From NCBI GenBank assembly GCA_020350285.1, contig CP070708.1, forward strand, positions 1,960,637 through 2,024,636: 64,000 bases of DNA. Reading direction: 5' to 3'. This stretch comes from Anaerolineaceae bacterium. GTDB taxonomy: Bacteria > Chloroflexota > Anaerolineae > Anaerolineales > E44-bin32. This document shows, piece after piece, positions 1 to 64,000 of the stretch. How positions within the stretch are numbered: position 1 is the stretch's first letter; each line of letters begins with the position of its first letter. Under the pieces are notes generated by a model. The model was not told the DNA's origin and did no database searches. It worked only from the letters and a program-made list of their open reading frames with translations. A program made the position numbers and the translations under genes.

Positions 1-23
1 CCAGTCGCCCCTACACCTTTAGA

Positions 24-127
24 ATGTCATTCCGAGGAGCCTCGCGACGAGGAATCCCTATGATGAAACTTTTTTGTCCGATCCATCATAGGGATTCCTC
101 GCTCATATTACTCGCTCGGAATGACAT
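24..127. repeat. Long hairpin repeat, GTCATTCCGAGG family
   Basis: An imperfect inverted repeat of about 42 bases per arm. The left arm opens with ATGTCATTCCGAG and runs to CCCTATGATG; the right arm mirrors it from CATCATAGGG to CTCGGAATGACAT. The loop is T-rich. The same style of arm (GTCATTGCGAGG, GGATCCCTATGATG) recurs at 49690-49907, so this is a dispersed REP-like element and not a unique terminator. No open frame of interest lies in it. Confidence 0.8.
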
Positions 128-184
128 TAAGGGAGGCATTATCTCTATAGCCGCAGGTTAAAGCTTGCGGCCCCAAAAACTTTA

Positions 185-297
185 GGGCACCTGGGCACCC
201 ACGTACTCAGTGACTCAACCGTTGCACACCAAGGTGCCATGGTGCCGAAGCGCCCAGGTGCTTTATCCCTGATTCCTAATCCCCGATCCCCTTTAAC
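185..297. repeat. 3'-end palindrome family, copy A (left arm missing)
   Basis: Contains the family core, GGGCACCTGGG facing GCCCAGGTGC, and a right arm ATCCCTGATTCC followed by TAATCCCCGATCCC. The expected left arm of AGGGATCAGGG units is absent. The gene to its left lies outside the window, so its position relative to a stop codon cannot be judged. The remaining 298-384 stretch is the AT-rich leader of the next gene, with no clear promoter or ribosome site. Confidence 0.75.
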
Positions 298-384
298 CTA
301 TAGGAAGCAAGATATTTTTCCTTTTTACAAAACGTTAGCAAACCCACAGCATATGGATAACGCAATGGCGCTAGAATAGTATCG

Positions 385-2397
385 ATGGACAACAACCAGC
401 CGCGACGCTTTCGAACCATAGATTATGCTCTTGCGCTTCTGCTTGCAGGCATCGCTTTTCTTTTCTACTACGTAACCCTTACCCCAAGCCTCTCCTATCT
501 CAGTCCTGACGGAAATGAATTGGCTACCATTCCTTATGTCCTCGGGTTGGCTCATATGCCTGGCTACCCTCTCTATACATGGCTGGGTAAAATCTTCACC
601 TTTTTACCCTTCGGTGATGTCGCTCACCGCGTAAACCTGATGAGCGCTGCCCTGGGAGCAGTGGGGGTTGGGGGTCTATACCTGATCATTACATCTCTAC
701 TCCATCAAAGAGCCGCCTCCCCGATCCTCCGTCGTGCAGGGGCGTCCCTGGCGGCTGCTCTTTTCGCTTTTTCACCCACCTATTGGTCCCAGGCTGTGAT
801 CGCTGAGGTATATGCACCCAACATCGCCATGGTGGCGCTCACACTTCTGGCGCTCCTTCACTGGGAACGAACTCGTCGCGACAGGGATTTCTTCCTTTTT
901 GCCCTGGTCTTTGGGCTTTCCCTGGGCACACATATCTCTAATCTCGGCTTCGCGCCGGCTTTTGCCATCTTCATACTCTTGACTGACCGCTCAGTACTCA
1001 AACGTCCAACCTGGTGGATAGCTGGACTAGCCGGTTTCGCGTTGGGAGCAGCCCAGTTCGCATGGCTTCCATTGAAAGCGAGCACGCTCAACGATCGCAT
1101 CATGCTCGAACATGCGCCCACGACTCTCAAAGGAATCTACAATTACACCCTAGGCGCATTCCCCCAGTTCAAATTCGCCTTTACGCTGAGCGAAATCCCA
1201 GATCGGGTGGTGGTTTACCTCTACCTGCTGACACATCAATTTGGACGACTTTCCCTCCTCCTTGGTGTGATCGGCATGGTGGCATTGCTTCTACGTCGAT
1301 CTCGACACTATTATCTACTTGTAGGGATGTATCTCGTCCATGTATGGTTCTTCATCCAGTACCGCGCCTTCGATCTGGAGGTTTTCTTTCTCCCAGCGCA
1401 TTTCATCTGGGCGATCTTTCTAGCTTTCGGCATTCCTGAGGTTTTAGGCTGGCTAGAACGAACCATAATCCGATTGACCGGTGGCCAACCCTCTCGCCCG
1501 AGCCAATGGGCCATGGCGATCGTTACCGTTGGGCTCGCATTAATCCCGCTGGGACACAACCTATCCACCAGTGATCGCTCTTACGATGTTTCCATTAACG
1601 ACTTCTACGCGAACGTGTGGGAAATGCTTCCGTCAGATTCTGCCCTTCTCACCCAAGGTGGCGTCTTCGGTTATGATGCCTTCTACTGGCAACTGGTCTA
1701 CGGTACCCGCCAGGATGTTTTGCTACCGGCCCTCCCAACACCAAACCCCGCCCCGAAGGATATCCTTGGACGTGATCTCTACAGCACAACTCAAGTGATC
1801 GGTCCGAATCGTGCGCGCGGTCCCGGTGGTTTGCCGCCTGATTTGGTTTCCAATGAGCTGTGGCAGATACCCATCCTGACCGGGGCGCAATCGGGAACAA
1901 GTGGCCTCAACCCTCGCGGTCGACTGGTGCTGTATCAACTATCCGAGACACCAGGAAACCTGGTAGTCGATGAAGCGAACCCCACGATACCCCTCGACGT
2001 GGATTTAAAAGGTTTAACGCTTCTGGGCGCCGATGTCGACCCCATGAACGTTGAAAGCGGCTCCCGAATCCATCTAACCCTTTATTGGCGTTTAGATCGT
2101 GCGCGCCCATACCAAATTGAAACCGCTCTCGATGGCAGATCGGTCGAAATCCACGATCTAGGTCTCGGCAATCTGGAGCGATATCAAGCCGAGATCGGCC
2201 CGGTATTGGACAGGGTGATCCTGGAGGACTACTGGTTGGTGGTACCGTCCACAACCCCAGAAGGAACCCTCGAACTCACCGTGAGGATCGTGGGACACGA
2301 GGAGACAATCACAATCACCGAGTTAGCGGTGGTTGATCAAGAGGAGGCCATGGAACGATGGCTGAGAATCGCTGGCAAATCATCCTCGGTGCCGTAG
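385..2397 (+). CDS. DUF2723-family multi-pass membrane protein
   Basis: A 670-residue membrane protein. The N-terminal half carries about ten hydrophobic segments (from residue 14 to about 400), then a soluble region of about 250 residues. The first loop reads TPSLSYLSPDGNELATIP and continues to HMPGYPLY, which is the arrangement seen in the DUF2723 / TMEM260-like family of predicted GT-C glycosyltransferases (acidic residue in the first extracytoplasmic loop, then a Pro-Gly-Pro-like segment). By family it may transfer a sugar from a lipid carrier to a protein or glycan outside the membrane; the acceptor is unknown. The ATG start has no obvious ribosome site. The gene overlaps the next frame by 40 bases, so the two are probably cotranscribed. 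Confidence 0.75.
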   Translation: MDNNQPRRFRTIDYALALLLAGIAFLFYYVTLTPSLSYLSPDGNELATIPYVLGLAHMPGYPLYTWLGKIFTFLPFGDVAHRVNLMSAALGAVGVGGLYLIITSLLHQRAASPILRRAGASLAAALFAFSPTYWSQAVIAEVYAPNIAMVALTLLALLHWERTRRDRDFFLFALVFGLSLGTHISNLGFAPAFAIFILLTDRSVLKRPTWWIAGLAGFALGAAQFAWLPLKASTLNDRIMLEHAPTTLKGIYNYTLGAFPQFKFAFTLSEIPDRVVVYLYLLTHQFGRLSLLLGVIGMVALLLRRSRHYYLLVGMYLVHVWFFIQYRAFDLEVFFLPAHFIWAIFLAFGIPEVLGWLERTIIRLTGGQPSRPSQWAMAIVTVGLALIPLGHNLSTSDRSYDVSINDFYANVWEMLPSDSALLTQGGVFGYDAFYWQLVYGTRQDVLLPALPTPNPAPKDILGRDLYSTTQVIGPNRARGPGGLPPDLVSNELWQIPILTGAQSGTSGLNPRGRLVLYQLSETPGNLVVDEANPTIPLDVDLKGLTLLGADVDPMNVESGSRIHLTLYWRLDRARPYQIETALDGRSVEIHDLGLGNLERYQAEIGPVLDRVILEDYWLVVPSTTPEGTLELTVRIVGHEETITITELAVVDQEEAMERWLRIAGKSSSVP

Positions 2398-2798
2398 TGC
2401 TCTTGGTAATTCTATTAACCGCAGCCTTCTCGCTCGGCATTTATGTCGGCCGACACGGTTGGGGCGAAGAGGGACTACGTTACCAGCCGCCCGGACCAGA
2501 GGGAGGACCAGGTGCAGCTCCCGGTCAAGACTTTGCCGCAAATCCTCCGGATCTGGTAGGTCGCATACGCGCCCTTTCACAATTGGGGATCCAACTTGCG
2601 ACTCAAGATGGACCAAGAATCGTCGAAGTGAGCGAGAACACACGTGTCGAGGACAAGGATGGCACTCCGCTAAAACTAACCGACTTGCGCCTCGGTGACT
2701 TGGTCGCGGTTTTTGGAGAATTCACCCCAGGCAATGGACAGCGTCTTGTGGCATCCCAGATCGTACGTTTACCTGAACGAGCACCTCAACAACCATGA
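2358..2798 (+). CDS. Membrane-anchored protein of unknown function (OB-like domain)
   Basis: 146 residues: an N-terminal membrane anchor (about residues 8-28), a Gly/Pro-rich linker, and a C-terminal domain with the pattern VSENTRVED, LTDLRLGDLVAVFGEF and LVASQIV. That pattern resembles DUF5666-like small beta-barrel domains, with alternating strand signatures and a K-x-x-D-L-x-x-G-D turn, but the match is only by eye. The start is fixed by GAGGAGG 10 bases upstream, inside the end of the preceding gene. Most of the protein should lie outside the cytoplasm. Function is not known. Confidence 0.65.
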   Translation: MAENRWQIILGAVVLLVILLTAAFSLGIYVGRHGWGEEGLRYQPPGPEGGPGAAPGQDFAANPPDLVGRIRALSQLGIQLATQDGPRIVEVSENTRVEDKDGTPLKLTDLRLGDLVAVFGEFTPGNGQRLVASQIVRLPERAPQQP

Positions 2799-2847
2799 GA
2801 AGGGAAGGTATAATCTCCTCTTGAACGTATCATAGTGAGGAGATATC

Positions 2848-3201
2848 TTGAGCGACCCTTCCCCCAAAAAAATCACCCCCCGCGAACCTGGTTTCTTCGA
2901 TAACTTGACGCTACAAATCAAGCTAATCTGGGCCTTATTTACTGACAGGCGAGTCAACCCACTGCTCAAGCTTCTACCCATCGGGGCATTGGTTTACGTG
3001 TTCTTTCCTGATATCGTCATCGGTCCCATCGACGATGCCCTGGCGATCTGGTTGGGCTCCGCTCTGTTTATTGAGCTCTGTCCTCAGGAAATTGTGAGAG
3101 AGCATAGGGATGCCTTGACCTCCGTAGTCGAAGGTGAGTGGCGTGAGGTTGAGGAGGACGAGAAAGCTGATTCAGATCAGACTTCGTTGCCCAGCGGTTG
3201 A
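2848..3201 (+). CDS. DUF1232-like small membrane protein
   Basis: 117 residues with a TTG start preceded by GAGGAG at a good distance. The central part (LLKLLPIGALVYVFFPD followed by IGPIDDALAIWLG) matches the DUF1232 (YkvA-like) pattern of a short membrane hairpin around Pro-x-Asp and Asp-Asp. The C-terminal 30 residues are acidic and probably cytoplasmic. YkvA-like proteins have no settled function. It lies 49 bases after the preceding gene in the same direction and may be the last gene of that unit. Confidence 0.6.
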   Translation: MSDPSPKKITPREPGFFDNLTLQIKLIWALFTDRRVNPLLKLLPIGALVYVFFPDIVIGPIDDALAIWLGSALFIELCPQEIVREHRDALTSVVEGEWREVEEDEKADSDQTSLPSG

Positions 3202-3639
3202 TAGGCCTGTTCTGAACAAACCTTACAGCACTCACCGGGGATAGTTTGGAATAAATCCATCCTTACTATCTCATAGCCTACGAATTTCAGATTCTTTACA
3301 TCATATCTACAAAATGAGTGACGCGAAGGTTAGATAGTTACTTCACGTTTGAATTAGCCATAGCCATGTCGTTTCGGGATTTGTGCTTTGGGGGCTATTT
3401 TCTCGATTCCTTTATCATGAAACTTTTATTCAGTGATACCGATCTCTTCACTCGTTTATCCACCCTCGGGATCCAGGAAATGTCTAGCCATCCCGAGCGA
3501 TCGATCTTCAACTCGCGATTGGAACGTACACCACTCTCTTGATCAAAAAGCCTAAGCTGACTGAAGCTGAAACGGATGACTAACAAGGTGATACAACAAC
3601 TCATTGCGACACAGAGATTCCATTAAGGAGGCCATGATA
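3202..3639. other. 438-base gap, no supported gene
   Basis: A 74-codon GTG frame at 3318-3542 has no ribosome site and no recognisable sequence. No strong hairpin, repeat copy or convincing promoter pair was seen. The last bases hold the AAGGAGG site (3625-3631) of the next gene. Confidence 0.5.
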
Positions 3640-4710
3640 ATGAGCCATGAAAAGAAAAAGATCCGTTCGGTTGTCAGACGCGAGAACGCCGAAAGCTATT
3701 TGTTGATCTCCCTGGTTGCATTTGGCCTCACGGTTATCCTCACCCGCGTGGGTCTTCAGTTGACCGGCTTTCCCCAGCTCGGCACAAGCGTGTTGCACAT
3801 CGCCCACGCGATATGGGGTGGGCTCTTGTTATTTGTCGCTGTCTTATTGCCTCTAGCATTTGCTAATCGTTGGGCTATCCAAGCCAGCGCGTGGCTAAGC
3901 GGGATTGGCATCGGGCTGTTCATCGATGAGGTGGGTAAATTTATCACTCAGACCAACGACTACTTCTTCGCACCAGCACTTTCTCTAATCTATGGATTCT
4001 TCCTGCTAAACGTTTTCGTGTACCTCTACTTCCGTCGGCCGGATCAGGACGATCCTCGCGAAGCCATGTACCATGCCCTCGAAGGATATCAGGACGCCTT
4101 AGATGGTGATCTGGATACGGAAGAAGCAGCCCGCATCGAGGCCCAACTGGCCATCGCTAAACAATCAAATCGGGGCGAGATCGTGTCTCTAGCGAATGCC
4201 ATTAGCGATATATTGCTGAGGGAAAAGGAACACGTAAAACCTGCTGAACCTGGTTTCAGCAAGCGATTTACATTGTGGGTGGATGACCTTGGCCAACGCC
4301 TCGGTCGCCGCACACACCGAACCATCATTTCCTTCATCCTGATCCTGTGGGTGATTTTTGTGATCGGCTTTGTTGCAGTACTGGTCCTGGAACTACCGAC
4401 CATCGAGTATCAAGTTCTCCAATGGCGAGGGGTGCTCACCGGGATTCAAGTCGTGATAGGCGGCCTTATGATCCTCGCTTTGATCGCCTGGCTGACCAGA
4501 AATGAAAGACTCGGCTTACAACTATCGGTCTATGGTTTTCTCTTTTCGTTGGTCGCTTTACAGACAATCTACTTCTACCTTTCTCAATTCTCAGCAATTA
4601 CCTTCACACTGCTTCAACTATTAATCCTGCAGATACTTTTCACCTATCGTCGTTGGTACTTGCAGGGCTCTCCTTCAGGAGCATTGAATGATTCACGTGC
4701 GGGAGTTTAG
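3640..4710 (+). CDS. Multi-pass membrane protein, function unknown
   Basis: 356 residues from the ATG that lies 8 bases after AAGGAGG; an ATG two codons earlier is too close to that site. Four hydrophobic segments in the first 125 residues, a charged helical cytoplasmic stretch of about 100 residues (rich in Glu/Arg, starting after YFRRPDQDD), then four more hydrophobic segments to the C-terminus. The 4+4 layout around a central soluble helix is clear, but I do not recognise the family. The next gene is 230 bases away, so it appears monocistronic. Confidence 0.6.
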   Translation: MSHEKKKIRSVVRRENAESYLLISLVAFGLTVILTRVGLQLTGFPQLGTSVLHIAHAIWGGLLLFVAVLLPLAFANRWAIQASAWLSGIGIGLFIDEVGKFITQTNDYFFAPALSLIYGFFLLNVFVYLYFRRPDQDDPREAMYHALEGYQDALDGDLDTEEAARIEAQLAIAKQSNRGEIVSLANAISDILLREKEHVKPAEPGFSKRFTLWVDDLGQRLGRRTHRTIISFILILWVIFVIGFVAVLVLELPTIEYQVLQWRGVLTGIQVVIGGLMILALIAWLTRNERLGLQLSVYGFLFSLVALQTIYFYLSQFSAITFTLLQLLILQILFTYRRWYLQGSPSGALNDSRAGV

Positions 4711-4940
4711 ATTATCGACATTTATCAGATCATTTAGGCGCACATCTGCAGAAGGCAGACTAGGTCTTAGTGTTTCAGAGAAAGCTCCGACTAACGAAAC
4801 AAGTTATAAAACATTGAAACATTTGTAAACAGGTACCAAATCATATTCTTATTGATCTTTCATTCCTCGAGAAAACCAGAGGAATCGAATAAGGTAGATA
4901 TCTTCACGAAAACGTTCGTAAGAAGAAAGGAGTAAATGTG

Positions 4941-5447
4941 ATGAACGACGAAGAAACGAGAAAGAAAGAATGGGAGGAGATCTTTCGCGACATCGGAACC
5001 AAGTTCAGGAAAGAGGCCGCAAGATTAACCGGGGCTGAAGAAACGGATGATTGGGAGACCATTGGTCAGAAGATGGAAGGAAAGGTGCGAGCGCAGGCAT
5101 CGAAAGTCGTGGGGGGTGAACCGGAGGAAGATTGGGAACAGATAGGTATGCGACTTCAAGGCAACGTCAAGTCCGAGGTGGCGAAAGTCGCGGATGCCGA
5201 TGAAAGCGACGACTGGGACACCATCGGACACAAGATGGAAGGAAAGATCAGATCTGAGGTGGCGACGGGCGTGGGTGGCGAGACAAATGATAGTTGGGAG
5301 CAGATCGGTAAACGTATCGATCAGGACGTTCGAGTGGGATTGGGCAAATGGGCTGGTGCCGAGCCCGAAGACGATTGGGCAACCGTCGGACATAAGATGG
5401 AGACCAAGATCAGAACGTCCTTGCGAGACTGGCTCAAGGGAGAATGA
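4941..5447 (+). CDS. Tandem 27-residue repeat protein, unknown
   Basis: 168 residues, hydrophilic, no signal peptide. Tryptophans fall at exact 27-residue steps (12, 39, 66, 93, 120 and 147, counting from a GTG one codon upstream), each in a D-D-W-x-x-I-G or W-E-Q-I-G context. The units alternate: type A reads DWxTIGxKMEGK, type B reads WEQIGxR, giving a 54-residue (162-base) super-period. Between the Trp motifs each unit has a short predicted amphipathic helix. AAAGGAG stands 8 bases before the ATG; the adjacent GTG is also possible. I do not recognise the family. A 47-codon membrane frame follows 27 bases later. Confidence 0.75.
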   Translation: MNDEETRKKEWEEIFRDIGTKFRKEAARLTGAEETDDWETIGQKMEGKVRAQASKVVGGEPEEDWEQIGMRLQGNVKSEVAKVADADESDDWDTIGHKMEGKIRSEVATGVGGETNDSWEQIGKRIDQDVRVGLGKWAGAEPEDDWATVGHKMETKIRTSLRDWLKGE

Positions 5448-5474
5448 AGAAGGAAAACGCTCAACGTATAATAC

Positions 5475-5618
5475 TTGAAAGCCGTCGCGGTCGGCATGTC
5501 CGTTGTCAGCATCGTCATGTCCTTTATGCCAGATGTCGGCGATGCTGAGACACAAATAACGCTTCTAGGAATCGGTCTCTTTGCTCTTGCTCTGTCTGCA
5601 CTGCAGAGAGAAGAATAA
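5475..5618 (+). CDS. Small two-segment membrane protein (47 aa), tentative
   Basis: A TTG-started frame of 47 codons ending in TAA. The product has two hydrophobic stretches, KAVAVGMSVVSIVMSFM and ITLLGIGLFALALSAL, separated by an acidic turn (PDVGDAET) and followed by a charged tail (QREE). This is a believable membrane hairpin. The ribosome site is weak, and an internal ATG at codon 8 is an alternative start. It could be cotranscribed with the preceding repeat protein. Unknown function. Confidence 0.4.
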   Translation: MKAVAVGMSVVSIVMSFMPDVGDAETQITLLGIGLFALALSALQREE

Positions 5619-5696
5619 CCATCAGGTCCACGAAATAAATCTGTGCGATTGAAGTTCTTCAGAGTCCGGCAGATTTACTTCTGCCTTATCCCGTCG

Positions 5697-5728
5697 ATCC
5701 TGAGCCTACCGAAGGGAGTTTGTCGAAG
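5697..5728. repeat. Fragment of a TCCTGAGCCTaCCGAAGG-type repeat
   Basis: The stretch TCCTGAGCC followed by GAAGGGAGTTTGTCGAAG resembles the Ser/Phe-like REP fragments also seen at 49690 and 49975 (TCCTGAGCC, CTGAGCTTGTCGA). It appears to be a decayed single copy without its partner arm. Confidence 0.4.
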
Positions 5729-5827
5729 AAAGCTCAAGCAGAGCTTGCATAATCCGGAATCTGAACATTCATTCTTTCAGATTGATGTAGAATTGATCGA
5801 ATCAAACGAGTATACAAGGGGATATCC

Positions 5828-6745
5828 ATGGAAGATATTGTGATTGAAGTAAGAGATTTCCGGAAGACTTATGGCGATTTCGTCGCGGTCGATGGCATCA
5901 GTTTTGACGTCAAGCGGGGCGAAATATTTGGCCTACTCGGTCCCAACGGAGCCGGAAAGACCAGCACGTTGGAGAGCCTAGAAGGTTTGCGTGAACCAAA
6001 CGGTGGTTCGATGCGGATCACAGGCATCGACCCAACGCACGAGCCCCGTAAGCTGCGCAACATCATTGGTGTTCAGTTGCAGACCTCAGGTTTACCAGAG
6101 AGCATCACCGTCGACGAGGCGATGAAGTTCTTCTGCGCCTACCATGGCGTAGAACCACGCTACGACCTCCTCGACCGCTTAGGCTTGGAGGAGAAAAGGA
6201 AAGCACAGTACCATCAACTTTCTACCGGTCAAAAGCGACGCCTAGCCCTTGGCTTGGCACTTGCCCACAACCCTTCTGTGCTCTTCTTGGACGAACCCAC
6301 CGCTGGATTGGACGTAGCCACGCGAGTCGAACTACACAACATCATGCGCGAGCAGCAAGATGAAGGCACATCGATCATCCTGGCAACACACGACATGGCC
6401 GAAGCGGAGGAAATGGCTAACCGAATTGCCATCTTGTTGCGCGGAAAAATCGTCACTACTGGAACACCGATGGAGATCACAGCAACTGGCGCAGGATTGA
6501 CCAAGGTTTCTGTTCGCACACAAGGCTCAAGTCTATCCGATCCTGGCGCTACATTTCCAGCAGTAAGCCAGCATGTTTCTAAAGATGAATACGACATCTA
6601 TTTCAGCACCGATATCGGTCCCACAGTCTCGGCCATTATCGCTCATGTCCAAGCTCGACAGGATACGCTGATCGATTTGCGTGTCGAACGACCGTCTTTG
6701 GAGGACCGCTTTCTGGAGATTACAACCTCGGGAGACGCACAATGA
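5828..6745 (+). CDS. ABC exporter ATP-binding protein
   Basis: 305 residues. Walker A GPNGAGKTS (about 39-47), Q-loop region, signature LSTGQ (131-135), Walker B VLFLDEPTAGLD (151-162) and switch His in ATHDMAEAEE. This is the CcmA/DrrA-type ATPase that drives an ABC-2 membrane partner. The C-terminal 90 residues form the extra domain common in drug or antibiotic exporters. GGGG stands just ahead of the ATG. The stop overlaps the start of the permease gene by four bases (ATGA), so the two are translationally coupled. Substrate cannot be told from sequence. Confidence 0.9.
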   Translation: MEDIVIEVRDFRKTYGDFVAVDGISFDVKRGEIFGLLGPNGAGKTSTLESLEGLREPNGGSMRITGIDPTHEPRKLRNIIGVQLQTSGLPESITVDEAMKFFCAYHGVEPRYDLLDRLGLEEKRKAQYHQLSTGQKRRLALGLALAHNPSVLFLDEPTAGLDVATRVELHNIMREQQDEGTSIILATHDMAEAEEMANRIAILLRGKIVTTGTPMEITATGAGLTKVSVRTQGSSLSDPGATFPAVSQHVSKDEYDIYFSTDIGPTVSAIIAHVQARQDTLIDLRVERPSLEDRFLEITTSGDAQ

Positions 6746-7560
6746 GCGCTTTTATCAATCACTTCTCATTCGAATTCCGCACCGGGATCCGCAACAGAAC
6801 CCTGCTCCTCATGAATTACCTTTTCCCCCTAGGCTTCTACCTCATGATGGGATTCATCATGCCGGCGATCAACCCGCTCTTCCTTGATACCCTTATCCCG
6901 GCATTGGTCGTATTCGCCATCCTGGCAGCCACGCTACTGGGTATGCCGGATCCACTTGTCAGCGCCCGTGAAGAAGGCATCTTTCGCAGCTATAAAATTA
7001 ACGGCATTCCCTCCATTTCGATTTTGACCATACCAGCTTTAACAACAATATTGCACCTGATGATTGTGGTCATCATCATCACCGTCACAGCACCATTTCT
7101 CTTCGATGCACCATTGCCGATGAACTGGGTCAATTATGCCCTGACCTTCATTGCCATGGCTGTTGCTTGCGTTGGTATAAGTTTGTTGATCGGCGTCATC
7201 TCAGCCAGTACGCGCATGACGGTATTGTGGTCTCAACTGATCTTCATCCCTTCAATGTTGTTGGGAGGGCTGATGATCCCTTACGACTTGTTACCAGATG
7301 TTGCTGGAAAGTTCTCCCAACTCTTGCCCGCCACCCATGCAATGAACGCATTCAATGGATTAGCCATGGGCGCGGCTGATTACTCCCCATGGGGTGCTCC
7401 ATGGGGTTCGGTCATTGTTTTAACCCTCAGTGGCGTGTTGGCATTCGCACTAGCGATTTACATGTTCAATTGGGATAGGCACAACACGACGCAGCGTGGC
7501 CATCCTATCTTTGCCCTACTGGCATTACTCCCTTACGTTGCTGGAATATTCTTGCTCTAG
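6742..7560 (+). CDS. ABC-2 type permease
   Basis: 272 residues with six hydrophobic segments in the ABC-2 arrangement. A conserved ABC-2 feature is the stretch SAREEGIFRSYKINGIP after the second segment and LLGGLMIPYDLLPD before the fifth. It overlaps the ATPase gene by four bases and would form the dimeric export channel with it. A Walker-type ATPase is absent here, as expected. The substrate is unknown; lipids, drugs and peptides are all exported by relatives. Confidence 0.88.
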   Translation: MSAFINHFSFEFRTGIRNRTLLLMNYLFPLGFYLMMGFIMPAINPLFLDTLIPALVVFAILAATLLGMPDPLVSAREEGIFRSYKINGIPSISILTIPALTTILHLMIVVIIITVTAPFLFDAPLPMNWVNYALTFIAMAVACVGISLLIGVISASTRMTVLWSQLIFIPSMLLGGLMIPYDLLPDVAGKFSQLLPATHAMNAFNGLAMGAADYSPWGAPWGSVIVLTLSGVLAFALAIYMFNWDRHNTTQRGHPIFALLALLPYVAGIFLL

Positions 7561-7955
7561 GAACCAATGCTGCTTTAGCACAAAACCGCAAACAGAATAG
7601 CGCATCTCAATTGATCTGCTCGGTATGTGCTAAACCTTTAGCTATTTAAAGAAGAGCAGAGGGTGCTAGGTCTCGAATTCGTGATCCAGGTATCATCGAA
7701 GGATGTGGCTAATCCACACAACCAATGAAGAATCAAATCAACTAATTTATCTACCCGATCGATAATTGGCCCCTTAGCTCACCACCATTACATCGTATCC
7801 TAATCACCTTTAGACTGTTTTATTAATTAATAGAACCCTCATCACACGCTACGTTCCCCAAGAATATGGACCATGCATGTCTATATTAAGTCGCTACTTC
7901 TTTGGGGGATGGGTGTTATCCGTATAAGCCGATGTTGCAAAGAAGGGGCAAGCGG
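7561..7955. other. 395-base leader region of the fab cluster with an AT-rich palindrome
   Basis: No gene is supported. TATTAATTAATA at 7821-7832 is a perfect 12-base palindrome upstream of fabF and could be an operator or merely AT-rich promoter DNA. AAGGGG at 7943-7948 is the fabF ribosome site. An ATG-like extension of fabF to 7902 lacks a ribosome site and is not needed by the family. Confidence 0.4.
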
Positions 7956-9203
7956 ATGGAAAGACAAGTTGTCATCACAGGCCTAGGCGTAGTCACACCA
8001 CTTGGCAATGATGTAGCCACCTTTTGGGAGGGGTTACTTGAGGGGCGTAGTGGTGTTGACCTCATCACGCTGTTCGATCCAGCGGATCTGGATGTGAGGA
8101 TCGCGGCCGAGGTCAAGGATTTCGACCCGGTCGCACTCTTTGGAAAAAGAGCCGCTCGTCGAAACGACCGCTTTACACACTTCGCCCTTGAGGCCACTCG
8201 TCAAGCCATCACCGACGCCGATATAAAGTTTGAAGGAAGTGATGGTCAGAAGGTTGGTGTGCTCATCGGCACCGCTATCGGCGGATTCATCACTCTGTTG
8301 GATAACTTCGAAGTTTTCAAAATCAGGGGTTCTCGAAGGGTAAGCCCTTTCATGGTGCCCATGATGATGCCCAACGCGGCCTCGGCCGCAATTGCCATCA
8401 CTTACGGATTACATGGCCCCAATCTCACAATCGCCTCCGCTTGTGCCACGGGTTCTCATGCCATCGGTGAGGCAGGAGAGATGATCCGACGGGGGCAATC
8501 CGAGGTGATGATCTGCGGTGGGAGTGAAGCCATTATCGCTCCTATAGCCTTAGCCGGATTGAAGAACATGGGTGCACTTTCCACTCGCAATGACGATCCA
8601 CAGCGAGCTAGCCGACCTTTTGACGCCGACCGTGACGGGTTCGTCATAGGGGAGGGAGCTGGAGTGTTGATCTTGGAAAGCCTGGAACACGCCAGTGCCC
8701 GTAAGGCGCGCATTTATTGCGAACTCACCGGGTATGGAGCTACATCTGACGCCTTTCACATCACGGCACCTGACGAGACTGGGCAGGGAGGCGCGTGGGC
8801 CATGGAACAAGCCCTCAGTGATGCTGCCATAACTCCTGAAGAAGTCGATTACATCAACGCACATGGCACCAGCACCCCTCTCAATGACCGAACCGAGAGC
8901 ATCGCCATTCGTACGGTTTTTGGTCCTCACGCTGACCAAATAGCCGTCAGTTCAACCAAATCGATGATTGGCCACCTTATCGGGGCCGCAGGTGCGGTCG
9001 AGGCTGTTGCATGTGTAAAGAGCTTAGAAACCGGCTGGGTCCACCCGACGATCAATTACGAGACTCCCGATCCGGAGTGCGACCTAGATTATGTCCCTAA
9101 CCAAGCGCGCAGACTTGAACCAAAGGTGGTCCTTTCAAATTCCTTCGGCTTCGGCGGTCACAACGGCTGTGTGATCCTGCGGAAATGGGATGAGACAGCT
9201 TGA
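7956..9203 (+). CDS. fabF: 3-oxoacyl-ACP synthase II (KAS II)
   Basis: Condenses malonyl-ACP with a growing acyl-ACP in fatty-acid elongation. 415 residues, the usual length. Catalytic Cys163 lies in ACATGS, His303 in NAHGTSTPLND, Lys335 and His340 in STKSMIGH: the complete Cys-His-His triad. The N-terminus MERQVVITGLGVVTPLG is canonical, and AAGGGG stands eight bases upstream, which fixes this start over a longer frame. It begins a same-strand block with carboxylase subunits, a MaoC dehydratase and fabI, so the cluster supplies malonyl-CoA and most steps of the elongation cycle. No acyl carrier protein gene or ketoreductase is in the window. Confidence 0.95.
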   Translation: MERQVVITGLGVVTPLGNDVATFWEGLLEGRSGVDLITLFDPADLDVRIAAEVKDFDPVALFGKRAARRNDRFTHFALEATRQAITDADIKFEGSDGQKVGVLIGTAIGGFITLLDNFEVFKIRGSRRVSPFMVPMMMPNAASAAIAITYGLHGPNLTIASACATGSHAIGEAGEMIRRGQSEVMICGGSEAIIAPIALAGLKNMGALSTRNDDPQRASRPFDADRDGFVIGEGAGVLILESLEHASARKARIYCELTGYGATSDAFHITAPDETGQGGAWAMEQALSDAAITPEEVDYINAHGTSTPLNDRTESIAIRTVFGPHADQIAVSSTKSMIGHLIGAAGAVEAVACVKSLETGWVHPTINYETPDPECDLDYVPNQARRLEPKVVLSNSFGFGGHNGCVILRKWDETA

Positions 9204-9259
9204 GTTCTCATCTCGGCTGAGGGTAAGCAATAGTTGGAATGGTGGTTGGAGGAGAAACA

Positions 9260-10807
9260 ATGGCGGAGTCGCCATTAAAACACCTTGAAGATATGCAAGC
9301 TAAAGCGCGTCGGGGTGGTGATCCTGAACGGGTCGAGAGGCAGCACGCCCAGGGGAAATTGACGGCGCGCGAAAGGCTGAACATCCTTCTCGACTCGGAT
9401 TCCTTCTTCGAGACCGACACTTTCGTCCTTCACCGTGCGACAGAGCTTGGCTTAGACCAGGAAAAACCGCTAGGCGACGGCGTTATCACGGGCTGGGGTG
9501 AGATTGATGGAAGGTTGGTTTACGTCTACGCTCAAGACTTCACCATCATGGGCGGCTCGGTAGGAGAGGCTCACGGACAAAAAATCTGCAAGCTGCTCAA
9601 TTTAGCGTTGGAGAACGGAGCCCCTGTGATCGGACTCATGGATTCTGGTGGGGCACGTATTCAAGAAGGGGTGTCCGCGCTGGCAGCTTACAGTGATATC
9701 TTCTACCACAACACGTTGGCCTCCGGGGTGATCCCTCAAATCTCCGTCATTATGGGTCCTTGTGCCGGTGGAGCGGTCTATTCTCCAGCCCTTACCGACT
9801 TCACGATCATGGTGGAAAACACGGCACGCATGTTTATCACTGGTCCTGATGTGATAAGCGCTGTGACCCATGAAGAGGTCACACCTGAGGAATTAGGCGG
9901 CGCTCATACCCATCACCAGAAAAGTGGTGTAGCACACTTTACCGCCCAAGACGACGCTCAAGCGTTGTCCCTCGTTCGACGGCTTCTCTCCTACCTTCCA
10001 CCGAACAACGCAGATGACCCGCCCTACCTGCCACCCACCGACCCTCCTGATCGAGCCGACGAGGAACTAGACCATCTTGTCCCTGAGGATCCCATAAAGG
10101 AATACGACATGTCGGAAGTCATCCGGCACATCGTGGACGATGGGGAGTTATTTGAGGTGCAGGAGAGTTTCGCCACCAACTTGATCGTAGGCTTCGCCCG
10201 TCTCGGAGGGCATGTCGTTGGTTTGGTGGCGCAACAACCAGCTGTGCTCGCAGGTGTGCTTGACATCGATGCCGTGGATAAGGGAGCACGCTTCATCCGC
10301 TTCTGTGACTGTTTTAATATCCCCCTGATCACATTCACCGACACGCCTGGTTTCCTGCCCGGGGTAGCTCAGGAGCATGGCGGCATCATCCGACACGGGG
10401 CGAAAATGATCTACGCGTATGCCGAAGCGACGGTGCCGAAGCTCTCTATCATCACCCGCAAGGCCTATGGTGGAGCCTATATCGTTATGAGTTCCAAGCA
10501 TTTAAGAGGAGACATTTGTCTCGCGTGGCCCTCAGCTGAGATCGCCGTAATGGGCCCTGAGGGAGCGGTAAATGTGATCTATCGTCAAGAGTTGTCGCAA
10601 GCGGATGATCGCGAAACGGTCCGTGAACAGCTCGTGAAGGATTATCGGGAGCAATTCGCTAATCCTTACGTCGCCGCTGGCCGTGGCTATCTGGATGGTG
10701 TGATCCCTCCCTCTCAAACCCGTCCGACGCTGATCGATTCGCTCCAGATGCTACGCGGAAAACGAACCCGCCGTCCGCGCCGAAAACATGGCAACATGCC
10801 GCTGTAG
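9260..10807 (+). CDS. Acyl-CoA carboxylase carboxyltransferase subunit (PccB/AccD-type, single chain)
   Basis: 515 residues from the ATG preceded by GGAGGAG. The two crotonase-like halves of a carboxyltransferase are fused in one chain: the N-half has GGSVGEAHGQK and MDSGGARIQEGV, the C-half has TDTPGFLPG and the tail RRPRRKHGNMPL typical of PccB. It moves the carboxyl group from carboxybiotin to acetyl- or propionyl-CoA in the cytoplasm. The following genes encode the biotin carboxylase and the carrier, so the complex is a three-polypeptide carboxylase. The position beside fabF argues for acetyl-CoA as the substrate, but propionyl-CoA cannot be excluded. Confidence 0.92.
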   Translation: MAESPLKHLEDMQAKARRGGDPERVERQHAQGKLTARERLNILLDSDSFFETDTFVLHRATELGLDQEKPLGDGVITGWGEIDGRLVYVYAQDFTIMGGSVGEAHGQKICKLLNLALENGAPVIGLMDSGGARIQEGVSALAAYSDIFYHNTLASGVIPQISVIMGPCAGGAVYSPALTDFTIMVENTARMFITGPDVISAVTHEEVTPEELGGAHTHHQKSGVAHFTAQDDAQALSLVRRLLSYLPPNNADDPPYLPPTDPPDRADEELDHLVPEDPIKEYDMSEVIRHIVDDGELFEVQESFATNLIVGFARLGGHVVGLVAQQPAVLAGVLDIDAVDKGARFIRFCDCFNIPLITFTDTPGFLPGVAQEHGGIIRHGAKMIYAYAEATVPKLSIITRKAYGGAYIVMSSKHLRGDICLAWPSAEIAVMGPEGAVNVIYRQELSQADDRETVREQLVKDYREQFANPYVAAGRGYLDGVIPPSQTRPTLIDSLQMLRGKRTRRPRRKHGNMPL

Positions 10808-10828
10808 AGGATCTGTGAGAAGAAGCCC

Positions 10829-12322
10829 ATGATTAAAAAAGTGCTTGTGGCCAATCGAGGAGAGATCGCGGTTCGGGTGCTGCGAACCTGCAAGGAATTG
10901 GGTTTTGAAACAGTGGCGATCTACTCCGAAGCCGATCGAGAAGCACTTCACGTTCGCTTCGCCGATGAAGCTTATTGCATCGGTCCACCACCGCCAAAGG
11001 ACAGTTATCTGCGAGGGGATCACATCCTCCAAGTGGCGCTAGAAGCAGGGGCTCAACTTATCCACCCCGGTTATGGATTTCTGGCCGATTCTCCTGAATT
11101 CGCACGAGCCTGTAACGATGCTGGGGTAACCTTCGTCGGACCTCTACCAGAGACGATCGAGCAATTGAGCGATAAAGCGGCAGTTCGTCGTTTAGCTCGC
11201 CGCCTACGCCTCCATATCCTGCCGGGAACTAAGCGATCACTAGATGATGCTCAGCTCTTGGCATCCGCAGACAAGATAGGTTACCCCCTCTTGCTCAAGG
11301 CCGCGGCGGGTGGCAGTGGTATAGGGATCCAAATAATCAACTCACACTCAGAATTGGAGACTGCCATCCCCACCGCTCGTCGAGAAGCACGAACTACCTT
11401 CGGTGATGGGGCGTTATACCTCGAACGATTAATTGAGAACGCTCGACACATCGAAGTTCAGCTGTTAGCTGATGCAGAAGGTCACATCATCAACTTAGGA
11501 GAACGAGAGTGCTCCATCCAGCGACGTCATCAAAAACTAATTGAGGAGGCCCCCTCTCGAGCTCTCGATTCCTCACTGCGGAGAAAGATCTTAAGATCCG
11601 CGGTACGTATCGCACGAACTGTGGGTTTCATCGGCGCTGGAACGGTTGAGTTCTTGCTTGATCCAGAAGGAAGATACTACTTCCTCAAGGTTAACCCTCG
11701 TCTGCAGGTAGAGCACACAGTGACAGAGGCCGTCACAGGAGTTGACATCGTCAAAGAACAACTAAGGATCGCAAGCGGGCGGAGTTTGAGGTACTCCCAG
11801 AAAGAGGTTAAGCCTCGCGGTTGGGCGTTGGAATGCCGCATCTTAGCCGAAGATCCATTCAGGAATTACACTGCTAGCATAGGTCGCATCTCTCGCTTAC
11901 ATGAACCCGGTGGACCAGGTGTAAGGGTGGATAGTGGAATATACGAAGGGTTGGCGATCACGCCCTACTATGACTCATTGCTCGCTAAACTCGTGACGTG
12001 GGGGGAAACAAGAGGCGTAGCGATTGTACGCATGCGAAGGGCGTTGGAGGAGTATCGAATCCACGGCGTGATGACCAATCTAGATCTACACCGTGCGCTC
12101 CTCAACAGCCACCGTTTCTTTGGTGGTCAATTTCACACACGCTTCCTGGAGGAGCAATTCGTGCCCAAGGAACCTGAGGAGGAGGAGTATTTAGCAGCCG
12201 CACTGACTACAGCATTGCTGGACTGGCGCAGACGAGCAGGAGCCCAAACACAATCCAACGGTGTAGCAAACCGCTGGAAGATGTTAGGTCGTTGGGAACT
12301 GCTAGGTGGTGGTGATCCGTGA
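10829..12322 (+). CDS. accC: Biotin carboxylase, with an unusual active site
   Basis: 497 residues, ATP-grasp. Carboxylates the biotin of the neighbouring carrier with ATP and bicarbonate. Kept: Lys116, Lys157, Lys236 in RRHQK, Glu274 in GTVEF, Asn289, Arg291 and QVEH. Two departures stand out. The motif normally reading F-[LI]-E-M-N-x-R is FLKVNPR here, so the metal-binding Glu (E. coli E288) is Lys287, encoded by AAG. The ATP-lid glycine loop, usually GGGGRGM, is GGSGIGI. The rest, including the C-terminal domain, is full length, so it is not a simple pseudogene. The stop overlaps the carrier gene by four bases (GTGA). A second, normal AccC may exist elsewhere. Confidence 0.88.
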   Translation: MIKKVLVANRGEIAVRVLRTCKELGFETVAIYSEADREALHVRFADEAYCIGPPPPKDSYLRGDHILQVALEAGAQLIHPGYGFLADSPEFARACNDAGVTFVGPLPETIEQLSDKAAVRRLARRLRLHILPGTKRSLDDAQLLASADKIGYPLLLKAAAGGSGIGIQIINSHSELETAIPTARREARTTFGDGALYLERLIENARHIEVQLLADAEGHIINLGERECSIQRRHQKLIEEAPSRALDSSLRRKILRSAVRIARTVGFIGAGTVEFLLDPEGRYYFLKVNPRLQVEHTVTEAVTGVDIVKEQLRIASGRSLRYSQKEVKPRGWALECRILAEDPFRNYTASIGRISRLHEPGGPGVRVDSGIYEGLAITPYYDSLLAKLVTWGETRGVAIVRMRRALEEYRIHGVMTNLDLHRALLNSHRFFGGQFHTRFLEEQFVPKEPEEEEYLAAALTTALLDWRRRAGAQTQSNGVANRWKMLGRWELLGGGDP

Positions 12323-12828
12323 GATATCAAGTCACCGTAGAAGGACGCACCTTCGATATCGAAGTCACCCCTGACGGACAAGTGTGGGTGGACAACCAGC
12401 CGCTACATGTCGACCTGGAAAGCATCGATGGATTGCCACTCTACTCCCTGTTGGTTGATCACCGCTCCTATGATGCACATGTGGAGAAAAATGAAAACGG
12501 TGACCAACAGGTGGTCGTCGCAGGGAGACCCTATCGAGCTACGATGCAAGGGGAAAACATCCCTACCACTCAGGTTACCCAACACCAAAAGGATGAAGGC
12601 CCTTCAGAGATATCAGCCCCTCTACCTGGTTGGTTGGTGGATGTGAGGGTGGCTGAAGGAGAATCAGTTGGAGCCGGTGATGTGGTGGCTGTATTAGAAT
12701 CGATGAAGATGCACCTTGAGCTACGTACTGCCAGAGATGGAGTTGTGCGTTCCATTAGCGCTAGCGCTGGCCAAGTGATCTCCCAGGGGGAGATTATCGC
12801 TGTCATTGATGATCTTCCCAGGGCATGA
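12319..12828 (+). CDS. accB: Biotin carboxyl carrier protein
   Basis: 169 residues with a GTG start embedded in the stop of accC, so translation is coupled. The C-terminal 75 residues are a biotinyl domain with the biotinylation site LESMKM (Lys130), followed by the thumb-like stretch and the second half-repeat GEIIAVIDD. The N-terminal 95 residues resemble the small beta domain found ahead of the biotinyl domain in acyl-CoA carboxylase carriers. It swings carboxybiotin between the two preceding gene products. A biotin ligase is not in the window. Confidence 0.92.
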   Translation: MRYQVTVEGRTFDIEVTPDGQVWVDNQPLHVDLESIDGLPLYSLLVDHRSYDAHVEKNENGDQQVVVAGRPYRATMQGENIPTTQVTQHQKDEGPSEISAPLPGWLVDVRVAEGESVGAGDVVAVLESMKMHLELRTARDGVVRSISASAGQVISQGEIIAVIDDLPRA

Positions 12829-12887
12829 GATAAAAGACATCAAGGGGATAGATCATCTGAACATGAAATGACATCAGGAGGTTTGGC

Positions 12888-13364
12888 TTGAGGGAGATCG
12901 AGCAATTACGAGGAAAACATTTCGAGGAAATAGCTGTCGGTGATATAGCAGAAAGCCCAGGGCGAACGATAACCGAGAACGACATTATGCTTTTCGCTGA
13001 CTTTACCGGTGATCACAATCCCGTACACACCAACGCGGAGTATGCAAAAGGGACGATCTACGGTGAGCAGGTCGCCCATGGTTTGTTAGGGTTATCGATC
13101 GCGGGTGGCCTGGCGTGGCATACGGGTCTACTTGAAGGAACGGCGGAAGCCCTTATCAGTATGGATTGGAAGTTTCGTAACCCGATATACATCGGGGACA
13201 CGATTAAGCTTCGCGCTGAGGTACGGAAGAAGAAAGAGATGCCCCGCATGAACGGCGGCTTCGTCACCTTTAATGCGACCGTACTAAATCAGAAGGACGA
13301 GACGGTTCAGAAGGGAACTTGGACCTTATTAATTCGCTCTAGATTTGGGGAGAGAGAAAAGTAA
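12888..13364 (+). CDS. MaoC-family (R)-hydratase/dehydratase
   Basis: 158 residues, hot-dog fold. The hydratase-2 motif is intact: FTGDHNPVHTNAEYA, holding the catalytic Asp and His, then AHGLLGLSI. TTG start with AGGAGG seven bases upstream. Relatives add or remove water at 3-hydroxyacyl thioesters. Placed between the carboxylase and fabI, it may serve as the 3-hydroxyacyl-ACP dehydratase of the local pathway in place of FabZ; this is inference. A stand-alone (R)-specific enoyl-CoA hydratase role is the alternative. A palindrome of the 3'-end family starts two bases after the stop codon. Confidence 0.85.
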   Translation: MREIEQLRGKHFEEIAVGDIAESPGRTITENDIMLFADFTGDHNPVHTNAEYAKGTIYGEQVAHGLLGLSIAGGLAWHTGLLEGTAEALISMDWKFRNPIYIGDTIKLRAEVRKKKEMPRMNGGFVTFNATVLNQKDETVQKGTWTLLIRSRFGEREK

Positions 13365-13366
13365 AA

Positions 13367-13525
13367 GAGGGATTAGGGATCGGGGATCAGGGATTATGAA
13401 TGAAAAAGGTGCTTGGGCACTTAGGCACCAAGGCACCTGGGTAGGAAAGTTAGGATCCCGGAGATACCCAGGTGCCTTGGTGCCTTATCAGCTCCTGATC
13501 CCTAGTCCCTAATCCCTGATCCCTA
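13367..13525. repeat. 3'-end palindrome family, copy B (full length)
   Basis: A complete copy of about 159 bases: left arm of AGGGATTAGGG and ATCGGGGATCAGGG units, core AGGCACCTGGG facing CCCAGGTGCC, right arm CCTGATCCCTAGTCCC and AATCCCTGATCCC. It starts two bases after the MaoC gene stop. It fills half of the 317-base gap before fabI; the rest holds the fabI leader with AGGAGG near 13665. Confidence 0.85.
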
Positions 13526-13681
13526 CGGTATTCCGTTTGGAATGGCACCACATCTCCGGGAGATAATCCAAGAATGATAACCTGTTCGGGTAACAGCCTA
13601 GAACTACACCAGAAAATCAGTTATCCTTGTTGCTCGTTTTAATGTTTCCATCGAATACGATGGTCAGGAGGAAGACATATC

Positions 13682-14470
13682 ATGAAATTGCTCGAGGGAA
13701 AGACCGCTCTGATCTTTGGGATCGCAAATGACCACTCAATTGCTTGGGGTATTGCCCAAGCCATGCATGCCCAAGGCGCCCGCATGGCTTTTTCGTATTC
13801 CAGTCCCGCGCTCGAAAGGAGAGTGCGACCGCTTGCAGAAAAAGTTGACGCCGTGTTTATAGAAAAGTGTGATGTGAGTCGTGATGAGGAAATCGAGGCG
13901 GTTTTCGCTCGAACAGCGGATGAATTGGGCACCATCGACATCCTGGTCCACTCTATCGCCTTCGCTAATCGGGAAGAGCTGATGGGGAACTTCTACGAAA
14001 CCAGTCGAGACGGATTTCATCTCGCGTTTGACATCAGTGTCTATTCCTTCATCGCCCTTGCCCGAGCAGCCTTACCGCTCATGAATCAAGGGGGGTCGAT
14101 GTTGACGATGACCGCCAATGGCGGCGAGCGGGTGTGGCCAAATTACAACGTCATGGGTGTGGCTAAAGCCGCTCTGGAGGCGACAATGCGTTACCTGGCC
14201 GCGGATCTAGGTCCCCGAGACATCCGCGTCAACGCCATCTCGGCTGGGCCCATACGAACTCTATCAGCGGCCGGCGTGAGCGGTTTCAAACTTATGTATC
14301 GGCATTTCCCCTCCATCGCTCCCCTACGACGTAACATCACGATCGAGGACGTCGGAGAAACGGCGGTTTGGTTGTCTTCGGATATGGCACGTTCTGTCAC
14401 CGGTGTTGTCCTGTTTGTGGATTCCGGTTTCAATGTCCTCGGGGTGCCGACCATCACGGATCAAGTGTAA
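13682..14470 (+). CDS. fabI: Enoyl-ACP reductase (FabI family)
   Basis: 262 residues, the usual length. NAD-binding start FGIANDHSIAWGIA, then the catalytic segment PNYNVMGVAK with Tyr155 and Lys162. It would reduce trans-2-enoyl-ACP, closing the elongation cycle begun by the nearby fabF. One oddity: the upstream Tyr conserved in FabI (E. coli Tyr146, in LTLSYLGAER) is replaced by Ala145 in LTMTANGGER. The SDR-type catalytic pair survives, so activity is likely but substrate or inhibitor handling may differ. Good ribosome site (AGGAGG) upstream. Triclosan response cannot be inferred. Confidence 0.9.
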   Translation: MKLLEGKTALIFGIANDHSIAWGIAQAMHAQGARMAFSYSSPALERRVRPLAEKVDAVFIEKCDVSRDEEIEAVFARTADELGTIDILVHSIAFANREELMGNFYETSRDGFHLAFDISVYSFIALARAALPLMNQGGSMLTMTANGGERVWPNYNVMGVAKAALEATMRYLAADLGPRDIRVNAISAGPIRTLSAAGVSGFKLMYRHFPSIAPLRRNITIEDVGETAVWLSSDMARSVTGVVLFVDSGFNVLGVPTITDQV

Positions 14471-14478
14471 CTACAATC

Positions 14479-14533
14479 CAGGGATCGGGGATCAGGATAG
14501 GTATTTGCGGCAGGAATGTGATCCCTGATCCCT
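14479..14533. repeat. 3'-end palindrome family, copy C (short)
   Basis: A reduced copy: AGGGATCGGGGATCAGG facing ATCCCTGATCCC, with the GGCACC core missing. It begins eight bases after the fabI stop codon. Confidence 0.7.
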
Positions 14534-14597
14534 TCTACATTCCAATTGCCACAACCTTCTTGAAAAACACCAATCCCCGAAGCCTAGATCATCAAGA

Positions 14598-15209
14598 TCA
14601 GATCACCAACACACGCAGCCCAAGCACAATCACGACCAGATTCCCCAACAAACTGATCAACACCTGTAAGCGAGGTGAGAGGTTTCTATGAAGCGTGGCC
14701 CCAAAAGCAGCCAGCAGTGTTTGCCAGGAGAAGGACGCGAGACCTACTCCGAGAACAAATGAGAGTTTCTCAACGAGCGTAAATGCTTCGCCCATCCCCC
14801 TACCCAAGATCAGCGCACTGAAAAGAATGAGCGTCAGCGGATTTATCGCTGTCAGACCGAGAAATTGCACAAAGACATGTAGATGGTGCTTTTTAATCTT
14901 CCGGTCTGACTCTTCAGGGCGCGAGAGCCTACGAACTCTCCAAATGCCCGATAACCCCCAACCAATAAGCACCAGTGCACTCATCACCCGAATTCCGACA
15001 GCGAAAGGTGCTAATCGTGGCGCCAGCACTTCCCCTGCCAGGGCAGCTAATCCAGCGAATACAAAGTCCACCACAGCCGTGCCCGCGCCCGCAATAAAAC
15101 CATGTGAAAAACCACGCCTCAGGCTCATCTCGACGATCAAAATGGTGATTGGACCTACCGGCATAGCAATACCGTAACCGGCTAAAGCTCCTTCCAAGAA
15201 GGCTCGCAA
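14598..15209 (-). CDS. LysE/RhtB-family exporter
   Basis: 203 residues with six hydrophobic segments. The N-terminal GYGIAMPVGPITILIVE carries the A-x-P-G-P-like motif of LysE exporters. These export amino acids or related small molecules by proton exchange; the substrate here is unknown. Start is a TTG with no clear ribosome site; an ATG at codon 16 would cut off the first membrane segment, so TTG is preferred. Same strand as rimO but 190 bases downstream of it. It converges with fabI. Confidence 0.8.
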   Translation of the reverse strand: MRAFLEGALAGYGIAMPVGPITILIVEMSLRRGFSHGFIAGAGTAVVDFVFAGLAALAGEVLAPRLAPFAVGIRVMSALVLIGWGLSGIWRVRRLSRPEESDRKIKKHHLHVFVQFLGLTAINPLTLILFSALILGRGMGEAFTLVEKLSFVLGVGLASFSWQTLLAAFGATLHRNLSPRLQVLISLLGNLVVIVLGLRVLVI

Positions 15210-15399
15210 ATTTCACGCTCGTTTCATGAGTAGAGATCCACTTGGGGGTTTACCATCGATGGACATCTGATCCTAGATATGCAAGGGGCTCACGTATCCA
15301 ATCTCATCAATACAGCTCATCTAAAAGTTGATCTAAGGATTGCATAAATTACAAACGTCGTGGTGAAAACTATCGACCACGCCAACACATCTTTATGTC

Positions 15400-16737
15400 T
15401 TAGGAGTTCTTAAGCTGAACCCCTGTTAGGTCGTATGGCATCGCACCCGTGATTTGTATAGGCACCATCTCACCCACAGGGATCTCACCCTCTACAATCA
15501 CCATGCCGTCAATCTCGGGTGCATCACGAGTCGATCGCCCAAGGGAGATCCCATCACCGTGACCTTCAATAAGCACCTCAAGCCTCTGACCTATGAGCGC
15601 GAGGTTGGTCTCGAGTGAGATCCGCTGCTGAAGCTCCATGAGACGCCCCCTTCGCTCCTCCTTAATTTCAGGGGGGATCGGATCTCCCAACGATTCGCTG
15701 GACGTTCCTGGTTCAAAGGAGAACGTAAAAACCCCTACTCGATCGAAACGTAACTCCTCCACGAACTTAAGTAACGCTTGAAATTCCTCCTCGGTTTCCC
15801 CAGGATAGCCCACGATAAATGTTGTTCTCAGAGCGAGGTCCGGTATGACGGCGCGCATCTTATCTATCGTACGGTACACCCACTCAATATTCGCAGGTCG
15901 GCGCATTCGACGAAGCACATCTGGGTGGCCGTGCTGCAATGGGATATCAAGATACGGAACAATCTGTGGGTGATACGCCATGATGTTGATCAGACGTTCG
16001 GTTACACTACCAGGATAGGTATAAAGGATGCGAATCCAATCAATCGCAGGAGCGGCCTTCACCAAGTCCTCTAAGAGCATGGACAACCCATCCTCTATCC
16101 CCAGGTCATGACCATAGTCGCTGGTGTCCTGAGCGATGAGGTTGATCTCTCGCACACCCCTCTCCTGCAGGAGCCGTGCGTCTTCTAGGATCGCTTCTGG
16201 TGGTCGACTAACAGCTGTGCCTTTAATCAACGGTATCGCGCAGAACGCACAGGGGCGGCGACAACCATCCGCGATCTTAAGGTAAGCACTGGGACCTTGC
16301 ACAGCGATGCGAGACATTCCTGAAGGTTCCGTTTTTAAAATCTCTGACTCGGGGAGGTGATAAAGCGGTCGTGGTTCATTCCCGTCGTGTAATCTACGCA
16401 CAACCTGTAGGATGTCCATCCAACGCCGAGTTCCCAACAACCCATCAATCCCAGGCACCTGACGAACGACTTGCCTGCCGTATCTTTCGGTTAAACAACC
16501 CGCGGCGATTAATACTTGATTCGATGACTTTCCGTCTGCCAAACGACGAAGCTCGGTGTACGATTCTTCCCTCGCCGGCTCGATGAAACCACATGTATTA
16601 ACAACCAAGATATCAGCTTGCTCTGGGTGTTCGGTTACCACATAGCCAGCACGGCTTAGCAATGCTGCCATCGACTGAGAATCAACTGTATTCTTGGCAC
16701 AACCAAGGGAGAGAAAATAGAACTGCGCCCCCTGCAT
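15400..16737 (-). CDS. rimO: Ribosomal protein uS12 methylthiotransferase
   Basis: 445 residues. N-terminal MTTase domain with the three cluster cysteines (SLGCAKNTVDS, NTCGF, AAGCLTERYG), radical-SAM cluster CRRPCAFC, and a C-terminal TRAM domain. It adds a methylthio group to an Asp of ribosomal protein uS12 (SAM and two Fe-S clusters). The ATG chosen sits one base after the stop of the RodZ-like gene and gives the usual short N-terminus before FYFLSLGCAKN; a GTG 17 codons earlier would overlap that gene by 50 bases. RodZ/RimO adjacency is common in Chloroflexota and suggests an operon. Confidence 0.93.
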   Translation of the reverse strand: MQGAQFYFLSLGCAKNTVDSQSMAALLSRAGYVVTEHPEQADILVVNTCGFIEPAREESYTELRRLADGKSSNQVLIAAGCLTERYGRQVVRQVPGIDGLLGTRRWMDILQVVRRLHDGNEPRPLYHLPESEILKTEPSGMSRIAVQGPSAYLKIADGCRRPCAFCAIPLIKGTAVSRPPEAILEDARLLQERGVREINLIAQDTSDYGHDLGIEDGLSMLLEDLVKAAPAIDWIRILYTYPGSVTERLINIMAYHPQIVPYLDIPLQHGHPDVLRRMRRPANIEWVYRTIDKMRAVIPDLALRTTFIVGYPGETEEEFQALLKFVEELRFDRVGVFTFSFEPGTSSESLGDPIPPEIKEERRGRLMELQQRISLETNLALIGQRLEVLIEGHGDGISLGRSTRDAPEIDGMVIVEGEIPVGEMVPIQITGAMPYDLTGVQLKNS

Positions 16738-16738
16738 A

Positions 16739-17662
16739 TCAACCACTAGGCGTTGGGGGAGATGTGGTAGTTGGGCTAGGGGTTTCACTGATCCTAGGAG
16801 TTACGCTCGGTGTCCGTGTAATGGTCGCCGTCGGTGTCAGGGCTCCTTCCAATGTCCAGAGGCGGATTATCACTTGCCCCACATCCCCTAAGATGCCATG
16901 ATCCTGCCCGTTATAGAAAATATGGATCGCAGCGCCGTTGCCAGTGATCAACTCGACAACTTGGTCACCCTGGAATTCAAACACGTCCCCGCTCTCCACC
17001 CGCCCCTGAAATGCCTCTTCGTCGTCCACCATCACCTTCAACCAGGCACTTAATTCCACAACAACCGTCAAATTTACTTTATCAGCTACACCGAGGAAGA
17101 GAGGCTGTGTCGGTATCGGGGTTTCCTCAAGATCCGGTTCTATGGACGATTCGGTCCCCGGACCGGATTGAAGAGGTGTTTCTGTCAATGTGGGTGTAGT
17201 GGTGGGGATCAGAAGTCCCAAGGCTGCTTGCGGGGTCTCTGTACGCTGGCGCAACACAGTTATTACCCGACTCCCACCCCAGATGAGCACCGCAAGGATG
17301 GCCAAAATGATCGTCGTTGCTATAAACAGATCGCTTGAAAACCAGCGGGGGCGACGGGAAAGGATACGGACCGATGGGCCAGTCCCGGGCTCTTTGTAGG
17401 ATGTTTCAGGTAATAACCGAGATCGGCGAGATTGCAGCGCCTCCGCGTATTGAAGGGTGATCGCACCTGCATCGAGTCCAAGGAACTCAGCATAATTATG
17501 CAAAAATCCACGTGCTTGGACCGGAGATGGTAAAGCTTCCATCTCACCGCGTTCAAGTGCTTCCAGGTGATAAACACGGATACGAGTCGCTCGTTCGACT
17601 TCGTCCAGCGACAGCCCTAGCTGCTCACGAGATTCTAATAACAATCGACCGATCTCTTCCAT
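16739..17662 (-). CDS. rodZ: RodZ-like helix-turn-helix membrane protein
   Basis: 307 residues. Cytoplasmic HTH domain in the first 75 residues (EEIGRLLLESREQLGLSLDE, then VERATRI), one membrane segment at about 113-135 (LFIATTIILAILAVLIW), and an outside DUF4115-like beta domain at about 190-270 (SAWLKVMVDDEEAFQGRV). The tail is Thr/Pro/Ser-rich. RodZ links the MreB cytoskeleton to cell-wall synthesis. No mreB is in the window. The gene ends one base before the rimO start, so the two are coupled. Confidence 0.85.
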   Translation of the reverse strand: MEEIGRLLLESREQLGLSLDEVERATRIRVYHLEALERGEMEALPSPVQARGFLHNYAEFLGLDAGAITLQYAEALQSRRSRLLPETSYKEPGTGPSVRILSRRPRWFSSDLFIATTIILAILAVLIWGGSRVITVLRQRTETPQAALGLLIPTTTPTLTETPLQSGPGTESSIEPDLEETPIPTQPLFLGVADKVNLTVVVELSAWLKVMVDDEEAFQGRVESGDVFEFQGDQVVELITGNGAAIHIFYNGQDHGILGDVGQVIIRLWTLEGALTPTATITRTPSVTPRISETPSPTTTSPPTPSG

Positions 17663-17738
17663 TTTTAACCTGATGCATCGCTGTGGGCTGCATCCTATTA
17701 CGTGTTTGACAGCTAGATATGAGTGATCACATATGCAA

Positions 17739-17778
17739 AACCACCGGCATGCGGAAAGCCCGCTCCCTGCCGGTGGTT
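17739..17778 (-). terminator. Rho-independent terminator after rplI
   Basis: AACCACCGGCA pairs with TGCCGGTGGTT (11-base stem). On the minus strand the hairpin is followed by TTTTG. It lies 16 bases beyond the rplI stop codon. Confidence 0.75.
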
Positions 17779-17793
17779 ATTTCTAATATCATA

Positions 17794-18447
17794 TTATGCC
17801 TGGTCAGAGATTTCTTCCTGTACTTCTTCAGCGGTGCTCTCTTCCCCTGGAAGCGCTTCGTCCTCAACGGCTTCAGCCAATTCTTGAGCTTCCAACTCCA
17901 CTTCTTCAGCTTCAAGCTCAGCCCGCAGTTCTGCGAAGTCCTCCACCGCTTCAACTTCTTCGATGACCTCTGGTATCAAGGCATATACAGATTCAGGCGT
18001 TTCTCCCTCACGATGTACAACCACCGTTACCTCAGGGTTCAGGTCCATGGTTAAACGTATAAATACGCTGTGTACACCCAAGGTCTTGAGAGGCTGGCTA
18101 TCCACCTGCCGTCGAGCGATCTGAACCCCAGTTGCCTCTTCAATCGCCTCCGCGATCATCGCAGTTGTGACCGATCCATAGAGCCTTCCCGTATCACCAG
18201 CCTTGACTGCAAAGGGTAGCTCTAACCCCGATATCCGTTCGGCGACCGCACCTAGCTCCTGATTCAGGCGCGCTCTTTCTTGAGCCGCACTGTCACGAAT
18301 ACGTTCAGCTTGTTTCATCACACCCGGAGTGGCCAATACAGCCAGTCCCTGAGGGATGAGGTAATTACGACCATAGCCATCGGCGACTTTCTTAACATCA
18401 CCGGCTCGACCAAGGCTATAGACATCTTTCAACAGCATTACTTTCAT
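17794..18447 (-). CDS. rplI: 50S ribosomal protein bL9 with an acidic C-terminal extension
   Basis: 217 residues. The first 148 are a normal bL9: MKVMLLKDVYSLGRAGD and the pivot VADGYGRNYLIPQGLA, a connecting helix, and the RNA-binding C-domain (GRLYGSVTTAMIAEAI). The last 69 residues are an extension rich in Glu and Ala with almost no Lys or Arg (EEVEAVEDFAELRAELEAEE and on), predicted helical. bL9 is usually about 150 residues. Whether the tail touches the ribosome is unknown. A hairpin at 18476-18495 lies in the leader and a terminator follows the gene. Confidence 0.93.
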   Translation of the reverse strand: MKVMLLKDVYSLGRAGDVKKVADGYGRNYLIPQGLAVLATPGVMKQAERIRDSAAQERARLNQELGAVAERISGLELPFAVKAGDTGRLYGSVTTAMIAEAIEEATGVQIARRQVDSQPLKTLGVHSVFIRLTMDLNPEVTVVVHREGETPESVYALIPEVIEEVEAVEDFAELRAELEAEEVELEAQELAEAVEDEALPGEESTAEEVQEEISDQA

Positions 18448-18475
18448 CGAAATCCAAGCCCTTTCTGCAAAGTTT

Positions 18476-18495
18476 GAGCGCCGCGGACGGCGCTC
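18476..18495 (-). other. GC-rich hairpin in the rplI leader
   Basis: GAGCGCCG pairs with CGGCGCTC around a CGGA loop, 29 bases before the rplI start codon on the minus strand. No run of T follows, so it is not a simple terminator. It could be a processing or regulatory element, or a remnant. Confidence 0.45.
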
Positions 18496-18659
18496 TTGGG
18501 CGAAGGGTACAACGCCCGACGAAAGGCATTCTACCAGAGAGTAATAGGTTGGTCAAAGGTCATGCATCGATACGTCTTTAACTGATCATCCAACAGACAT
18601 GATCTTTTCCGCGAGTCGAAGCATGGAAATGAGCCCAGAAGAAGTAGATCAAGCCTTCC

Positions 18660-19121
18660 TTACCGCACCTTCTCCATGATAATCGCATCCTCACCATCAC
18701 GGTAGTAACGTTTCCATGTGTCAATACGGACATAACCGGCCTGCTGGTACAGTCGCAACGCGGCATCATTTGAACCTCGAAGCGATAAGCGAACTCTGGG
18801 CATCCCCAACAAATCCTCACACGCTACCAACAGCGTCCGGCCGATCCCACGCCTCCGATAATCGGGGTGGACCCCAATGGATGCGATCCACCCCGTTCGT
18901 TTCAATCGCCTCTGGTCTCCGAAGATGAAACCCACCACAAACTCATCGCTGACCGCTTTAAGGCGCACAGTCTGGGGGAATGTCAACGCAGCTAACGTGT
19001 CGATCCATGGCCAGGCATCGCGACCAAAACAGAGCTTCTCCAACTCCCGTATGGACGATAGATCTCGCCACGACGCTGGTTGGACATCAACTGGTGGGGC
19101 AGGTGAATGTGGTCCTTGCAA
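18660..19121 (-). CDS. GNAT N-acetyltransferase, RimI-like
   Basis: 153 residues. The acetyl-CoA-binding motif A is ASIGVHPDYRRRGIGRTLL, followed by the typical RLSLRGSNDAALRLYQQAGY segment. That pattern is closest to RimI, which acetylates the N-terminus of ribosomal protein bS18, but many GNATs of unknown substrate look alike. The neighbourhood with rplI and the tsaD gene elsewhere is compatible. The start is a TTG just nine bases after the SPFH gene stop, with no clear ribosome site, so it may be coupled. Confident on fold, less on substrate. Confidence 0.8.
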   Translation of the reverse strand: MQGPHSPAPPVDVQPASWRDLSSIRELEKLCFGRDAWPWIDTLAALTFPQTVRLKAVSDEFVVGFIFGDQRRLKRTGWIASIGVHPDYRRRGIGRTLLVACEDLLGMPRVRLSLRGSNDAALRLYQQAGYVRIDTWKRYYRDGEDAIIMEKVR

Positions 19122-19130
19122 TGTGCCGGT

Positions 19131-20021
19131 CTATTCTGTTTTCTTGACGAAGTTCTCCAGTAGATTGGTGAACTCCATAGGGAAGATGAACTTCGTCGCT
19201 GGGGAGGTCCCCATTTCCTTCAGCGTGTCGAAATACTGCAGCGTCATCGTCTTGTGGTCCACCGTCTGCGCAATATCATAAATCCTATCTAACGCTGCGG
19301 CGTAACCCTCAGCACGCAACAATTGCGCCTCGCGATCACCCTCAGCCCTGAGAATATTGGCCTGTCTATCCCCATCGGCTTTGAGAATGGCAGCTTGTTT
19401 CTCACCCTCGGCGACATTGACCGCAGCCTCACGCTGACCTTCCGACTCGGTCACAACCGCACGCCGAACACGTTCGGCCGTCATCTGACGGTTCATGGCA
19501 TCCTGGACCTCGCGCGGCGGGATGATCTCCCGGATCTCGACGTTGGTCACCTTCACACCCCATCGTTCCGTGACCTCATCCAGCTTCACCCTCAGCATTT
19601 GGTTGATATGTTCTCGTTGCGAGAGCACATCATCGAGCGGTATTCCACCGATCACCGAACGCAGCGTCGTCGTCGCCATACCCTCGGCTGCCGCCTCGAA
19701 GTTGCCCACCTGAAGCACACTTTGGCTGGCGTCGACGACCTTGAAATACCAGATGAAGTCGATGGCGATCGGCGCGTTATCCAGCGTGATGGAGGTCTGG
19801 TGAGGTATCTCACGCACAAGTTCCCGTAAATCAACCTTCATCCCTCGATCAATGAAAGGGATCAGCAAGACCAAACCCGGTCCTCGCTCGCCAATACAAC
19901 GCCCGAGGCGGAAAACCACCAAACGCTCAAACTCCTGGACAATACGGATCGCAGCCGCCAGAATCGCCAAGCCGACGAGCCCAACAGCGCCTACCAAACA
20001 AGCTAACGGAAGAAAATCCAT
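19131..20021 (-). CDS. SPFH/band-7 (stomatin-like) protein
   Basis: 296 residues from an ATG with strong GGAGG four bases after the upstream NfeD gene. One N-terminal membrane segment, band-7 domain (VFRLGRCIGERGPGLVLLIP), then a helical region with three near-repeats: ILKADGDRQAN, ILRAEGDREAQ and LLRAEGYAAA. Stomatin-like proteins oligomerise into membrane microdomains. The NfeD-SPFH pair is a standard two-gene arrangement, which supports both calls. The longer frame to 20066 overlaps NfeD and is not preferred. Confidence 0.9.
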   Translation of the reverse strand: MDFLPLACLVGAVGLVGLAILAAAIRIVQEFERLVVFRLGRCIGERGPGLVLLIPFIDRGMKVDLRELVREIPHQTSITLDNAPIAIDFIWYFKVVDASQSVLQVGNFEAAAEGMATTTLRSVIGGIPLDDVLSQREHINQMLRVKLDEVTERWGVKVTNVEIREIIPPREVQDAMNRQMTAERVRRAVVTESEGQREAAVNVAEGEKQAAILKADGDRQANILRAEGDREAQLLRAEGYAAALDRIYDIAQTVDHKTMTLQYFDTLKEMGTSPATKFIFPMEFTNLLENFVKKTE

Positions 20022-20025
20022 CTCC

Positions 20026-20661
20026 TTACCCTCCTTCTCCGGATATATCATCTTCGGATGGCTCAATGGGTTCTACGGATAAGATCAGGCCTTCACGGCC
20101 CAGAACCCTCACAGAAGCTCCAATCGCAATGGGTGCATCCGCACGTGCGGTCCATAGTTCTCCTGCGACATAAACCGAACCGGTCGGATCTATCGCTGTA
20201 CGAACCTCACCGATCTGGTTTACAACGAACGCAGGATCGATAGTCGGTCGTACCTGATGTGCGAGTATCGCGTTTCGGATTGCCAGCCAGAAAAACCCTA
20301 AGGTCATCAGAGAGACCAAGATCGCTAACAGCGGGTGAACGGCAGGTCCTCCCTCCTCTAGGCGGAAGAGAAAGACCGAGCCCAGACAAAAGGCTACGGC
20401 CGATAAACCTAGCCATATTTCAACCCGTTTCATTCTCAACGATAAGACGAGAAAAACGGCACCCAAAATAAGAACGATAACCGCCCAACCATTCGGCGGA
20501 AGGATCAAAGTGCCGAGACCAGCCCCCGCTAAGGCGAAAAAAGCCAGGACTTCCAGCGTCCCCGTTCCCGGGCTGACGATAGCAAGCGCGGCTAACCATA
20601 AACCGGCCACCAAAAGCAAGTACAACAAGTTAGAAAAAATAGGGGTATTCAGCACCGTCAT
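20026..20661 (-). CDS. NfeD-family membrane protein
   Basis: 211 residues from the ATG preceded by AAGGAGG. About four hydrophobic segments between residues 12 and 140, then a C-terminal OB-fold domain (GEVRTAIDPTGSVYVAGELW followed by ASVRVLGREG LILSVEP-like strands). NfeD proteins partner band-7 proteins; here the partner gene starts four bases after this one. No serine-protease domain of the long NfeD type is present, so this is the short form. Divergent from the Lgt-like gene at 20905. Confidence 0.88.
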   Translation of the reverse strand: MTVLNTPIFSNLLYLLLVAGLWLAALAIVSPGTGTLEVLAFFALAGAGLGTLILPPNGWAVIVLILGAVFLVLSLRMKRVEIWLGLSAVAFCLGSVFLFRLEEGGPAVHPLLAILVSLMTLGFFWLAIRNAILAHQVRPTIDPAFVVNQIGEVRTAIDPTGSVYVAGELWTARADAPIAIGASVRVLGREGLILSVEPIEPSEDDISGEGG

Positions 20662-20904
20662 CGGGCACCTCCTTGCCACCATTGTCCAACTTCAGGTTAC
20701 AGGCTACCCTAAAAGTGCACATGTCCCCAAACCGACAACTAGCCGACAATTTGGATCACGTCTTGGGACGTGGTGACAAATTAGGAAATTCACACGACTG
20801 TTAGATATTCTAGGAAAATCTCGTTTCTTGCTTGATTATACTGTTTGAATCTACCGAAAAAAACGTCATCCACGAGAAAGGAAACGGCACATTAGGGGGG
20901 TGGT

Positions 20905-21708
20905 ATGATTCAGTGGACATTAGGAGCTGTTGTGCAGAACGCCTTCCCATTTATCTTCACCCTGGGTGTGATCGTGAGCCTACTATGGCTCGGTTTGTCA
21001 AGGACAAACCAGACCTCGGTTTCTCGGCTTCCATCAAGAACATCACTGCCCATCATCCGCATCGACGCCGGCTTGGCCGCCCTGGCAGTCGGATTGATTT
21101 CAGCCCGATTAGGTTTCGTCGCCCTCCATTGGGAGTACTACGCCAGTAAACCTATTGAAGTGCTGTGGTTCTGGCAAGGAGGATTAAGTTGGGTGGGCGG
21201 TGCGCTTGGAGCCATCCTCGGTCTGGGATTATTTTGCATACTCACCCGTCACCCTTTCTGGCCTTTAGCTGACACGCTGGCATTGCCAGGGATGGTCGTC
21301 GCTCTCGCCTGTTGGTCAGGTTGTCTTGCTGATGGCTGCGCTTACGGAAGAGCACTGGACTCGCCTCTTTGGGCATCTCCCACACCGGACATGTTCGGTT
21401 CACGGAACCCGCGCTGGCCGACACAAATGATCGGTGTGGTTTACAGCTCACTCGCCCTCGTGCTGCTATACTGGTTGGCTGGCCATCACCCTAAACCTGG
21501 CATCCTGGCTTGTATCAGCCTCTCTATGATCGCAGCTGGCGCATTTGCTCTCAGCTTTACGCGTAGCGACCCGATCATGCTCCTCAGCGGTTTGCGTCTT
21601 GACACTTGGGGGTCGGCTGCGATCCTACTGCTTGGGGGAGCAAGTTTGACCCTTTGTGGTCTTCACCACCGCAGGCGAAGTGATGGCATACCGAAGCCTG
21701 GGGAATGA
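20905..21708 (+). CDS. Lgt-like multi-pass membrane protein
   Basis: 267 residues, about seven hydrophobic segments. The pattern ISARLGFVALHWEYY then FWQGGLSWVGGALGA is the diagnostic core of prolipoprotein diacylglyceryl transferase. However, the signature that usually reads GRxGNFxNxExxGR is CWSGCLADGCAYGRA here: the invariant Arg is Trp and the Asn positions are altered, while the Cys-rich form occurs in some Lgt-like paralogs. So it may not be the lipoprotein-modifying enzyme itself. The window encodes lipoproteins (62408, 63810), which need an Lgt somewhere. Its stop overlaps the next start by four bases. Confidence 0.7.
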   Translation: MIQWTLGAVVQNAFPFIFTLGVIVSLLWLGLSRTNQTSVSRLPSRTSLPIIRIDAGLAALAVGLISARLGFVALHWEYYASKPIEVLWFWQGGLSWVGGALGAILGLGLFCILTRHPFWPLADTLALPGMVVALACWSGCLADGCAYGRALDSPLWASPTPDMFGSRNPRWPTQMIGVVYSSLALVLLYWLAGHHPKPGILACISLSMIAAGAFALSFTRSDPIMLLSGLRLDTWGSAAILLLGGASLTLCGLHHRRRSDGIPKPGE

Positions 21709-22259
21709 ATGAACAATATTACGGAGATCCGCTTATGAGTCACCTTGCCACAAATTTGTTCAAGGATCAAATGGACGAAGCCTGGGAAAATCTCACGGGT
21801 CTGCTAGAAAATTTATCAGACGATGAATTTTTCTGGGAACCCGTACCCAACTGCTGGACTGTACACCCGGACGAGGATGGTCGTTGGGTAGTAGATTATG
21901 AAAAACCAGCACCTGATCCCCCGCCTTATACCACCATCGCTTGGCGGCTCGTCCATCTCGCGGCCTGCAAGTGGATGTACCATGAGTACGCCTTCGGTCC
22001 CGCGAAGTTAACCTGGGATGATATTGATATCCCTCACACAGCAGCAGATGCCCTATCCCAGCTGACGGATGGCCAAAAGCTCCTAAGAGAAGCCCTGGAA
22101 GGCATGAACGATGATGGGTTGCAGGAGATGCGCCTCACCAATTGGGGAGATTCTTGGCCCACCTGGCGTATCTTTTGGACCATGATTTTTCACGATCTGC
22201 ATCACGGAGCCGAGATCGGTTGTCTGCGGGACCTTTATCGAACCCGCCAACACGAGTGA
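21705..22259 (+). CDS. DinB-like metal-binding four-helix protein
   Basis: 184 residues, cytoplasmic. Histidines that could form the DinB site appear as VHLAACKWMYHE and FHDLHHGAEIG, the latter matching the usual third His in an H-x-x-H-x-A/G-E context. DinB/DUF664 proteins are metal-binding, some being thiol-dependent transferases. Start may be the ATG overlapping the preceding stop (ATGA) or the ATG at 21735, which has GGAG nine bases upstream. Function is not known. The next gene, nadE, follows 87 bases later. Confidence 0.7.
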   Translation: MNEQYYGDPLMSHLATNLFKDQMDEAWENLTGLLENLSDDEFFWEPVPNCWTVHPDEDGRWVVDYEKPAPDPPPYTTIAWRLVHLAACKWMYHEYAFGPAKLTWDDIDIPHTAADALSQLTDGQKLLREALEGMNDDGLQEMRLTNWGDSWPTWRIFWTMIFHDLHHGAEIGCLRDLYRTRQHE

Positions 22260-22346
22260 AGGGTCAGATAAAGATTTTTGTAACACCTGAGGATTGATAG
22301 GAAAGCCTCTCTCGAAAACCAACGTGATCGCATGGAGATTAAAAGC

Positions 22347-23168
22347 ATGGCTCAGCAAGCATTGTCCCTCGAGATCGATCCGGAAATGACACGCAGCAAG
22401 ATCGCCGAATTCATTCATGCGCAGATCCATTCGGCCGGTTTCCAGCGCGCTGTCATCGGAGTCTCGGGTGGCGTGGATTCAGCCCTCACCTGCTACCTTA
22501 CAGCGGAAGCACTGGGACCGAAAAACGTCCTCGCCCTCCGCATGCCGTATAAGACATCGACCGCCGAATCGATGGAACATGCTGGGCTGGTGATCGAGGC
22601 CACAGGGGTTCACGAGATCACGGTTCCCATCACCGACATGGTCGATCCGCTCTTTGAGCAATTTCCAGAAGCGGATCGGGTGAGGCGAGGGAATGCTATG
22701 GCTCGGGCGCGAATGATTGTGCTCTACGATCAATCAGCCGCCTTTAAGGGCTTGGTCGTTGGTACAGGTAACAAAACCGAGATACTGCTCGGTTACACCA
22801 CACTTTATGGAGATGCAGCCTGTGCTTTCGTCCCATTGGGTGATTTATATAAGACCCAGGTGAGACAACTAGCCCACGCTATCGGTGTACCGGAGGTTAT
22901 CATCGCCAAACCGCCTTCAGCGGGGCTTTGGATTGGACAAACCGATGAAGACGAGTTGGGATTCACCTACGAGGATGTCGATCGACTGTTCTTGTACCTT
23001 GTTGACGAGGGCTACTCACCTGAAGCCTGCGTTGATGCCGGTTTCGACCCAGCGTTCGTCAACGCCGTACTCGAACACATACGACGGAACGAGTTCAAGC
23101 GCGCATTACCTCCGATCGCGAAACTTGGGGGCAAGTCGGCTTATGATTTTCAATTGCCAAAGGAATGA
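22347..23168 (+). CDS. nadE: NAD+ synthetase
   Basis: 273 residues, the short ammonia-dependent form without an amidase domain. PP-loop SGGVDSA, the deamido-NAD region GTGNKTEILLGYTTLYGD, and the C-terminal PPSAGLWIGQTDEDELG. It converts deamido-NAD to NAD with ATP and ammonia. GGAG nine bases ahead selects this ATG over the one five codons earlier. A palindrome of the 3'-end family begins within ten bases after the stop. Confidence 0.93.
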   Translation: MAQQALSLEIDPEMTRSKIAEFIHAQIHSAGFQRAVIGVSGGVDSALTCYLTAEALGPKNVLALRMPYKTSTAESMEHAGLVIEATGVHEITVPITDMVDPLFEQFPEADRVRRGNAMARARMIVLYDQSAAFKGLVVGTGNKTEILLGYTTLYGDAACAFVPLGDLYKTQVRQLAHAIGVPEVIIAKPPSAGLWIGQTDEDELGFTYEDVDRLFLYLVDEGYSPEACVDAGFDPAFVNAVLEHIRRNEFKRALPPIAKLGGKSAYDFQLPKE

Positions 23169-23177
23169 GAGGGGTGA

Positions 23178-23275
23178 ATTAGGGGGACGGGATCGGGGAT
23201 TAGGGATCAGGGATTAGGAAAAACTCAGGCACCTGGGTCTTTCCTAAGTGCCCCGGTGCCTAGGTGCCCAAGTAC
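23178..23275. repeat. 3'-end palindrome family, copy D (right arm missing)
   Basis: Left arm of ATTAGGGGG, GGGATCGGGGATTAGGG and ATCAGGGATTAGG units, then the core CAGGCACCTGGG and the facing GGTGCCTAGGTGCCC. The closing CCTGATCCCTAATCCC arm is missing. It begins nine bases after the nadE stop. Confidence 0.75.
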
Positions 23276-23346
23276 GCATGAATAAATCTTACAAGTGCTC
23301 CGCGTAGGCCTCCAACGAAGAGTAGAAACTTACATCCTATAGTCTT

Positions 23347-24732
23347 TCACCTTCCTACCAAGCGGGTTCTTTCACGCGGCAGGCTTAAGGCACGCAACGC
23401 CATCCATTCCTCCTTGTCGATGGAGCGGAAAGCGTCTACAACCTGGGGGTCGAACTGCGTACTCCGACAACGTAAGATTTCCTCGTATGCGGCTTCGAAA
23501 GACTGCGCTTTACGGTAAGGACGATCGGATGTTATCGCGTCAAACGCATCTGCAATGGCAAAGATACGCGCTCCGAGTGGAATCTGATCACCGACCAAAC
23601 CACGAGGATAGCCACAACCATCATAGTGCTCATGATGTGAGCCGATGATGTCAATTGCACCTTTGAAGAAAGTGATATCTTGAAGGATGCGTAAACCTTC
23701 CTCGGGGTGACGGCGCATCACCTCCCATTCTGCATCGGTAAGAGGTCCTGGTTTCTGCAAAATAGCATCAGGCACCCCAATTTTACCGATATCATGCATC
23801 AGAGCTCCTCGACGGATCTCTATTAACTCGTCATCTGACAGCCCCAGTTTCTCCGCTAATGCCATCGAATAATCGACAACACGTCGGGTATGCTGCTCCG
23901 TTTCTCTCTCCCGTGCATCAAGTGCGGTAATCAATGCTTCCAGGGTCTGATCATAAGACATCGATAGATCATTGAAAAGTTGAGCGTTCTCCAATGCTGC
24001 AGCCGCCTGATTGGCAAACGCAGAAAGCAAGAAGCGGTGATTCTCAGTAAAGATCCCTTCCTTAACCCTGTTGTCCGCATAAATCACGCCAATCAAATCA
24101 TCCTTAACTTTCAAAGGCACACAGAGAATGGAGCGCAAGCTGTACGCGACCACACTTTGGATACCATCGAAGCGAGGGTCCTCTTGAGCGTTCGTGGTTA
24201 GCAAGGCCTCTCCATCCTGTACGACCCGATTGATCACTGTGCGACTGATCTCGTGCTCCCCAGGGCTCAATGACTCGAGCTTCCAATTTCGCGCGACAAC
24301 TGTGTAAAGTTCGCCCTGAGCATCTTGTAACATCAGAAAGGCACGCTGGGCTCCTGCCAATTGGATGATGGTATCCATCACCTCACTTAAAACGATTTGA
24401 AGGTCAAGTGAAGAGTTGACAACATAGCCAATTTCAGCCAGCGCACGTAAGCTGCCCCGCTCTCGCTCGAGGGTGGCAACATTCTCCTGTAACGAGATCA
24501 ACTTTGAGCTGAGTTGACGCACCCCGAATATCACATCGGACGGGATCGCGACCTTAGCTTTCGCAAGGGTGGTCTGAAAAGCGTTCAATTGAGCGTGAAG
24601 TGTCTCGACCTCCCGGTTCAGTTGAGCCACTTCATCTACAGTTTGCGGGAGAGTTTCCGTCTCATCCAAATTTTTAACGCCTTGTAAACCTAGATATACT
24701 TCGTACAGATAGAATGAGTATAAGACACCCAT
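23347..24732 (-). CDS. GAF/HD-GYP protein, predicted c-di-GMP phosphodiesterase
   Basis: 461 residues. A coiled region (about 30-95), a GAF sensor domain (about 95-255), and an HD-GYP domain with HDIGK (313-317) and HHEHYDGCGYP (366-376), the residues that hold the metals in c-di-GMP hydrolases. No receiver domain and no convincing membrane segment, so it should be cytosolic, sensing a small ligand through GAF. The annotated start has no ribosome site; a TTG near 24669 preceded by AAGGCG is plausible and would drop 21 residues. Monocistronic; palindrome copy D lies beyond its 3' end. Confidence 0.9.
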   Translation of the reverse strand: MGVLYSFYLYEVYLGLQGVKNLDETETLPQTVDEVAQLNREVETLHAQLNAFQTTLAKAKVAIPSDVIFGVRQLSSKLISLQENVATLERERGSLRALAEIGYVVNSSLDLQIVLSEVMDTIIQLAGAQRAFLMLQDAQGELYTVVARNWKLESLSPGEHEISRTVINRVVQDGEALLTTNAQEDPRFDGIQSVVAYSLRSILCVPLKVKDDLIGVIYADNRVKEGIFTENHRFLLSAFANQAAAALENAQLFNDLSMSYDQTLEALITALDARERETEQHTRRVVDYSMALAEKLGLSDDELIEIRRGALMHDIGKIGVPDAILQKPGPLTDAEWEVMRRHPEEGLRILQDITFFKGAIDIIGSHHEHYDGCGYPRGLVGDQIPLGARIFAIADAFDAITSDRPYRKAQSFEAAYEEILRCRSTQFDPQVVDAFRSIDKEEWMALRALSLPRERTRLVGR

Positions 24733-24882
24733 ACCGTGGGTTCAATCAGGAAATAAGTCGTGGGGTCTTTAAGGCCCTTGAATCGGGCCCCTGACCCTAA
24801 AATCTCATCCTCATTCAGTTATTGACCCCTCAATTTCGGCAGTGTACATTTATAGATGTTCGAATGGGGAAATTCCATGCGC

Positions 24883-25305
24883 AATCCAAAAGACCGTTCA
24901 GCGTTCAACGACCTTGTTTATGAGATCGTCAAGGCCATTCCTCGGGGTAAAGTAATGACTTATGGTGGTATCGCCGCTCTCATTCCACACCCTATAAGCG
25001 TTGATCCGCTCGCTTATTCAAGGGTTCGAGCTCGTTGGGTGGGTTACGCTATGGCAGACTGTGGTGAGGATGTCCCATGGCACCGGGTGATCAATGCCAA
25101 GGGGCAGGTCAGCAACCGCCCCGGGCACGGCCCTCATGTCCAACGGCGTTATTTGGAAGAGGAGGGCGTGGTTTTTAATGCAAAAGGCCGGATTGACTTG
25201 GAAACTTACCGCTGGGATCCCCCCACAGATTGGTTGCTCGCTCGTGGGTTGCTACCCCCGCCTGACGAGGATCCATCGATTACGATCCAAAAGAGATTGT
25301 TATAA
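24883..25305 (+). CDS. Alkyltransferase-like DNA repair protein (ATL)
   Basis: 140 residues, the size of the DNA-binding half of O6-methylguanine methyltransferase. The motif is PWHRVI instead of PCHRVI, so the alkyl-accepting Cys is replaced by Trp; the Arg finger region and YGGIAALI are kept. ATL proteins bind alkylguanine and flag it for nucleotide excision repair instead of repairing it. GGGGAAA precedes the chosen ATG; an ATG nine codons earlier is less likely. No methyltransferase gene lies nearby. The C-terminal extension (LETYRWDPPTDWL) is usual for this group. Confidence 0.88.
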   Translation, partial: NPKDRSAFNDLVYEIVKAIPRGKVMTYGGIAALIPHPISVDPLAYSRVRARWVGYAMADCGEDVPWHRVINAKGQVSNRPGHGPHVQRRYLEEEGVVFNAKGRIDLETYRWDPPTDWLLARGLLPPPDEDPSITIQKRLL

Positions 25306-25417
25306 AATCACTCGTCCAGAGGCCGGTCGGGTTTATCCTAACGCCCAATCGAAGCGAATGTGATAAGGCAAACCATTTTCATCGATTTGAAATAGAATGT
25401 CACGAAGGATAACGATC

Positions 25418-26197
25418 ATGGATGCCGTAATCCTCGCAGGCAAAGTTCCCAGCCAAGATGATCCTCTTTACCTCTACACTCAGGGGCAGGCAAAGGCGAT
25501 GATCGATATCGCCGGTAAGCCGATGATTCAATGGGTTCTTGACGCGCTGGGAAATGCCGATGATATCGGTTATGTGCTTATCATCGGGCTGAACCCAGAT
25601 TGTGACCTGACCTGCAATAAATCCATGCACTTTATCCCTGATCAAGGGGACCTGTTGCAGAATGCCAAAGCCGGGCTGCAGCACACCCTTACTCGAAACT
25701 CGGATCCTCAGCATGTTCTATTTACCTCTAGCGATATCCCGACAATCACATCTGAAATGGTCAATTGGCGAGTAGAGGAGACACGAAAACAGGAGCAGGA
25801 TATTCATTTCACCGTCGTTGAGCGTCACACGATGGAAACCCGCTTCCCGGACGCCAACCGTTCCTACGTCAAGTTGAAAGATTATGAATTTTGTGGAGGC
25901 GACTTGCATTTCATACGCCCAGCACTCGTTGAAGAGGATGAGATTTGGCGGCGACTCATCGCAGCCCGTAAAAACCCGCTCAAACAAGCCTCACTGCTCG
26001 GCTTTGATCTCCTTCTCCTTCTGCTGCTAGGTCGCATGACTCTCAAAGATGCCGAGCGTCGTGTGTGTGAACGATTAGGTGTGAGTGGACAAGCTTGCAT
26101 CTCGCCATACGCCGAACTCGCCATGGATGTCGACAAACCCCACCAAGTCGAAATTGTCCGCCAGGAACTTTCAAAGAAGCGCATCCCTACTGTATGA
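25418..26197 (+). CDS. MobA-like NTP transferase domain protein
   Basis: 259 residues from MDAVILAG, with GAAGGA upstream. The nucleotidyltransferase core shows VILAGK, QGQAKAMIDIAGKPMIQWVLDAL and LFTSSDIPTITSEM, matching GlmU/MobA-type enzymes that activate a sugar phosphate or cofactor with NTP. The canonical GGxGTRM loop is replaced by AGKVPSQDDP, so catalytic ability is uncertain. The C-terminal part has no recognised domain. The stop overlaps the start of the PAP2 gene by four bases. A lipid-sugar or phospholipid role is possible from that coupling, but this is inference. Confidence 0.75.
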   Translation: MDAVILAGKVPSQDDPLYLYTQGQAKAMIDIAGKPMIQWVLDALGNADDIGYVLIIGLNPDCDLTCNKSMHFIPDQGDLLQNAKAGLQHTLTRNSDPQHVLFTSSDIPTITSEMVNWRVEETRKQEQDIHFTVVERHTMETRFPDANRSYVKLKDYEFCGGDLHFIRPALVEEDEIWRRLIAARKNPLKQASLLGFDLLLLLLLGRMTLKDAERRVCERLGVSGQACISPYAELAMDVDKPHQVEIVRQELSKKRIPTV

Positions 26198-26709
26198 ATC
26201 TAAAAACGCTACTCCACACTGACGCTCGTTTGTCGGCGCGATTGCAGATCGCCGAACAGCCTGGTCACCCAAGAACATTGGCTGCCATCCTAGCTCATTC
26301 GGGTGATTCCTGGTTTTGGATTCTTGGATTAATACTCACATGGTTGTTGGCTGAAGAGCCCTGGAAAGCATGGGCTCTCCGCATGCTAGGGATGATCATC
26401 GTTTTAGCTTTGATCGTCACAACTCTCAAATTCAGCATTCGCCGACGTAGGCCTGAAGGTGAGTGGGGCGCGATCTACCGCAACACGGATCCGCATTCCT
26501 TTCCCTCCGGCCACGCTGCGCGCTCAGCTTTACTCGCTGTCTTATCCCTAGCATGGGGTCCATCATGGCTTGGGGTAACACTCACCATTTGGGCCCCATT
26601 GGTCTCGCTCGCTCGGGTCGCGATGGGCCTACATTACCTCTCCGATGTGATCGTCGGTGCGATCTTGGGCGTGCTCGCTGGTGTACTCGGGGCTTTCATC
26701 TTGGGTTGA
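26194..26709 (+). CDS. PAP2-family phosphatase
   Basis: 171 residues with five hydrophobic segments. Phosphatase motifs in order: KFSIRRRRP (K-x6-RP), SFPSGHAARS (PSGH), and ARVAMGLHYLSD (R-x5-H-x3-D; the Ser before Arg is Ala). Such enzymes remove phosphate from lipids like phosphatidate or undecaprenyl diphosphate at the membrane. The true start is the ATG that overlaps the preceding stop (ATGA); a longer frame extends back inside that gene and is not real. Confidence 0.85.
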   Translation: MNLKTLLHTDARLSARLQIAEQPGHPRTLAAILAHSGDSWFWILGLILTWLLAEEPWKAWALRMLGMIIVLALIVTTLKFSIRRRRPEGEWGAIYRNTDPHSFPSGHAARSALLAVLSLAWGPSWLGVTLTIWAPLVSLARVAMGLHYLSDVIVGAILGVLAGVLGAFILG

Positions 26710-26740
26710 TTTGATAACGATACATAGAGAGCAAGGATCG

Positions 26741-27838
26741 CTAAGCCTCACGCCGTCGCATAGACCATAACACCGCGCCGAACAAGACCACGCATTCCAC
26801 GGCCAATATCACGAGGTTCATCCAGACCTCTCCCCCTTCTCCTGAAAGCGACAACCCGAGCCCGCGGACGAGATGATAGGTGGGAACCACCTGCAAAGGG
26901 ATCGTGAGCGCAGGACCGAGGGTCCCCAAAGGAACTCCGGCAAGGATGCCAGGCAGCATCAATGGCAACATGACAAAACTTCCCCAAGTGTTGAGCGTTG
27001 TAAGATTGTCAATCAAACCGCCGATCAGGAGACCGATCAACGTTAAGGCGACACTTGCGAGCAGCACGACCGTTAATGAGAAACCTACATCCCCAGCGAA
27101 TCCTTGATTGAGGGCCATCACGGTCAGCGAGGTCAGAAGACAGTAGAGCACACCGACCAGGACCTTCCCCGTAAGGACATCAAGATAATTTGTCGGCGTC
27201 ACCAATATCGCGTCCAAGGTCTTTTTATCCTTTTCTTCCACCAAAAGAGTGGGCACAAGGAAGGACCCGTTCATGGTAATCCCCATCATCACCCAAAGAA
27301 CAATGAAAAAGCTCTGCAGATCGATCTCCCTAAAGAAGGACATCGGTTCCCTTGCCTCCGCCTCCTCAGCACTTCCGGGAGGTTGGAGTGATCTTTCGAT
27401 CACAGAAACGATAGGTTGCCGTCCGGAGATCTGTTCGATCGTCTGAAGGATCATCCTTTGGGTGCCGCGTGCGTCTTCTGGATTTTCACGGTAGATCAAC
27501 TCGAGTGCCGGTCTCTCACCAGCTCGAACTGCCAGATCGAACTGGGGTGGCAGCACAACACCGACGATCGCCTTTTCCTCTTCCAGTTTGGTCTCCACCG
27601 CCTCAGGGGAGTCGACCACGAAAAGTGACACAGCATCAAGTTCACTCAAAACTGATACCATAGATGAAGTGTCCGGGCTGTAAATGACGATCTCCATCGT
27701 GTCTAGAGTGTCGCGAAACAGGTAGCCATACAAGACTGAAAATCCAATCGGCATCAGAATGATGACCAGCAGCCTGGCATTCTTCAGGGCATCCAAGAAA
27801 TCCTTTCGGGCAATGGCCATCGTGGCTCTCAGATTCAT
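26741..27838 (-). CDS. ABC-2 type permease with large outside loop
   Basis: 365 residues. One N-terminal membrane segment, an extracytoplasmic domain of about 140 residues, then five C-terminal segments with the ABC-2 stretch VEEKDKKTLDAILVTPTNY. This is the ABC2_membrane_3 (NatB/YhaP-like) layout. It starts inside the end of the ATPase gene (ATG overlapping TGA by four bases), so the two are coupled. It would export an unknown substrate. Confidence 0.85.
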   Translation of the reverse strand: MNLRATMAIARKDFLDALKNARLLVIILMPIGFSVLYGYLFRDTLDTMEIVIYSPDTSSMVSVLSELDAVSLFVVDSPEAVETKLEEEKAIVGVVLPPQFDLAVRAGERPALELIYRENPEDARGTQRMILQTIEQISGRQPIVSVIERSLQPPGSAEEAEAREPMSFFREIDLQSFFIVLWVMMGITMNGSFLVPTLLVEEKDKKTLDAILVTPTNYLDVLTGKVLVGVLYCLLTSLTVMALNQGFAGDVGFSLTVVLLASVALTLIGLLIGGLIDNLTTLNTWGSFVMLPLMLPGILAGVPLGTLGPALTIPLQVVPTYHLVRGLGLSLSGEGGEVWMNLVILAVECVVLFGAVLWSMRRREA

Positions 27839-28674
27839 TGGAGTTCCCTCCCAGCTAAATGGACAAAGACATCCTCAAGCGTGGCTTCCTGTGAATGAAC
27901 TGTGAGTAACCTGCCCGCCCCCATCCAATCCGCCATCTGGTTGGCATCCGCTGGATTATCAAGGGTCAGCTCATGCTGGCTCTGATCATCAAGCAACACG
28001 CTCACCTTGCGTAACCCGTATTGGAGCTTAAGGGCTCGAGGGGTATCAAGAGCAATGAGCTTTCCCTCACTGATGAAAGCAACTCGATGACAGAGCTGGT
28101 CGGCTTCCTCCATATAGTGTGTGGTTAGGAAGACTGTTGTTCCCTGCTCCCCTAGTTCTCGTATTGTCCTACGAATTCCCCTAGCTGAGGTTGGATCTAG
28201 CCCACGTGTAGGTTCATCGAGAAACAGGGCTTTGGGATGATTAAGGAGCGCCCGCGCGACCAATAAGCGCTGTTTCATGCCATTTGAGTAAATCTTGATT
28301 TTGTCCTTCGCGCGATCTGATAAGCCTACCATTTCCAGTAATTCATCAACACGCTTGTCTCCCACACCGTGGAGCTCAGCGAAGAATCTCAGATTCTCAC
28401 GCCCACTCATCCTTTCATATAGATTCTGATTCTCAAAAACCACGCCGATCATCGGCTTGATTGCCGTCCTTCCCTTCACCACGTCATGCCCATCAATTGA
28501 GGCATGGCCACTCGTTGGTCTGAGTTGGCCTGTCAGCATACGCACGGTAGTCGTCTTTCCGGCTCCATTATGGCCAAGAAAACCAAACACCTCTCCGCGA
28601 TCGACGTGGAAGGACACTTGGTCGACTGCGATCAAGCCGTTGAAAACCCGTGTCAAATTGCTTGCCTTGATCAT
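27835..28674 (-). CDS. ABC exporter ATP-binding protein (NatA/CcmA type)
   Basis: 279 residues. Walker A GHNGAGKTT (33-41), signature YSNGMKQ, Walker B ALFLDEPTRGLD (149-160), switch His in TTHYMEEAD. The C-terminal ELTLDNPADAN to VHSQEATLEDVF region is usual in this exporter family. Coupled by overlap to the permease. It is not closely like the first ABC pair at 5.8 kb, so the two exporters probably carry different cargo. Upstream is a 231-base gap with one short repeat. Confidence 0.9.
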   Translation of the reverse strand: MIKASNLTRVFNGLIAVDQVSFHVDRGEVFGFLGHNGAGKTTTVRMLTGQLRPTSGHASIDGHDVVKGRTAIKPMIGVVFENQNLYERMSGRENLRFFAELHGVGDKRVDELLEMVGLSDRAKDKIKIYSNGMKQRLLVARALLNHPKALFLDEPTRGLDPTSARGIRRTIRELGEQGTTVFLTTHYMEEADQLCHRVAFISEGKLIALDTPRALKLQYGLRKVSVLLDDQSQHELTLDNPADANQMADWMGAGRLLTVHSQEATLEDVFVHLAGRELQ

Positions 28675-28794
28675 ATCTCCTCCATGAAAAACCTTTGAGG
28701 GATAAATATAAGTTCTTACTATCTTGTCGCCTAATCAGATTACCACACCTAATCAAACCAAATCCAAAGCTATGAAATTGATCGAAAAGTCTTC

Positions 28795-28822
28795 GTAGGG
28801 GCACAATTCATTGCACCCCTAC
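28795..28822. repeat. REP-like hairpin, GTAGGGGCA family
   Basis: GTAGGGG and CCCCTAC arms joined through CACAATTCATTGCA: a short near-perfect hairpin. The same design with T in place of one G, GTAGTGGCAATTCA facing TGAATTGCCACTAC, occurs at 61222-61273. A third repeat family in the window. Confidence 0.7.
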
Positions 28823-28905
28823 ACTTCATCATGCTTAAAATCACCCATATCGGACTTCTGGACAAGCAGGTCCGACTCATCAACCTCCACCCTGGCAGGT
28901 CAAAT

Positions 28906-30333
28906 TTACCGTGAAAGTTTGGGTAAAAGTTCAGGCCAATCGTAACCGATGATGATCGCAACATCGATCTCGGAATCGGGAACAGACTGGAAGAGGATCT
29001 GACTCTGTGACAGATCCATTAACTCCATCAAGTACTGGGTTGTATAAGGATTGCCGGTGTAATCAAAGACATGTGTTGTCAGATAGTTCCAGCTATCTGC
29101 GTTTCCAATCTCGACCACGTTAAAGCCAAGTTTGGTGAACACCTCGGCCATCCTTCCCGCCAGTCCCTCTTCCCCGGTTCCATTGAGGACCGCCACACGT
29201 GCGGTCTCCTGGTCAGCAGCGGCCGCCGCATCTTCAACTGAGATCGAGGGGCCAATCGCCCCCATCGCGGTGAAGATCTCATCGCGCAACATGCGGATCT
29301 GATTCGGCACCGGTTTTAAAACCTCTGCCTCCTCTCCTCCATAATTGACCAATTCCAATGTAACCATATCAGGTGGGCCAATAACTGCACTGCGAATGTC
29401 TTCGGGGGAGATTTGGAGCGCCAACATGCCAAGCGCGACCATCTGGTCTAACGAGAGATTGGTGCGTATCCCGGAGGCCAACTCCTGGTAAAGTGCTGGT
29501 GCCTTTGTGACCAGTGTTGGCACCATCCCGGGCAGTTGATCGCGGAGGGCCATTGCTAGTTGCTGCTGACGAAGGGCGCGGTCGAAATCCCCTCCCTCCG
29601 TGTGTCTGGCGCGTGCGTAAGCCAAAGCCAAATCTCCTGAGAGCGTCGTAACGCCAGGTCCTTTCACCACCGTATTGTTCGGTCCAATCGGATCGATCGT
29701 GATCCAATCCGGAATATCGATCTCTACCCCACCAATCTCGTCGATCATGCGTACAAATGCGCCAAAGTCAAGCTGTACATAGTATGGAATGGGAACCCCT
29801 AGAAACTTCTCGACCGTTCTCACGGCTAGTCCCGGTCCCCCACCAGGTAGACGGTCCTGCTCTCCAAGAGAATATGCGGTGTTGATACGGCCATGGCCGT
29901 AAGCAGGGATCTCAACCCAAAGATCACGCGGGATCGAAAGCATACCGGCCGTCTCGCTGATAGGATCCAATGTCACCAGCATCATTGAGTCCGTCCGGGG
30001 TGCGCCCTCGCCACTTTCCCAATCGCGATAATCCAGCCCCATGAGTAGTATCGTGACACGACTGGTGCCACTCCACGATTCAGGAAGTTCATCCAACAGG
30101 ACCGCGGTCGGGGTGGTCCCGGGTCCTGCTGTGGTGTCTACAATTTCCCCCCCAGAGATGTTGAAGGAAGGCAGTCCAGTTCCGCTCCAGGCGGCCGCCA
30201 AACCTCGAACCATCACAAATACCAAGTAAACCGAAAAGATCGCCGCCAGGATGAAGGCGCCTGCAAGGATCTTAATCAACCATGGAGGGAACACGCGGCG
30301 TGTTTTTACCGCATGTCTGGGATCCGAATCCAT
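28906..30333 (-). CDS. LytR-CpsA-Psr (LCP) family protein with LytR_C domain
   Basis: 475 residues. One N-terminal membrane anchor (about 20-42), an LCP domain (LLMGLDYRDWES, TDSMMLVTLDP, SIPRDLWVEIP, and the Arg-rich ARHTEGGDFDRALRQQQ), then a LytR_C domain (VAVLNGTGEEGLAGRMAEVF). LCP enzymes transfer glycopolymers from lipid carriers to the cell wall. In an organism with little or no peptidoglycan the acceptor is not obvious. Good general match; exact polymer unknown. Confidence 0.9.
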   Translation of the reverse strand: MDSDPRHAVKTRRVFPPWLIKILAGAFILAAIFSVYLVFVMVRGLAAAWSGTGLPSFNISGGEIVDTTAGPGTTPTAVLLDELPESWSGTSRVTILLMGLDYRDWESGEGAPRTDSMMLVTLDPISETAGMLSIPRDLWVEIPAYGHGRINTAYSLGEQDRLPGGGPGLAVRTVEKFLGVPIPYYVQLDFGAFVRMIDEIGGVEIDIPDWITIDPIGPNNTVVKGPGVTTLSGDLALAYARARHTEGGDFDRALRQQQLAMALRDQLPGMVPTLVTKAPALYQELASGIRTNLSLDQMVALGMLALQISPEDIRSAVIGPPDMVTLELVNYGGEEAEVLKPVPNQIRMLRDEIFTAMGAIGPSISVEDAAAAADQETARVAVLNGTGEEGLAGRMAEVFTKLGFNVVEIGNADSWNYLTTHVFDYTGNPYTTQYLMELMDLSQSQILFQSVPDSEIDVAIIIGYDWPELLPKLSR

Positions 30334-30373
30334 CTTCCAATACTCATCTCTGCTTCAAGTCCGGCGGATTATA

Positions 30374-32275
30374 TCACGCGAGCGCCTCACCCCGCGCCAA
30401 GCGTTCCCAGATGGCAATTTGCCTCTCCAGATCCGCCTCCAGTTCCGTGTAGCGATCCCCCAATCGGTGGAGTTGTTCAACGTCATTACCCGCTTCTTCG
30501 AGTTGGCGCGTTACTTCAGTCAACGCTTCCTCCAGCGTTTCAATGCGCTCCTCTACTTCAGTTAGACGTACACCAACTCGTGAGTCTTTTGATGTACGAT
30601 CTCTCTTCGAGACCTTCTTAGACACCACTTTTCGAGCTTCGGTTCTTAACCGCTGGGATTCCAAGTACGTCTCATAACCGCCCGTGAAGACTTCCAGCAT
30701 ACGGGCTTGTCGGGTGATGGCCCATACTTGTGTCGCCAAGGCATTGATCAGATACCTGTCGTGGGACACCAGCAGGATTGTACCTGGAAAACCATTGAGC
30801 GCTTCTTCTAAGATTTCTTGAGAGGGTATATCGAGATGGTTCGTCGGCTCATCCAACAGTAATAGGTTAGCCCCCTCCAACGCCAGCTTTGCTAGCGCTA
30901 CACGGCCCCGTTCACCACCCGAGAGTATCTCGATCGGTTTATAAACACTGTCCCCGACAAAAAGGAACCGCGCCAGCCAATCGCGCGCCTGAGATACTTT
31001 CATCCTTGGAGCAACGCTGAGGATCTCCTCTAACACAGTTTGTTCAGGGTTTAAATCCTCATGTGCTTGCGCGAAGTAGCCGACCTGCAGACTAGCACCC
31101 AGCTTCACCTCTCCAGCCCACGGCTGAACATCACCCAATAACGTTTTCAGAAAGGTGGTCTTTCCTGCACCGTTAGGCCCGATCAGGGCGACACACTCCC
31201 CCCTGGTGAGAAGCAAATCGGGAACCCCAAAAAGAGGTTGATCCGAGTCTCGATGTCCAATCACTAAATCATGAGTCTCTATGACGTGATCACCGGATCG
31301 ATCCACCTGACCGAAATCGATGCTCACAGCGCGCTCTTTCACCGGACGGGCGATGCCCTCATCACGCAGTAAGCGCTCTAATCGTTTGCGGCGGCCTTGA
31401 GCTTGACGGGTATTTTGACCCGCAATATTGCGACGGATATATTCCTGCTCACGCTGGACATGCTCCTGCTGCGCACGATAGCGAGCCGCATGCTGCTCCT
31501 GGCGTTCTGTACGCTGCTGCGCATACGCCGAATAATTACCTCGATAGAGCTCAACACCCTGAGGTTTCAGTTCCCACACTGTGTCAACCAGCCGATCCAA
31601 CAAGAAACGATCGTGGGATACCAACACCTCAGCACCCGGCCAGTCTCGCAACCACGACTCCAGCCACTCAATTGCCGCGATATCCAAATGGTTCGTCGGT
31701 TCATCCAGGATCAGTAGATCAGGCTCCTCCAAGAGCAGCCTGGCAAGGAGTGCTCGCGTCCTCTCACCACCTGAAAACTGTTCCAACGGACGCCCATACT
31801 CGTCGGGCGTGAACCCCAAACCATTGAGCACTTGACGGATCCGGGAAGGATAGGTGTATCCCCCTGCATGTTCGAAGGCCTCCTGAATCGGGCCATAGCG
31901 TGCGATGGCCTTCTCCGCCTCGCTCGGATCAGCCATCAGCCGCTCTAACCGAGCGAGTTCAGCTTCTTGGGCGCGAATCTCGCCGAAGGCATCTAGACAG
32001 GAGTCCCACACTGTCCGCTTCAACTCATCCTTGCGTGATCGAGAATAGCTTACTTCCTGTGGCAAATAACCGATGCGTAACCGACGCGCCTTCTGTATCC
32101 GCCCTTCGTCGGGTTTCTCTAATCCCGCTAGCAGTCGTAAGAGGGTCGTCTTACCGACTCCGTTCGGACCCACCAGTGCAATACGTGCTTGGCGGGGAAT
32201 AGCAACCGACACGCCCTTAAAAACATCTTGGGCGCCGTAAGATTTTACTAAATCCGTGGCCGTAATGAGTGACAT
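30374..32275 (-). CDS. ABC-F family ATPase
   Basis: 633 residues from MSLITATDLVKSYG, preceded by GAGGGA. Two ATP-binding cassettes (GPNGVGKTT and GPNGAGKTT; FSGGERTRALLARL and LSGGERGRVALAKL; LILDEPTNHLD and LLLDEPTNHLD) joined by a charged linker, and a C-terminal coiled coil of about 90 residues. No membrane segment. ABC-F proteins act on the ribosome in translation, and some protect it from antibiotics; subgroup cannot be told by eye, though the C-terminal coiled coil is Uup-like. A -10-like TATAAT lies a few bases upstream of the start. Confidence 0.92.
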   Translation of the reverse strand: MSLITATDLVKSYGAQDVFKGVSVAIPRQARIALVGPNGVGKTTLLRLLAGLEKPDEGRIQKARRLRIGYLPQEVSYSRSRKDELKRTVWDSCLDAFGEIRAQEAELARLERLMADPSEAEKAIARYGPIQEAFEHAGGYTYPSRIRQVLNGLGFTPDEYGRPLEQFSGGERTRALLARLLLEEPDLLILDEPTNHLDIAAIEWLESWLRDWPGAEVLVSHDRFLLDRLVDTVWELKPQGVELYRGNYSAYAQQRTERQEQHAARYRAQQEHVQREQEYIRRNIAGQNTRQAQGRRKRLERLLRDEGIARPVKERAVSIDFGQVDRSGDHVIETHDLVIGHRDSDQPLFGVPDLLLTRGECVALIGPNGAGKTTFLKTLLGDVQPWAGEVKLGASLQVGYFAQAHEDLNPEQTVLEEILSVAPRMKVSQARDWLARFLFVGDSVYKPIEILSGGERGRVALAKLALEGANLLLLDEPTNHLDIPSQEILEEALNGFPGTILLVSHDRYLINALATQVWAITRQARMLEVFTGGYETYLESQRLRTEARKVVSKKVSKRDRTSKDSRVGVRLTEVEERIETLEEALTEVTRQLEEAGNDVEQLHRLGDRYTELEADLERQIAIWERLARGEALA

Positions 32276-32471
32276 TGGGTCCCTCGGCGGATTATACCTC
32301 AGGGACAATCCCTGCCCCTGATAGGCGTGGTGCAATTCCGTTGCCAGGCCTTATCGTATGCATGAAGCATGCGTGTTTTTACTGTGAAAGTGAGACTCTC
32401 CAACAACCCTTTGGGTCTTTCCATCATTTATGCGTAAATCTCTCTATCTGCACCCGTCTTTCAGAAAGGAG

Positions 32472-32501
32472 TTTCCAACCCTATTAGCGCTAGGCTATAA
32501 T
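32472..32501 (+). promoter_or_regulatory. Possible sigma-70-type promoter for 32531
   Basis: TTTCCA, 18 bases, TATAAT, ending 30 bases before the start of the following membrane-protein gene. The -10 box is perfect, the -35 box is weak. Confidence 0.4.
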
Positions 32502-32530
32502 TCAAATCTGACAAAAGAGGACTCTAGAGA

Positions 32531-32929
32531 ATGTCCGATGTACCTTCGCCGGATTACCGGAGCCTGATCATTGCCGCCATCATCCTAGCCGTCATCGGTT
32601 GGCTGGGCTTGTTTTTCCTATTATCCAGCACGCTCCCCACGGTCGGGCCTCGATGGCTTTTTTTCTTCTTGTGGACCTTGGCCGTTACTGGCACAACACT
32701 GCCTTTCGTTTGGATGCTTCACCGTCGCTTTAGCGCAAACCGACCCCTTCCCCCTTCGACTCTGCTACGTCAGGGATTATGGATCGGTCTGTACACCACC
32801 CTCTGCATTTGGCTCCAAATCAACCGCAGCCTAAGTCTTTCGTTAGCAGTCCTACTCGGTGTAGGCTTGGTGGCCATAGAGTGGTTCCTGAGGATTCTTG
32901 AGCGCAGTGCATGGAGGCCGGGTCGGTGA
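32531..32929 (+). CDS. Small four-segment membrane protein, unknown
   Basis: 132 residues with four hydrophobic segments (about 10-32, 40-60, 82-96 and 100-120) and charged ends. No recognised motif. Its stop overlaps the selA start by four bases (GTGA), so the two genes are translationally coupled; whether the protein has any link with selenium metabolism is unknown. A -10 box TATAAT stands upstream. Confidence 0.65.
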   Translation: MSDVPSPDYRSLIIAAIILAVIGWLGLFFLLSSTLPTVGPRWLFFFLWTLAVTGTTLPFVWMLHRRFSANRPLPPSTLLRQGLWIGLYTTLCIWLQINRSLSLSLAVLLGVGLVAIEWFLRILERSAWRPGR

Positions 32930-34263
32930 GCTTTCGTGATCTGCCTTCGGTTGAGCGTTTGCTACAGAGAGCTACTAAGCTCGAAGCTATGTATGGTCGT
33001 CCACTCACATTGGAGGCCATCCGTGATCGGCTGGATGCAGCCCGTGAAGCTATACGCGAAGGTGAACCTCCCCCTGAGGAAGGCATCCTTATTGAAGAAG
33101 CGCACAAGACCCTCGAGCTTTGGCTGACCCCTACGTTGCGACCAGTGATCAACGCCACGGGGGTCATTATCCACACGAATCTCGGCCGCGCGCCTCTCAG
33201 TAAAACCGCACGCCAAGCGATGATCGATGTCGCAGGTAGCTACAGCACGCTCGAGTACAACCTCAAACGCGGTGTGCGCGGTAAACGGGAGGATCATGCC
33301 GAAGAATTGCTCACCCGCCTCACCGGTGGCGAAGCCGCTTTTGTCGTTAATAACAACGCCGCCGCAGTATTGCTGGCCTTGACTGCTATGGCACGTCGCA
33401 AAGAAGTGATCGTCTCACGCTCCCAATTAATTGAGATCGGTGGCGGTTTTCGTATCCCCGACATCATGAAACAATCGGGCGCAAAACTGGTCGAAGTCGG
33501 CACCACCAATCGTACGCATTTAAGAGACTACGAAGCTGCCATTCATGAACGCACAGGATTGATCCTGCGAGCACACCACTCCAATTTCAAGATCATCGGA
33601 TTTACCACCGAACCTTCTTTGGGTGAACTGGTTGACCTTGGCAAGCGCCACGACATCCCTGTTCTCGACGACCTCGGTTCCGGCGCGCTGCTCGATACGG
33701 TTCAGTTCGGCCTTGGGCACGAGCCAATGGTACAAGAGTCTATGGAAGCAGGCGCTTCGCTGGTCGCATTTTCGGGAGATAAGCTGCTGGGAGGACCTCA
33801 AGCAGGGATCATCATCGGTAAGAAATCATTCGTCGACCGATTACGAAAGCACCCACTAGCCCGAGCCGTCAGACCTGACAAGCTTTGTTTGGCAGCACTC
33901 GTTGCCACTTTAACCCACTATCTCAGGGACGCTGCGGTTCAGGAGATTCCCATCTGGCAGATGATCGCTGCCCCACTTGATCAGTTGCAAACACGCTCAG
34001 AAACTTGGGCAAAGAGGCTTGGTCAAGGAGAGGTGATCTCGGGCCGATCAACCGTGGGAGGTGGAAGCCTGCCGGAGGAAACCCTACCCACAAGCATGTT
34101 AGCGCTCAGTGTGAAGTATCCCAATGCCTTCACTTCACATCTGCGTAAGGCAGACCCACCGATCATCGCCCGTATAGAGGATGACCGAGTAGTGTTGGAT
34201 CCGAGGACGGTCTTGGTGGAGCAGGAGGAGGATTTGTTGAGGGCACTTACAGAGTTACTTTAG
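32926..34263 (+). CDS. selA: L-seryl-tRNA(Sec) selenium transferase
   Basis: 445 residues from the GTG that overlaps the preceding stop and has GGAGG eight bases upstream. Aminotransferase-like PLP enzyme: NATGVIIHTNLGRAPLS, LEYNLKRGVRGKR, HHSNFKIIGF, and the PLP Lys in AFSGDKLLGGPQ. It converts Ser-tRNA(Sec) to Sec-tRNA(Sec) with selenophosphate. No selB, selD, tRNA(Sec) or evident selenoprotein is in the window. The stop codon TAG is itself the beginning of a 3'-end family palindrome. Excellent match for the family. Confidence 0.93.
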   Translation: MSFRDLPSVERLLQRATKLEAMYGRPLTLEAIRDRLDAAREAIREGEPPPEEGILIEEAHKTLELWLTPTLRPVINATGVIIHTNLGRAPLSKTARQAMIDVAGSYSTLEYNLKRGVRGKREDHAEELLTRLTGGEAAFVVNNNAAAVLLALTAMARRKEVIVSRSQLIEIGGGFRIPDIMKQSGAKLVEVGTTNRTHLRDYEAAIHERTGLILRAHHSNFKIIGFTTEPSLGELVDLGKRHDIPVLDDLGSGALLDTVQFGLGHEPMVQESMEAGASLVAFSGDKLLGGPQAGIIIGKKSFVDRLRKHPLARAVRPDKLCLAALVATLTHYLRDAAVQEIPIWQMIAAPLDQLQTRSETWAKRLGQGEVISGRSTVGGGSLPEETLPTSMLALSVKYPNAFTSHLRKADPPIIARIEDDRVVLDPRTVLVEQEEDLLRALTELL

Positions 34264-34427
34264 GGATCAGGGATTGGGGATTAGGGATCAGGAACGGATG
34301 AGGCACCAAGTCGCTTTGGAACCAGGGCACCTGGGTTGATATTACTTGCTCCTGGAGATACCCAGGTACCGAAGTGCCAAAGTGCCTAAACACCTTATTA
34401 TTTCCTGATCCCTAATCCCTGATCCCT
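34263..34427. repeat. 3'-end palindrome family, copy E (full length)
   Basis: Left arm GGGATCAGGGATTGGGG and ATTAGGGATCAGG, core CAGGGCACCTGGG facing CCCAGGTACCGAAGTGCC, right arm CCTGATCCCTAATCCC and TGATCCC. The selA stop codon overlaps its first units. Close to copy J at 46877-47036, sharing long runs such as the CTGGAGA spacer and the GGCACCWAGTCGC start. Confidence 0.88.
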
Positions 34428-34462
34428 TGAAAGACCAAGACGAGACATTAGGAGAATCTCAC

Positions 34463-35701
34463 ATGAAAACCGACATCGACCAACTGATGGGGGAGGCCAA
34501 CCTCGACGTTTTACTGGTTTCTGGTCCTGCGGGTCACAACCCATACATGACCTACTTCACAGGATTGGTTCACGTAACCCACAGCTATCTGCTTGTAAAA
34601 CGAGGGGAGAAGCCGATCCTGTTCCACGGTGCCATGGAGCGCGATGAAGCCGCCTCAACCGGTTTAGGGACGGTGGATTTGACGAACTACGATACGATCA
34701 AGATCTTGAAGGACGCATGTGGCGATCAAATTCGAGCGAGGATGATGCTATTACAGCGTATCTTCCAAGACCATGGCGTACATGGCCGTGTGGGGGTTTA
34801 CGGCAAGGTCGAGGTAGGCCCGTTCTATGCAGCTCTCAACCTGCTCGATGAAGCAATGGCTGAGATCGAGATCGTCGGCGAAGCACCTGATCGGTCAGTG
34901 CTCATTCGCGCACGCACAACCAAGGATCCTGATGAAGTGAAGCACATCCAAGAGGTGGGCAAGATCACGACCTCCGTGGTCGCTGATGTGGCTGGCTTTC
35001 TTACTTCACATCAAGTAAAGGATGGTGTACTCGTTGATCGTGAGGGAGGAGCACTAACGGTGGGTGACGTCAAACGGCGGATCAACCTCTGGCTGGCGAT
35101 GCGTGGTGCTGATAACCCGGAGGGATCAATCTTCGCCATCGGTCATGATGCTGGAGTGCCTCACAGCACCGGTAAAGACGACGACCTGATCCCTGTCGGT
35201 AAACCGATTGTGTTCGATATATACCCATGCCAAACCGGTGGCGGATATTATCACGACTTTACCCGTACTTGGTGTCTAGGACATGCTCCCGATGAGGTGC
35301 AGGAAGTCTACGAAGATGTGCTCGATGTCTATGAAACCGTTTACGCTGCGATGGTGCCTAACACACCTTGTCGCGATTACCAAGTTATGGCTTGTGAACT
35401 TTTTGAGAAGAAGGGGCATCCCACTGTGCTAAACACCCCTCAAACAAAAGAAGGCTATGTCCACAGCTTGGCCCATGGTGTGGGCCTCGCCATTCACGAG
35501 GCGCCGAGTTTCAGCCATGTGGAAACCAATGAGGATCAACTCTTGCCAGGCTCGGTGATCACCCATGAGCCAGGACTTTACTATCCAGAGCGTGAGATAG
35601 GCGCACGTATCGAAGATACAGTCTGGATGCGACCTGATGGAAGCTTGGAGGTCTTAGCAGAATACCCGAAGGATTTGGTCCTGAAGATGAAGAACGTATA
35701 G
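34463..35701 (+). CDS. M24-family metallopeptidase (Xaa-Pro peptidase-like)
   Basis: 412 residues from an ATG with TAGGAGA eight bases upstream. N-terminal creatinase-type domain, then a pita-bread catalytic domain whose five metal ligands are visible: Asp in VFDIYP, Asp in HDFTRTW, His in HGVGLAIHE, Glu in THEPGLYY, Glu in RIEDTVW. Removes the residue before proline from peptides, or a relative acting on another substrate. The palindrome repeats start two bases after its stop codon. It does not form an operon with tsaD, which has its own short leader. Confidence 0.88.
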   Translation: MKTDIDQLMGEANLDVLLVSGPAGHNPYMTYFTGLVHVTHSYLLVKRGEKPILFHGAMERDEAASTGLGTVDLTNYDTIKILKDACGDQIRARMMLLQRIFQDHGVHGRVGVYGKVEVGPFYAALNLLDEAMAEIEIVGEAPDRSVLIRARTTKDPDEVKHIQEVGKITTSVVADVAGFLTSHQVKDGVLVDREGGALTVGDVKRRINLWLAMRGADNPEGSIFAIGHDAGVPHSTGKDDDLIPVGKPIVFDIYPCQTGGGYYHDFTRTWCLGHAPDEVQEVYEDVLDVYETVYAAMVPNTPCRDYQVMACELFEKKGHPTVLNTPQTKEGYVHSLAHGVGLAIHEAPSFSHVETNEDQLLPGSVITHEPGLYYPEREIGARIEDTVWMRPDGSLEVLAEYPKDLVLKMKNV

Positions 35702-35702
35702 A

Positions 35703-35778
35703 TGGGCACCACGGCACCTGGTCACCAGGGCACTTGGGAAAGACCCAGGTGCCTAAGTGCCAAGGTGCCCAAGTGCCT
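35703..35778. repeat. 3'-end palindrome family, copy F (core only)
   Basis: GGCACCACGGCACCTGG and AGGGCACTTGGG face CCCAGGTGCCTAAGTGCC and AAGGTGCCCAAGTGCC. The outer GGGATCAGGG arms are absent. It starts one base after the M24 peptidase stop. Confidence 0.75.
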
Positions 35779-35817
35779 GTACAATGGTAAAGACCAACCG
35801 AATTTGAGTATCACAAG

Positions 35818-36855
35818 ATGAGCGAAGATACACGCATTCTGGGTATTGAAACGTCATGTGACGAGACCGCTGCTGCGGTTGTGGAAAACGGACGGCACAT
35901 CGTCTCAAGTATTGTGGCCTCGCAAGCATCCATGCACGCACAATATGGCGGTGTATTCCCCGAGATGGCCTCTCGAGCTCACATCGAGACCATCTACCAG
36001 GTCATCTCAAACACTTTATCGCAAGCTCATGTAGGATTGGAGGCCGTCGATGCGATAGCTGTCACTCGAGGACCTGGTTTGGCTGGTTCACTTGTGGTGG
36101 GGATGAACATGGCCAAAGGATTGGCCTTGGGCTCTGGTTTACCCCTCTTGGGGATCAACCACCTCGAAGCCCATCTTTATTCGATCTGGTTGGTTGAGGA
36201 CGAACAGGAACCAAGTTTCCCGCTTCTAGGGTTGATCGTCTCCGGTGGCCATACCGAGTTGGTCTTGATGCGTGATCACTTAACCTACCAACGGCTTGGT
36301 GGGACCCTTGACGATGCTGCGGGTGAAGCATTCGACAAAGTCGCACGCCTGCTTGGGCTGGGGTTCCCCGGCGGCCCTGCCATTCAGGAAGCGGCAGAGA
36401 AGGGCGATCCTGAATCCTTCAAGTTCCCACGTGCTTGGTTGGAGGGCACATGGAACTTCTCGTTCAGCGGTTTGAAGACCGCTGTCTTGCGCGAAGTACG
36501 TGAACGACAACCTGAACTTGAGGCCGGAGTGGAAGCACCCCGCCCCGGACTTCCCATCGCCAATCTGGCTGCTGCTTTCCAAGCAGCAGTGGTCGACGTA
36601 TTGGTAGGCAAGACGTTGGCAGCGGCTGAAACCTTCGAGGCCAAGGAAATCCTGTTCGCCGGAGGCGTCTCGGCAAACAAACCCTTGCGCGAGGCTTTTC
36701 AATCCCAAGCTAAGATCCCGGTGCGGATGCCGCCTTTAGAACTCTGCACGGATAACGCGGCCATGATCGCCGCCGTAGGACACAGGAGATTCCTCGCAGG
36801 GCAACGTGACGCCCTCGATATCGATGTGCTACCTACGTGGCCGATCACGGGATAG
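35818..36855 (+). CDS. tsaD: tRNA N6-adenosine threonylcarbamoyltransferase
   Basis: 345 residues. ILGIETSCDETAAAVV at the N-terminus, the metal pair in GINHLEAHLYS (HLEAH), ISGGHTE-like GGHTELV and the kinase-like phosphate motif GGVSANKPLRE. With TsaB, TsaC and TsaE it makes the t6A37 base of ANN-reading tRNAs; those partners are not in the window. Start is ATG at the right distance from the leader but without a clear ribosome site. Confidence 0.95.
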   Translation: MSEDTRILGIETSCDETAAAVVENGRHIVSSIVASQASMHAQYGGVFPEMASRAHIETIYQVISNTLSQAHVGLEAVDAIAVTRGPGLAGSLVVGMNMAKGLALGSGLPLLGINHLEAHLYSIWLVEDEQEPSFPLLGLIVSGGHTELVLMRDHLTYQRLGGTLDDAAGEAFDKVARLLGLGFPGGPAIQEAAEKGDPESFKFPRAWLEGTWNFSFSGLKTAVLREVRERQPELEAGVEAPRPGLPIANLAAAFQAAVVDVLVGKTLAAAETFEAKEILFAGGVSANKPLREAFQSQAKIPVRMPPLELCTDNAAMIAAVGHRRFLAGQRDALDIDVLPTWPITG

Positions 36856-36925
36856 ATAACGTGGATGCCTAAAGAAACGTAAGGCGTGAAACGTGATGCG
36901 TGACAGTTGATTTGCTGCTTGTGAC

Positions 36926-39415
36926 TTAACTAGTACCGTATCCTAGTACCTCGAAAGTCTCCCTCCCGACCTCCAAACTCCAATGAGGAATCCATGCCAC
37001 GCCAAAGAGCTCGAGGTGGATGTTCTTCTTATATGGCGTGATTACCGTTTCCTCAATCTCCGCAGCCGCTTCACCCCAACGCTCCTTGATCTCTTCAAGC
37101 TCTTCAACCAACTCCTCTTCCATCTCGGCTAAATCCTGCTTTAATTCCTCGATCTCCTCCATCGATTCTTCAATGTCTGCTTCTGCTTTCTTCGTCATTC
37201 GCTGCTTGGACATCGTGGCAGATATGCTGCGTCGACTACCAACGCCCAAAAAACCAGCAACAGTCTCGCCGATGCTGATATATCCCTCTACCTTACGGGC
37301 TTTATGCTCCGCTTGATCTTCGGATAACTCACGTTCTTCCTTGACCAATTTATCCTCGATCCTTTCAATCTTCTTTTTGTATTTATCTCTCAATTCATCT
37401 TCCTCGGCTTCCCGAGCTTCCTGCGCAGCCTCAGCACATTGCTTCCGAAACTCCTCTTCCGTCATATCCGGCTGCGCTACCAAGTTAAGCGCGGGATTGG
37501 ACAGCAAACGCAGACCAGCACTGTGATAGATGTAGTCGAGGAAATCCGCTTTAATCTCTTTTAAGATCGTCGCGTCGTTGAGAGGAGCTCCTAAAGCGGC
37601 GAAACGCGCTTCAGGAGCCGCACCGCGATCGAGGGACGTTATCTCAACGCTTTCCTTTAGGACCTCTTCCCAACGAACGACACCCCTGGGAGAGACATCA
37701 GTAGTTAGTGCCGTCACCGTCATATCATGGTCGAGGCCGATCTTGCGGTCGAGATAACGCACAGCCGCTTGAGCCAGCAACGCGGGTCGATAGACCAAAC
37801 CCCTCACCTTCGCCCCAGGGGCATCCTGTCCTGCGATCTTGAGCGCCTCCGCGACGGTCAAATTATTCGGTAGAAACAACTCCTCTACCCGCTGAGGAAC
37901 TGTGGGTTTGGTAAGGGATGCATCTTCATCGGACGGTGGGGTCCAAGGTGCGGCTTTCTCCATGGTCTCTACAACAGCATGGACCTCTCGCTCCACTGGG
38001 GCTACCTCCACTGCAGCGCCAACGAACTCGTTCAACTCACCCAGCTTGGTGCGAGTGATGGGGCCGCGAAGATAAGCCATGGCCCAACGGGTGTGGAAGA
38101 TCTGAGGTTCCTTCTCGTGCACGTTATGAAGCAGGAAAACACGCTTCCCTAGTGCTGAGATTAACTTGTCAACCTGAGTGCGATCAAACTCCCCTTCCTT
38201 GACATCCACGCCTTCCAAGCCATCCAATAATCGCGCTTTGTCCTGTTCTGTTTGCAATTTTCCGATGAACCAGGTGCCAGCGTTACTCAATGCCTTGTAG
38301 TCTAGATCAACTGGGTTCTGCGTCGTGAGCAACAATCCAAGGCCAAAGGCTCGTGCCTGTTTCAACAGGCGGAGCAATGGTGGCTTCGAGGGCGGATTGG
38401 CCACCGGCGGCAGGAACCCATAGACTTCGTCAAAGTACAACAGCGCTCGTAAAGAAGGTGAGCCGGGTTGGGATCGGACCCACGCCTCAACCGCGGTCAG
38501 CAGCAGCGTGACGAAGAACATCCGCTCGTTGTCTGGTAGGTGCGCCAGGTAGAAGACGCTCTGACGTGGCTTCCCCTCGGGCGTCCAAAGCATGGCCTGG
38601 ATATCTAGCGCCGTACCCTCCGTCCAGATTTCAAATGCTGGGGCTGCCAACAGGTTGTTGAGCGCCATCGATAATTCAAAACGATCTTCAGCGGGATAAA
38701 ACTGCTCTACTTCAAGTGCGCCAAGCTTCTCAAAGGGTGGATTCTGCACTTGACGGATCAATTCGAGCATGTTCAAATCACGTCCCGCTTGCCATGCATC
38801 TTCAAAGATGTTGGCAAGTAAGATGTGCTCTCGGGAACGTACCGGGTCGGCCTCGATCCCCACCAAACCCAACACCGCAGTCACGGTGCCGGAGATCTTC
38901 TCACGCAGGAGCTCTCGATTTTCGTCCCAGGAGATCGAAGGAGCTTCAAGCGAGGCCAGGATACTGACTGGGAAACCTGCATCCGAGCCAGGGGTGTAAA
39001 TGGCATAATCGACCGCTCGCCTCACCCGATCGATCCTCTCCGAGGTGATGTCCCACTTATCTAATCCCTTGGACCAAAGCTCAGCGACCTCTGTTGCCAG
39101 CTGCTCTACGGATTTTCCCTCCCGACGTGCCTGATCAGGGTCGACCCAAGGGAGGAAGTCTTCCGGTGCAAGGTTTGGGAAATGGAGAAGCAGGTTGGTG
39201 AGATCGCCCTTGGGATCGACAAGCAGTGCGGGAATCCCCCTAAGCGCCGCCTCCTCCAAGATGTCGACACACAAACCGGTCTTACCCGAACCCGTCATGC
39301 CAACCACCACCCCATGTGTAGTTAGGTCATCCGGGTCATACAAAACAGGTTCTTGGAGAGCCTGTGTCTTCAGATCATAGCCTCGCCCAATGTAGAATTT
39401 GCCGTCGTATTCCAC
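36926..39415 (-). CDS. HerA/VirB4-like ATPase with C-terminal coiled coil
   Basis: 829 residues. RecA-like core: Walker A GMTGSGKTG (about 39-47), VDPKGDLTNLL, Walker B LLYFDEVYGFLP, and the sensor TTQNPVDLDYKALSNAGTW, as in HerA-FtsK ATPases that translocate DNA or move proteins. From about residue 620 a Glu/Lys/Arg-rich coiled coil follows, then a beta-like tail. GTG start with GAGG upstream. It lies 31 bases after the PLD-type gene on the same strand. Unlike archaeal HerA there is no NurA gene. Role unknown. Confidence 0.82.
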   Translation of the reverse strand: MEYDGKFYIGRGYDLKTQALQEPVLYDPDDLTTHGVVVGMTGSGKTGLCVDILEEAALRGIPALLVDPKGDLTNLLLHFPNLAPEDFLPWVDPDQARREGKSVEQLATEVAELWSKGLDKWDITSERIDRVRRAVDYAIYTPGSDAGFPVSILASLEAPSISWDENRELLREKISGTVTAVLGLVGIEADPVRSREHILLANIFEDAWQAGRDLNMLELIRQVQNPPFEKLGALEVEQFYPAEDRFELSMALNNLLAAPAFEIWTEGTALDIQAMLWTPEGKPRQSVFYLAHLPDNERMFFVTLLLTAVEAWVRSQPGSPSLRALLYFDEVYGFLPPVANPPSKPPLLRLLKQARAFGLGLLLTTQNPVDLDYKALSNAGTWFIGKLQTEQDKARLLDGLEGVDVKEGEFDRTQVDKLISALGKRVFLLHNVHEKEPQIFHTRWAMAYLRGPITRTKLGELNEFVGAAVEVAPVEREVHAVVETMEKAAPWTPPSDEDASLTKPTVPQRVEELFLPNNLTVAEALKIAGQDAPGAKVRGLVYRPALLAQAAVRYLDRKIGLDHDMTVTALTTDVSPRGVVRWEEVLKESVEITSLDRGAAPEARFAALGAPLNDATILKEIKADFLDYIYHSAGLRLLSNPALNLVAQPDMTEEEFRKQCAEAAQEAREAEEDELRDKYKKKIERIEDKLVKEERELSEDQAEHKARKVEGYISIGETVAGFLGVGSRRSISATMSKQRMTKKAEADIEESMEEIEELKQDLAEMEEELVEELEEIKERWGEAAAEIEETVITPYKKNIHLELFGVAWIPHWSLEVGRETFEVLGYGTS

Positions 39416-39446
39416 TTCAGCCTCACTTTCCTCATATTCTCATCCC

Positions 39447-40559
39447 CTATGGGATGGTATTTTCAAAGATCCGTTTGAATTCTAACAGGTATTCTTCACT
39501 TAACCTTACATCATACAAGATTAGGACATTCTCGTCATTATATTCTTCCGCGCTGCGGCTAAAGTTGTACGATCCGGTGATCACGATCGAATCATCGATG
39601 ATGATCACCTTATGATGCATATTGCGCGGATTGCTATCCAGACGGATATCCAAACCTGCTTGTCGAAATCGCTCGTAGTCACTGCCAGGATTGGGTGCTT
39701 GATCCCTTTCAATGACCCCGCGCACCTCGACCCCAGCCCTCGCTCTCGCTAGTATCGTCTCCGAAAGTACATCTGAGGTGAACGAATAAACCATAAAATC
39801 TATGCTCTTCGATGCTCCACGCAACACTTCATCGATGCGTTCCTCGACCCCATCATCGGGCGAGAAGTACACCTCAATCTGGACTCCATCGAGGGTCACG
39901 ATAGGGTAAGGCGTATCGGCTTCCGAGAGTGCCCCGAAGCGCTTGTCGAGGTACATCTCTTCGAACTCGTGGGTGTAATCCTGTCCAACTCGACTCGAGC
40001 GAATTCGGATCAGATTGTTGTTGTTCCTGTAAGCTCCACTGACGGTGAAATTCATCGAACCGGTCCAAACATCGACCCCATCGATGACTGCGAACTTGTG
40101 ATGCATTAGTGGCTCGCGTTGATCATCCATGAGGTTGATCCCCGCTGCTCTCAAGTCCAAGATCTCCGCTTCATCCTGATGATCATTGTCGGTGATCACT
40201 CGCACTACAACCCCGCGCTTGTGGGCTCTGATCAAAGCATCTCGGATGCTCCACAGGTCAAGCCGATAAATAGCCATATCGACGCTATATCGCGCTGAGT
40301 CGATCGCCTCGGCCAACGCTGCGTCCGGTCCACCGCGCAGGGTGGATGCCGCTGGGCTTGTTGGATCGGTGAAGTGGATTGCATAACGACCCATATTTGA
40401 GACTGTTTCGGATGGGTGTGGAGGTGGTTCATGCTGGGTTTGGGAATAAAAAACGGAATAGAGCCCAATTAAAATGATCACAACCAGGATGGGGATGATC
40501 GAGGCGATCAAACGTCGATGAAAGTGAGCGGACAATAAAACCCCCTGAGTCTTTCTCAC
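39447..40559 (-). CDS. Exported phospholipase D-like enzyme with two HKD motifs
   Basis: 370 residues. N-terminal membrane anchor or signal (LIASIIPILVVIILIGLYSVFY), then two PLD domains, each with H-x-K: MHHKFAVIDGVDVWTGSMNF and MHHKVIIIDDSIVITGSYNF; both catalytic halves are complete. Could be a phospholipase, nuclease or cardiolipin-type transferase. Its outside location argues for a lipid or exogenous-DNA substrate. It shares a strand and a 31-base spacer with the HerA-like ATPase. GTG start. Confidence 0.85.
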   Translation of the reverse strand: MRKTQGVLLSAHFHRRLIASIIPILVVIILIGLYSVFYSQTQHEPPPHPSETVSNMGRYAIHFTDPTSPAASTLRGGPDAALAEAIDSARYSVDMAIYRLDLWSIRDALIRAHKRGVVVRVITDNDHQDEAEILDLRAAGINLMDDQREPLMHHKFAVIDGVDVWTGSMNFTVSGAYRNNNNLIRIRSSRVGQDYTHEFEEMYLDKRFGALSEADTPYPIVTLDGVQIEVYFSPDDGVEERIDEVLRGASKSIDFMVYSFTSDVLSETILARARAGVEVRGVIERDQAPNPGSDYERFRQAGLDIRLDSNPRNMHHKVIIIDDSIVITGSYNFSRSAEEYNDENVLILYDVRLSEEYLLEFKRIFENTIP

Positions 40560-40687
40560 ACCCTGTCGTCAGCACAGACCTCGGTGGTGTATCACCAAAG
40601 GTAATCCGCGCCAGGAGATCGCATAAGACGATTATAATTGCTTTATACAATATATCCGAAACAAAGAGAAATTAAGGAGGAGAATCA

Positions 40688-40948
40688 ATGGTTATGGATG
40701 AAGGCATGAGACAGGCAATGGAGGCCAGGAAACGACAGTTGGAGGAGGCCCGCAAGAAGGCAGAGCAGAAGATCAAGGCGGTGCACACCGTAGCTGAGGG
40801 TGAGACCCTGAGTGGGATCTCCTTAAAGTATTACGGCTCTGCTGTGAAAGAGAAGTGGATGATCATTTACGAGGCCAACAAGGATGTGATCGGGGATGAT
40901 CCCGGTCTCATCGTGACGGGCCAGGTCCTAGAAATCCCGGAGATATAG
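40688..40948 (+). CDS. Small LysM-domain protein without signal peptide
   Basis: 86 residues. A Lys/Glu-rich helix (residues 8-30) followed by one LysM domain (HTVAEGETLSGISLKYYGS to IVTGQVLEIPEI). No signal peptide or membrane segment, so it should stay in the cytoplasm, as the potassium-binding Kbp/YgaU LysM protein does, but there is no BON domain. Start has AAGGAGGAG just ahead. A terminator follows 25 bases after the stop, so it is monocistronic. Confidence 0.8.
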   Translation: MVMDEGMRQAMEARKRQLEEARKKAEQKIKAVHTVAEGETLSGISLKYYGSAVKEKWMIIYEANKDVIGDDPGLIVTGQVLEIPEI

Positions 40949-40972
40949 TCAGACATTCTCAGGGAACACCTC

Positions 40973-41003
40973 AGCCTCCCGTGAATATGGGAGGCTGTTT
41001 CTA
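40973..41003 (+). terminator. Terminator of the LysM gene
   Basis: AGCCTCCC pairs with GGGAGGCT around GTGAATAT, followed by GTTTCTATTCC. The run of T is short but the hairpin and position are convincing. Confidence 0.65.
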
Positions 41004-41006
41004 TTC

Positions 41007-42038
41007 CTACAACCCTTCCAAGATCCCGCGCACCAAGCCCGGGCCTCGATAAACGAGCCCTGTATAAACCTGGATCAGTGTCGCCCCAGCCTCGAGTTTC
41101 TCACGGGCATCCTCTGCGGAGAAGATCCCACCCACACCCACGATGGGCAGTTCACCCCCGGTAAGTTTATGGATATGCCGCACCATCTCCGTCGAACGCT
41201 CTCTGAGCGGGTTGCCGCTCAATCCCCCCGTTTCATCACGAAAGGGAGAGGACAATCCCGATCGATCGACGGTTGTATTGGTTGCGATGATGCCGTCCAT
41301 CCCGGTGCCTTGTACAACACCAACGGCGTCCTCTAGTTCGTCATCATTTAGATCCGGTGAGAGTTTGACCAAAATCGGGACGCTACGTCTTTCGGCAACC
41401 TCCAATTCGGACCTTGCCGAAGAAAGGGCTTCCAGAAGTTCCTCTAGATATTCTCTCGCCTGCAAACGGCGAAGCCCGATCGTGTTCGGTGACGAGATAT
41501 TGACCACCAAGTAATCTGCAACAGTGTAAAAGGTTCTCAACAAAATCAGGTAATCATCCGACGCCTCGTCGAGTGGGGTGTCAGTGCCTTTGCCAATGTT
41601 GACCCCTAACACAACACCCGGTGGGCGTCCCCTCCGTTGGATGCGCTGCAGCAACTCTGCACAACCCGCATTTGGGAATCCCATACGATTGATCAAGGCC
41701 TCGTCCTGGGGTAGACGGAAGATACGTGGCCGTGGATTCCCCACTTGTGAATGTGGGGTCACGGTGCCTAGCTCTAAATGTCCAAAGCCCAGACACGCCA
41801 ATCCATGGAAGGCGCGACCATCCTTATCGTAGCCGGCTGCCATTCCAACAGGATTAGGGAAATCCAATCCAAAAGCATGAACATGTAAATCCGGTTTCTC
41901 AAGAGAGAAAACACGTCGCATCCAAGCTCGAATGGGTGGCAAAGACCCTGCCAATTCGAGGATACGCAATGTCAGTTGATGAGCCCTCTCAGGATCGAGT
42001 TTGAAGAGCAGGGGTTGAATGGATTCATAATTAGACAT
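41007..42038 (-). CDS. pyrD: Dihydroorotate dehydrogenase, class 2 (quinone)
   Basis: 343 residues, the class 2 length, with the N-terminal amphipathic helix region (residues 1-40). Flavin site NPVGMAAGYDKDG, catalytic Ser in VVNISSPNT, NTTVDRSGL and the C-terminal GVGGIFSAEDA. It oxidises dihydroorotate to orotate using membrane quinone. It is the last gene of the minus-strand pyr block, separated from the transporter by palindrome copy G. The start has no ribosome site; the repeat lies directly upstream. Confidence 0.94.
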   Translation of the reverse strand: MSNYESIQPLLFKLDPERAHQLTLRILELAGSLPPIRAWMRRVFSLEKPDLHVHAFGLDFPNPVGMAAGYDKDGRAFHGLACLGFGHLELGTVTPHSQVGNPRPRIFRLPQDEALINRMGFPNAGCAELLQRIQRRGRPPGVVLGVNIGKGTDTPLDEASDDYLILLRTFYTVADYLVVNISSPNTIGLRRLQAREYLEELLEALSSARSELEVAERRSVPILVKLSPDLNDDELEDAVGVVQGTGMDGIIATNTTVDRSGLSSPFRDETGGLSGNPLRERSTEMVRHIHKLTGGELPIVGVGGIFSAEDAREKLEAGATLIQVYTGLVYRGPGLVRGILEGL

Positions 42039-42048
42039 AGCTTGTAAT

Positions 42049-42117
42049 TAGGGATTAGGGATCAGGGATTAGGCGTTGAACGCACACTAATCCCTGATCC
42101 CCGATCCCTGATCCCTT
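42049..42117. repeat. 3'-end palindrome family, copy G (short subfamily)
   Basis: ATTAGGGATTAGGG and ATCAGGGATTAGG face CTAATCCCTGATCC and CCGATCCCTGATCC, around a GTTGAACGC centre. The GGCACC core is absent. The stop codon of the EamA gene lies inside it, and its last ten codons are encoded by repeat units. Confidence 0.85.
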
Positions 42118-43019
42118 TCCTGCTCCTCGTCCCGACGTGCCAGCTGAACAATCACCGTACCTAAACCTGCAAGGACCAATCCAATGATTTCCTTCAAGTT
42201 GATCCTTTCACCAAGGAATAATACAGACAAGATGGGAATTTGTATCAACATCGTATTATTGATGATGCTCGACTCCATTGCCGAGAGTGTACGTAAGGTG
42301 CGGTTCCACAATGTAAAGGCAAAAGCCGTGTTGACCACCGCAAGCCAAGCGATAATCCCCCAATTGGTCAGCGAAAGCTTAGGCAAACCCTGATATTGGA
42401 TCCCGATTGTTAAGAGCACAAAGGCCCCGACACCCATGCTTACCAGTGTCACCTGAATGGGATCGAGGTCTCGTTGACGATTGATCTCCCGTCCAAGGAT
42501 CGAGGAGACTGAATTCGCAAGCAGGCCGACCACAGCAGCGGTGATACCGATGATCTGGCTAGCAGGGAACGAGACTGGATAGAAATAAACGACCGCTCCA
42601 ATTATTGCGACCCAAATCCCTGCCCATTGAAGGACTGTGGGGCGTTCACCAAGGGCTGGGATGCCCATCATCGCTACAAAGATGGAAGTGAGACTATACA
42701 AAAGATTCACCGAGACTGCTGGTAAGTAATTCAGCGCCAGGAAATTGCCCCCTTGGGTCAAGGTGTAAAACGTCAACCCTAGCACAATCAATCGAAGCCA
42801 GGTAGACAGGCGAATGCCTCGCAAACCCTGAATATGGCCACCGCGAATAGCCAGGACCAGTAAAACGAAAAATGCCAACGCATAACGTATGCCTGCAAAA
42901 GTGAGCGCTGGAATCTCGCGCAAGCCGATCTTGACCAACACATAGGAGGTTGACCAGAGGAAGGTTACAAAGAGCGCCTGAAGGACGACTGCGCGGTGGG
43001 AGGATTGTGCTTTATTCAA
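42087..43019 (-). CDS. EamA/DMT-family transporter
   Basis: 310 residues with ten hydrophobic segments in two EamA repeats of five. Carries small metabolites across the membrane; family members include amino-acid and nucleotide-sugar carriers. It lies inside the pyr block between pyrFE and pyrD, so a pyrimidine or precursor substrate is possible but only inference. The C-terminus ends in GIRD, encoded by the palindrome repeat (GGG ATC AGG GAT TAG), so the last residues are probably recent additions. TTG start, GAG upstream. Confidence 0.85.
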   Translation of the reverse strand: MNKAQSSHRAVVLQALFVTFLWSTSYVLVKIGLREIPALTFAGIRYALAFFVLLVLAIRGGHIQGLRGIRLSTWLRLIVLGLTFYTLTQGGNFLALNYLPAVSVNLLYSLTSIFVAMMGIPALGERPTVLQWAGIWVAIIGAVVYFYPVSFPASQIIGITAAVVGLLANSVSSILGREINRQRDLDPIQVTLVSMGVGAFVLLTIGIQYQGLPKLSLTNWGIIAWLAVVNTAFAFTLWNRTLRTLSAMESSIINNTMLIQIPILSVLFLGERINLKEIIGLVLAGLGTVIVQLARRDEEQERDQGSGIRD

Positions 43020-43033
43020 GGTAATCTCGGATT

Positions 43034-43097
43034 ATAGGGATCAGGGATTAGGGATCAGGGATTGGGCGGTGAACACCCACTAATCCCTGATCCCTAG
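43034..43097. repeat. 3'-end palindrome family, copy H (short subfamily)
   Basis: TAGGGATCAGGGATTAGGG and ATCAGGGATTGGG face CTAATCCCTGATCCC around a GGTGAACAC centre. The pyrFE stop codon and last four sense codons (GIRD) lie within it. Confidence 0.85.
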
Positions 43098-44489
43098 AAA
43101 TTCATTAACCTCATCCGCTTGTTGCTGCGACACCTTTCCCGCTCCAGCCCAATGTTCGATCAATTGCGACAAGGTGAACACCGCATGCAGCTGGTAACCC
43201 GCTTCAGCGAGGTCTTGCACAGCACCACCTTGACGATCGATCAGCACCACCACGTCAGTTACCTCCAAGCCAGCGGCCTCCAAACGTTCGATCGCTTCGA
43301 ACTTGCTTCCGCCAGTGGTCGCCAAATCATCGATCAAAACGACCTTATCGCCACGCTCGAAACCTCCTTCGACCGCAGATCCTGTGCCGTAGTCTTTGAC
43401 CTCCTTACGAGGGTAGACCATCGGTCGACCGATCTGTAGCGAAATGGCGGTAGCGATAGGTAAGGCAGCATATGGTAGGGCGGCCAGCCGATCATAGCCT
43501 AGGTTCTTGAGAACAGGGAGATAAGCGCTTGCGACACGAGCCAGCAATTTGGGTTGAGAAGCCAAAAGCCGCAAATCGATGTAAATCGGTGACTTCACTC
43601 CAGATTTTAGCGTGAACTGACCAAAGCGAACACAGCCAGCTTCGAGTAACTCATCTGCCAGCGCGGTGAGATTTAATGGCAGAACAGGGGCGGTACTTTC
43701 ACTCAAGGATTCACGAACGCTGTTGATCATCTGTTTTAATCGAATGGCCTCGACGCGTGGATCTTCCGCCCTGGCAATCCCACGTGAAACGGGAATGACC
43801 ATCCCAAGCCCGTCCTGTCGTAGCCCAGCTTGCAGTACCGCCTCAAGGTCTCCACCTTGAGCGCCCACTCCCGGAGCAAGGAACCACATATCAGGAACTG
43901 CCCTCCGTAACTGCAATAACGCAACCGGGTCGGTTGCGCCAACGACCAGTCCCAAGTTATCCATCGTGTTCCAGGCAGAAGCCATTCGAGCGAGCCGTAT
44001 ATAGAGCGGTTCTACCCCCTCGATGCTAAGCGCTTGGAGATCATCGGCTCCAGGGTTGGAGGTCTTACAAAGAAGAAAGACCCCTCGTTCCGGGTCGGCA
44101 AGAAATGGTTCTAAACTATCTCTTCCCAAGTAAGGGCTTAGGGTGACCGCATCTGCACCTAGCGTTTCGAACACAGCCCGACTGTAAGCTTGACCAGTAG
44201 AGGCGATATCCCCGCGCTTGGCATCGAGAATAACCGGGATCCCCTCAGGCACTGATACGATCACCTCTCGCAAAGCCGTCCATCCCTCAGCGCCGAAGAC
44301 CTCAAAGAAAGCGCTGTTGGGCTTAAAAGCACAGGCTTGATCGGCCGTGGCTTCGATGAGTTTCCGACAGAAATCACGGGCCTCTTCGGCCGTCGCGCGA
44401 GGGAGAAGTTCTGGGTGGGGATCGAGGCCAACACAGAGGAGCGAATCAGCTTCTTGAATTCGGTTGCTGAGATAATCGAAGAACGACAT
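43080..44489 (-). CDS. pyrFE: Fused orotidine 5'-phosphate decarboxylase - orotate phosphoribosyltransferase
   Basis: 469 residues catalysing the last two steps of UMP synthesis. Residues 1-275 are a PyrF of the type-2 group (LCVGLDPHPELLP, catalytic ILDAKRGDIASTG). Residues about 280-465 are PyrE (SGVKSPIYIDLRLL, PRKEVKDYGTG, and the PRPP motif VVLIDDLATTGGS). The order ODCase-OPRT is opposite to the animal UMP synthase. AGGGAG precedes the ATG. The last four residues, GIRD, and the stop are read from a palindrome repeat. Confidence 0.94.
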   Translation of the reverse strand: MSFFDYLSNRIQEADSLLCVGLDPHPELLPRATAEEARDFCRKLIEATADQACAFKPNSAFFEVFGAEGWTALREVIVSVPEGIPVILDAKRGDIASTGQAYSRAVFETLGADAVTLSPYLGRDSLEPFLADPERGVFLLCKTSNPGADDLQALSIEGVEPLYIRLARMASAWNTMDNLGLVVGATDPVALLQLRRAVPDMWFLAPGVGAQGGDLEAVLQAGLRQDGLGMVIPVSRGIARAEDPRVEAIRLKQMINSVRESLSESTAPVLPLNLTALADELLEAGCVRFGQFTLKSGVKSPIYIDLRLLASQPKLLARVASAYLPVLKNLGYDRLAALPYAALPIATAISLQIGRPMVYPRKEVKDYGTGSAVEGGFERGDKVVLIDDLATTGGSKFEAIERLEAAGLEVTDVVVLIDRQGGAVQDLAEAGYQLHAVFTLSQLIEHWAGAGKVSQQQADEVNEFLGIRD

Positions 44490-44516
44490 AGCACTCCCTA
44501 AAGTTGCTCATAGTGA

Positions 44517-44577
44517 TTAGGGATCGGGGATTAGGTATTAGGTGTTGAATGCCCACTGATCCCTGATCCCTTGTCCC
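44517..44577. repeat. 3'-end palindrome family, copy I (short subfamily)
   Basis: ATTAGGGATCGGGG and ATTAGGTATTAGG face CTGATCCCTGATCCC and TTGTCCCTCA around a GTTGAATGC centre. It abuts the pyrB stop codon directly. Confidence 0.8.
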
Positions 44578-45576
44578 TCATGCCTTTCCCAACACCATCG
44601 CCAACAAAGCCATCCGCACATAGAGACCGTATTCCATCTGACGGAAGTAAGCTGCGCGTGGATCGGAGTCGAGCTCTAAACTGATCTCTCCAACACGAGG
44701 CAGTGGATGCATGACAATCATTTCTTCTTTAGCCTCTTGAAGCGTCTCCGGACTGATCAAAAAAGCTCCCTTCGCTTTCTCATAGTCATTTAAATCTTCG
44801 AAACGCTCCTTCTGCACGCGTGTGACATATAAAACGTCCGTCTCCGCTAGAACCGGATCGAGGTTCGTGTACTCCTTCTGTGAGACGCCTTTGGCAGCAA
44901 GTTCCTCGATCAGGTCAGCAGGCATATGAAGGATATCAGGCGATACGTAATTCAACCTCACTACAAACAGGGACAGTAAGCGGGCCAATGAATGGACCGT
45001 ACGACCATACTTCAGATCACCTAGCATGGTCACCGTCAAGCCATCCACCCTCCCCAACTCCTCCTCAATCGTGAAGAGATCGAGCAATGCTTGGGTCGGA
45101 TGCTCACCAATACCATCTCCACCATTAATGATCGGTTTGCGAGCGTACTCTGCAGCAAGTTTTGCAGAACCGACCTCCGGATGCCTTATCACAATTACAT
45201 CAGCATAACATTCCAGCGTGCGGATGGTGTCGGGTAATGACTCGCCCTTAGCAACCGAAGAGTAGGTTACTTCGCTGATCGGTATCACACTTCCACCAAG
45301 ACGCTCCATTGCCGACAGAAAGGAGGACGAAGTGCGGGTGGAAGGTTCATAGAACAAGTTGGCTAGGATCTTCCCTTTAAGTAGGTCGAAGGTGCCGACC
45401 CGCTCTACCATGGCTCGCATCTCCTTGGCGACACCGAAGATGTATTCAAGATCATCCCGGGTGAACTGGGAGACGGAGATAATATCCTTGCCATAGAACG
45501 GGGCCTCCCGATGGTCACCGAGAGGAAGATGAGGGCTGTGTACGCGTCGTTCATTTGGGGGGACAAAAGCTGCCAT
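44578..45576 (-). CDS. pyrB: Aspartate carbamoyltransferase catalytic subunit
   Basis: 332 residues. Carbamoyl-phosphate site [12 protein letters not shown], aspartate site region (HPLPRVGEI), [14 protein letters not shown]. Forms carbamoyl-aspartate, the second pathway step. No regulatory pyrI subunit or carAB genes lie nearby. AGGAGG precedes the ATG. It lies nine bases after pyrC, in the same transcript. The N-terminal 25 residues ([17 protein letters not shown]) are an unusual extension before the common core. A palindrome repeat follows immediately at the stop codon. Confidence 0.95.
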
Positions 45577-45585
45577 AGATACCTC

Positions 45586-46662
45586 CTATTCGATCTTTTC
45601 GTGGATAGCAGGTGTTAAGTCTTTGCCATATCCAGGTGGGACTAGGACCTCGCCATCAGCGTAGGCCAGTCTGCTACGCAAGGTCACACGGCGTACCTGA
45701 CCCTGCAAACGCATACCCTCAAAGGGTGTCCAATCGCAGCGCGTGTGCATCTTTGTGGAGCGCACCTCCCAGACTGCGTCTTGATCGATCTCTATAAAAG
45801 TCTCGTGCTGCTCAGGCAATCCGTAGATTCGCCGCGGATTGGTGTGACTGCGTAAGATTAGGTCATCAATTGTCAACCGGTCTTCACTCACGGCGGTAAG
45901 CAGTAATCCTAACGCTGTTTCCAAACCAGGGAAGCCTGGAGGGGGATCCTCTCCGTCCTTTTCGGATCGGGTATGAGGAGCATGATCCGTCGCGAAACAA
46001 TCTACGATATCCAGATTAGCCCACAACGCGTCCCTATCTGCAGCGGTGGACAATCGCGGTCGCACCTCCCCCTTCCCCGCTCCCAATCGGGGGACGTCAT
46101 CTTCTGTCAGGAATAGGTGATGTGGCGTGACCTCGCAGGTCACGGGTAAACCGCTCTCCTTTGCTTTCCGAATGAGGGCAATCTCATCCTTGCGGCTGAC
46201 ATGGCAAACATGCAAGGATCGTTCATATAAAGTGGCGATGAGAAGCGCGGCGGCCAGACTGCGACCTTCAGCGTGGACCGCAAGAGGTCGATCAGAGGGC
46301 CAGTTGCCGATATGGTCTCGAAGCATAGCAAGACCCTCCAAGCGGAGTGGACCGTAAGTCTGATCGAGATACATTTTCAAACCACACGCTTGCGACGCAA
46401 GTTGTGAGACCGACGAGAGATTATCAGCACCCGCTCCGAGGAAGATGCCATAGTCACAACGCGCCTTGGATCTGGCCGCTTCTTGAGCCTGCCTCAAGCT
46501 GGGCTCATCAGTCAGGGGCGGTTGGGTATTGGGCATAGCCAACACAGCGGTGAAGCCCCCTGCGAGGGCCGCAGCAGTGCCGCTATCGAAGTCCTCCTTA
46601 TGGGTAGCGCCCGGTTCACGTAGATGGACGTGGGGGTCGATTAAACCAGGAAGACGTATCAC
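45586..46662 (-). CDS. pyrC: Dihydroorotase
   Basis: 358 residues from a GTG preceded by GAGGTG. Metal site DPHVHLRE and the Lys of GLKMYLDQTYG, HAEGR, TPHHL and ATDHAPH: the CAD-like type I group, in which the short start VIRLPGLIDPHVHL is normal. Closes carbamoyl-aspartate to dihydroorotate. A frame extending to 46776 would read through the two hairpins of the leader and is not believed. First structural gene of the pyr block; pyrB follows nine bases later. Confidence 0.92.
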   Translation of the reverse strand: MIRLPGLIDPHVHLREPGATHKEDFDSGTAAALAGGFTAVLAMPNTQPPLTDEPSLRQAQEAARSKARCDYGIFLGAGADNLSSVSQLASQACGLKMYLDQTYGPLRLEGLAMLRDHIGNWPSDRPLAVHAEGRSLAAALLIATLYERSLHVCHVSRKDEIALIRKAKESGLPVTCEVTPHHLFLTEDDVPRLGAGKGEVRPRLSTAADRDALWANLDIVDCFATDHAPHTRSEKDGEDPPPGFPGLETALGLLLTAVSEDRLTIDDLILRSHTNPRRIYGLPEQHETFIEIDQDAVWEVRSTKMHTRCDWTPFEGMRLQGQVRRVTLRSRLAYADGEVLVPPGYGKDLTPAIHEKIE

Positions 46663-46693
46663 CCTACACCTCGGCCTTGAGCCAACGCCAATT

Positions 46694-46719
46694 GACAAAA
46701 AAAGAGAGCCGAACGGCTC
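46694..46719 (-). terminator. Leader terminator ahead of pyrC (attenuator candidate)
   Basis: On the minus strand GAGCC-GTTC-GGCTC is followed by TCTTTTTTTG: a standard Rho-independent terminator placed between the promoter and pyrC, 32 bases ahead of its start. Such a position suggests that readthrough controls the operon. It might alternatively end an upstream transcript, but the nearest upstream gene is 320 bases away. Confidence 0.75.
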
Positions 46720-46740
46720 CGTTGAAGGTGGTGATAAAAC

Positions 46741-46772
46741 GCCCGCCGGGAGGTGTGAACCTCTGGGCGGGC
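46741..46772 (-). other. Conserved-looking hairpin in the pyr leader
   Basis: GCCCGCC pairs with GGCGGGC, and inside it GAGGT pairs with ACCTC around a four-base loop. A competing pairing exists: AACGCCC (46779-46785 complement) with GGGCGTT at 46738-46744. This may be the switch part of an attenuator ahead of the terminator at 46694. The inner CCAGAGG resembles part of a PyrR-binding loop but is not a full match, so no regulator is named. Confidence 0.55.
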
Positions 46773-46823
46773 ACATATGGGCGTTGAACCAAGTTTTCTA
46801 CCAGGCATAACACATTCTCAAAC

Positions 46824-46851
46824 ATTTTAGGACAAAGAAAACATCTGTCAA
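46824..46851 (-). promoter_or_regulatory. Sigma-70-type promoter of the pyr operon
   Basis: TTGACA, 16 bases, TAAAAT on the minus strand, about 160 bases ahead of the pyrC start. It is followed by the two-hairpin leader. Perfect -35 box and near-consensus -10 box. Confidence 0.65.
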
Positions 46852-46876
46852 GAGGCGCGAGGCTTAAAGAATTTAA

Positions 46877-47036
46877 AGGGATTTGGGATTAGGGATCAGG
46901 AACTGATGGGGCACCTAGTCGCATTGGCACTCAGGCACCAGGGCACCTGGGCTGATATTTCCTGATCCTGGAGAACCTATGTGCCGAAGTGCCCAAGCGC
47001 CTTACTTATCCCTACTCCCCGATCCCTGATCCCTAT
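46877..47036. repeat. 3'-end palindrome family, copy J (full length)
   Basis: Left arm GGGATTTGGGATTAGGG and ATCAGG, core CAGGCACCAGGGCACCTGGG facing TGTGCCGAAGTGCCC, right arm TATCCCTACTCCCC and GATCCCTGATCCC. It ends three bases from the stop of the DUF2812 gene (minus strand), again at a 3' end. Strongly similar to copy E. Confidence 0.88.
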
Positions 47037-47039
47037 CTT

Positions 47040-47573
47040 TCATCGTCTTCGAAGCTGATTTATGCGCATGAAAATTCGCACCACTGCATAAGCATAAAGA
47101 AGCAAAACGACCGCGCTAAATAACTTCATCACACCGAAAAAGGGGTATGCCATAGGATCCCCAATCCTGGTAAATAACACGATCATGATAGGAAGAAAGA
47201 GCATCAAATAACCGAGTAATCGCTGGTGTCTCTGGATCTTAGACTCGGGATCGGTGTAGATCTCGTTCATCCCCTCGGCTTCAGCCGGTTTGCGGAAGTA
47301 CTGCCAGCCCACAAGGGAGCCGAGGTGTTCCCAACCAGCATCCTGGAAGAGTTGTAAATACTCATCCATATCGATCTTGGACGTGGTGAAATCCAATCGG
47401 TAGACCACATCCCGTGGTTCCCCTCGAGTGAAGTTGTAAAATCCTGGCAACCCCAAAGAGAATAGGTGCCATCCCATTCTTGCCATCTCTCGCAGCCAGT
47501 CTTCCTCCTTATCATCTTGCCAGGCGAAAAATAACTTAAATTTTCGAAGCCTATTCTTGTCCATTGTGTTCAT
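47040..47573 (-). CDS. DUF2812 membrane protein
   Basis: 177 residues from an ATG; a TTG seven codons earlier would overlap the PadR gene and lacks a ribosome site. DUF2812 domain (KFKLFFAWQDDKEEDWLREMARMGWHL) then two hydrophobic segments near the C-terminus (LLGYLMLFLPIMIVLF, MKLFSAVVLLLYAYAVV). DUF2812 genes are usually found beside PadR regulators, as here, suggesting a repressor-controlled membrane-response unit. Function unknown. The stop abuts palindrome copy J. Confidence 0.85.
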   Translation of the reverse strand: MNTMDKNRLRKFKLFFAWQDDKEEDWLREMARMGWHLFSLGLPGFYNFTRGEPRDVVYRLDFTTSKIDMDEYLQLFQDAGWEHLGSLVGWQYFRKPAEAEGMNEIYTDPESKIQRHQRLLGYLMLFLPIMIVLFTRIGDPMAYPFFGVMKLFSAVVLLLYAYAVVRIFMRINQLRRR

Positions 47574-47586
47574 TTTTCCATCTCTT

Positions 47587-47916
47587 TCAGCCAAGTCTCG
47601 AAAGGAAATCCGATCCTAGCTTGGTCATGATCTGCAGCCTTTGGATCTGTCCTCGAAGCACCTGCATCCCTTTGGATGTTAAGGCGTATACCTTGCGGCG
47701 GTCCTCTTTCTTGACCATCCGGATCAAACCCTCCTCCTGAAGGGTTGAGAAGGCGCCGTAGAGCGTACCCGGGCCCACGTCAACCGTCCCCTCACTGGTC
47801 TTCTTAACCTTCTGCATCACTCCGTAGCCATGAAGAGGTTCGTCGAGCGCCAGCATGATGTAATAAGTTGCTTCGGTGAGTGGCAGATACTTCTGCATCT
47901 GTTTTTCTTCAGACAT
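47587..47916 (-). CDS. PadR-family transcriptional regulator
   Basis: 109 residues. Winged-helix domain: LTEATYYIMLALDEPLHGYGV and GPGTLYGAFSTLQEEGLIRM with DRRKVYALTSKG, the PadR pattern, with a short C-terminal helix for dimerisation. AAGGA eight bases upstream selects this ATG over one three codons earlier. The DUF2812 gene follows 13 bases later. The promoter (47977-48005) is embedded in palindromes that are natural autoregulation sites; PadR proteins often respond to toxic compounds. Confidence 0.92.
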   Translation of the reverse strand: MSEEKQMQKYLPLTEATYYIMLALDEPLHGYGVMQKVKKTSEGTVDVGPGTLYGAFSTLQEEGLIRMVKKEDRRKVYALTSKGMQVLRGQIQRLQIMTKLGSDFLSRLG

Positions 47917-47960
47917 GAGGTTCATCCTTATATATCATGTATCGTTATATCATTATCCGT

Positions 47961-47997
47961 TATATCGTATAACGATATATTAGCACACGATATATCG
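47961..47997 (-). promoter_or_regulatory. Candidate PadR operators over the padR promoter
   Basis: Two palindromes: TATATCG-TATAA-CGATATA at 47961-47979, and CGATATATCG at 47988-47997, the second in the promoter spacer and the first overlapping the -10 box. Further AT-rich half-sites lie toward the gene (ATCGTTATATCATTAT). This fits autorepression by the PadR protein. Confidence 0.6.
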
Positions 47998-48005
47998 GTT
48001 GTCAA
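47977..48005 (-). promoter_or_regulatory. Promoter of the PadR/DUF2812 operon
   Basis: TTGACA, 17 bases, TAATAT on the minus strand, about 60 bases before the PadR start. The boxes and spacing are near ideal. Confidence 0.75.
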
Positions 48006-48023
48006 TATAGTTTTTTGGGGAAA

Positions 48024-48195
48024 AGGGATAAGGGATTTGGGATTAGGGGATCAGGGATTAGGGGACACAAGGCACTGTGGCACGTTGGCACTAGGGCGCC
48101 TGGGCGTCGCTAAGATCAGGAATGATCACCCAGGTGCCTAAGTGCCAAAGGAACTTGGTGCCCCGTCCATGCCTGATCCCTAATCCCCGATCCCT
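48024..48195. repeat. 3'-end palindrome family, copy K (full length)
   Basis: Left arm GGGATTAGGGGATCAGGG and ATTAGGGG, core TTGGCACTAGGGCGCCTGGG facing CCCAGGTGCCTAAGTGCC, right arm CCTGATCCCTAATCCCC and GATCCC. It ends five bases from the stop of the following nuclease gene and lies 18 bases upstream of the padR -35 box. Confidence 0.85.
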
Positions 48196-48200
48196 GGATA

Positions 48201-48881
48201 TTACCACCCGCTATCCCGTGATTGCTCTCGATAGTGGCAATATCCACATTCCGGGCCTGGTGATGGAGGTTCCAATAACTCCAGAATCGACAGAATCTGG
48301 TCAATGAAACCCAAGAACTCCCCCTCATCCTTGGGGATTTCCAACCAACTCACATCCCCGATGTAGGCCACTTGATCGTCCCGATGGCGATCCATAGCAG
48401 TCGGCTCTACACAAAGCAAACCCAATGTAGTTATTGGACTCAACCTAAATCTACGTGGGGCGGGATGTTCCAATGCGTAAGCATATGCATGGAGTTGGCG
48501 GCTGTAGAAAGGTACATGCTTGGGAGTAGGCTCAGTTGTCTTAAAATCCACAACGCCGTAGGTGGAATCGACAAATTCGACGACCGTGTCGAACTTCCCA
48601 AGGATGAAGCAACTTGAGTCGTGGTTCGGCAATTCGATAGGTTGAGATTTCACCCACTTATCACCAAACTTGACCACACCATCAGGCAGATCGGGTGAGA
48701 TCTCGGCAGTCGATCTGCCTTCAAAATAGGCCTGCATCAAACGGTCAATACGGGTGAAGATCCTGGGAAAGGGAGCCGCTGGGCGTTTAAACCCGTGGAC
48801 GACCTTGAGATAAAAGCATCTACGACACTCACTCCAGAGAAATGTCAAGTCCGATGGGCTGAGTTTCCACAAGTTTGACAT
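48201..48881 (-). CDS. PD-(D/E)XK nuclease, RecB/Cas4-like
   Basis: 226 residues from an ATG with GGGAGG upstream. Nuclease core: Asp98, then VVDFKTTEP giving Asp112 and Lys114, and the motif YSRQLHAYAYALE (Q-x3-Y, as in RecB and Cas4). Cysteine pairs C19-x-x-C22 near the N-terminus and C212-x-x-C215 near the C-terminus could hold an Fe-S cluster as in Cas4 and AddB, though the usual 1+3 arrangement is 2+2 here. No helicase domain and no CRISPR array. It follows a THEP1-type NTPase gene by 53 bases on the same strand. Confidence 0.8.
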   Translation of the reverse strand: MSNLWKLSPSDLTFLWSECRRCFYLKVVHGFKRPAAPFPRIFTRIDRLMQAYFEGRSTAEISPDLPDGVVKFGDKWVKSQPIELPNHDSSCFILGKFDTVVEFVDSTYGVVDFKTTEPTPKHVPFYSRQLHAYAYALEHPAPRRFRLSPITTLGLLCVEPTAMDRHRDDQVAYIGDVSWLEIPKDEGEFLGFIDQILSILELLEPPSPGPECGYCHYREQSRDSGW

Positions 48882-48934
48882 CTGGCTCCCTCCCGTATTG
48901 TCTGATGACCAAGATCGGACAAGTTCCAATACGA

Positions 48935-49495
48935 TTACGGTTGTTCCCTCATGTTTGTATCCCCCATCTCGGATCGGCTCGCCCTCTGGAGCCAATCCAC
49001 GATGTCTGCTTGAACCTGCTCGCGATTTGTCCGATCGATCTCGATCACGTGGACGTCTGGATGTCTCTTGATCGCATCCGTGAAATCCGTTCTACGCTTG
49101 ACGATCGATCCCAATACGGCCACATCGCTTTCAAGCACCTGCATCACGACCTCTCGGAACTTCTTGGATCGCAACTCCATCGGCCCGATTTCATCGATGA
49201 CGACGATATCCTTATCGGCCATCGCACGCGTCAAGCAGTCAACCGCGATCCCATCCATGACAGAAAGGTCCACCCCATATTTGCCAACGCGCGGGGCTCC
49301 ACGGATTCGGACGTGAGCCAACACACCACTTCGCCCGTCTAATGTAATCAACGCGAATCCGGTCCGTCTCCCGCCCTCACGTATCTCCTCAGTGTAGAAC
49401 CCTCCTGCGTCACCTGAGAATTGAGAGAGGATCTTTTGGATAGCCGTCGTCTTTCCTGATCCAGGCGAACCGGTCAGGAGAAAGACCCGCTTCAT
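48935..49495 (-). CDS. THEP1-like nucleoside-triphosphatase
   Basis: 186 residues. Walker A LLTGSPGSGKTT, the family motif FYTEEIREGGRRTGFALITLD-like, Walker B VVIDEIGPMEL. This is the THEP1/DUF265 family of NTPases found mostly in archaea and thermophiles; it hydrolyses NTPs in vitro and its cell role is unclear. AGGAGG precedes the ATG. The RecB-like nuclease gene starts 53 bases downstream and may act with it. Confidence 0.88.
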   Translation of the reverse strand: MKRVFLLTGSPGSGKTTAIQKILSQFSGDAGGFYTEEIREGGRRTGFALITLDGRSGVLAHVRIRGAPRVGKYGVDLSVMDGIAVDCLTRAMADKDIVVIDEIGPMELRSKKFREVVMQVLESDVAVLGSIVKRRTDFTDAIKRHPDVHVIEIDRTNREQVQADIVDWLQRASRSEMGDTNMREQP

Positions 49496-49689
49496 GTAGC
49501 CTCCTGTTCAAGCCTGCTAAGATGACAACAAGAACGCTATGGTCATAATTTCTTGCCCATTCAGTATCGTTATTGACCTGGTTATCCAGTAGGTCAGGCT
49601 CCCACGCCTGACCGTCGGTTGCCACCTCTACTGAAATATCATACCGTTGCGAAGAATAATCATTTTTAAATAACGATGGGACTCTCCTT

Positions 49690-49807
49690 ATGTCATCCTG
49701 AGCCCTTCGGCTACGCTCAGGACAGGCTCCGCGAAGGATCCCTATGATGATCCTTTTTTATTTCAAAATATCACAGGGATTCTTCGCGCCTTACGGCGCT
49801 CAGAATA
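49690..49807. repeat. Hairpin repeat, GTCATCCTGAGC family
   Basis: Left arm GTCATCCTGAGCCCTTCGG to GGATCCCTATGATGATCC; right arm ACAGGGATTCTTCGCGCC to GCGCTCAGAATAAC, with an A/T-rich loop. The innermost part matches the copy at 24-127. It opens the 560-base gap 49496-50056, which holds three hairpin repeats and no gene. Confidence 0.75.
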
Positions 49808-49823
49808 ACAACCTCCCTCAAAC

Positions 49824-49907
49824 TGTCATTGCGAGGAGCCCGTAAGGGCGACGAAGCAATCTTTTGGTTGAGGAGATTGCTTCGCGCCTCCGGCGCTCGC
49901 AATGACA
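49824..49907. repeat. Hairpin repeat, GTCATTGCGAGG family
   Basis: TGTCATTGCGAGGAGCCC and GACGAAGCAATCT face AGATTGCTTCGCGCC and GGCGCTCGCAATGACA, a very regular hairpin. This type (TGTCATTGCGAG ... CTCGCAATGACA) is seen in many unrelated bacterial genomes. Confidence 0.85.
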
Positions 49908-49917
49908 AGTAGAAACG

Positions 49918-50001
49918 TGTCATCCTAAGCTGGTCGAAGGATCACTATCGTACACACCCTTCAATAGGTTATATCCTGAGCTTGTCGATGGGCTCAGGGT
50001 G
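49918..50001. repeat. Partial hairpin repeats, CATCCTAAGC / CTGAGCTTGTCGA
   Basis: GTGTCATCCTAAGCTGGTCGAAGGATC is followed within 50 bases by CCTGAGCTTGTCGATGGGCTCAGG, both fragments of the same repeat style, with CCTGAGC facing GCTCAGG. They close the gap before the 5-FCL-like gene. Confidence 0.6.
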
Positions 50002-50056
50002 CTTTTTCGCCCTTATGATTCAGATCTTGGTTGACAGCACCACAGCAGCAAATACC

Positions 50057-50770
50057 CTACGGCCTCAACTGCTGGAGAATGGGGATGGTCGAGATCTTAT
50101 CTTCAGTAAGCAAGTGCCAGTAGATACCTCCCGGTCTGGGAATCGAGTGATCTGTCTCGACCACCTCGTCCGGTGTGATCAAGATGTCCACAGGGATATC
50201 ATGCTCCAGCATAGGAATGGGTTCATCCAGGATTTGAAGCGGATGGACTGTAGTGACAACAGGGGTCTTCTGACTGATAAGATTAAAAGCCCATCCCAGG
50301 GCATATTCCAGATCCGAATATCCCCCACCCTTGCCGACACGTTCTCCCCTCCTATTCACGGCTACGGAGCCAGCGACGATCAAGTCCACGGGCTGCATTT
50401 CAGAGAACTTCACCAACCTTCCTAAGCGAAACGCGCCCTTGATCGTCCCCGCTCGACGAAGATCATCTCCTTCGAGCCGCTGGGGATCCAATTCGATGAA
50501 GCAGCGCCGGTCACGTAACCGGGGCACGGCCATATAGACTACCTTACCTGCGCGCAACGCTCGTTCGCGCACCGGTCTTTGGGGAGAATCGGGGTTGCAC
50601 TTCAGGACCTGTGCGTTCCGCCATACCCCTAACTTCGCCAACCTATTGGCGGCACCTTCCGCCCCATGGAAATTTGGGATTCGTCCTTGTGCTCCGGGGG
50701 ATCGCGCCACACCGGCTCGCGTCATCGATTGCCAAACTTGCTGGCGGATATCCTGCTTGTCCCTTTCCAT
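50057..50770 (-). CDS. 5-formyltetrahydrofolate cyclo-ligase family protein
   Basis: 237 residues. The C-terminal glycine-rich VGKGGGYSDLEYAL is the binding motif of the 5-FCL (MTHFS) family, with ALRAGKVVYMAVPRLRDRRCF earlier. It is closer in layout to the divergent MTHFS-like proteins of archaea and Chloroflexota than to the bacterial YgfA group, so the true substrate is uncertain. Start ATG is weakly supported; a TTG four codons earlier is possible. It stands alone, between repeat hairpins and the FAD oxidoreductase gene. Confidence 0.75.
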   Translation of the reverse strand: MERDKQDIRQQVWQSMTRAGVARSPGAQGRIPNFHGAEGAANRLAKLGVWRNAQVLKCNPDSPQRPVRERALRAGKVVYMAVPRLRDRRCFIELDPQRLEGDDLRRAGTIKGAFRLGRLVKFSEMQPVDLIVAGSVAVNRRGERVGKGGGYSDLEYALGWAFNLISQKTPVVTTVHPLQILDEPIPMLEHDIPVDILITPDEVVETDHSIPRPGGIYWHLLTEDKISTIPILQQLRP

Positions 50771-50906
50771 TTCGCCATTCAATCTTCAAATTTGATGCAG
50801 TGCAGATGATGATCATCCACGTTCAGGAATGTCCAAGGTTCTACTTCACCCTCAGGTCAATGGACGCTATGTGATCTAGGGATGTGTTAATCCCGCCGCC
50901 GTCAGC

Positions 50907-52247
50907 CTACCGCCTGGGCATACGTCGCTCGTAGATCCAATCCTCTACCCGTAAGTATCCGCGGATCCCCTGCGCTAGGACAATACGTAAAGGTTCTGGC
51001 GGCCAAGGGATTACCGTGCGATTGATAAAGGGACACTCCAGCAGGTCGCTCTCACGCTCGAGCAGCAGGTCCCGTATTGTCTGAGCGTTAAGATGGCTTG
51101 TGGACACACCATGCCCGATGCATCCCAAACTATACACGGTACGTTTATCGCCAAGGTAACCCAAAGCGGGTGTCAGATCGAGAGTGACCGAGAACGGCCC
51201 TCCCCAGCGGTGGGTAACCTTGGCACCCTTAAAGGAGGGAAACAGCAACGCCATATGATCTTCTAAATGCCTCCAGGCCGATTCACTATCATCTGCGTTG
51301 AGGTCGTTCGCGTAGGTTAACCCAACAGGGCCCCCACCAATGATCAATCGATTGTCTGGCGTGATACGGTAGTAGTGGATCAGGTTGCGTGCGTCTTCTA
51401 CCCCTTCACGACCACCCCAACCCACAGGCTCAAGCTGCTCAGGGGTAAGCGGCTCGGTAGCGATCATGTAGGTAAAAGCCGGCACCTGTTTGCGCCTGAG
51501 GTGTGGGAAGAGATGGGAGTAAGCATTCGTGGCAAATACAATTTTCTCGGCTTTTACCATTCCACCGGGAGTCCTCAAACTGAAGCTTGAGTTGGATGTG
51601 ATCTCCATCACCGGTGTGTTTTCGTAGACCGCAGCTCCTGATCGCATGGCCAGTTGTTTTTCCTCGCGCACAAGTTTCGCAGGATTTATCAATACCAAGC
51701 GCGGCTCCCACATCGCACCTAGGTACAGTGGAGAATTGACCCTTTCTCTCACCTCATCGCGATCGATCCAATAGATGCCATCAAAACCTAAGGATTGCAT
51801 CAACTCAATATCATGACGGATGCGCTTCACATAGCCCGATGTTGTCGCGGCACGCAAAAAACCTGGTCGACTGTAATCACAGTCTAGGTTTTCGCGCTGG
51901 ATGAGCTCGGTCATACTATCCACTGCGCGTTCCATATAAGCATGCGCTTCCTTGAGGAACTGCTTCCCGCGCAGCATCGCTGTGACACCGAAACCAAGGC
52001 CGATCACCGTCATACCGAATGATCCATTCCGTCCACTGGAACCGTATCCGATCGACTTGGCCTCTAGGACGGCTACCCGGAGAGTGGGCTCGACTCGCAA
52101 CAACTCATAAGCTGTTACCAACCCAGTGTATCCTCCACCAATAATGGAAATATCGACGGTCACCTCGCCCTTTAAGGACTCCTCCGGTTCATATTCACCA
52201 TACGTATCCAGCCATAACACATTCGGGGGATCAGGTAAAGCGATCAT
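50907..52247 (-). CDS. DAO-family FAD-dependent oxidoreductase
   Basis: 446 residues. Rossmann motif [17 protein letters not shown] near residue 33, [12 protein letters not shown]-like [13 protein letters not shown], and the C-terminal [17 protein letters not shown] typical of glycine/D-amino-acid or gamma-glutamylputrescine oxidase relatives. It would oxidise an amine or amino acid in the cytoplasm with FAD. The substrate is not determined. GGAGGAGGAG precedes the ATG. No membrane partner gene is adjacent. Confidence 0.85.
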
Positions 52248-52450
52248 GGATCTCCTCCTCCCAACTACTGTCTATCGCGGTAGCACAAAAATCCTTTTAG
52301 ATTGTCATCAACTTGAGTTCTAATCTCTAACTCTTCGACAGCTTCACCTCGACCTGCTATGCGGTATGCAAGCCGAGTTAATGGGGATGAACAGGACGGA
52401 CCCTCCGATAACCCTCAGAACAAGCTTTACGATGGATCATCTCATCCAGA

Positions 52451-52786
52451 TCAGGCCTGAGCTGCCTCCATCGCGGCTTTTGCCTCTTCCTTCTTATATC
52501 CAATCAATTTCATCAGGTCGTTGACACCTTTGGTCCCTCCGGTTATGAAAAGGGTTGTCAGGATTACGTCGATCCATGGGAAGCGCGTGATCCCGAAAGG
52601 GGCCAAGATACGCAACCCAAGAACGAGGGTCAAAACTAATCCAGCGATAAAAGCCACAACGCTTAGCATCCATTCCTTGTGCGGTTTGATCACCGCATCC
52701 AAGATGGGGTCAAGCAATTCGATGAGTTGTTGGATTGCGAAGCTGGCAATAAGAATCGGTGCCAGGGCTTCAATTAACTGATTCAT
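52451..52786 (-). CDS. Small membrane protein, unknown (holin-like layout)
   Basis: 111 residues, three hydrophobic segments (about 5-25, 42-63, 73-87) and a short charged tail. The ending GTKGVNDLMKLIG resembles a G-S/T-K-G-x-x-D-L motif seen in some phage-type small membrane proteins, but no phage genes are around, so I give no function. GAGGAGG precedes the ATG. Lies 103 bases after mutS2 start side, same strand as mutS2 downstream. Confidence 0.65.
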   Translation of the reverse strand: MNQLIEALAPILIASFAIQQLIELLDPILDAVIKPHKEWMLSVVAFIAGLVLTLVLGLRILAPFGITRFPWIDVILTTLFITGGTKGVNDLMKLIGYKKEEAKAAMEAAQA

Positions 52787-52888
52787 CTCTCCTCCTCTAA
52801 GGGTGGGGCTCCGGCATCTTTTGGTTCTACTCTACATGAAGATTTTGGATTGATACATACGCCCACGATTGTGAGCGATTTTCACGAA

Positions 52889-55294
52889 TTAGGATATCGC
52901 CAATCGAACTACGGTTACGCCATCTCCTCCTTCTCCTGGTTGTCCCGGCTCAAAGGAAGAGACATATGGATTATCTTTCAAGGCCTGACGGATCGCCTCG
53001 CGCAAGCGTCCCGTCCCCTTGCCATGGATCACACGCACGAAGGGCATCCCCGCCAAATAAGCAGCGTCCAAACGCCGCTCGAGTTCCTCCAGGCCATCCT
53101 CAACCGTACGGCCTCGAATATTCAATTCCAGGGGTGGTGCTTGCGGGACCCCTCTACTCACCACCTGAGGTCGAACCTCAGCCGGACGATGCTCAATCGA
53201 TAGGTCATCACGAGCTGGGATCAACTCGTCCAATCGAGCGCGGACGCGCAATCGACCGACCTGGACCTCCGCTTGTTCTTGATCGAGACCCGTAATAACT
53301 CCCTCCGCATCGATGGTAGGCAAGCGCACCCGATCACCTACGTTCAAGGGTTCTTCAATTAAGTCCACAGCTCGCCCAGGCAGATCAAGTCCTGTTATCT
53401 GACTGGAAACAGATTCAACGACTTGCTCCTCTAGCTCCTCAATCTCCGTCTCGATCGCCTTCAACTCCTCTAACGGTTTTCCCGCTTGAGTAAGACGACG
53501 GCGAAGGCTGCGTAAGTGCTCACGAACCTCATCTACCTCCGCCTCCACATCAACACGCGCCTGTTCCAACAACTCCAGCCGCTCATCATCGATCGCTTCT
53601 AAGCGTTCTGCCAATTTGGCTTCCAACGCTTGAACTTCCTTGCGCGCCTGTTCTGCCTCCTCCCTATCCGCTCGAATCAAATCCCTTTGGCGGTGGATTT
53701 CGTCCAGCAGACTCTCGGCGCGTAAATCTTCTGGCGAGACCATCTTCCGGGCGCGCAGAATGACCTCCTCATCCAATCCAAGACGCCCAGCAATCGCCAA
53801 CGCATTCGATCGTCCTGGCAAACCAATGGTGAGATGATAGGTTGGTTTTAAGCTTTCTAGGTCAAATTCGACACTGGCATTACGCACCCCTGGTGTGCCA
53901 TGTGCGTAAACTTTTAATTCGGGATAATGGGTGGCGACCAAAGTGGTCACCCTTCGCTCCAATAAAAAGCCTAGAATGGCGCGTGCTAATGCTGCTCCCT
54001 CCTGAGGGTCGGTGCCGGCGCCCAATTCGTCGAGAACGACCAAAGAGCGGGAGGTGACCCCTTTGAGAATGTCAATGATGTTGGAAATATGGGATGAGAA
54101 GGTCGAAAGGGATTGTTCGATGGATTGTTCGTCGCCAATATCTGCGAAGACCGAATCGAACGTCGATAACTCCGAGCCGGAGAGAGCCGGGATGTGCAGT
54201 CCACACTGAGCCATCAGTGATAACACCCCAGCGGTCTTGAGCGAGACCGTCTTTCCGCCAGTATTTGGGCCGGTGATGACCAGGGCAAACGTGTCCTCGT
54301 CTAGTGCCAAATCAATCGGTACGACAGTCTCTGGATCAAGCAGAGGGTGACGAGCGTTGAACAATCGCAGGGTCGATCCGGGGTGACCGTCCTCCGCCCG
54401 AGTTTTGAAGGGCTTCATGATCGGTTCATTGGCGTGCATCGCTTCAGCGTAGCGTGCTTTCGCGAAAGCGAGATCGATTTCGGCTAACGCTTCCACGCTT
54501 CGGATAATGTTTTCCGATTCTCCCCCGACCTGTCCTGAGAGCTCTGCCAAGATGCGACGCACCTCATCGCGCTCAGCCAATTGAAGTTCGCGCAGCCGAT
54601 TGTTCAAGTCGACCACCGTGAGAGGCTCAACAAACAATGTCGCGCCAGAGGCGGATTGATCGTGGATGACCGACTTCACCTTCCCCTTGAACTCAGCCCT
54701 CAACGGGATGACAAATCGACCATCGCGCTGGGTGATGATCGGTTCTTGGAGCATAGGGGCAACCTTTGAATCACTCAACAGGCGTTGAAGCTTTCCCATC
54801 AAACGGTCATGCGACACCCGTAGATCATGCCTAATAGTGGCGAGTTTATCTGAGGCGCTATCGAGAACTTCGCCGCGCTCATCAAGCGTCATCGTAATGG
54901 CCTCGATCAGAGGCGAAGATCGTTCTAAACCGAGTGCCAGAGTCGAAAGGACGGGGTAGGATTCCCCCTCTTTATCAAAACGGCGTCGCAGCGTACGAGA
55001 AGCGATGAGCGTGCTCTTCACATCGAGCAACTGATCCGATTCTAAAATCACGCCTCGAGTGGCCGCGGTAACCGCAGACCTCACATCGCGCGCTCCACCA
55101 ATTGTGAGGCCAGGCACCATGCTGAGCAATGTGCGCGCCTCCGTGGTCCCCGCCAAACGACGACGTACGTCCTCTACATCATCCGTGGGTTTCAAGGCAT
55201 GCGCCAACTCCTTGGAAGCAGAAAAAGCTGCATGACCCGCTAAACGGTTGAGGACGGTCGGAAGCTCAAGGGTATTGATTGATTTCGCATCCAT
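52889..55294 (-). CDS. mutS2: MutS2 DNA-structure/ribosome-rescue ATPase
   Basis: 801 residues from MDAKSINTLELPTVL; a GTG extension upstream has no family support. No mismatch-recognition domain; core and ATPase with Walker A ITGPNTGGKTVSLKTAG, Walker B VVLDELGAGTDP, a Glu-rich coiled coil, a KOW-like region, and a C-terminal Smr domain (VRVIHGKGTGRLREAI). The Smr motif LDLxG reads LELNIRG, with Asn at the usual Asp, so the endonuclease may be weakened. MutS2 suppresses recombination and in some bacteria splits collided ribosomes. Confidence 0.93.
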   Translation of the reverse strand: MDAKSINTLELPTVLNRLAGHAAFSASKELAHALKPTDDVEDVRRRLAGTTEARTLLSMVPGLTIGGARDVRSAVTAATRGVILESDQLLDVKSTLIASRTLRRRFDKEGESYPVLSTLALGLERSSPLIEAITMTLDERGEVLDSASDKLATIRHDLRVSHDRLMGKLQRLLSDSKVAPMLQEPIITQRDGRFVIPLRAEFKGKVKSVIHDQSASGATLFVEPLTVVDLNNRLRELQLAERDEVRRILAELSGQVGGESENIIRSVEALAEIDLAFAKARYAEAMHANEPIMKPFKTRAEDGHPGSTLRLFNARHPLLDPETVVPIDLALDEDTFALVITGPNTGGKTVSLKTAGVLSLMAQCGLHIPALSGSELSTFDSVFADIGDEQSIEQSLSTFSSHISNIIDILKGVTSRSLVVLDELGAGTDPQEGAALARAILGFLLERRVTTLVATHYPELKVYAHGTPGVRNASVEFDLESLKPTYHLTIGLPGRSNALAIAGRLGLDEEVILRARKMVSPEDLRAESLLDEIHRQRDLIRADREEAEQARKEVQALEAKLAERLEAIDDERLELLEQARVDVEAEVDEVREHLRSLRRRLTQAGKPLEELKAIETEIEELEEQVVESVSSQITGLDLPGRAVDLIEEPLNVGDRVRLPTIDAEGVITGLDQEQAEVQVGRLRVRARLDELIPARDDLSIEHRPAEVRPQVVSRGVPQAPPLELNIRGRTVEDGLEELERRLDAAYLAGMPFVRVIHGKGTGRLREAIRQALKDNPYVSSFEPGQPGEGGDGVTVVRLAIS

Positions 55295-55621
55295 ACCGAA
55301 GGCAGTGTAACATGATTCCCGGCGTATTTCATGAAACACGGGCTTTCCCGGTGTGTTTTAAGAATTGCGGTTTATATGTGCGTGAAACGTCCAATTTGCG
55401 AAACGTTTACCTGTGACAGAAAGTTTGGCAAGCGGACAGGAGGCTGATAGACTCACTGACCAGTCTCATACCTTATCGACCCATTCGTAGAAAGGGTGAG
55501 ACATTCTCATCGAATAACGCTCGAACCAGGTACAAAATATTCATTGCCTATCCATGACATAATTTCGAGTAGGCGGTGGCATTAGCGCCGGATCACAAAC
55601 GATCGAATAAAAAGAAGCCAC
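55295..55621. other. 327-base gap between divergent mutS2 and 55622
   Basis: No gene is supported. Contains short near-repeats (GTGAAACGT, GCGAAACGT) and a TATCC-like AT stretch, but no clear hairpin, palindrome-family copy or strong promoter pair. It must hold divergent promoters for mutS2 and the 55622 gene. Confidence 0.4.
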
Positions 55622-55891
55622 ATGTCTAGCAACCCTGAATCATCCAGTCGAGTCGACCCGTCAATCGTTCCATTGATGCGAAGTCTTGCGCTCGAACTTG
55701 TCATCTATGGACCGATCGTTACGATCTATTTTTTCCTTGTGCTCCACAGGACAAATAACTGGCTTACCAACATATTCAATGCCTCATCCACCGAGTATGC
55801 GATTGTCGCAGTGCTGCTCATTGGCGGGCAAGGGGTGATGCTCGAGATGTTCACCTCTTGGTTGCTACGTAGGATTGGGCTCAGGCATTAA
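55622..55891 (+). CDS. Small membrane protein upstream of TauE exporter
   Basis: 89 residues with two hydrophobic segments (about 23-46 and 58-78) and a basic C-terminus. No recognised domain. It ends three bases before the TauE-family gene, so they probably form one unit and may work together. Function unknown. Confidence 0.65.
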   Translation: MSSNPESSSRVDPSIVPLMRSLALELVIYGPIVTIYFFLVLHRTNNWLTNIFNASSTEYAIVAVLLIGGQGVMLEMFTSWLLRRIGLRH

Positions 55892-55894
55892 GCT

Positions 55895-56785
55895 ATGTGG
55901 TTCCCTATCTCACAGGTAACGATCAGCCCTCTCCTCCTCGCCACCATCGGCTTTGTCATTGGTGTATTAGGTGGCTTCTTCGGTGTAGGCGGAGGGTTCC
56001 TTGCTGGCCCGATGATGTTTTGGACCGGTGTGCCGATCAACTTTGTCGTCGGCACCGATTTGGCTCACATGACGGGAAATTCGATCGTCGGCAGTCGCCG
56101 TCATCGCGCGCTTGGCCATGTCGATCTACGTCTAGGTGCTTTGATGATCCTCGGCACCATTCCCGGTGTCGAAGCCGGCGCACAATTGATCGAATGGCTT
56201 GAGTCGATCGGTAACATCGAAGAAGTTGTCGGTCTATCATATGTAGTTATTTTGACCACGATCGGCCTTTTCACAGCTTGGGAGAGTTTACGCGCGATCC
56301 GCATCAAAAGGACTGATCAACTCGAGATCCGGGAAGTATTGGGGATTCAAAGTATGTCCCATCGATCGCGCCTGCTTCGAATCCCACCCATGGTCAAACT
56401 ACCTGTATCGGGTATCGAGGAGATTTCGATCTGGACGATCATCTTTGCAGGAGCCCTGACTGGTCTTCTCGCTGGCTTCCTCGGCGTCGGCGGCGGCTTT
56501 TTACGCTTGCCGCTTCTGATTTACCTGATCGGTGTTCCAACTCACGTTGCTGTAGGCACAGATTTATTTGAGATCATGATCTCGGCAGGCTTTGGCACTT
56601 TGAGCCATGCCCTGAAAGGAAACGTGGATGTTCTCATCGCCCTCACGATGAACATCGGCGCGGCCATCGGCGCCCATGTAGGTGCGGTTACGACCCGCTA
56701 TTTCTCCGGTCCAATTATTCGCTTCCTCTTTTCGTTTTTACCTCTGATCGCTGCCGTGCTGGTCTTGCTGCGCATCACGGGCTAA
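55895..56785 (+). CDS. TauE/SafE-family sulfite exporter-like permease
   Basis: 296 residues with eight hydrophobic segments in two halves, each with a G-x-G-G-G-F-L/R loop (GVGGGFLAGP and GVGGGFLRLPL) and a GTDL motif. Carries small sulfur-containing or organic anions out of the cell in relatives. The first gene of this unit is the small membrane protein; a universal stress protein gene follows 19 bases later. Substrate not known. Confidence 0.85.
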   Translation: MWFPISQVTISPLLLATIGFVIGVLGGFFGVGGGFLAGPMMFWTGVPINFVVGTDLAHMTGNSIVGSRRHRALGHVDLRLGALMILGTIPGVEAGAQLIEWLESIGNIEEVVGLSYVVILTTIGLFTAWESLRAIRIKRTDQLEIREVLGIQSMSHRSRLLRIPPMVKLPVSGIEEISIWTIIFAGALTGLLAGFLGVGGGFLRLPLLIYLIGVPTHVAVGTDLFEIMISAGFGTLSHALKGNVDVLIALTMNIGAAIGAHVGAVTTRYFSGPIIRFLFSFLPLIAAVLVLLRITG

Positions 56786-56804
56786 ACTGGAGGATAAGGA
56801 ATTT

Positions 56805-57650
56805 ATGAAACAAACAGCACAACCTCAAGGAGAAGGATATTCCCTCATCGGGATTGGAAGAGAACCGCGCGATCCGAACGACATGCGGTACGCCGAAGCA
56901 ATCTCAAGAGCCCTGGGGTTGCGTCCCGTCCTCTTTCATGTCTCTCCACCCGATGAACCGCTGGAAGAGGGCAAGAGACTACTGACAACTGCACGCACCA
57001 TGCTCTCACCTGAGGATGTCGAGGTCCTTCATGTTGAAGGTAATGTAGTAGACGAGATCGTGAACGAGCTAAAAAGCCGACCTTATCAACTCCTCGTGAT
57101 GGAGACCTCAATCAGTGATCCTGATCAACCCGCATCGCAACTTAGCCAGCGCTTGGCGAACAGGGCCAAGGTAAGTGTGCTGCTTGTCCGCAATCCACCG
57201 CAACAGATCAAAGAGATTTTAATTTGCACTGGCGGTCACCCTGAGTCCACCCGCGCCGTGTCCCTAGGCATCAAACTGGCGCAGGCCACCAAGGCAAACG
57301 CCACCATCCTTCATGTCGCCTCCAGCACCCCATCGATGTACACAGGGCTCCCTGCGATCGAGGAGGGATTGGAACAAGTTTTAACCCGCGAGAGTCCACT
57401 TGCCAACCATCTGAAAGAAGCAGCGTCGATAGCCGAATCAGCTGGAGTAGAGACGAAGCTAGAACTTCGTCACGGCGTTGTTACCGAGGAGATCATACGA
57501 GCCTGTGAAATAAAACCAAACGACCTGGTCGTGATCGGTGCTCCTAAACCAGGGGCATTGATCGAGCGGTTACTTTTAGGTCGCGTCGCCCCACAATTGA
57601 TCACCAGCAACAAATGCTCCACTTTGATCGTTCGAGACAACGGCGCTTAA
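56805..57650 (+). CDS. Tandem universal stress protein (UspA family)
   Basis: 281 residues, two UspA-like domains (1-140 and 145-280). The first opens YSLIGIGREPRDPNDMRYAEA and the second ILICTGGHPESTRAV. The second has DLVVIGAPKPGALIERLLLGRVAPQLI; the nucleotide loop G-x2-G-x9-G-S/T is only partly kept, so ATP binding is uncertain. Cytoplasmic; usually induced by stress or energy limitation. Cotranscribed with the TauE gene. GGAGG precedes the ATG. Confidence 0.85.
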   Translation: MKQTAQPQGEGYSLIGIGREPRDPNDMRYAEAISRALGLRPVLFHVSPPDEPLEEGKRLLTTARTMLSPEDVEVLHVEGNVVDEIVNELKSRPYQLLVMETSISDPDQPASQLSQRLANRAKVSVLLVRNPPQQIKEILICTGGHPESTRAVSLGIKLAQATKANATILHVASSTPSMYTGLPAIEEGLEQVLTRESPLANHLKEAASIAESAGVETKLELRHGVVTEEIIRACEIKPNDLVVIGAPKPGALIERLLLGRVAPQLITSNKCSTLIVRDNGA

Positions 57651-57796
57651 ACCAGCCGGTTTCCTCAACCACGATACCCAGCAGTTGAGGACTGGCCGTT
57701 TGTCACTACCTGCTAAAGGTTTTTCAGACCAAAATAGAATCATAACTCCTCCGAGAAAAGATAAACCGCGAGAAAAGAAACGGTAGTGAGGGAAAC

Positions 57797-58669
57797 ATGG
57801 ACGATCTAACCAGCGCATTTCTCGAATTAATCCGTCTCACATCAACCGATTTGTCACCAGACGTTGAGCAATCCCTGATCCAGGCACGCGATCGGGAAGC
57901 AGCCGGTTCAGCCGCCAAAAGCGCCTTGGATGCCGTCCTGCAAAACGTGACCCTTGCGCGCGAACAATCCACTCCCATCTGTCAAGACACCGGAACCCCG
58001 ATCTTCTATGTCCAGTACCCTCTTGGTTGGAGCACCAAAAAATTGCGAGAACAGATTCGATCTGCCGTAGCCGCAGCAACTTCTCTCGCCTATCTAAGAC
58101 CGAACGCTGTTGATGCGATCTCTGGTGTTAACAGCGGTAATAACCTGGGTGACGAGGCCTTCCCCACCATCCACTTTGACGAGATCGAGGGTGAGGAGTT
58201 GATCGTCGATTTAATGCTTAAGGGGGGCGGCTGTGAAAACGTCGGGGCTCAGTATTCGCTCCCCGACCGACGCCTTGACGCTGGGCGAGATATGGAGGGC
58301 ATACGCAAAGTTGTCCTCGATGCTGTATGCAAAGCTCAGGGCAAAGGTTGCGCCCCTGGTGTTTTAGGTGTGGCCGTTGGTGGTGATCGCGGCTCCTCGT
58401 ATTACGGATCCAAGGAAGCCCTCTTCCGGAAACTGGATGAACCCAACCCGGATCCAGACCTGGATTCCTTTGAGGAGCGGTTGACAGAAGAAGCCAATCG
58501 CTTGGGCATCGGCCCCATGGGCTTCGGTGGAGCGACAACAGTGCTCGGGACGAAAATCCGTGGCATGCACCGACTTCCAGCAAGTTTCTTCGTCTCCGTG
58601 TCCTACATGTGCTGGGCACATCGACGTCGAAGAATGACCGTGCGTGGAAGCGATATTCAGTACTCATAG
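57797..58669 (+). CDS. Fumarate hydratase class I, alpha subunit
   Basis: 290 residues. Iron-sulfur ligands visible as Cys62 (ICQDTGTP), Cys146 (GGGCENVGA) and Cys185 (GKGCAPG): a 4Fe-4S hydrolyase alpha subunit of the FumA/TtdA group. It adds water to fumarate in the TCA cycle; tartrate dehydratase is a close relative, so substrate is inferred. GAGGGA precedes the ATG. The beta gene starts 11 bases after its stop. The last 20 residues (RRRRMTVRGSDIQYS end) go beyond the usual core and might be a local variation. Confidence 0.88.
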   Translation: MDDLTSAFLELIRLTSTDLSPDVEQSLIQARDREAAGSAAKSALDAVLQNVTLAREQSTPICQDTGTPIFYVQYPLGWSTKKLREQIRSAVAAATSLAYLRPNAVDAISGVNSGNNLGDEAFPTIHFDEIEGEELIVDLMLKGGGCENVGAQYSLPDRRLDAGRDMEGIRKVVLDAVCKAQGKGCAPGVLGVAVGGDRGSSYYGSKEALFRKLDEPNPDPDLDSFEERLTEEANRLGIGPMGFGGATTVLGTKIRGMHRLPASFFVSVSYMCWAHRRRRMTVRGSDIQYS

Positions 58670-58680
58670 GAGAGCGAGGC

Positions 58681-59301
58681 ATGTACAACCTCACCATTCC
58701 CATCTCAGACGAACAAATCCGTGAACTTAAAATCGGCGATTCCGTCTTTCTCTCCGGCGTCATCATCACCGGACGCGATACCGTTCACAAATGGATGATC
58801 GAGACATTCGTCAAAGAGACTCGCCAACCAGAGGGCGATGATCTTGAGGTTTACGAAGCTATAAAACCCCTACTCGATGGCGGCGCGATCTACCACTGCG
58901 GGCCGGTCGTAGCCGGACTTGACTCCGGCGACTACCGCTTCGTGGCGGCTGGCCCCACAACCAGCACCCGCGAGGAACCCTATCAGGGCGACGTGATGCG
59001 CCACTTCAACATGAAGGCGGTGATCGGAAAAGGTGGTATGGGTTCACAGACCCTCGCCGCCTGCCATGAGGTTCCTGGTGTTTACTTACACGCCATCGGA
59101 GGGGCGGCTTCTTTGATCGCCCAGTCGGTGCAGCGTGTGATCGATGTACACAAACTTGATTTCGGGGTGCCCGAAGCGATGTGGGTGATCGAGGTCAAAG
59201 ACTTCCCCGTTGTCGTGACCATGGATTCCCACAACAGCAGCATACACGCCGAGGTGGAGACGAAATCCATGGTGGAATTGGAGAGGTTGCTGGCTTCGTA
59301 A
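58681..59301 (+). CDS. Fumarate hydratase class I, beta subunit
   Basis: 206 residues from the ATG with GGAGAGCGAGG upstream; a frame to 58609 inside the alpha gene is not needed. LTIPISDEQIRELKIGDSVFLSG and ITGRDTVHK are the normal start, then GPVVAGLDSGDYRFVAAGPTTSTRE and the GKGGMG loop. Completes the hydrolyase with the alpha subunit. A terminator follows 32 bases after the stop, so the operon ends here. Confidence 0.92.
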   Translation: MYNLTIPISDEQIRELKIGDSVFLSGVIITGRDTVHKWMIETFVKETRQPEGDDLEVYEAIKPLLDGGAIYHCGPVVAGLDSGDYRFVAAGPTTSTREEPYQGDVMRHFNMKAVIGKGGMGSQTLAACHEVPGVYLHAIGGAASLIAQSVQRVIDVHKLDFGVPEAMWVIEVKDFPVVVTMDSHNSSIHAEVETKSMVELERLLAS

Positions 59302-59333
59302 AACCCTTGAAAGGAAATCAAAACCGATGGTGT

Positions 59334-59372
59334 GTCGACCGCTTTTGATAGCGGTCGACGTTTCTTTCCCCT
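59334..59372 (+). terminator. Terminator of the fumarase operon
   Basis: GTCGACCGC pairs with GCGGTCGAC around TTTTGATA, followed by GTTTCTTTCCCC. Confidence 0.8.
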
Positions 59373-59435
59373 AGGATCGTTCTTGAACTTGTTGTATCTG
59401 GTTGATCTGAGGTTGCGGTCCCCAACTACTATTGA

Positions 59436-60425
59436 TCAATCGAGCGAGATTTTTGCCAATACAGCCCTGTGATCAGAGTGGGGGCCATCGGGTGCATCTA
59501 AGTGACGGGCTTCTAATACTCTCCAAGGAGAGTCACCGGGAAAGAAAAATATATAGTCGAGGCGTCTGCGAGTCGCTCGGCCCTTCGAAAAGAGGCGTAG
59601 CTCGTGTGTTGTGCCATCCTTCTTAGGGTTGATATGTCGATAGACATCGAGCCATGTATGCTTCATATGTGCGATCTGCGCCGCGTGTTCGTTGGCGTTG
59701 AAATCTCCCCCGATGAGTGCTGACCTGCTTCCCGCGACGGAGGTGACCCAATCTTGCAGCAACTCCACCTGCGCCGCGTTGTGGCTTGGAATCAAGCTCA
59801 GGTGGACCGAGAATACCGGCAGCCTAGTTCTTGGTGTCTCTACCTCAGCGCCAAGCACCAATCGACGCACAAAAGGTCGAAAAGTTGGTTCTAGATGTCG
59901 GAGGCGAGGCTCCTTCAATGGATAACGACTGAATACCGCTAAACCCTCCTCAAATCCAATTCCCTTGTGATGGCCATTGGCTCGAGAGTAGACATACGAC
60001 ATGTTTAATCTCTCTGCGAGCCACTGATCGGTATGCACCTCCGGAGTGCGGGCGACTTCCTGCAGCAGGAGGATATCCACCTCTTCTGTTTCGACCAATC
60101 GGGCGAAGGCCTCCAAACGTTGAAGCAGGCGACGATGACGGGGCCAGTCATGCCACAGATTGGCACTCAGCACCGTGATTGCATCGTTTCCATGATTTGA
60201 GGCGCGAAGCGAACCAGCAGGTGATGTTCCCCTGCCGTTAGGTTCGACAACGGAGATCTTCTGATCGATTACCGGACTCAGTAAACGAAAAATGGGGTGC
60301 CCTAGAGCCTCACGCACCCCGCGCATCAGTTTCGCAAAAAAAGACGCGCCGCCTGCCGGCTGCGCGCTGTTATGGGTTTCACTCGATTGAGACAAAAACA
60401 ACTCCACAGCTGGGAATCTTCCCAA
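59436..60425 (-). CDS. Endonuclease/exonuclease/phosphatase (EEP) family protein
   Basis: 329 residues. EEP motifs in order: LSANLWHD, LLLQEV, SVHLSLIPS, GDFNANEH, RRLDYIFF and SDHRAVLA, a complete active site. Family members hydrolyse phosphodiesters in DNA, RNA, lipids or small molecules. The N-terminal 85 residues are variable and carry no signal peptide. TTG start without ribosome site, so the true start could be later. It converges with the fumarase operon and is followed downstream of the CDP-alcohol transferase gene on the same strand. Confidence 0.85.
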   Translation of the reverse strand: MGRFPAVELFLSQSSETHNSAQPAGGASFFAKLMRGVREALGHPIFRLLSPVIDQKISVVEPNGRGTSPAGSLRASNHGNDAITVLSANLWHDWPRHRRLLQRLEAFARLVETEEVDILLLQEVARTPEVHTDQWLAERLNMSYVYSRANGHHKGIGFEEGLAVFSRYPLKEPRLRHLEPTFRPFVRRLVLGAEVETPRTRLPVFSVHLSLIPSHNAAQVELLQDWVTSVAGSRSALIGGDFNANEHAAQIAHMKHTWLDVYRHINPKKDGTTHELRLFSKGRATRRRLDYIFFFPGDSPWRVLEARHLDAPDGPHSDHRAVLAKISLD

Positions 60426-60482
60426 AATGTGGGTTGTTTATACCACTCTCATAATTCTTAAGTCCATAGGACTTCGGAGCCC

Positions 60483-61037
60483 CTACCTTCCTCCTTCTCC
60501 CCGCTCATCACGAACCATGGCCTCACGCATTCCGGTTAAAAACCCGGGAATCACCTCGTTGGGGAATTTTGGCCAGGTGATCACAAGCATCACCAGGATC
60601 CACCCCACCAACCACCAGCCAGTCGCCGGAGCTTGACGGAGGGTCGTCCAAATAAACCAGCCATATATCGGCGCTTGGGATAGCATACCTTGTGAGCGCG
60701 GTATACCGACACGGATGAAGTACAGAATCCAAATCAACATATATAAAGCCGCAACCCGCGGGTTAACAATCCCTGCTGCAGCCATATAGATCAAGAGACC
60801 AGCCGCCACCAACATATCGATTTCGAGGTCGTGATCCCCCACCCATGTTCGGTAGCGGACACTGCTACGACGGGCTAGCGGACCATCCAGGCTATCACTC
60901 GTCCAGGATGCGATGAGCAGCCAGCCCGCGAGTGGGAGTGCCGCTTCTCCTTGGGCGAAACCCAACCAGACAAACACCCCGGCCAAGAAGACGCGCAGGA
61001 TGGTCAGTAAATCCGCTACTTGCTTTGCTACCAGCAT
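60483..61037 (-). CDS. CDP-alcohol phosphatidyltransferase-like membrane protein
   Basis: 184 residues from an ATG with GGAGGGAGG upstream. About five hydrophobic segments. The catalytic stretch DSLDGPLARR with GDHDLEID is the D-x2-DG-x2-AR...G-x-D-x3-D family motif, with two positions of spacing different from the usual. Enzymes of this family transfer phosphate alcohol heads to CDP-activated lipids. Substrate uncertain. Upstream gap to the Crp gene is 366 bases. Confidence 0.75.
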   Translation of the reverse strand: MLVAKQVADLLTILRVFLAGVFVWLGFAQGEAALPLAGWLLIASWTSDSLDGPLARRSSVRYRTWVGDHDLEIDMLVAAGLLIYMAAAGIVNPRVAALYMLIWILYFIRVGIPRSQGMLSQAPIYGWFIWTTLRQAPATGWWLVGWILVMLVITWPKFPNEVIPGFLTGMREAMVRDERGEGGR

Positions 61038-61403
61038 GTGCCCTCCCTCCGAATCAGGAAGGCCAACCCCCATCTTGGCACTTTTGCTTCTGTACTCATT
61101 TTAACCCCATTCTCGAGCCTTTTAGCTTCCAGTAAGCTGACAGGCTCGTTCTTTGTGCCTATTAAGTAATTTGTAAGTGAATTGCCGTTGTATTTTCCTT
61201 ACTCCACAAGGCGACCAAGTCGTAGTGGCAATTCACCGTTCGTGCCGCGAGAGCAGGCATGAATTGCCACTACCCATTATCGAAGGACCTGCTATGTAGC
61301 TAAAGGACACAACATCCAAGAGAGAGCGAGAGATAACACATCCCCTTGCTCCCAAGCAGATCTCGTGTTACGTTATCTTTGAAAAGGCCTATTGCGGATA
61401 AAG
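61038..61403. other. 366-base divergent region with a REP-like hairpin
   Basis: No gene. It includes the inverted repeat at 61222-61273 and AT-rich stretches before the Crp-family gene, with AAAGG ahead of its start. No clear promoter pair was identified. Confidence 0.4.
61222..61273. repeat. Inverted repeat, GTAGTGGCAATTCA family
   Basis: GTAGTGGCAATTCA and TGAATTGCCACTAC are perfect 14-base arms around a 24-base loop with an inner TGCC/GGCA pairing. Close relative of the hairpin at 28795. Confidence 0.75.
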
Positions 61404-62102
61404 ATGAAAGACCTGTCCTCGATGTTGGGACGTGTCTGGCATTTCAGACACCTCGCGAAAACAGATCTGCGTATGATCGTTACCGCAGGTCAATTGAGAC
61501 GTTACCGGGAGGGAACGATCATCTTTCAAGAGCACTCATCTAGTGCAGGTATGTTCGTACTTTTCAGGGGGAAAGTACACCTCTGTAAACTCAGCCACAC
61601 CGGACAAATTCAGATCATCTCCGTCATCGAACCGGTGATCATGTTCAATGAGGTCACAGCGATTGATGGTGGTCCCAACCCATTTACCGCAATCGCGGCA
61701 AAAGACTGCCTCACATGGAACATCAGTCATGAGGCCTTCGAAGATTTGGTCCGACGCTACCCTGACCCGGAGATCGGATTAGGGATGTTGCGAGTATTGG
61801 CGGGTCGAACGCGATTGCTGATTGATCGCTGTGAAGATCTATCCTTTCGACCGGTGGTGGCGAGGACGGCCAAATTGCTCCTCGAGTTGAGCAATCATGG
61901 CGCCAGGGTCATCAATCGACGCGATCACCCCATCAAGGACATGGCGGCCGGTATCGCTACAGTCCCCGAAGCCATCAGCCGCTCCCTAAAATCCCTCAAG
62001 GAAGACCAACTGATCGAGTGTACCCGTACAAAGATCACAGTCCTCAACCCTTCCAGCCTCGCTGAGCTCGCTTGGATGGAACCCCTCTTTACCACCGAAT
62101 AA
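61404..62102 (+). CDS. Crp/Fnr-family transcriptional regulator
   Basis: 232 residues from ATG; a TTG four codons earlier (61392) is also possible. N-terminal cNMP-binding-type domain (YREGTIIFQEHSSSAGMFVLFRGKVHL and LSHTGQIQIISVIEP), then a C-terminal helix-turn-helix (IKDMAAGIATVPEAISRSLK). No Fnr-type cysteine cluster at the N-terminus. The gene is followed 305 bases later by a multiheme cytochrome, with a TTGTG-N8-CACAA site in between, so it may control that gene. Effector unknown. Confidence 0.9.
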   Translation: MKDLSSMLGRVWHFRHLAKTDLRMIVTAGQLRRYREGTIIFQEHSSSAGMFVLFRGKVHLCKLSHTGQIQIISVIEPVIMFNEVTAIDGGPNPFTAIAAKDCLTWNISHEAFEDLVRRYPDPEIGLGMLRVLAGRTRLLIDRCEDLSFRPVVARTAKLLLELSNHGARVINRRDHPIKDMAAGIATVPEAISRSLKSLKEDQLIECTRTKITVLNPSSLAELAWMEPLFTTE

Positions 62103-62165
62103 CCCCCATCCCCTGTTCTTATCGTATTAATCAAACTCCACTCCAGAACTGTCCTAATTTGACGT

Positions 62166-62206
62166 TTGACAATGACTCTTAGATAACTTTGTGATATTTT
62201 CCACAA
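62166..62206 (+). promoter_or_regulatory. Possible promoter and Crp-type site ahead of the cytochrome gene
   Basis: TTGACA (62166-62171) then 18 bases to TGTGAT, a weak -10. The palindrome TTGTG-N8-CACAA (62189-62206) overlaps the -10 region, similar to a Crp/Fnr-type dyad. Overlap with the -10 would suggest repression, but the promoter itself is uncertain. The rest of 62103-62407 shows no gene. Confidence 0.45.
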
Positions 62207-62407
62207 TAAGAGAGATATTCAATACAAATTGTGCATTTTATTGGGGATTTGCCGGATTCGTCATCGGTTAAAAGATAACGAGAAGGTGTGCCTGTCCATA
62301 AGAACGAGTCGGGTTCGTGTTTCGAATCACAGCAGCATGAGCTCTTCCTTCACCAAACCGTCGCAAGGGAAGGGCTTGAAGGAACCTAAGAAGAGAGGAG
62401 AATGCCT

Positions 62408-63529
62408 ATGAGATTATTTGAGAGGCCCTGTACCAAGGGTTCGTCTAAACGAACCCTTATCCTCGGGGTTGGCGCTTTGTTACTGTTGACGTTGGCGCTG
62501 GGGGCCTGCCAGCCCGCAGCCACTCCCGAGCCCACGGAACCGCCTCCGCCCCCAACCGCGAAGCCCACTGAGCCGCCACCGCCGACAGCGACACCGTTGC
62601 CCGATCAGTCGGCTATCGTTGCTGCTTGGGAAGGCAGTCAGCATAACTTCTACGACCTGGGTCACGGACCCAACACATGGTGCGCCCGCTGCCACTCCCC
62701 CCAAAACTGGGATCCGGAGGCATTTCAAGGACCACCCCCCGCATGCTTCACATGTAAATTCGATTTTGATGAAGAGTTGAGAGTGGCTGAAGGCAATCCA
62801 TTCGTGCCCGAAGAGGAATGGGTCGGCATCCCCTGCGAAACCTGTCACCGAGTCGATGCAAATGGAATCGCCGATGCAGCGATCGCTTGGTTCAATCCAA
62901 TCCAAGAGGAATATCAAGAGGTCAATTCCCCAACCGAGTTGTGTGAGAAGTGCCACGTTACCACAACAGGCAACTCGTTCGGTTCAGCCGTAACGCACAA
63001 GATTACGCTGGGCGGGAGTGCCCATCTCAACTACGGTGGTTTTCTAGGGGATGCACCTCCACCCTCCTACTGTTCGGATTGTCACGACCCACACAGTCTC
63101 GAACCGAAACAATGTCAAGATTGCCATGCTGACGTGCTCACCTCAGACACACATATGAAGGGCTACAATGCCATCATGCTACCGAGAGTGACATGCATGG
63201 CCTGCCACGACGCTGAAGGCTATGATGTGGGACCACACCCGGATGAGGAGATGGGTGGCATTTGGGTGACGCAGGAAACCACCATGGGGCGCGGTGGCCC
63301 AAGTACTACTGTGATCCTCTCCCACAGCATCGTTTTTGACGTGGCCTGTGATCGCTGCCATTCCAAGGGAAATGTCCATGGTTTAAGCACCCTGGACAGC
63401 GACGGTAATCCCGCAGAGGAGACCATCTGTGTAGAAGGTGAGACTTTGACCGTCCTCTATGATGACCTGGATACATATGGTGTCGTGGATGAAGATTACA
63501 CCATGGGTGAATGCCCGACTGAAGATTAA
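62408..63529 (+). CDS. Multiheme c-type cytochrome lipoprotein
   Basis: 373 residues from the ATG with GAGGAG seven bases upstream. Signal peptide with lipobox LALGAC (Cys34), then a Pro/Thr-rich linker. Seven heme motifs: CARCH, CETCH, CEKCH, CSDCH, CQDCH, CMACH and CDRCH (starting at 92, 143, 179, 222, 236, 263 and 314), plus CFTCK at 113, an eighth site with Lys in place of His. It should sit on the outside of the membrane and carry electrons; CxxCK recalls NrfA, but the NrfA fold cannot be claimed. A hairpin lies in the signal-peptide codons. Confidence 0.88.
   Translation: MRLFERPCTKGSSKRTLILGVGALLLLTLALGACQPAATPEPTEPPPPPTAKPTEPPPPTATPLPDQSAIVAAWEGSQHNFYDLGHGPNTWCARCHSPQNWDPEAFQGPPPACFTCKFDFDEELRVAEGNPFVPEEEWVGIPCETCHRVDANGIADAAIAWFNPIQEEYQEVNSPTELCEKCHVTTTGNSFGSAVTHKITLGGSAHLNYGGFLGDAPPPSYCSDCHDPHSLEPKQCQDCHADVLTSDTHMKGYNAIMLPRVTCMACHDAEGYDVGPHPDEEMGGIWVTQETTMGRGGPSTTVILSHSIVFDVACDRCHSKGNVHGLSTLDSDGNPAEETICVEGETLTVLYDDLDTYGVVDEDYTMGECPTED
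62435..62458 (+). other. Perfect hairpin inside the start of the cytochrome gene
   Basis: AAGGGTTCGT, CTAA, ACGAACCCTT: a ten-base stem with a four-base loop in codons 10-17, 27 bases after the start codon. It would fold in the mRNA near the ribosome site and could affect translation or simply reflect chance. Confidence 0.6.
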
Positions 63530-63631
63530 ACAAGGGTGAAAGCAAAGCCGCTGATCGTGGTGTACTCACAGCGGACGGTAAGAAACCTCCTTTGGGAGGA
63601 AGGAGAAGAAGGCGGATAAAAATAGCTTTGA

Positions 63632-63716
63632 GATGAGACGTTCTACGCCATTGAGTCGTCCTGAGGCAGGGTTGGATTTCGATCCATTAACTCATGAACA
63701 CGTAGAACGTCTCATC
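63632..63716. other. Inverted repeat with branched fold, possible structured RNA
   Basis: GATGAGACGTTCTACG (63632-63647) pairs perfectly with CGTAGAACGTCTCATC (63701-63716). Inside, TGAGT (63652-63656) pairs with ACTCA (63690-63694), CCTG with CAGG (63660-63670), and TGGAT with ATCCA around TTCG (63673-63686), giving a three-way junction. It lies in the 280-base gap between the cytochrome gene and the lipoprotein gene. No sequence match to a known riboswitch was recognised; a mobile-element end is the alternative. Confidence 0.5.
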
Positions 63717-63809
63717 GGATATTGGCACATTTTTTCGCACATTGCAAATTGTCTCATACGAGGAACATATAACTACGATCGAAGGTTCCACTCAAAGAAA
63801 GGGGACGCA

Positions 63810-64000
63810 ATGGTTTCACGATCCAGCTATGCGACGATGAAACCTTCCCGACCTCGTGGGATGGCTGCGGGGGTTGTCAATCTCGCCATCATGGTCCTCG
63901 TTGGCTTCACGCTCGCCGCATGCTCGTCCACTGAGGGCACACCTACAGAACCTAAAGGACCTGCGACACAAGAACCCTCAAGTCAAGTCACAGGGATCCC
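63810..64000 (+). CDS. Lipoprotein gene, truncated at the window edge
   Basis: 63 codons visible, open at the right end. Start ATG preceded by AAAGGGG. A signal peptide (from MVSRSSYATMKPSRPRG with core VVNLAIMVLVGFTLAA) ends in lipobox LAAC, then a Thr/Pro/Ser-rich linker much like that of the cytochrome. The rest of the protein, and whether it is also a heme protein, lies outside the window. It shares the direction of the cytochrome gene, 280 bases apart. Confidence 0.7.
   Translation, partial: MVSRSSYATMKPSRPRGMAAGVVNLAIMVLVGFTLAACSSTEGTPTEPKGPATQEPSSQVTGI

Follow-up and report, generated by a model that had tools for sequence, protein, structure and literature searches.

Biotin carboxylase (BC), an antibacterial target, catalyzes the first half of the reaction that commits the cell to fatty acid synthesis, and its active site is very highly conserved. 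In the Chloroflexus aurantiacus enzyme BC1, Glu287, which matches Glu288 of E. coli AccC, is described as a ligand of Mg-ADP with strict conservation all the way from bacteria to humans (PMC11077971), and the E. coli AccC variant E288K, a mutant that folds and binds ATP, has been crystallized in a Mg-free complex with ATP (PDB 1DV2; discussed in PMC4922591). In the open-access literature we found no source on Glu288 kinetics, and in its full text no description of a biotin carboxylase pseudoenzyme. Non-catalytic relatives of acetyl-CoA carboxylase subunits that are nevertheless kept are described in plants, where the carrier-like but non-biotinylated BADC proteins are reported either to glue the BC-BCCP complex of the plastid enzyme together or to inhibit it (PMC11926652). 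The trypanosome prozyme is a catalytically dead activating paralogue, an inactive copy kept beside its active relative (PMC5201418).

The window analyzed here is a 64,000-nucleotide stretch of the single 3.4-Mb contig of an Anaerolineaceae genome (G000), and it contains a fatty acid operon with the following genes.
7902-9203, plus strand: FabF-type beta-ketoacyl-ACP synthase, first gene of the operon, start uncertain.
9239-10807, plus strand: CT2, carboxyltransferase subunit of the PccB type with the motif GGAYIVM (Ile at the substrate-selecting position) and intact invariants; start uncertain, orthologs beginning near 9275.
10829-12322, plus strand: BC2, predicted pseudo-biotin carboxylase of 497 amino acids, a full-length BC fold without one metal ligand.
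12319-12828, plus strand: BCCP2, biotin carboxyl carrier with an intact ESMKM biotinylation motif, sharing 4 bases with the 3' end of BC2.
12888-13364, plus strand: MaoC-type dehydratase/hydratase.
13682-14470, plus strand: FabI-type enoyl-ACP reductase.

By homology BC2 is a member of the AccC family, with matches above cut-off to Biotin_carb_N (PF00289), CPSase_L_D2 (PF02786), and Biotin_carb_C (PF02785), each full length and together spanning the entire protein. Its AlphaFold model has the BC fold, with a mean pLDDT of 84.1 and values below 50 only at residues 446-454 and 472-497, and the PDB matches of the model are BCs. The protein is thus like E. coli AccC and the BC1 and BC2 of C. aurantiacus (names unrelated to the labels BC1 and BC2 used here) in its full-length homology, its fold, and its place between carboxyltransferase and carrier genes, but the second metal ligand and further invariants are missing from it, and its counterparts in two more distant genomes, G409 and G776, lack much of the catalytic set. 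The codons at issue, with the invariant positions numbered as in the E. coli enzyme, are these.
11087-11089, plus strand: GAT, Asp87 at invariant Glu87, private to the window species.
11168-11170, plus strand: AGC, Ser114 at invariant Gly114, common to all three species with Lys288.
11315-11317, plus strand: AGT, Ser163 at invariant Gly165 of the glycine-rich loop, private to the window species.
11687-11689, plus strand: AAG, Lys287 at the Glu288 metal-ligand position; AAG also in G002 and G003, GAG (Glu) in G001.

An earlier note on this DNA, made from the sequence, had pointed to Lys at the Glu288 position, and that is borne out: the metal-ligand site reads FLKVNPRLQVEH, and Glu occupies the position in all 110 of the other BCs in our alignment, a set drawn from many phyla from which we also judge the occurrence of Lys288 outside Chloroflexota. 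The metal-ligand pair of a working enzyme is therefore incomplete, with Glu276 present and Glu288 replaced by Lys. The same note considered the glycine loop, GGSGIGI, to be unusual, which holds for the Ser (G165S) but not for the Ile at Arg167; a functional change at Arg167 was rejected, because the site is K, R, M, or I among ordinary BCs. Its statement that the other active-site residues are intact is right for K116, K159, H209, K238, E276, N290, R292, E296, and R338, all of which are retained, but it overlooks E87D, G114S, Y269F, and P349A, which occupy positions of 99% or higher invariance in the alignment with the 110 other BCs. Six positions, E288, R292, K116, G164, G165, and E87, are occupied by these residues in every one of the 110. 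Since most of its catalytic residues are retained, some residual activity of the window BC2 is possible; with one catalytic ligand swapped it is the mildest case, and the argument for loss of function rests on its relatives as well.

Among the congeneric genomes G001-G004, BC2 is 90% identical to the window protein in G002 and 85% in G003, both with Lys288, and 79% in G001, which has Glu288; it was not found in G004, a genome that is 76% complete. The suggestion that Lys might be a clade trait is thus correct for three of the four BC2-carrying genomes of the genus, and a pattern scan of 400 genomes of the order finds Lys in this motif in three, all in the window's genus. The case that would have refuted the note, Glu in all close orthologs, is not what was found, and a sequencing error, which the note had also allowed for, is rejected because the assemblies of two other species carry AAG at the same site. 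Common to the three Lys288 species are G114S and E288K. To these, at otherwise invariant sites, the window species adds the private losses E87D, G165S, and Y269F, G002 adds K116N and Q237H, and G003 adds G164A and R292C, the private losses of G002 and of G003 each being based on one assembly. The G001 protein has two invariant-site changes, G153N and P349A, neither at a residue counted as catalytic. Altogether each BC2 protein of the Lys288 clade breaks 5-6 invariants, versus 0-2 in all others of the 110-BC alignment. Relative to branch length, the Lys clade has 9 breaks in 0.30 changes per site, whereas the BC2 stem together with the branch to G001 has 2 in 0.85 (binomial p = 2e-4, or 6e-4 without E288K), and in the same three species changes at invariant sites amount to 0/53 in BC1, the second carboxylase of these genomes, versus 7/79 in BC2 (Fisher p = 0.04), both tests being approximate, with branch lengths taken from the tree.

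The shared E288K most simply predates the species split, so that the differences among the three Lys288 proteins postdate it. Over that interval dN/dS for the three pairs is 0.10, 0.08, and 0.08 (dS 0.52-0.97), no higher than the 0.10-0.16 of intact BC2 pairs, so overall constraint on the protein did not weaken when the metal ligand was lost; the ratio is somewhat above the 0.03-0.06 obtained for BC1 in these species. The later invariant losses combined with low dN/dS mean that the BC2 protein has been kept and its active site has not. These are the features of a pseudoenzyme, namely catalytic residues lost while fold and sequence remain under purifying selection, and a pseudogene is rejected, the frames being open and dN/dS low. 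Part of the constraint at the level of the gene could come from translational coupling to BCCP2 through the 4-base overlap, but coupling would not explain constraint at the level of amino acids.

The BC2 family extends beyond the genus, and in a search of 400 Chloroflexota genomes, followed by 48 of one order, orthologs were recovered in other families, most of them intact. Two outside the genus are dead, in G409 and G776, with 16 and 14 invariants lost, respectively, including catalytic Glu296 and N290. The G409 protein has Y82H, G83D, K116R, G164N, G166D, G168T, K238R, E288K, N290Y, R292H, E296A, and R338A, among others, and the G776 protein has G83R, K116R, G164K, G165D, G166E, G168S, E288R, N290K, and E296G, among others. 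Both reading frames are nevertheless open for more than 500 codons with codon-position bias kept, and both are accompanied by an intact CT2. (The CT2 reading frame of G409, L135:6619-8964, encodes 781 amino acids and is about 260 longer at the N terminus than the others, perhaps through a fusion or a differently placed start.) In the tree the window's Lys clade lies beside G001 and G779 and apart from G409 and G776, and a single clade of all dead copies is rejected by the AU test with active-site columns removed (p-AU 0.001), which implies two or more separate losses of catalytic residues, one of them possibly common to G409 and G776 (80/77 support).

A search of the genome for a second accC, which the note had proposed, was successful. 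Each BC2-carrying genome of the genus has exactly two BCs, BC2 and BC1, together with a separate CT1 and BCCP1, and BC1 has every active-site residue that was checked. BC2 as a recent duplicate of BC1 within the genus was also considered and is rejected, as BC2 forms its own clade. Copies from another order surround it there, and for this reason the operon was likely gained horizontally by the window's genus, presumably in that direction. In 14 of the sampled Chloroflexota no BC other than BC2 was found; BC2 is dead in five of the six genomes with two BCs and in none of these 14 (Fisher 4e-4, a value that ignores kinship, the independent losses numbering only two or three). Some of the single-BC genomes are incomplete drafts, and several are 96-100% complete (G576, G781, G771, and G780). 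The exception among the two-BC genomes is G001, which has both BCs with BC2 intact. Contamination stands at 8% and 5%, respectively, in the draft bins G409 and G776, whose pairing of BC1 with BC2 could be a binning artifact, a problem that the window genome does not have because it is a single contig. The second BC of G776 (L178:3659-5706) adjoins a carrier with EAMKM; the 8-kb contig that holds it also encodes BTAD-type regulators, and no carboxyltransferase was found on it. Despite being a single contig, G000 scores as only 80.5% complete, and its congeners score 76-91%; the lineage may lack some of the marker genes.

A search for damage elsewhere in the operon found none: in all operons tested, whether the BC is dead or not, CT2 deviates at no more than 1 of 64 invariants, and ESMKM is present in every BCCP2 whose motif was read, a count that leaves aside G774 and G773, in which the motif search matched another stretch. 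At the substrate-selecting position CT2 has Ile and CT1 has Asp. Asp at this position is characteristic of propionyl-CoA carboxylases, and the residue affects the use of acetyl-CoA versus propionyl-CoA in Streptomyces (PMC7835884). With Ile where the propionyl-CoA enzymes have Asp, CT2 is most likely an acetyl-CoA carboxylase subunit for fatty acid synthesis.

Loss of catalysis in BC2 is well supported by these comparisons, and the reading we prefer, with a probability of roughly 0.6, is that the protein is catalytically lost but kept, that the CT2/BCCP2 complex uses its body, and that BC1 supplies the carboxybiotin. The ancestral protein would have been an active BC, forming with CT2 and BCCP2 an acetyl-CoA-type carboxylase within a fatty acid operon. 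In the window's genus, which has the BC1 set, Glu288 was lost, and other residues of the ATP and bicarbonate sites followed species by species, leaving a BC2 probably unable to carboxylate biotin. It would stay for the assembly or stability of the CT2/BCCP2 complex, and carboxybiotin would come from BC1, either because BC1 carboxylates BCCP2 or because CT2 uses BCCP1. It is from selection alone that we infer a structural role; the preservation of BC2 beside intact partners despite its losses suggests a structural or regulatory part. Of the explanations offered by the earlier note, a scaffold and another AccC that does the work are thus favored jointly. In comparison with the engineered single mutant of E. 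coli, which has the same substitution at the same site, the window BC2 is natural, has further changes, and has been kept through species divergence. It resembles plant BADC, which is likewise a retained relative of an acetyl-CoA carboxylase subunit and does not itself catalyze, a likeness of working and not of kinship, but BADC is a carrier relative without the biotinylation motif, whereas BC2 is a carboxylase relative whose carrier is intact. BC2 is like prozyme in being a probably inactive paralogue found together with an active relative, but any physical or regulatory interaction between BC2 and BC1 would be hypothetical.

A regulatory role is possible but weaker than one in assembly or stability. 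According to this explanation, which we consider unlikely, BC2 would be an ATP-binding subunit in which a basic residue at 288 replaces Mg, so that ATP is bound without hydrolysis and the energy state is reported to the CT2 complex or, through mixed dimers, to BC1. BC2 has kept R16, R19, E23, and R366, which we take to be interface residues of the E. coli BC dimer. The residues at 288 in the dead lineages are Lys, Lys, and Arg, and the E. coli E288K crystal structure shows that ATP can be held without Mg (PMC4922591). However, a common substitution of one base turns GAG into AAG, and two or three occurrences may be due to chance, while in G409 and G776 the elements that hold ATP, the glycine loop and K116, are altered as well. 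A wider generalization, which we regard as doubtful, is that BC has repeatedly become a non-catalytic, possibly ATP-sensing subunit of the acetyl-CoA carboxylase of fatty acid synthesis, with the operon BC trading its metal ligand for a basic residue when a second carboxylase is present and staying on as a scaffold or regulator.

It is improbable, in our estimation, that BC2 is still active and simply tolerates Lys288, perhaps with one metal held by Glu276 or with a changed geometry, the remaining explanation that the earlier note had offered. The window protein itself is compatible with activity, in having most of the other catalytic residues, an intact fold, and undiminished purifying selection, and ATP binding persists in E. 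coli E288K (PDB 1DV2; PMC4922591), but altered metal geometry gives no account of the later losses in the relatives: sister species have lost K116, R292, and a loop glycine that are unchanged in the 110 other BCs, and the distant relatives have lost E296 and N290, which a working enzyme should have retained. That BC2 is instead a redundant gene in early decay with no retained function, to which the elevated rate of breakage at active-site invariants and the second intact BC might point, is very improbable and is contradicted if the dN/dS result stands, since free decay over post-loss synonymous distances of 0.5-1.0 should bring the ratio to about 1 and not 0.08-0.10, the five dead copies contain no stops or frameshifts, and codon-position bias is kept in G409 and G776.

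The orthologs form a natural series, from intact, through loss of one metal ligand, to fully dead, while the other operon genes stay intact, which illustrates how an ATP-grasp enzyme loses its chemistry and allows the structural job of a BC to be tested apart from catalysis. It also cautions against taking every gene annotated as accC to be functional and against assuming that gene clusters never share carboxylase partners.

The order fabF, CT2, BC2, BCCP2, MaoC, fabI is conserved across the genus, with fabF not seen in G003, where the contig ends. A fabH (KAS III) gene lies between fabF and CT2 in G002 (L036:10539-11714) and G001 (L038:5909-7174) and is absent from the corresponding interval of the window (9203-9239). 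Just upstream of the operon, an ABC transporter ATPase and an ABC-2 permease (5828-7560) are conserved in G002, and a short reading frame at 4938-5447 contains several copies of the approximate repeat DDWxxIGxKxExKxR.
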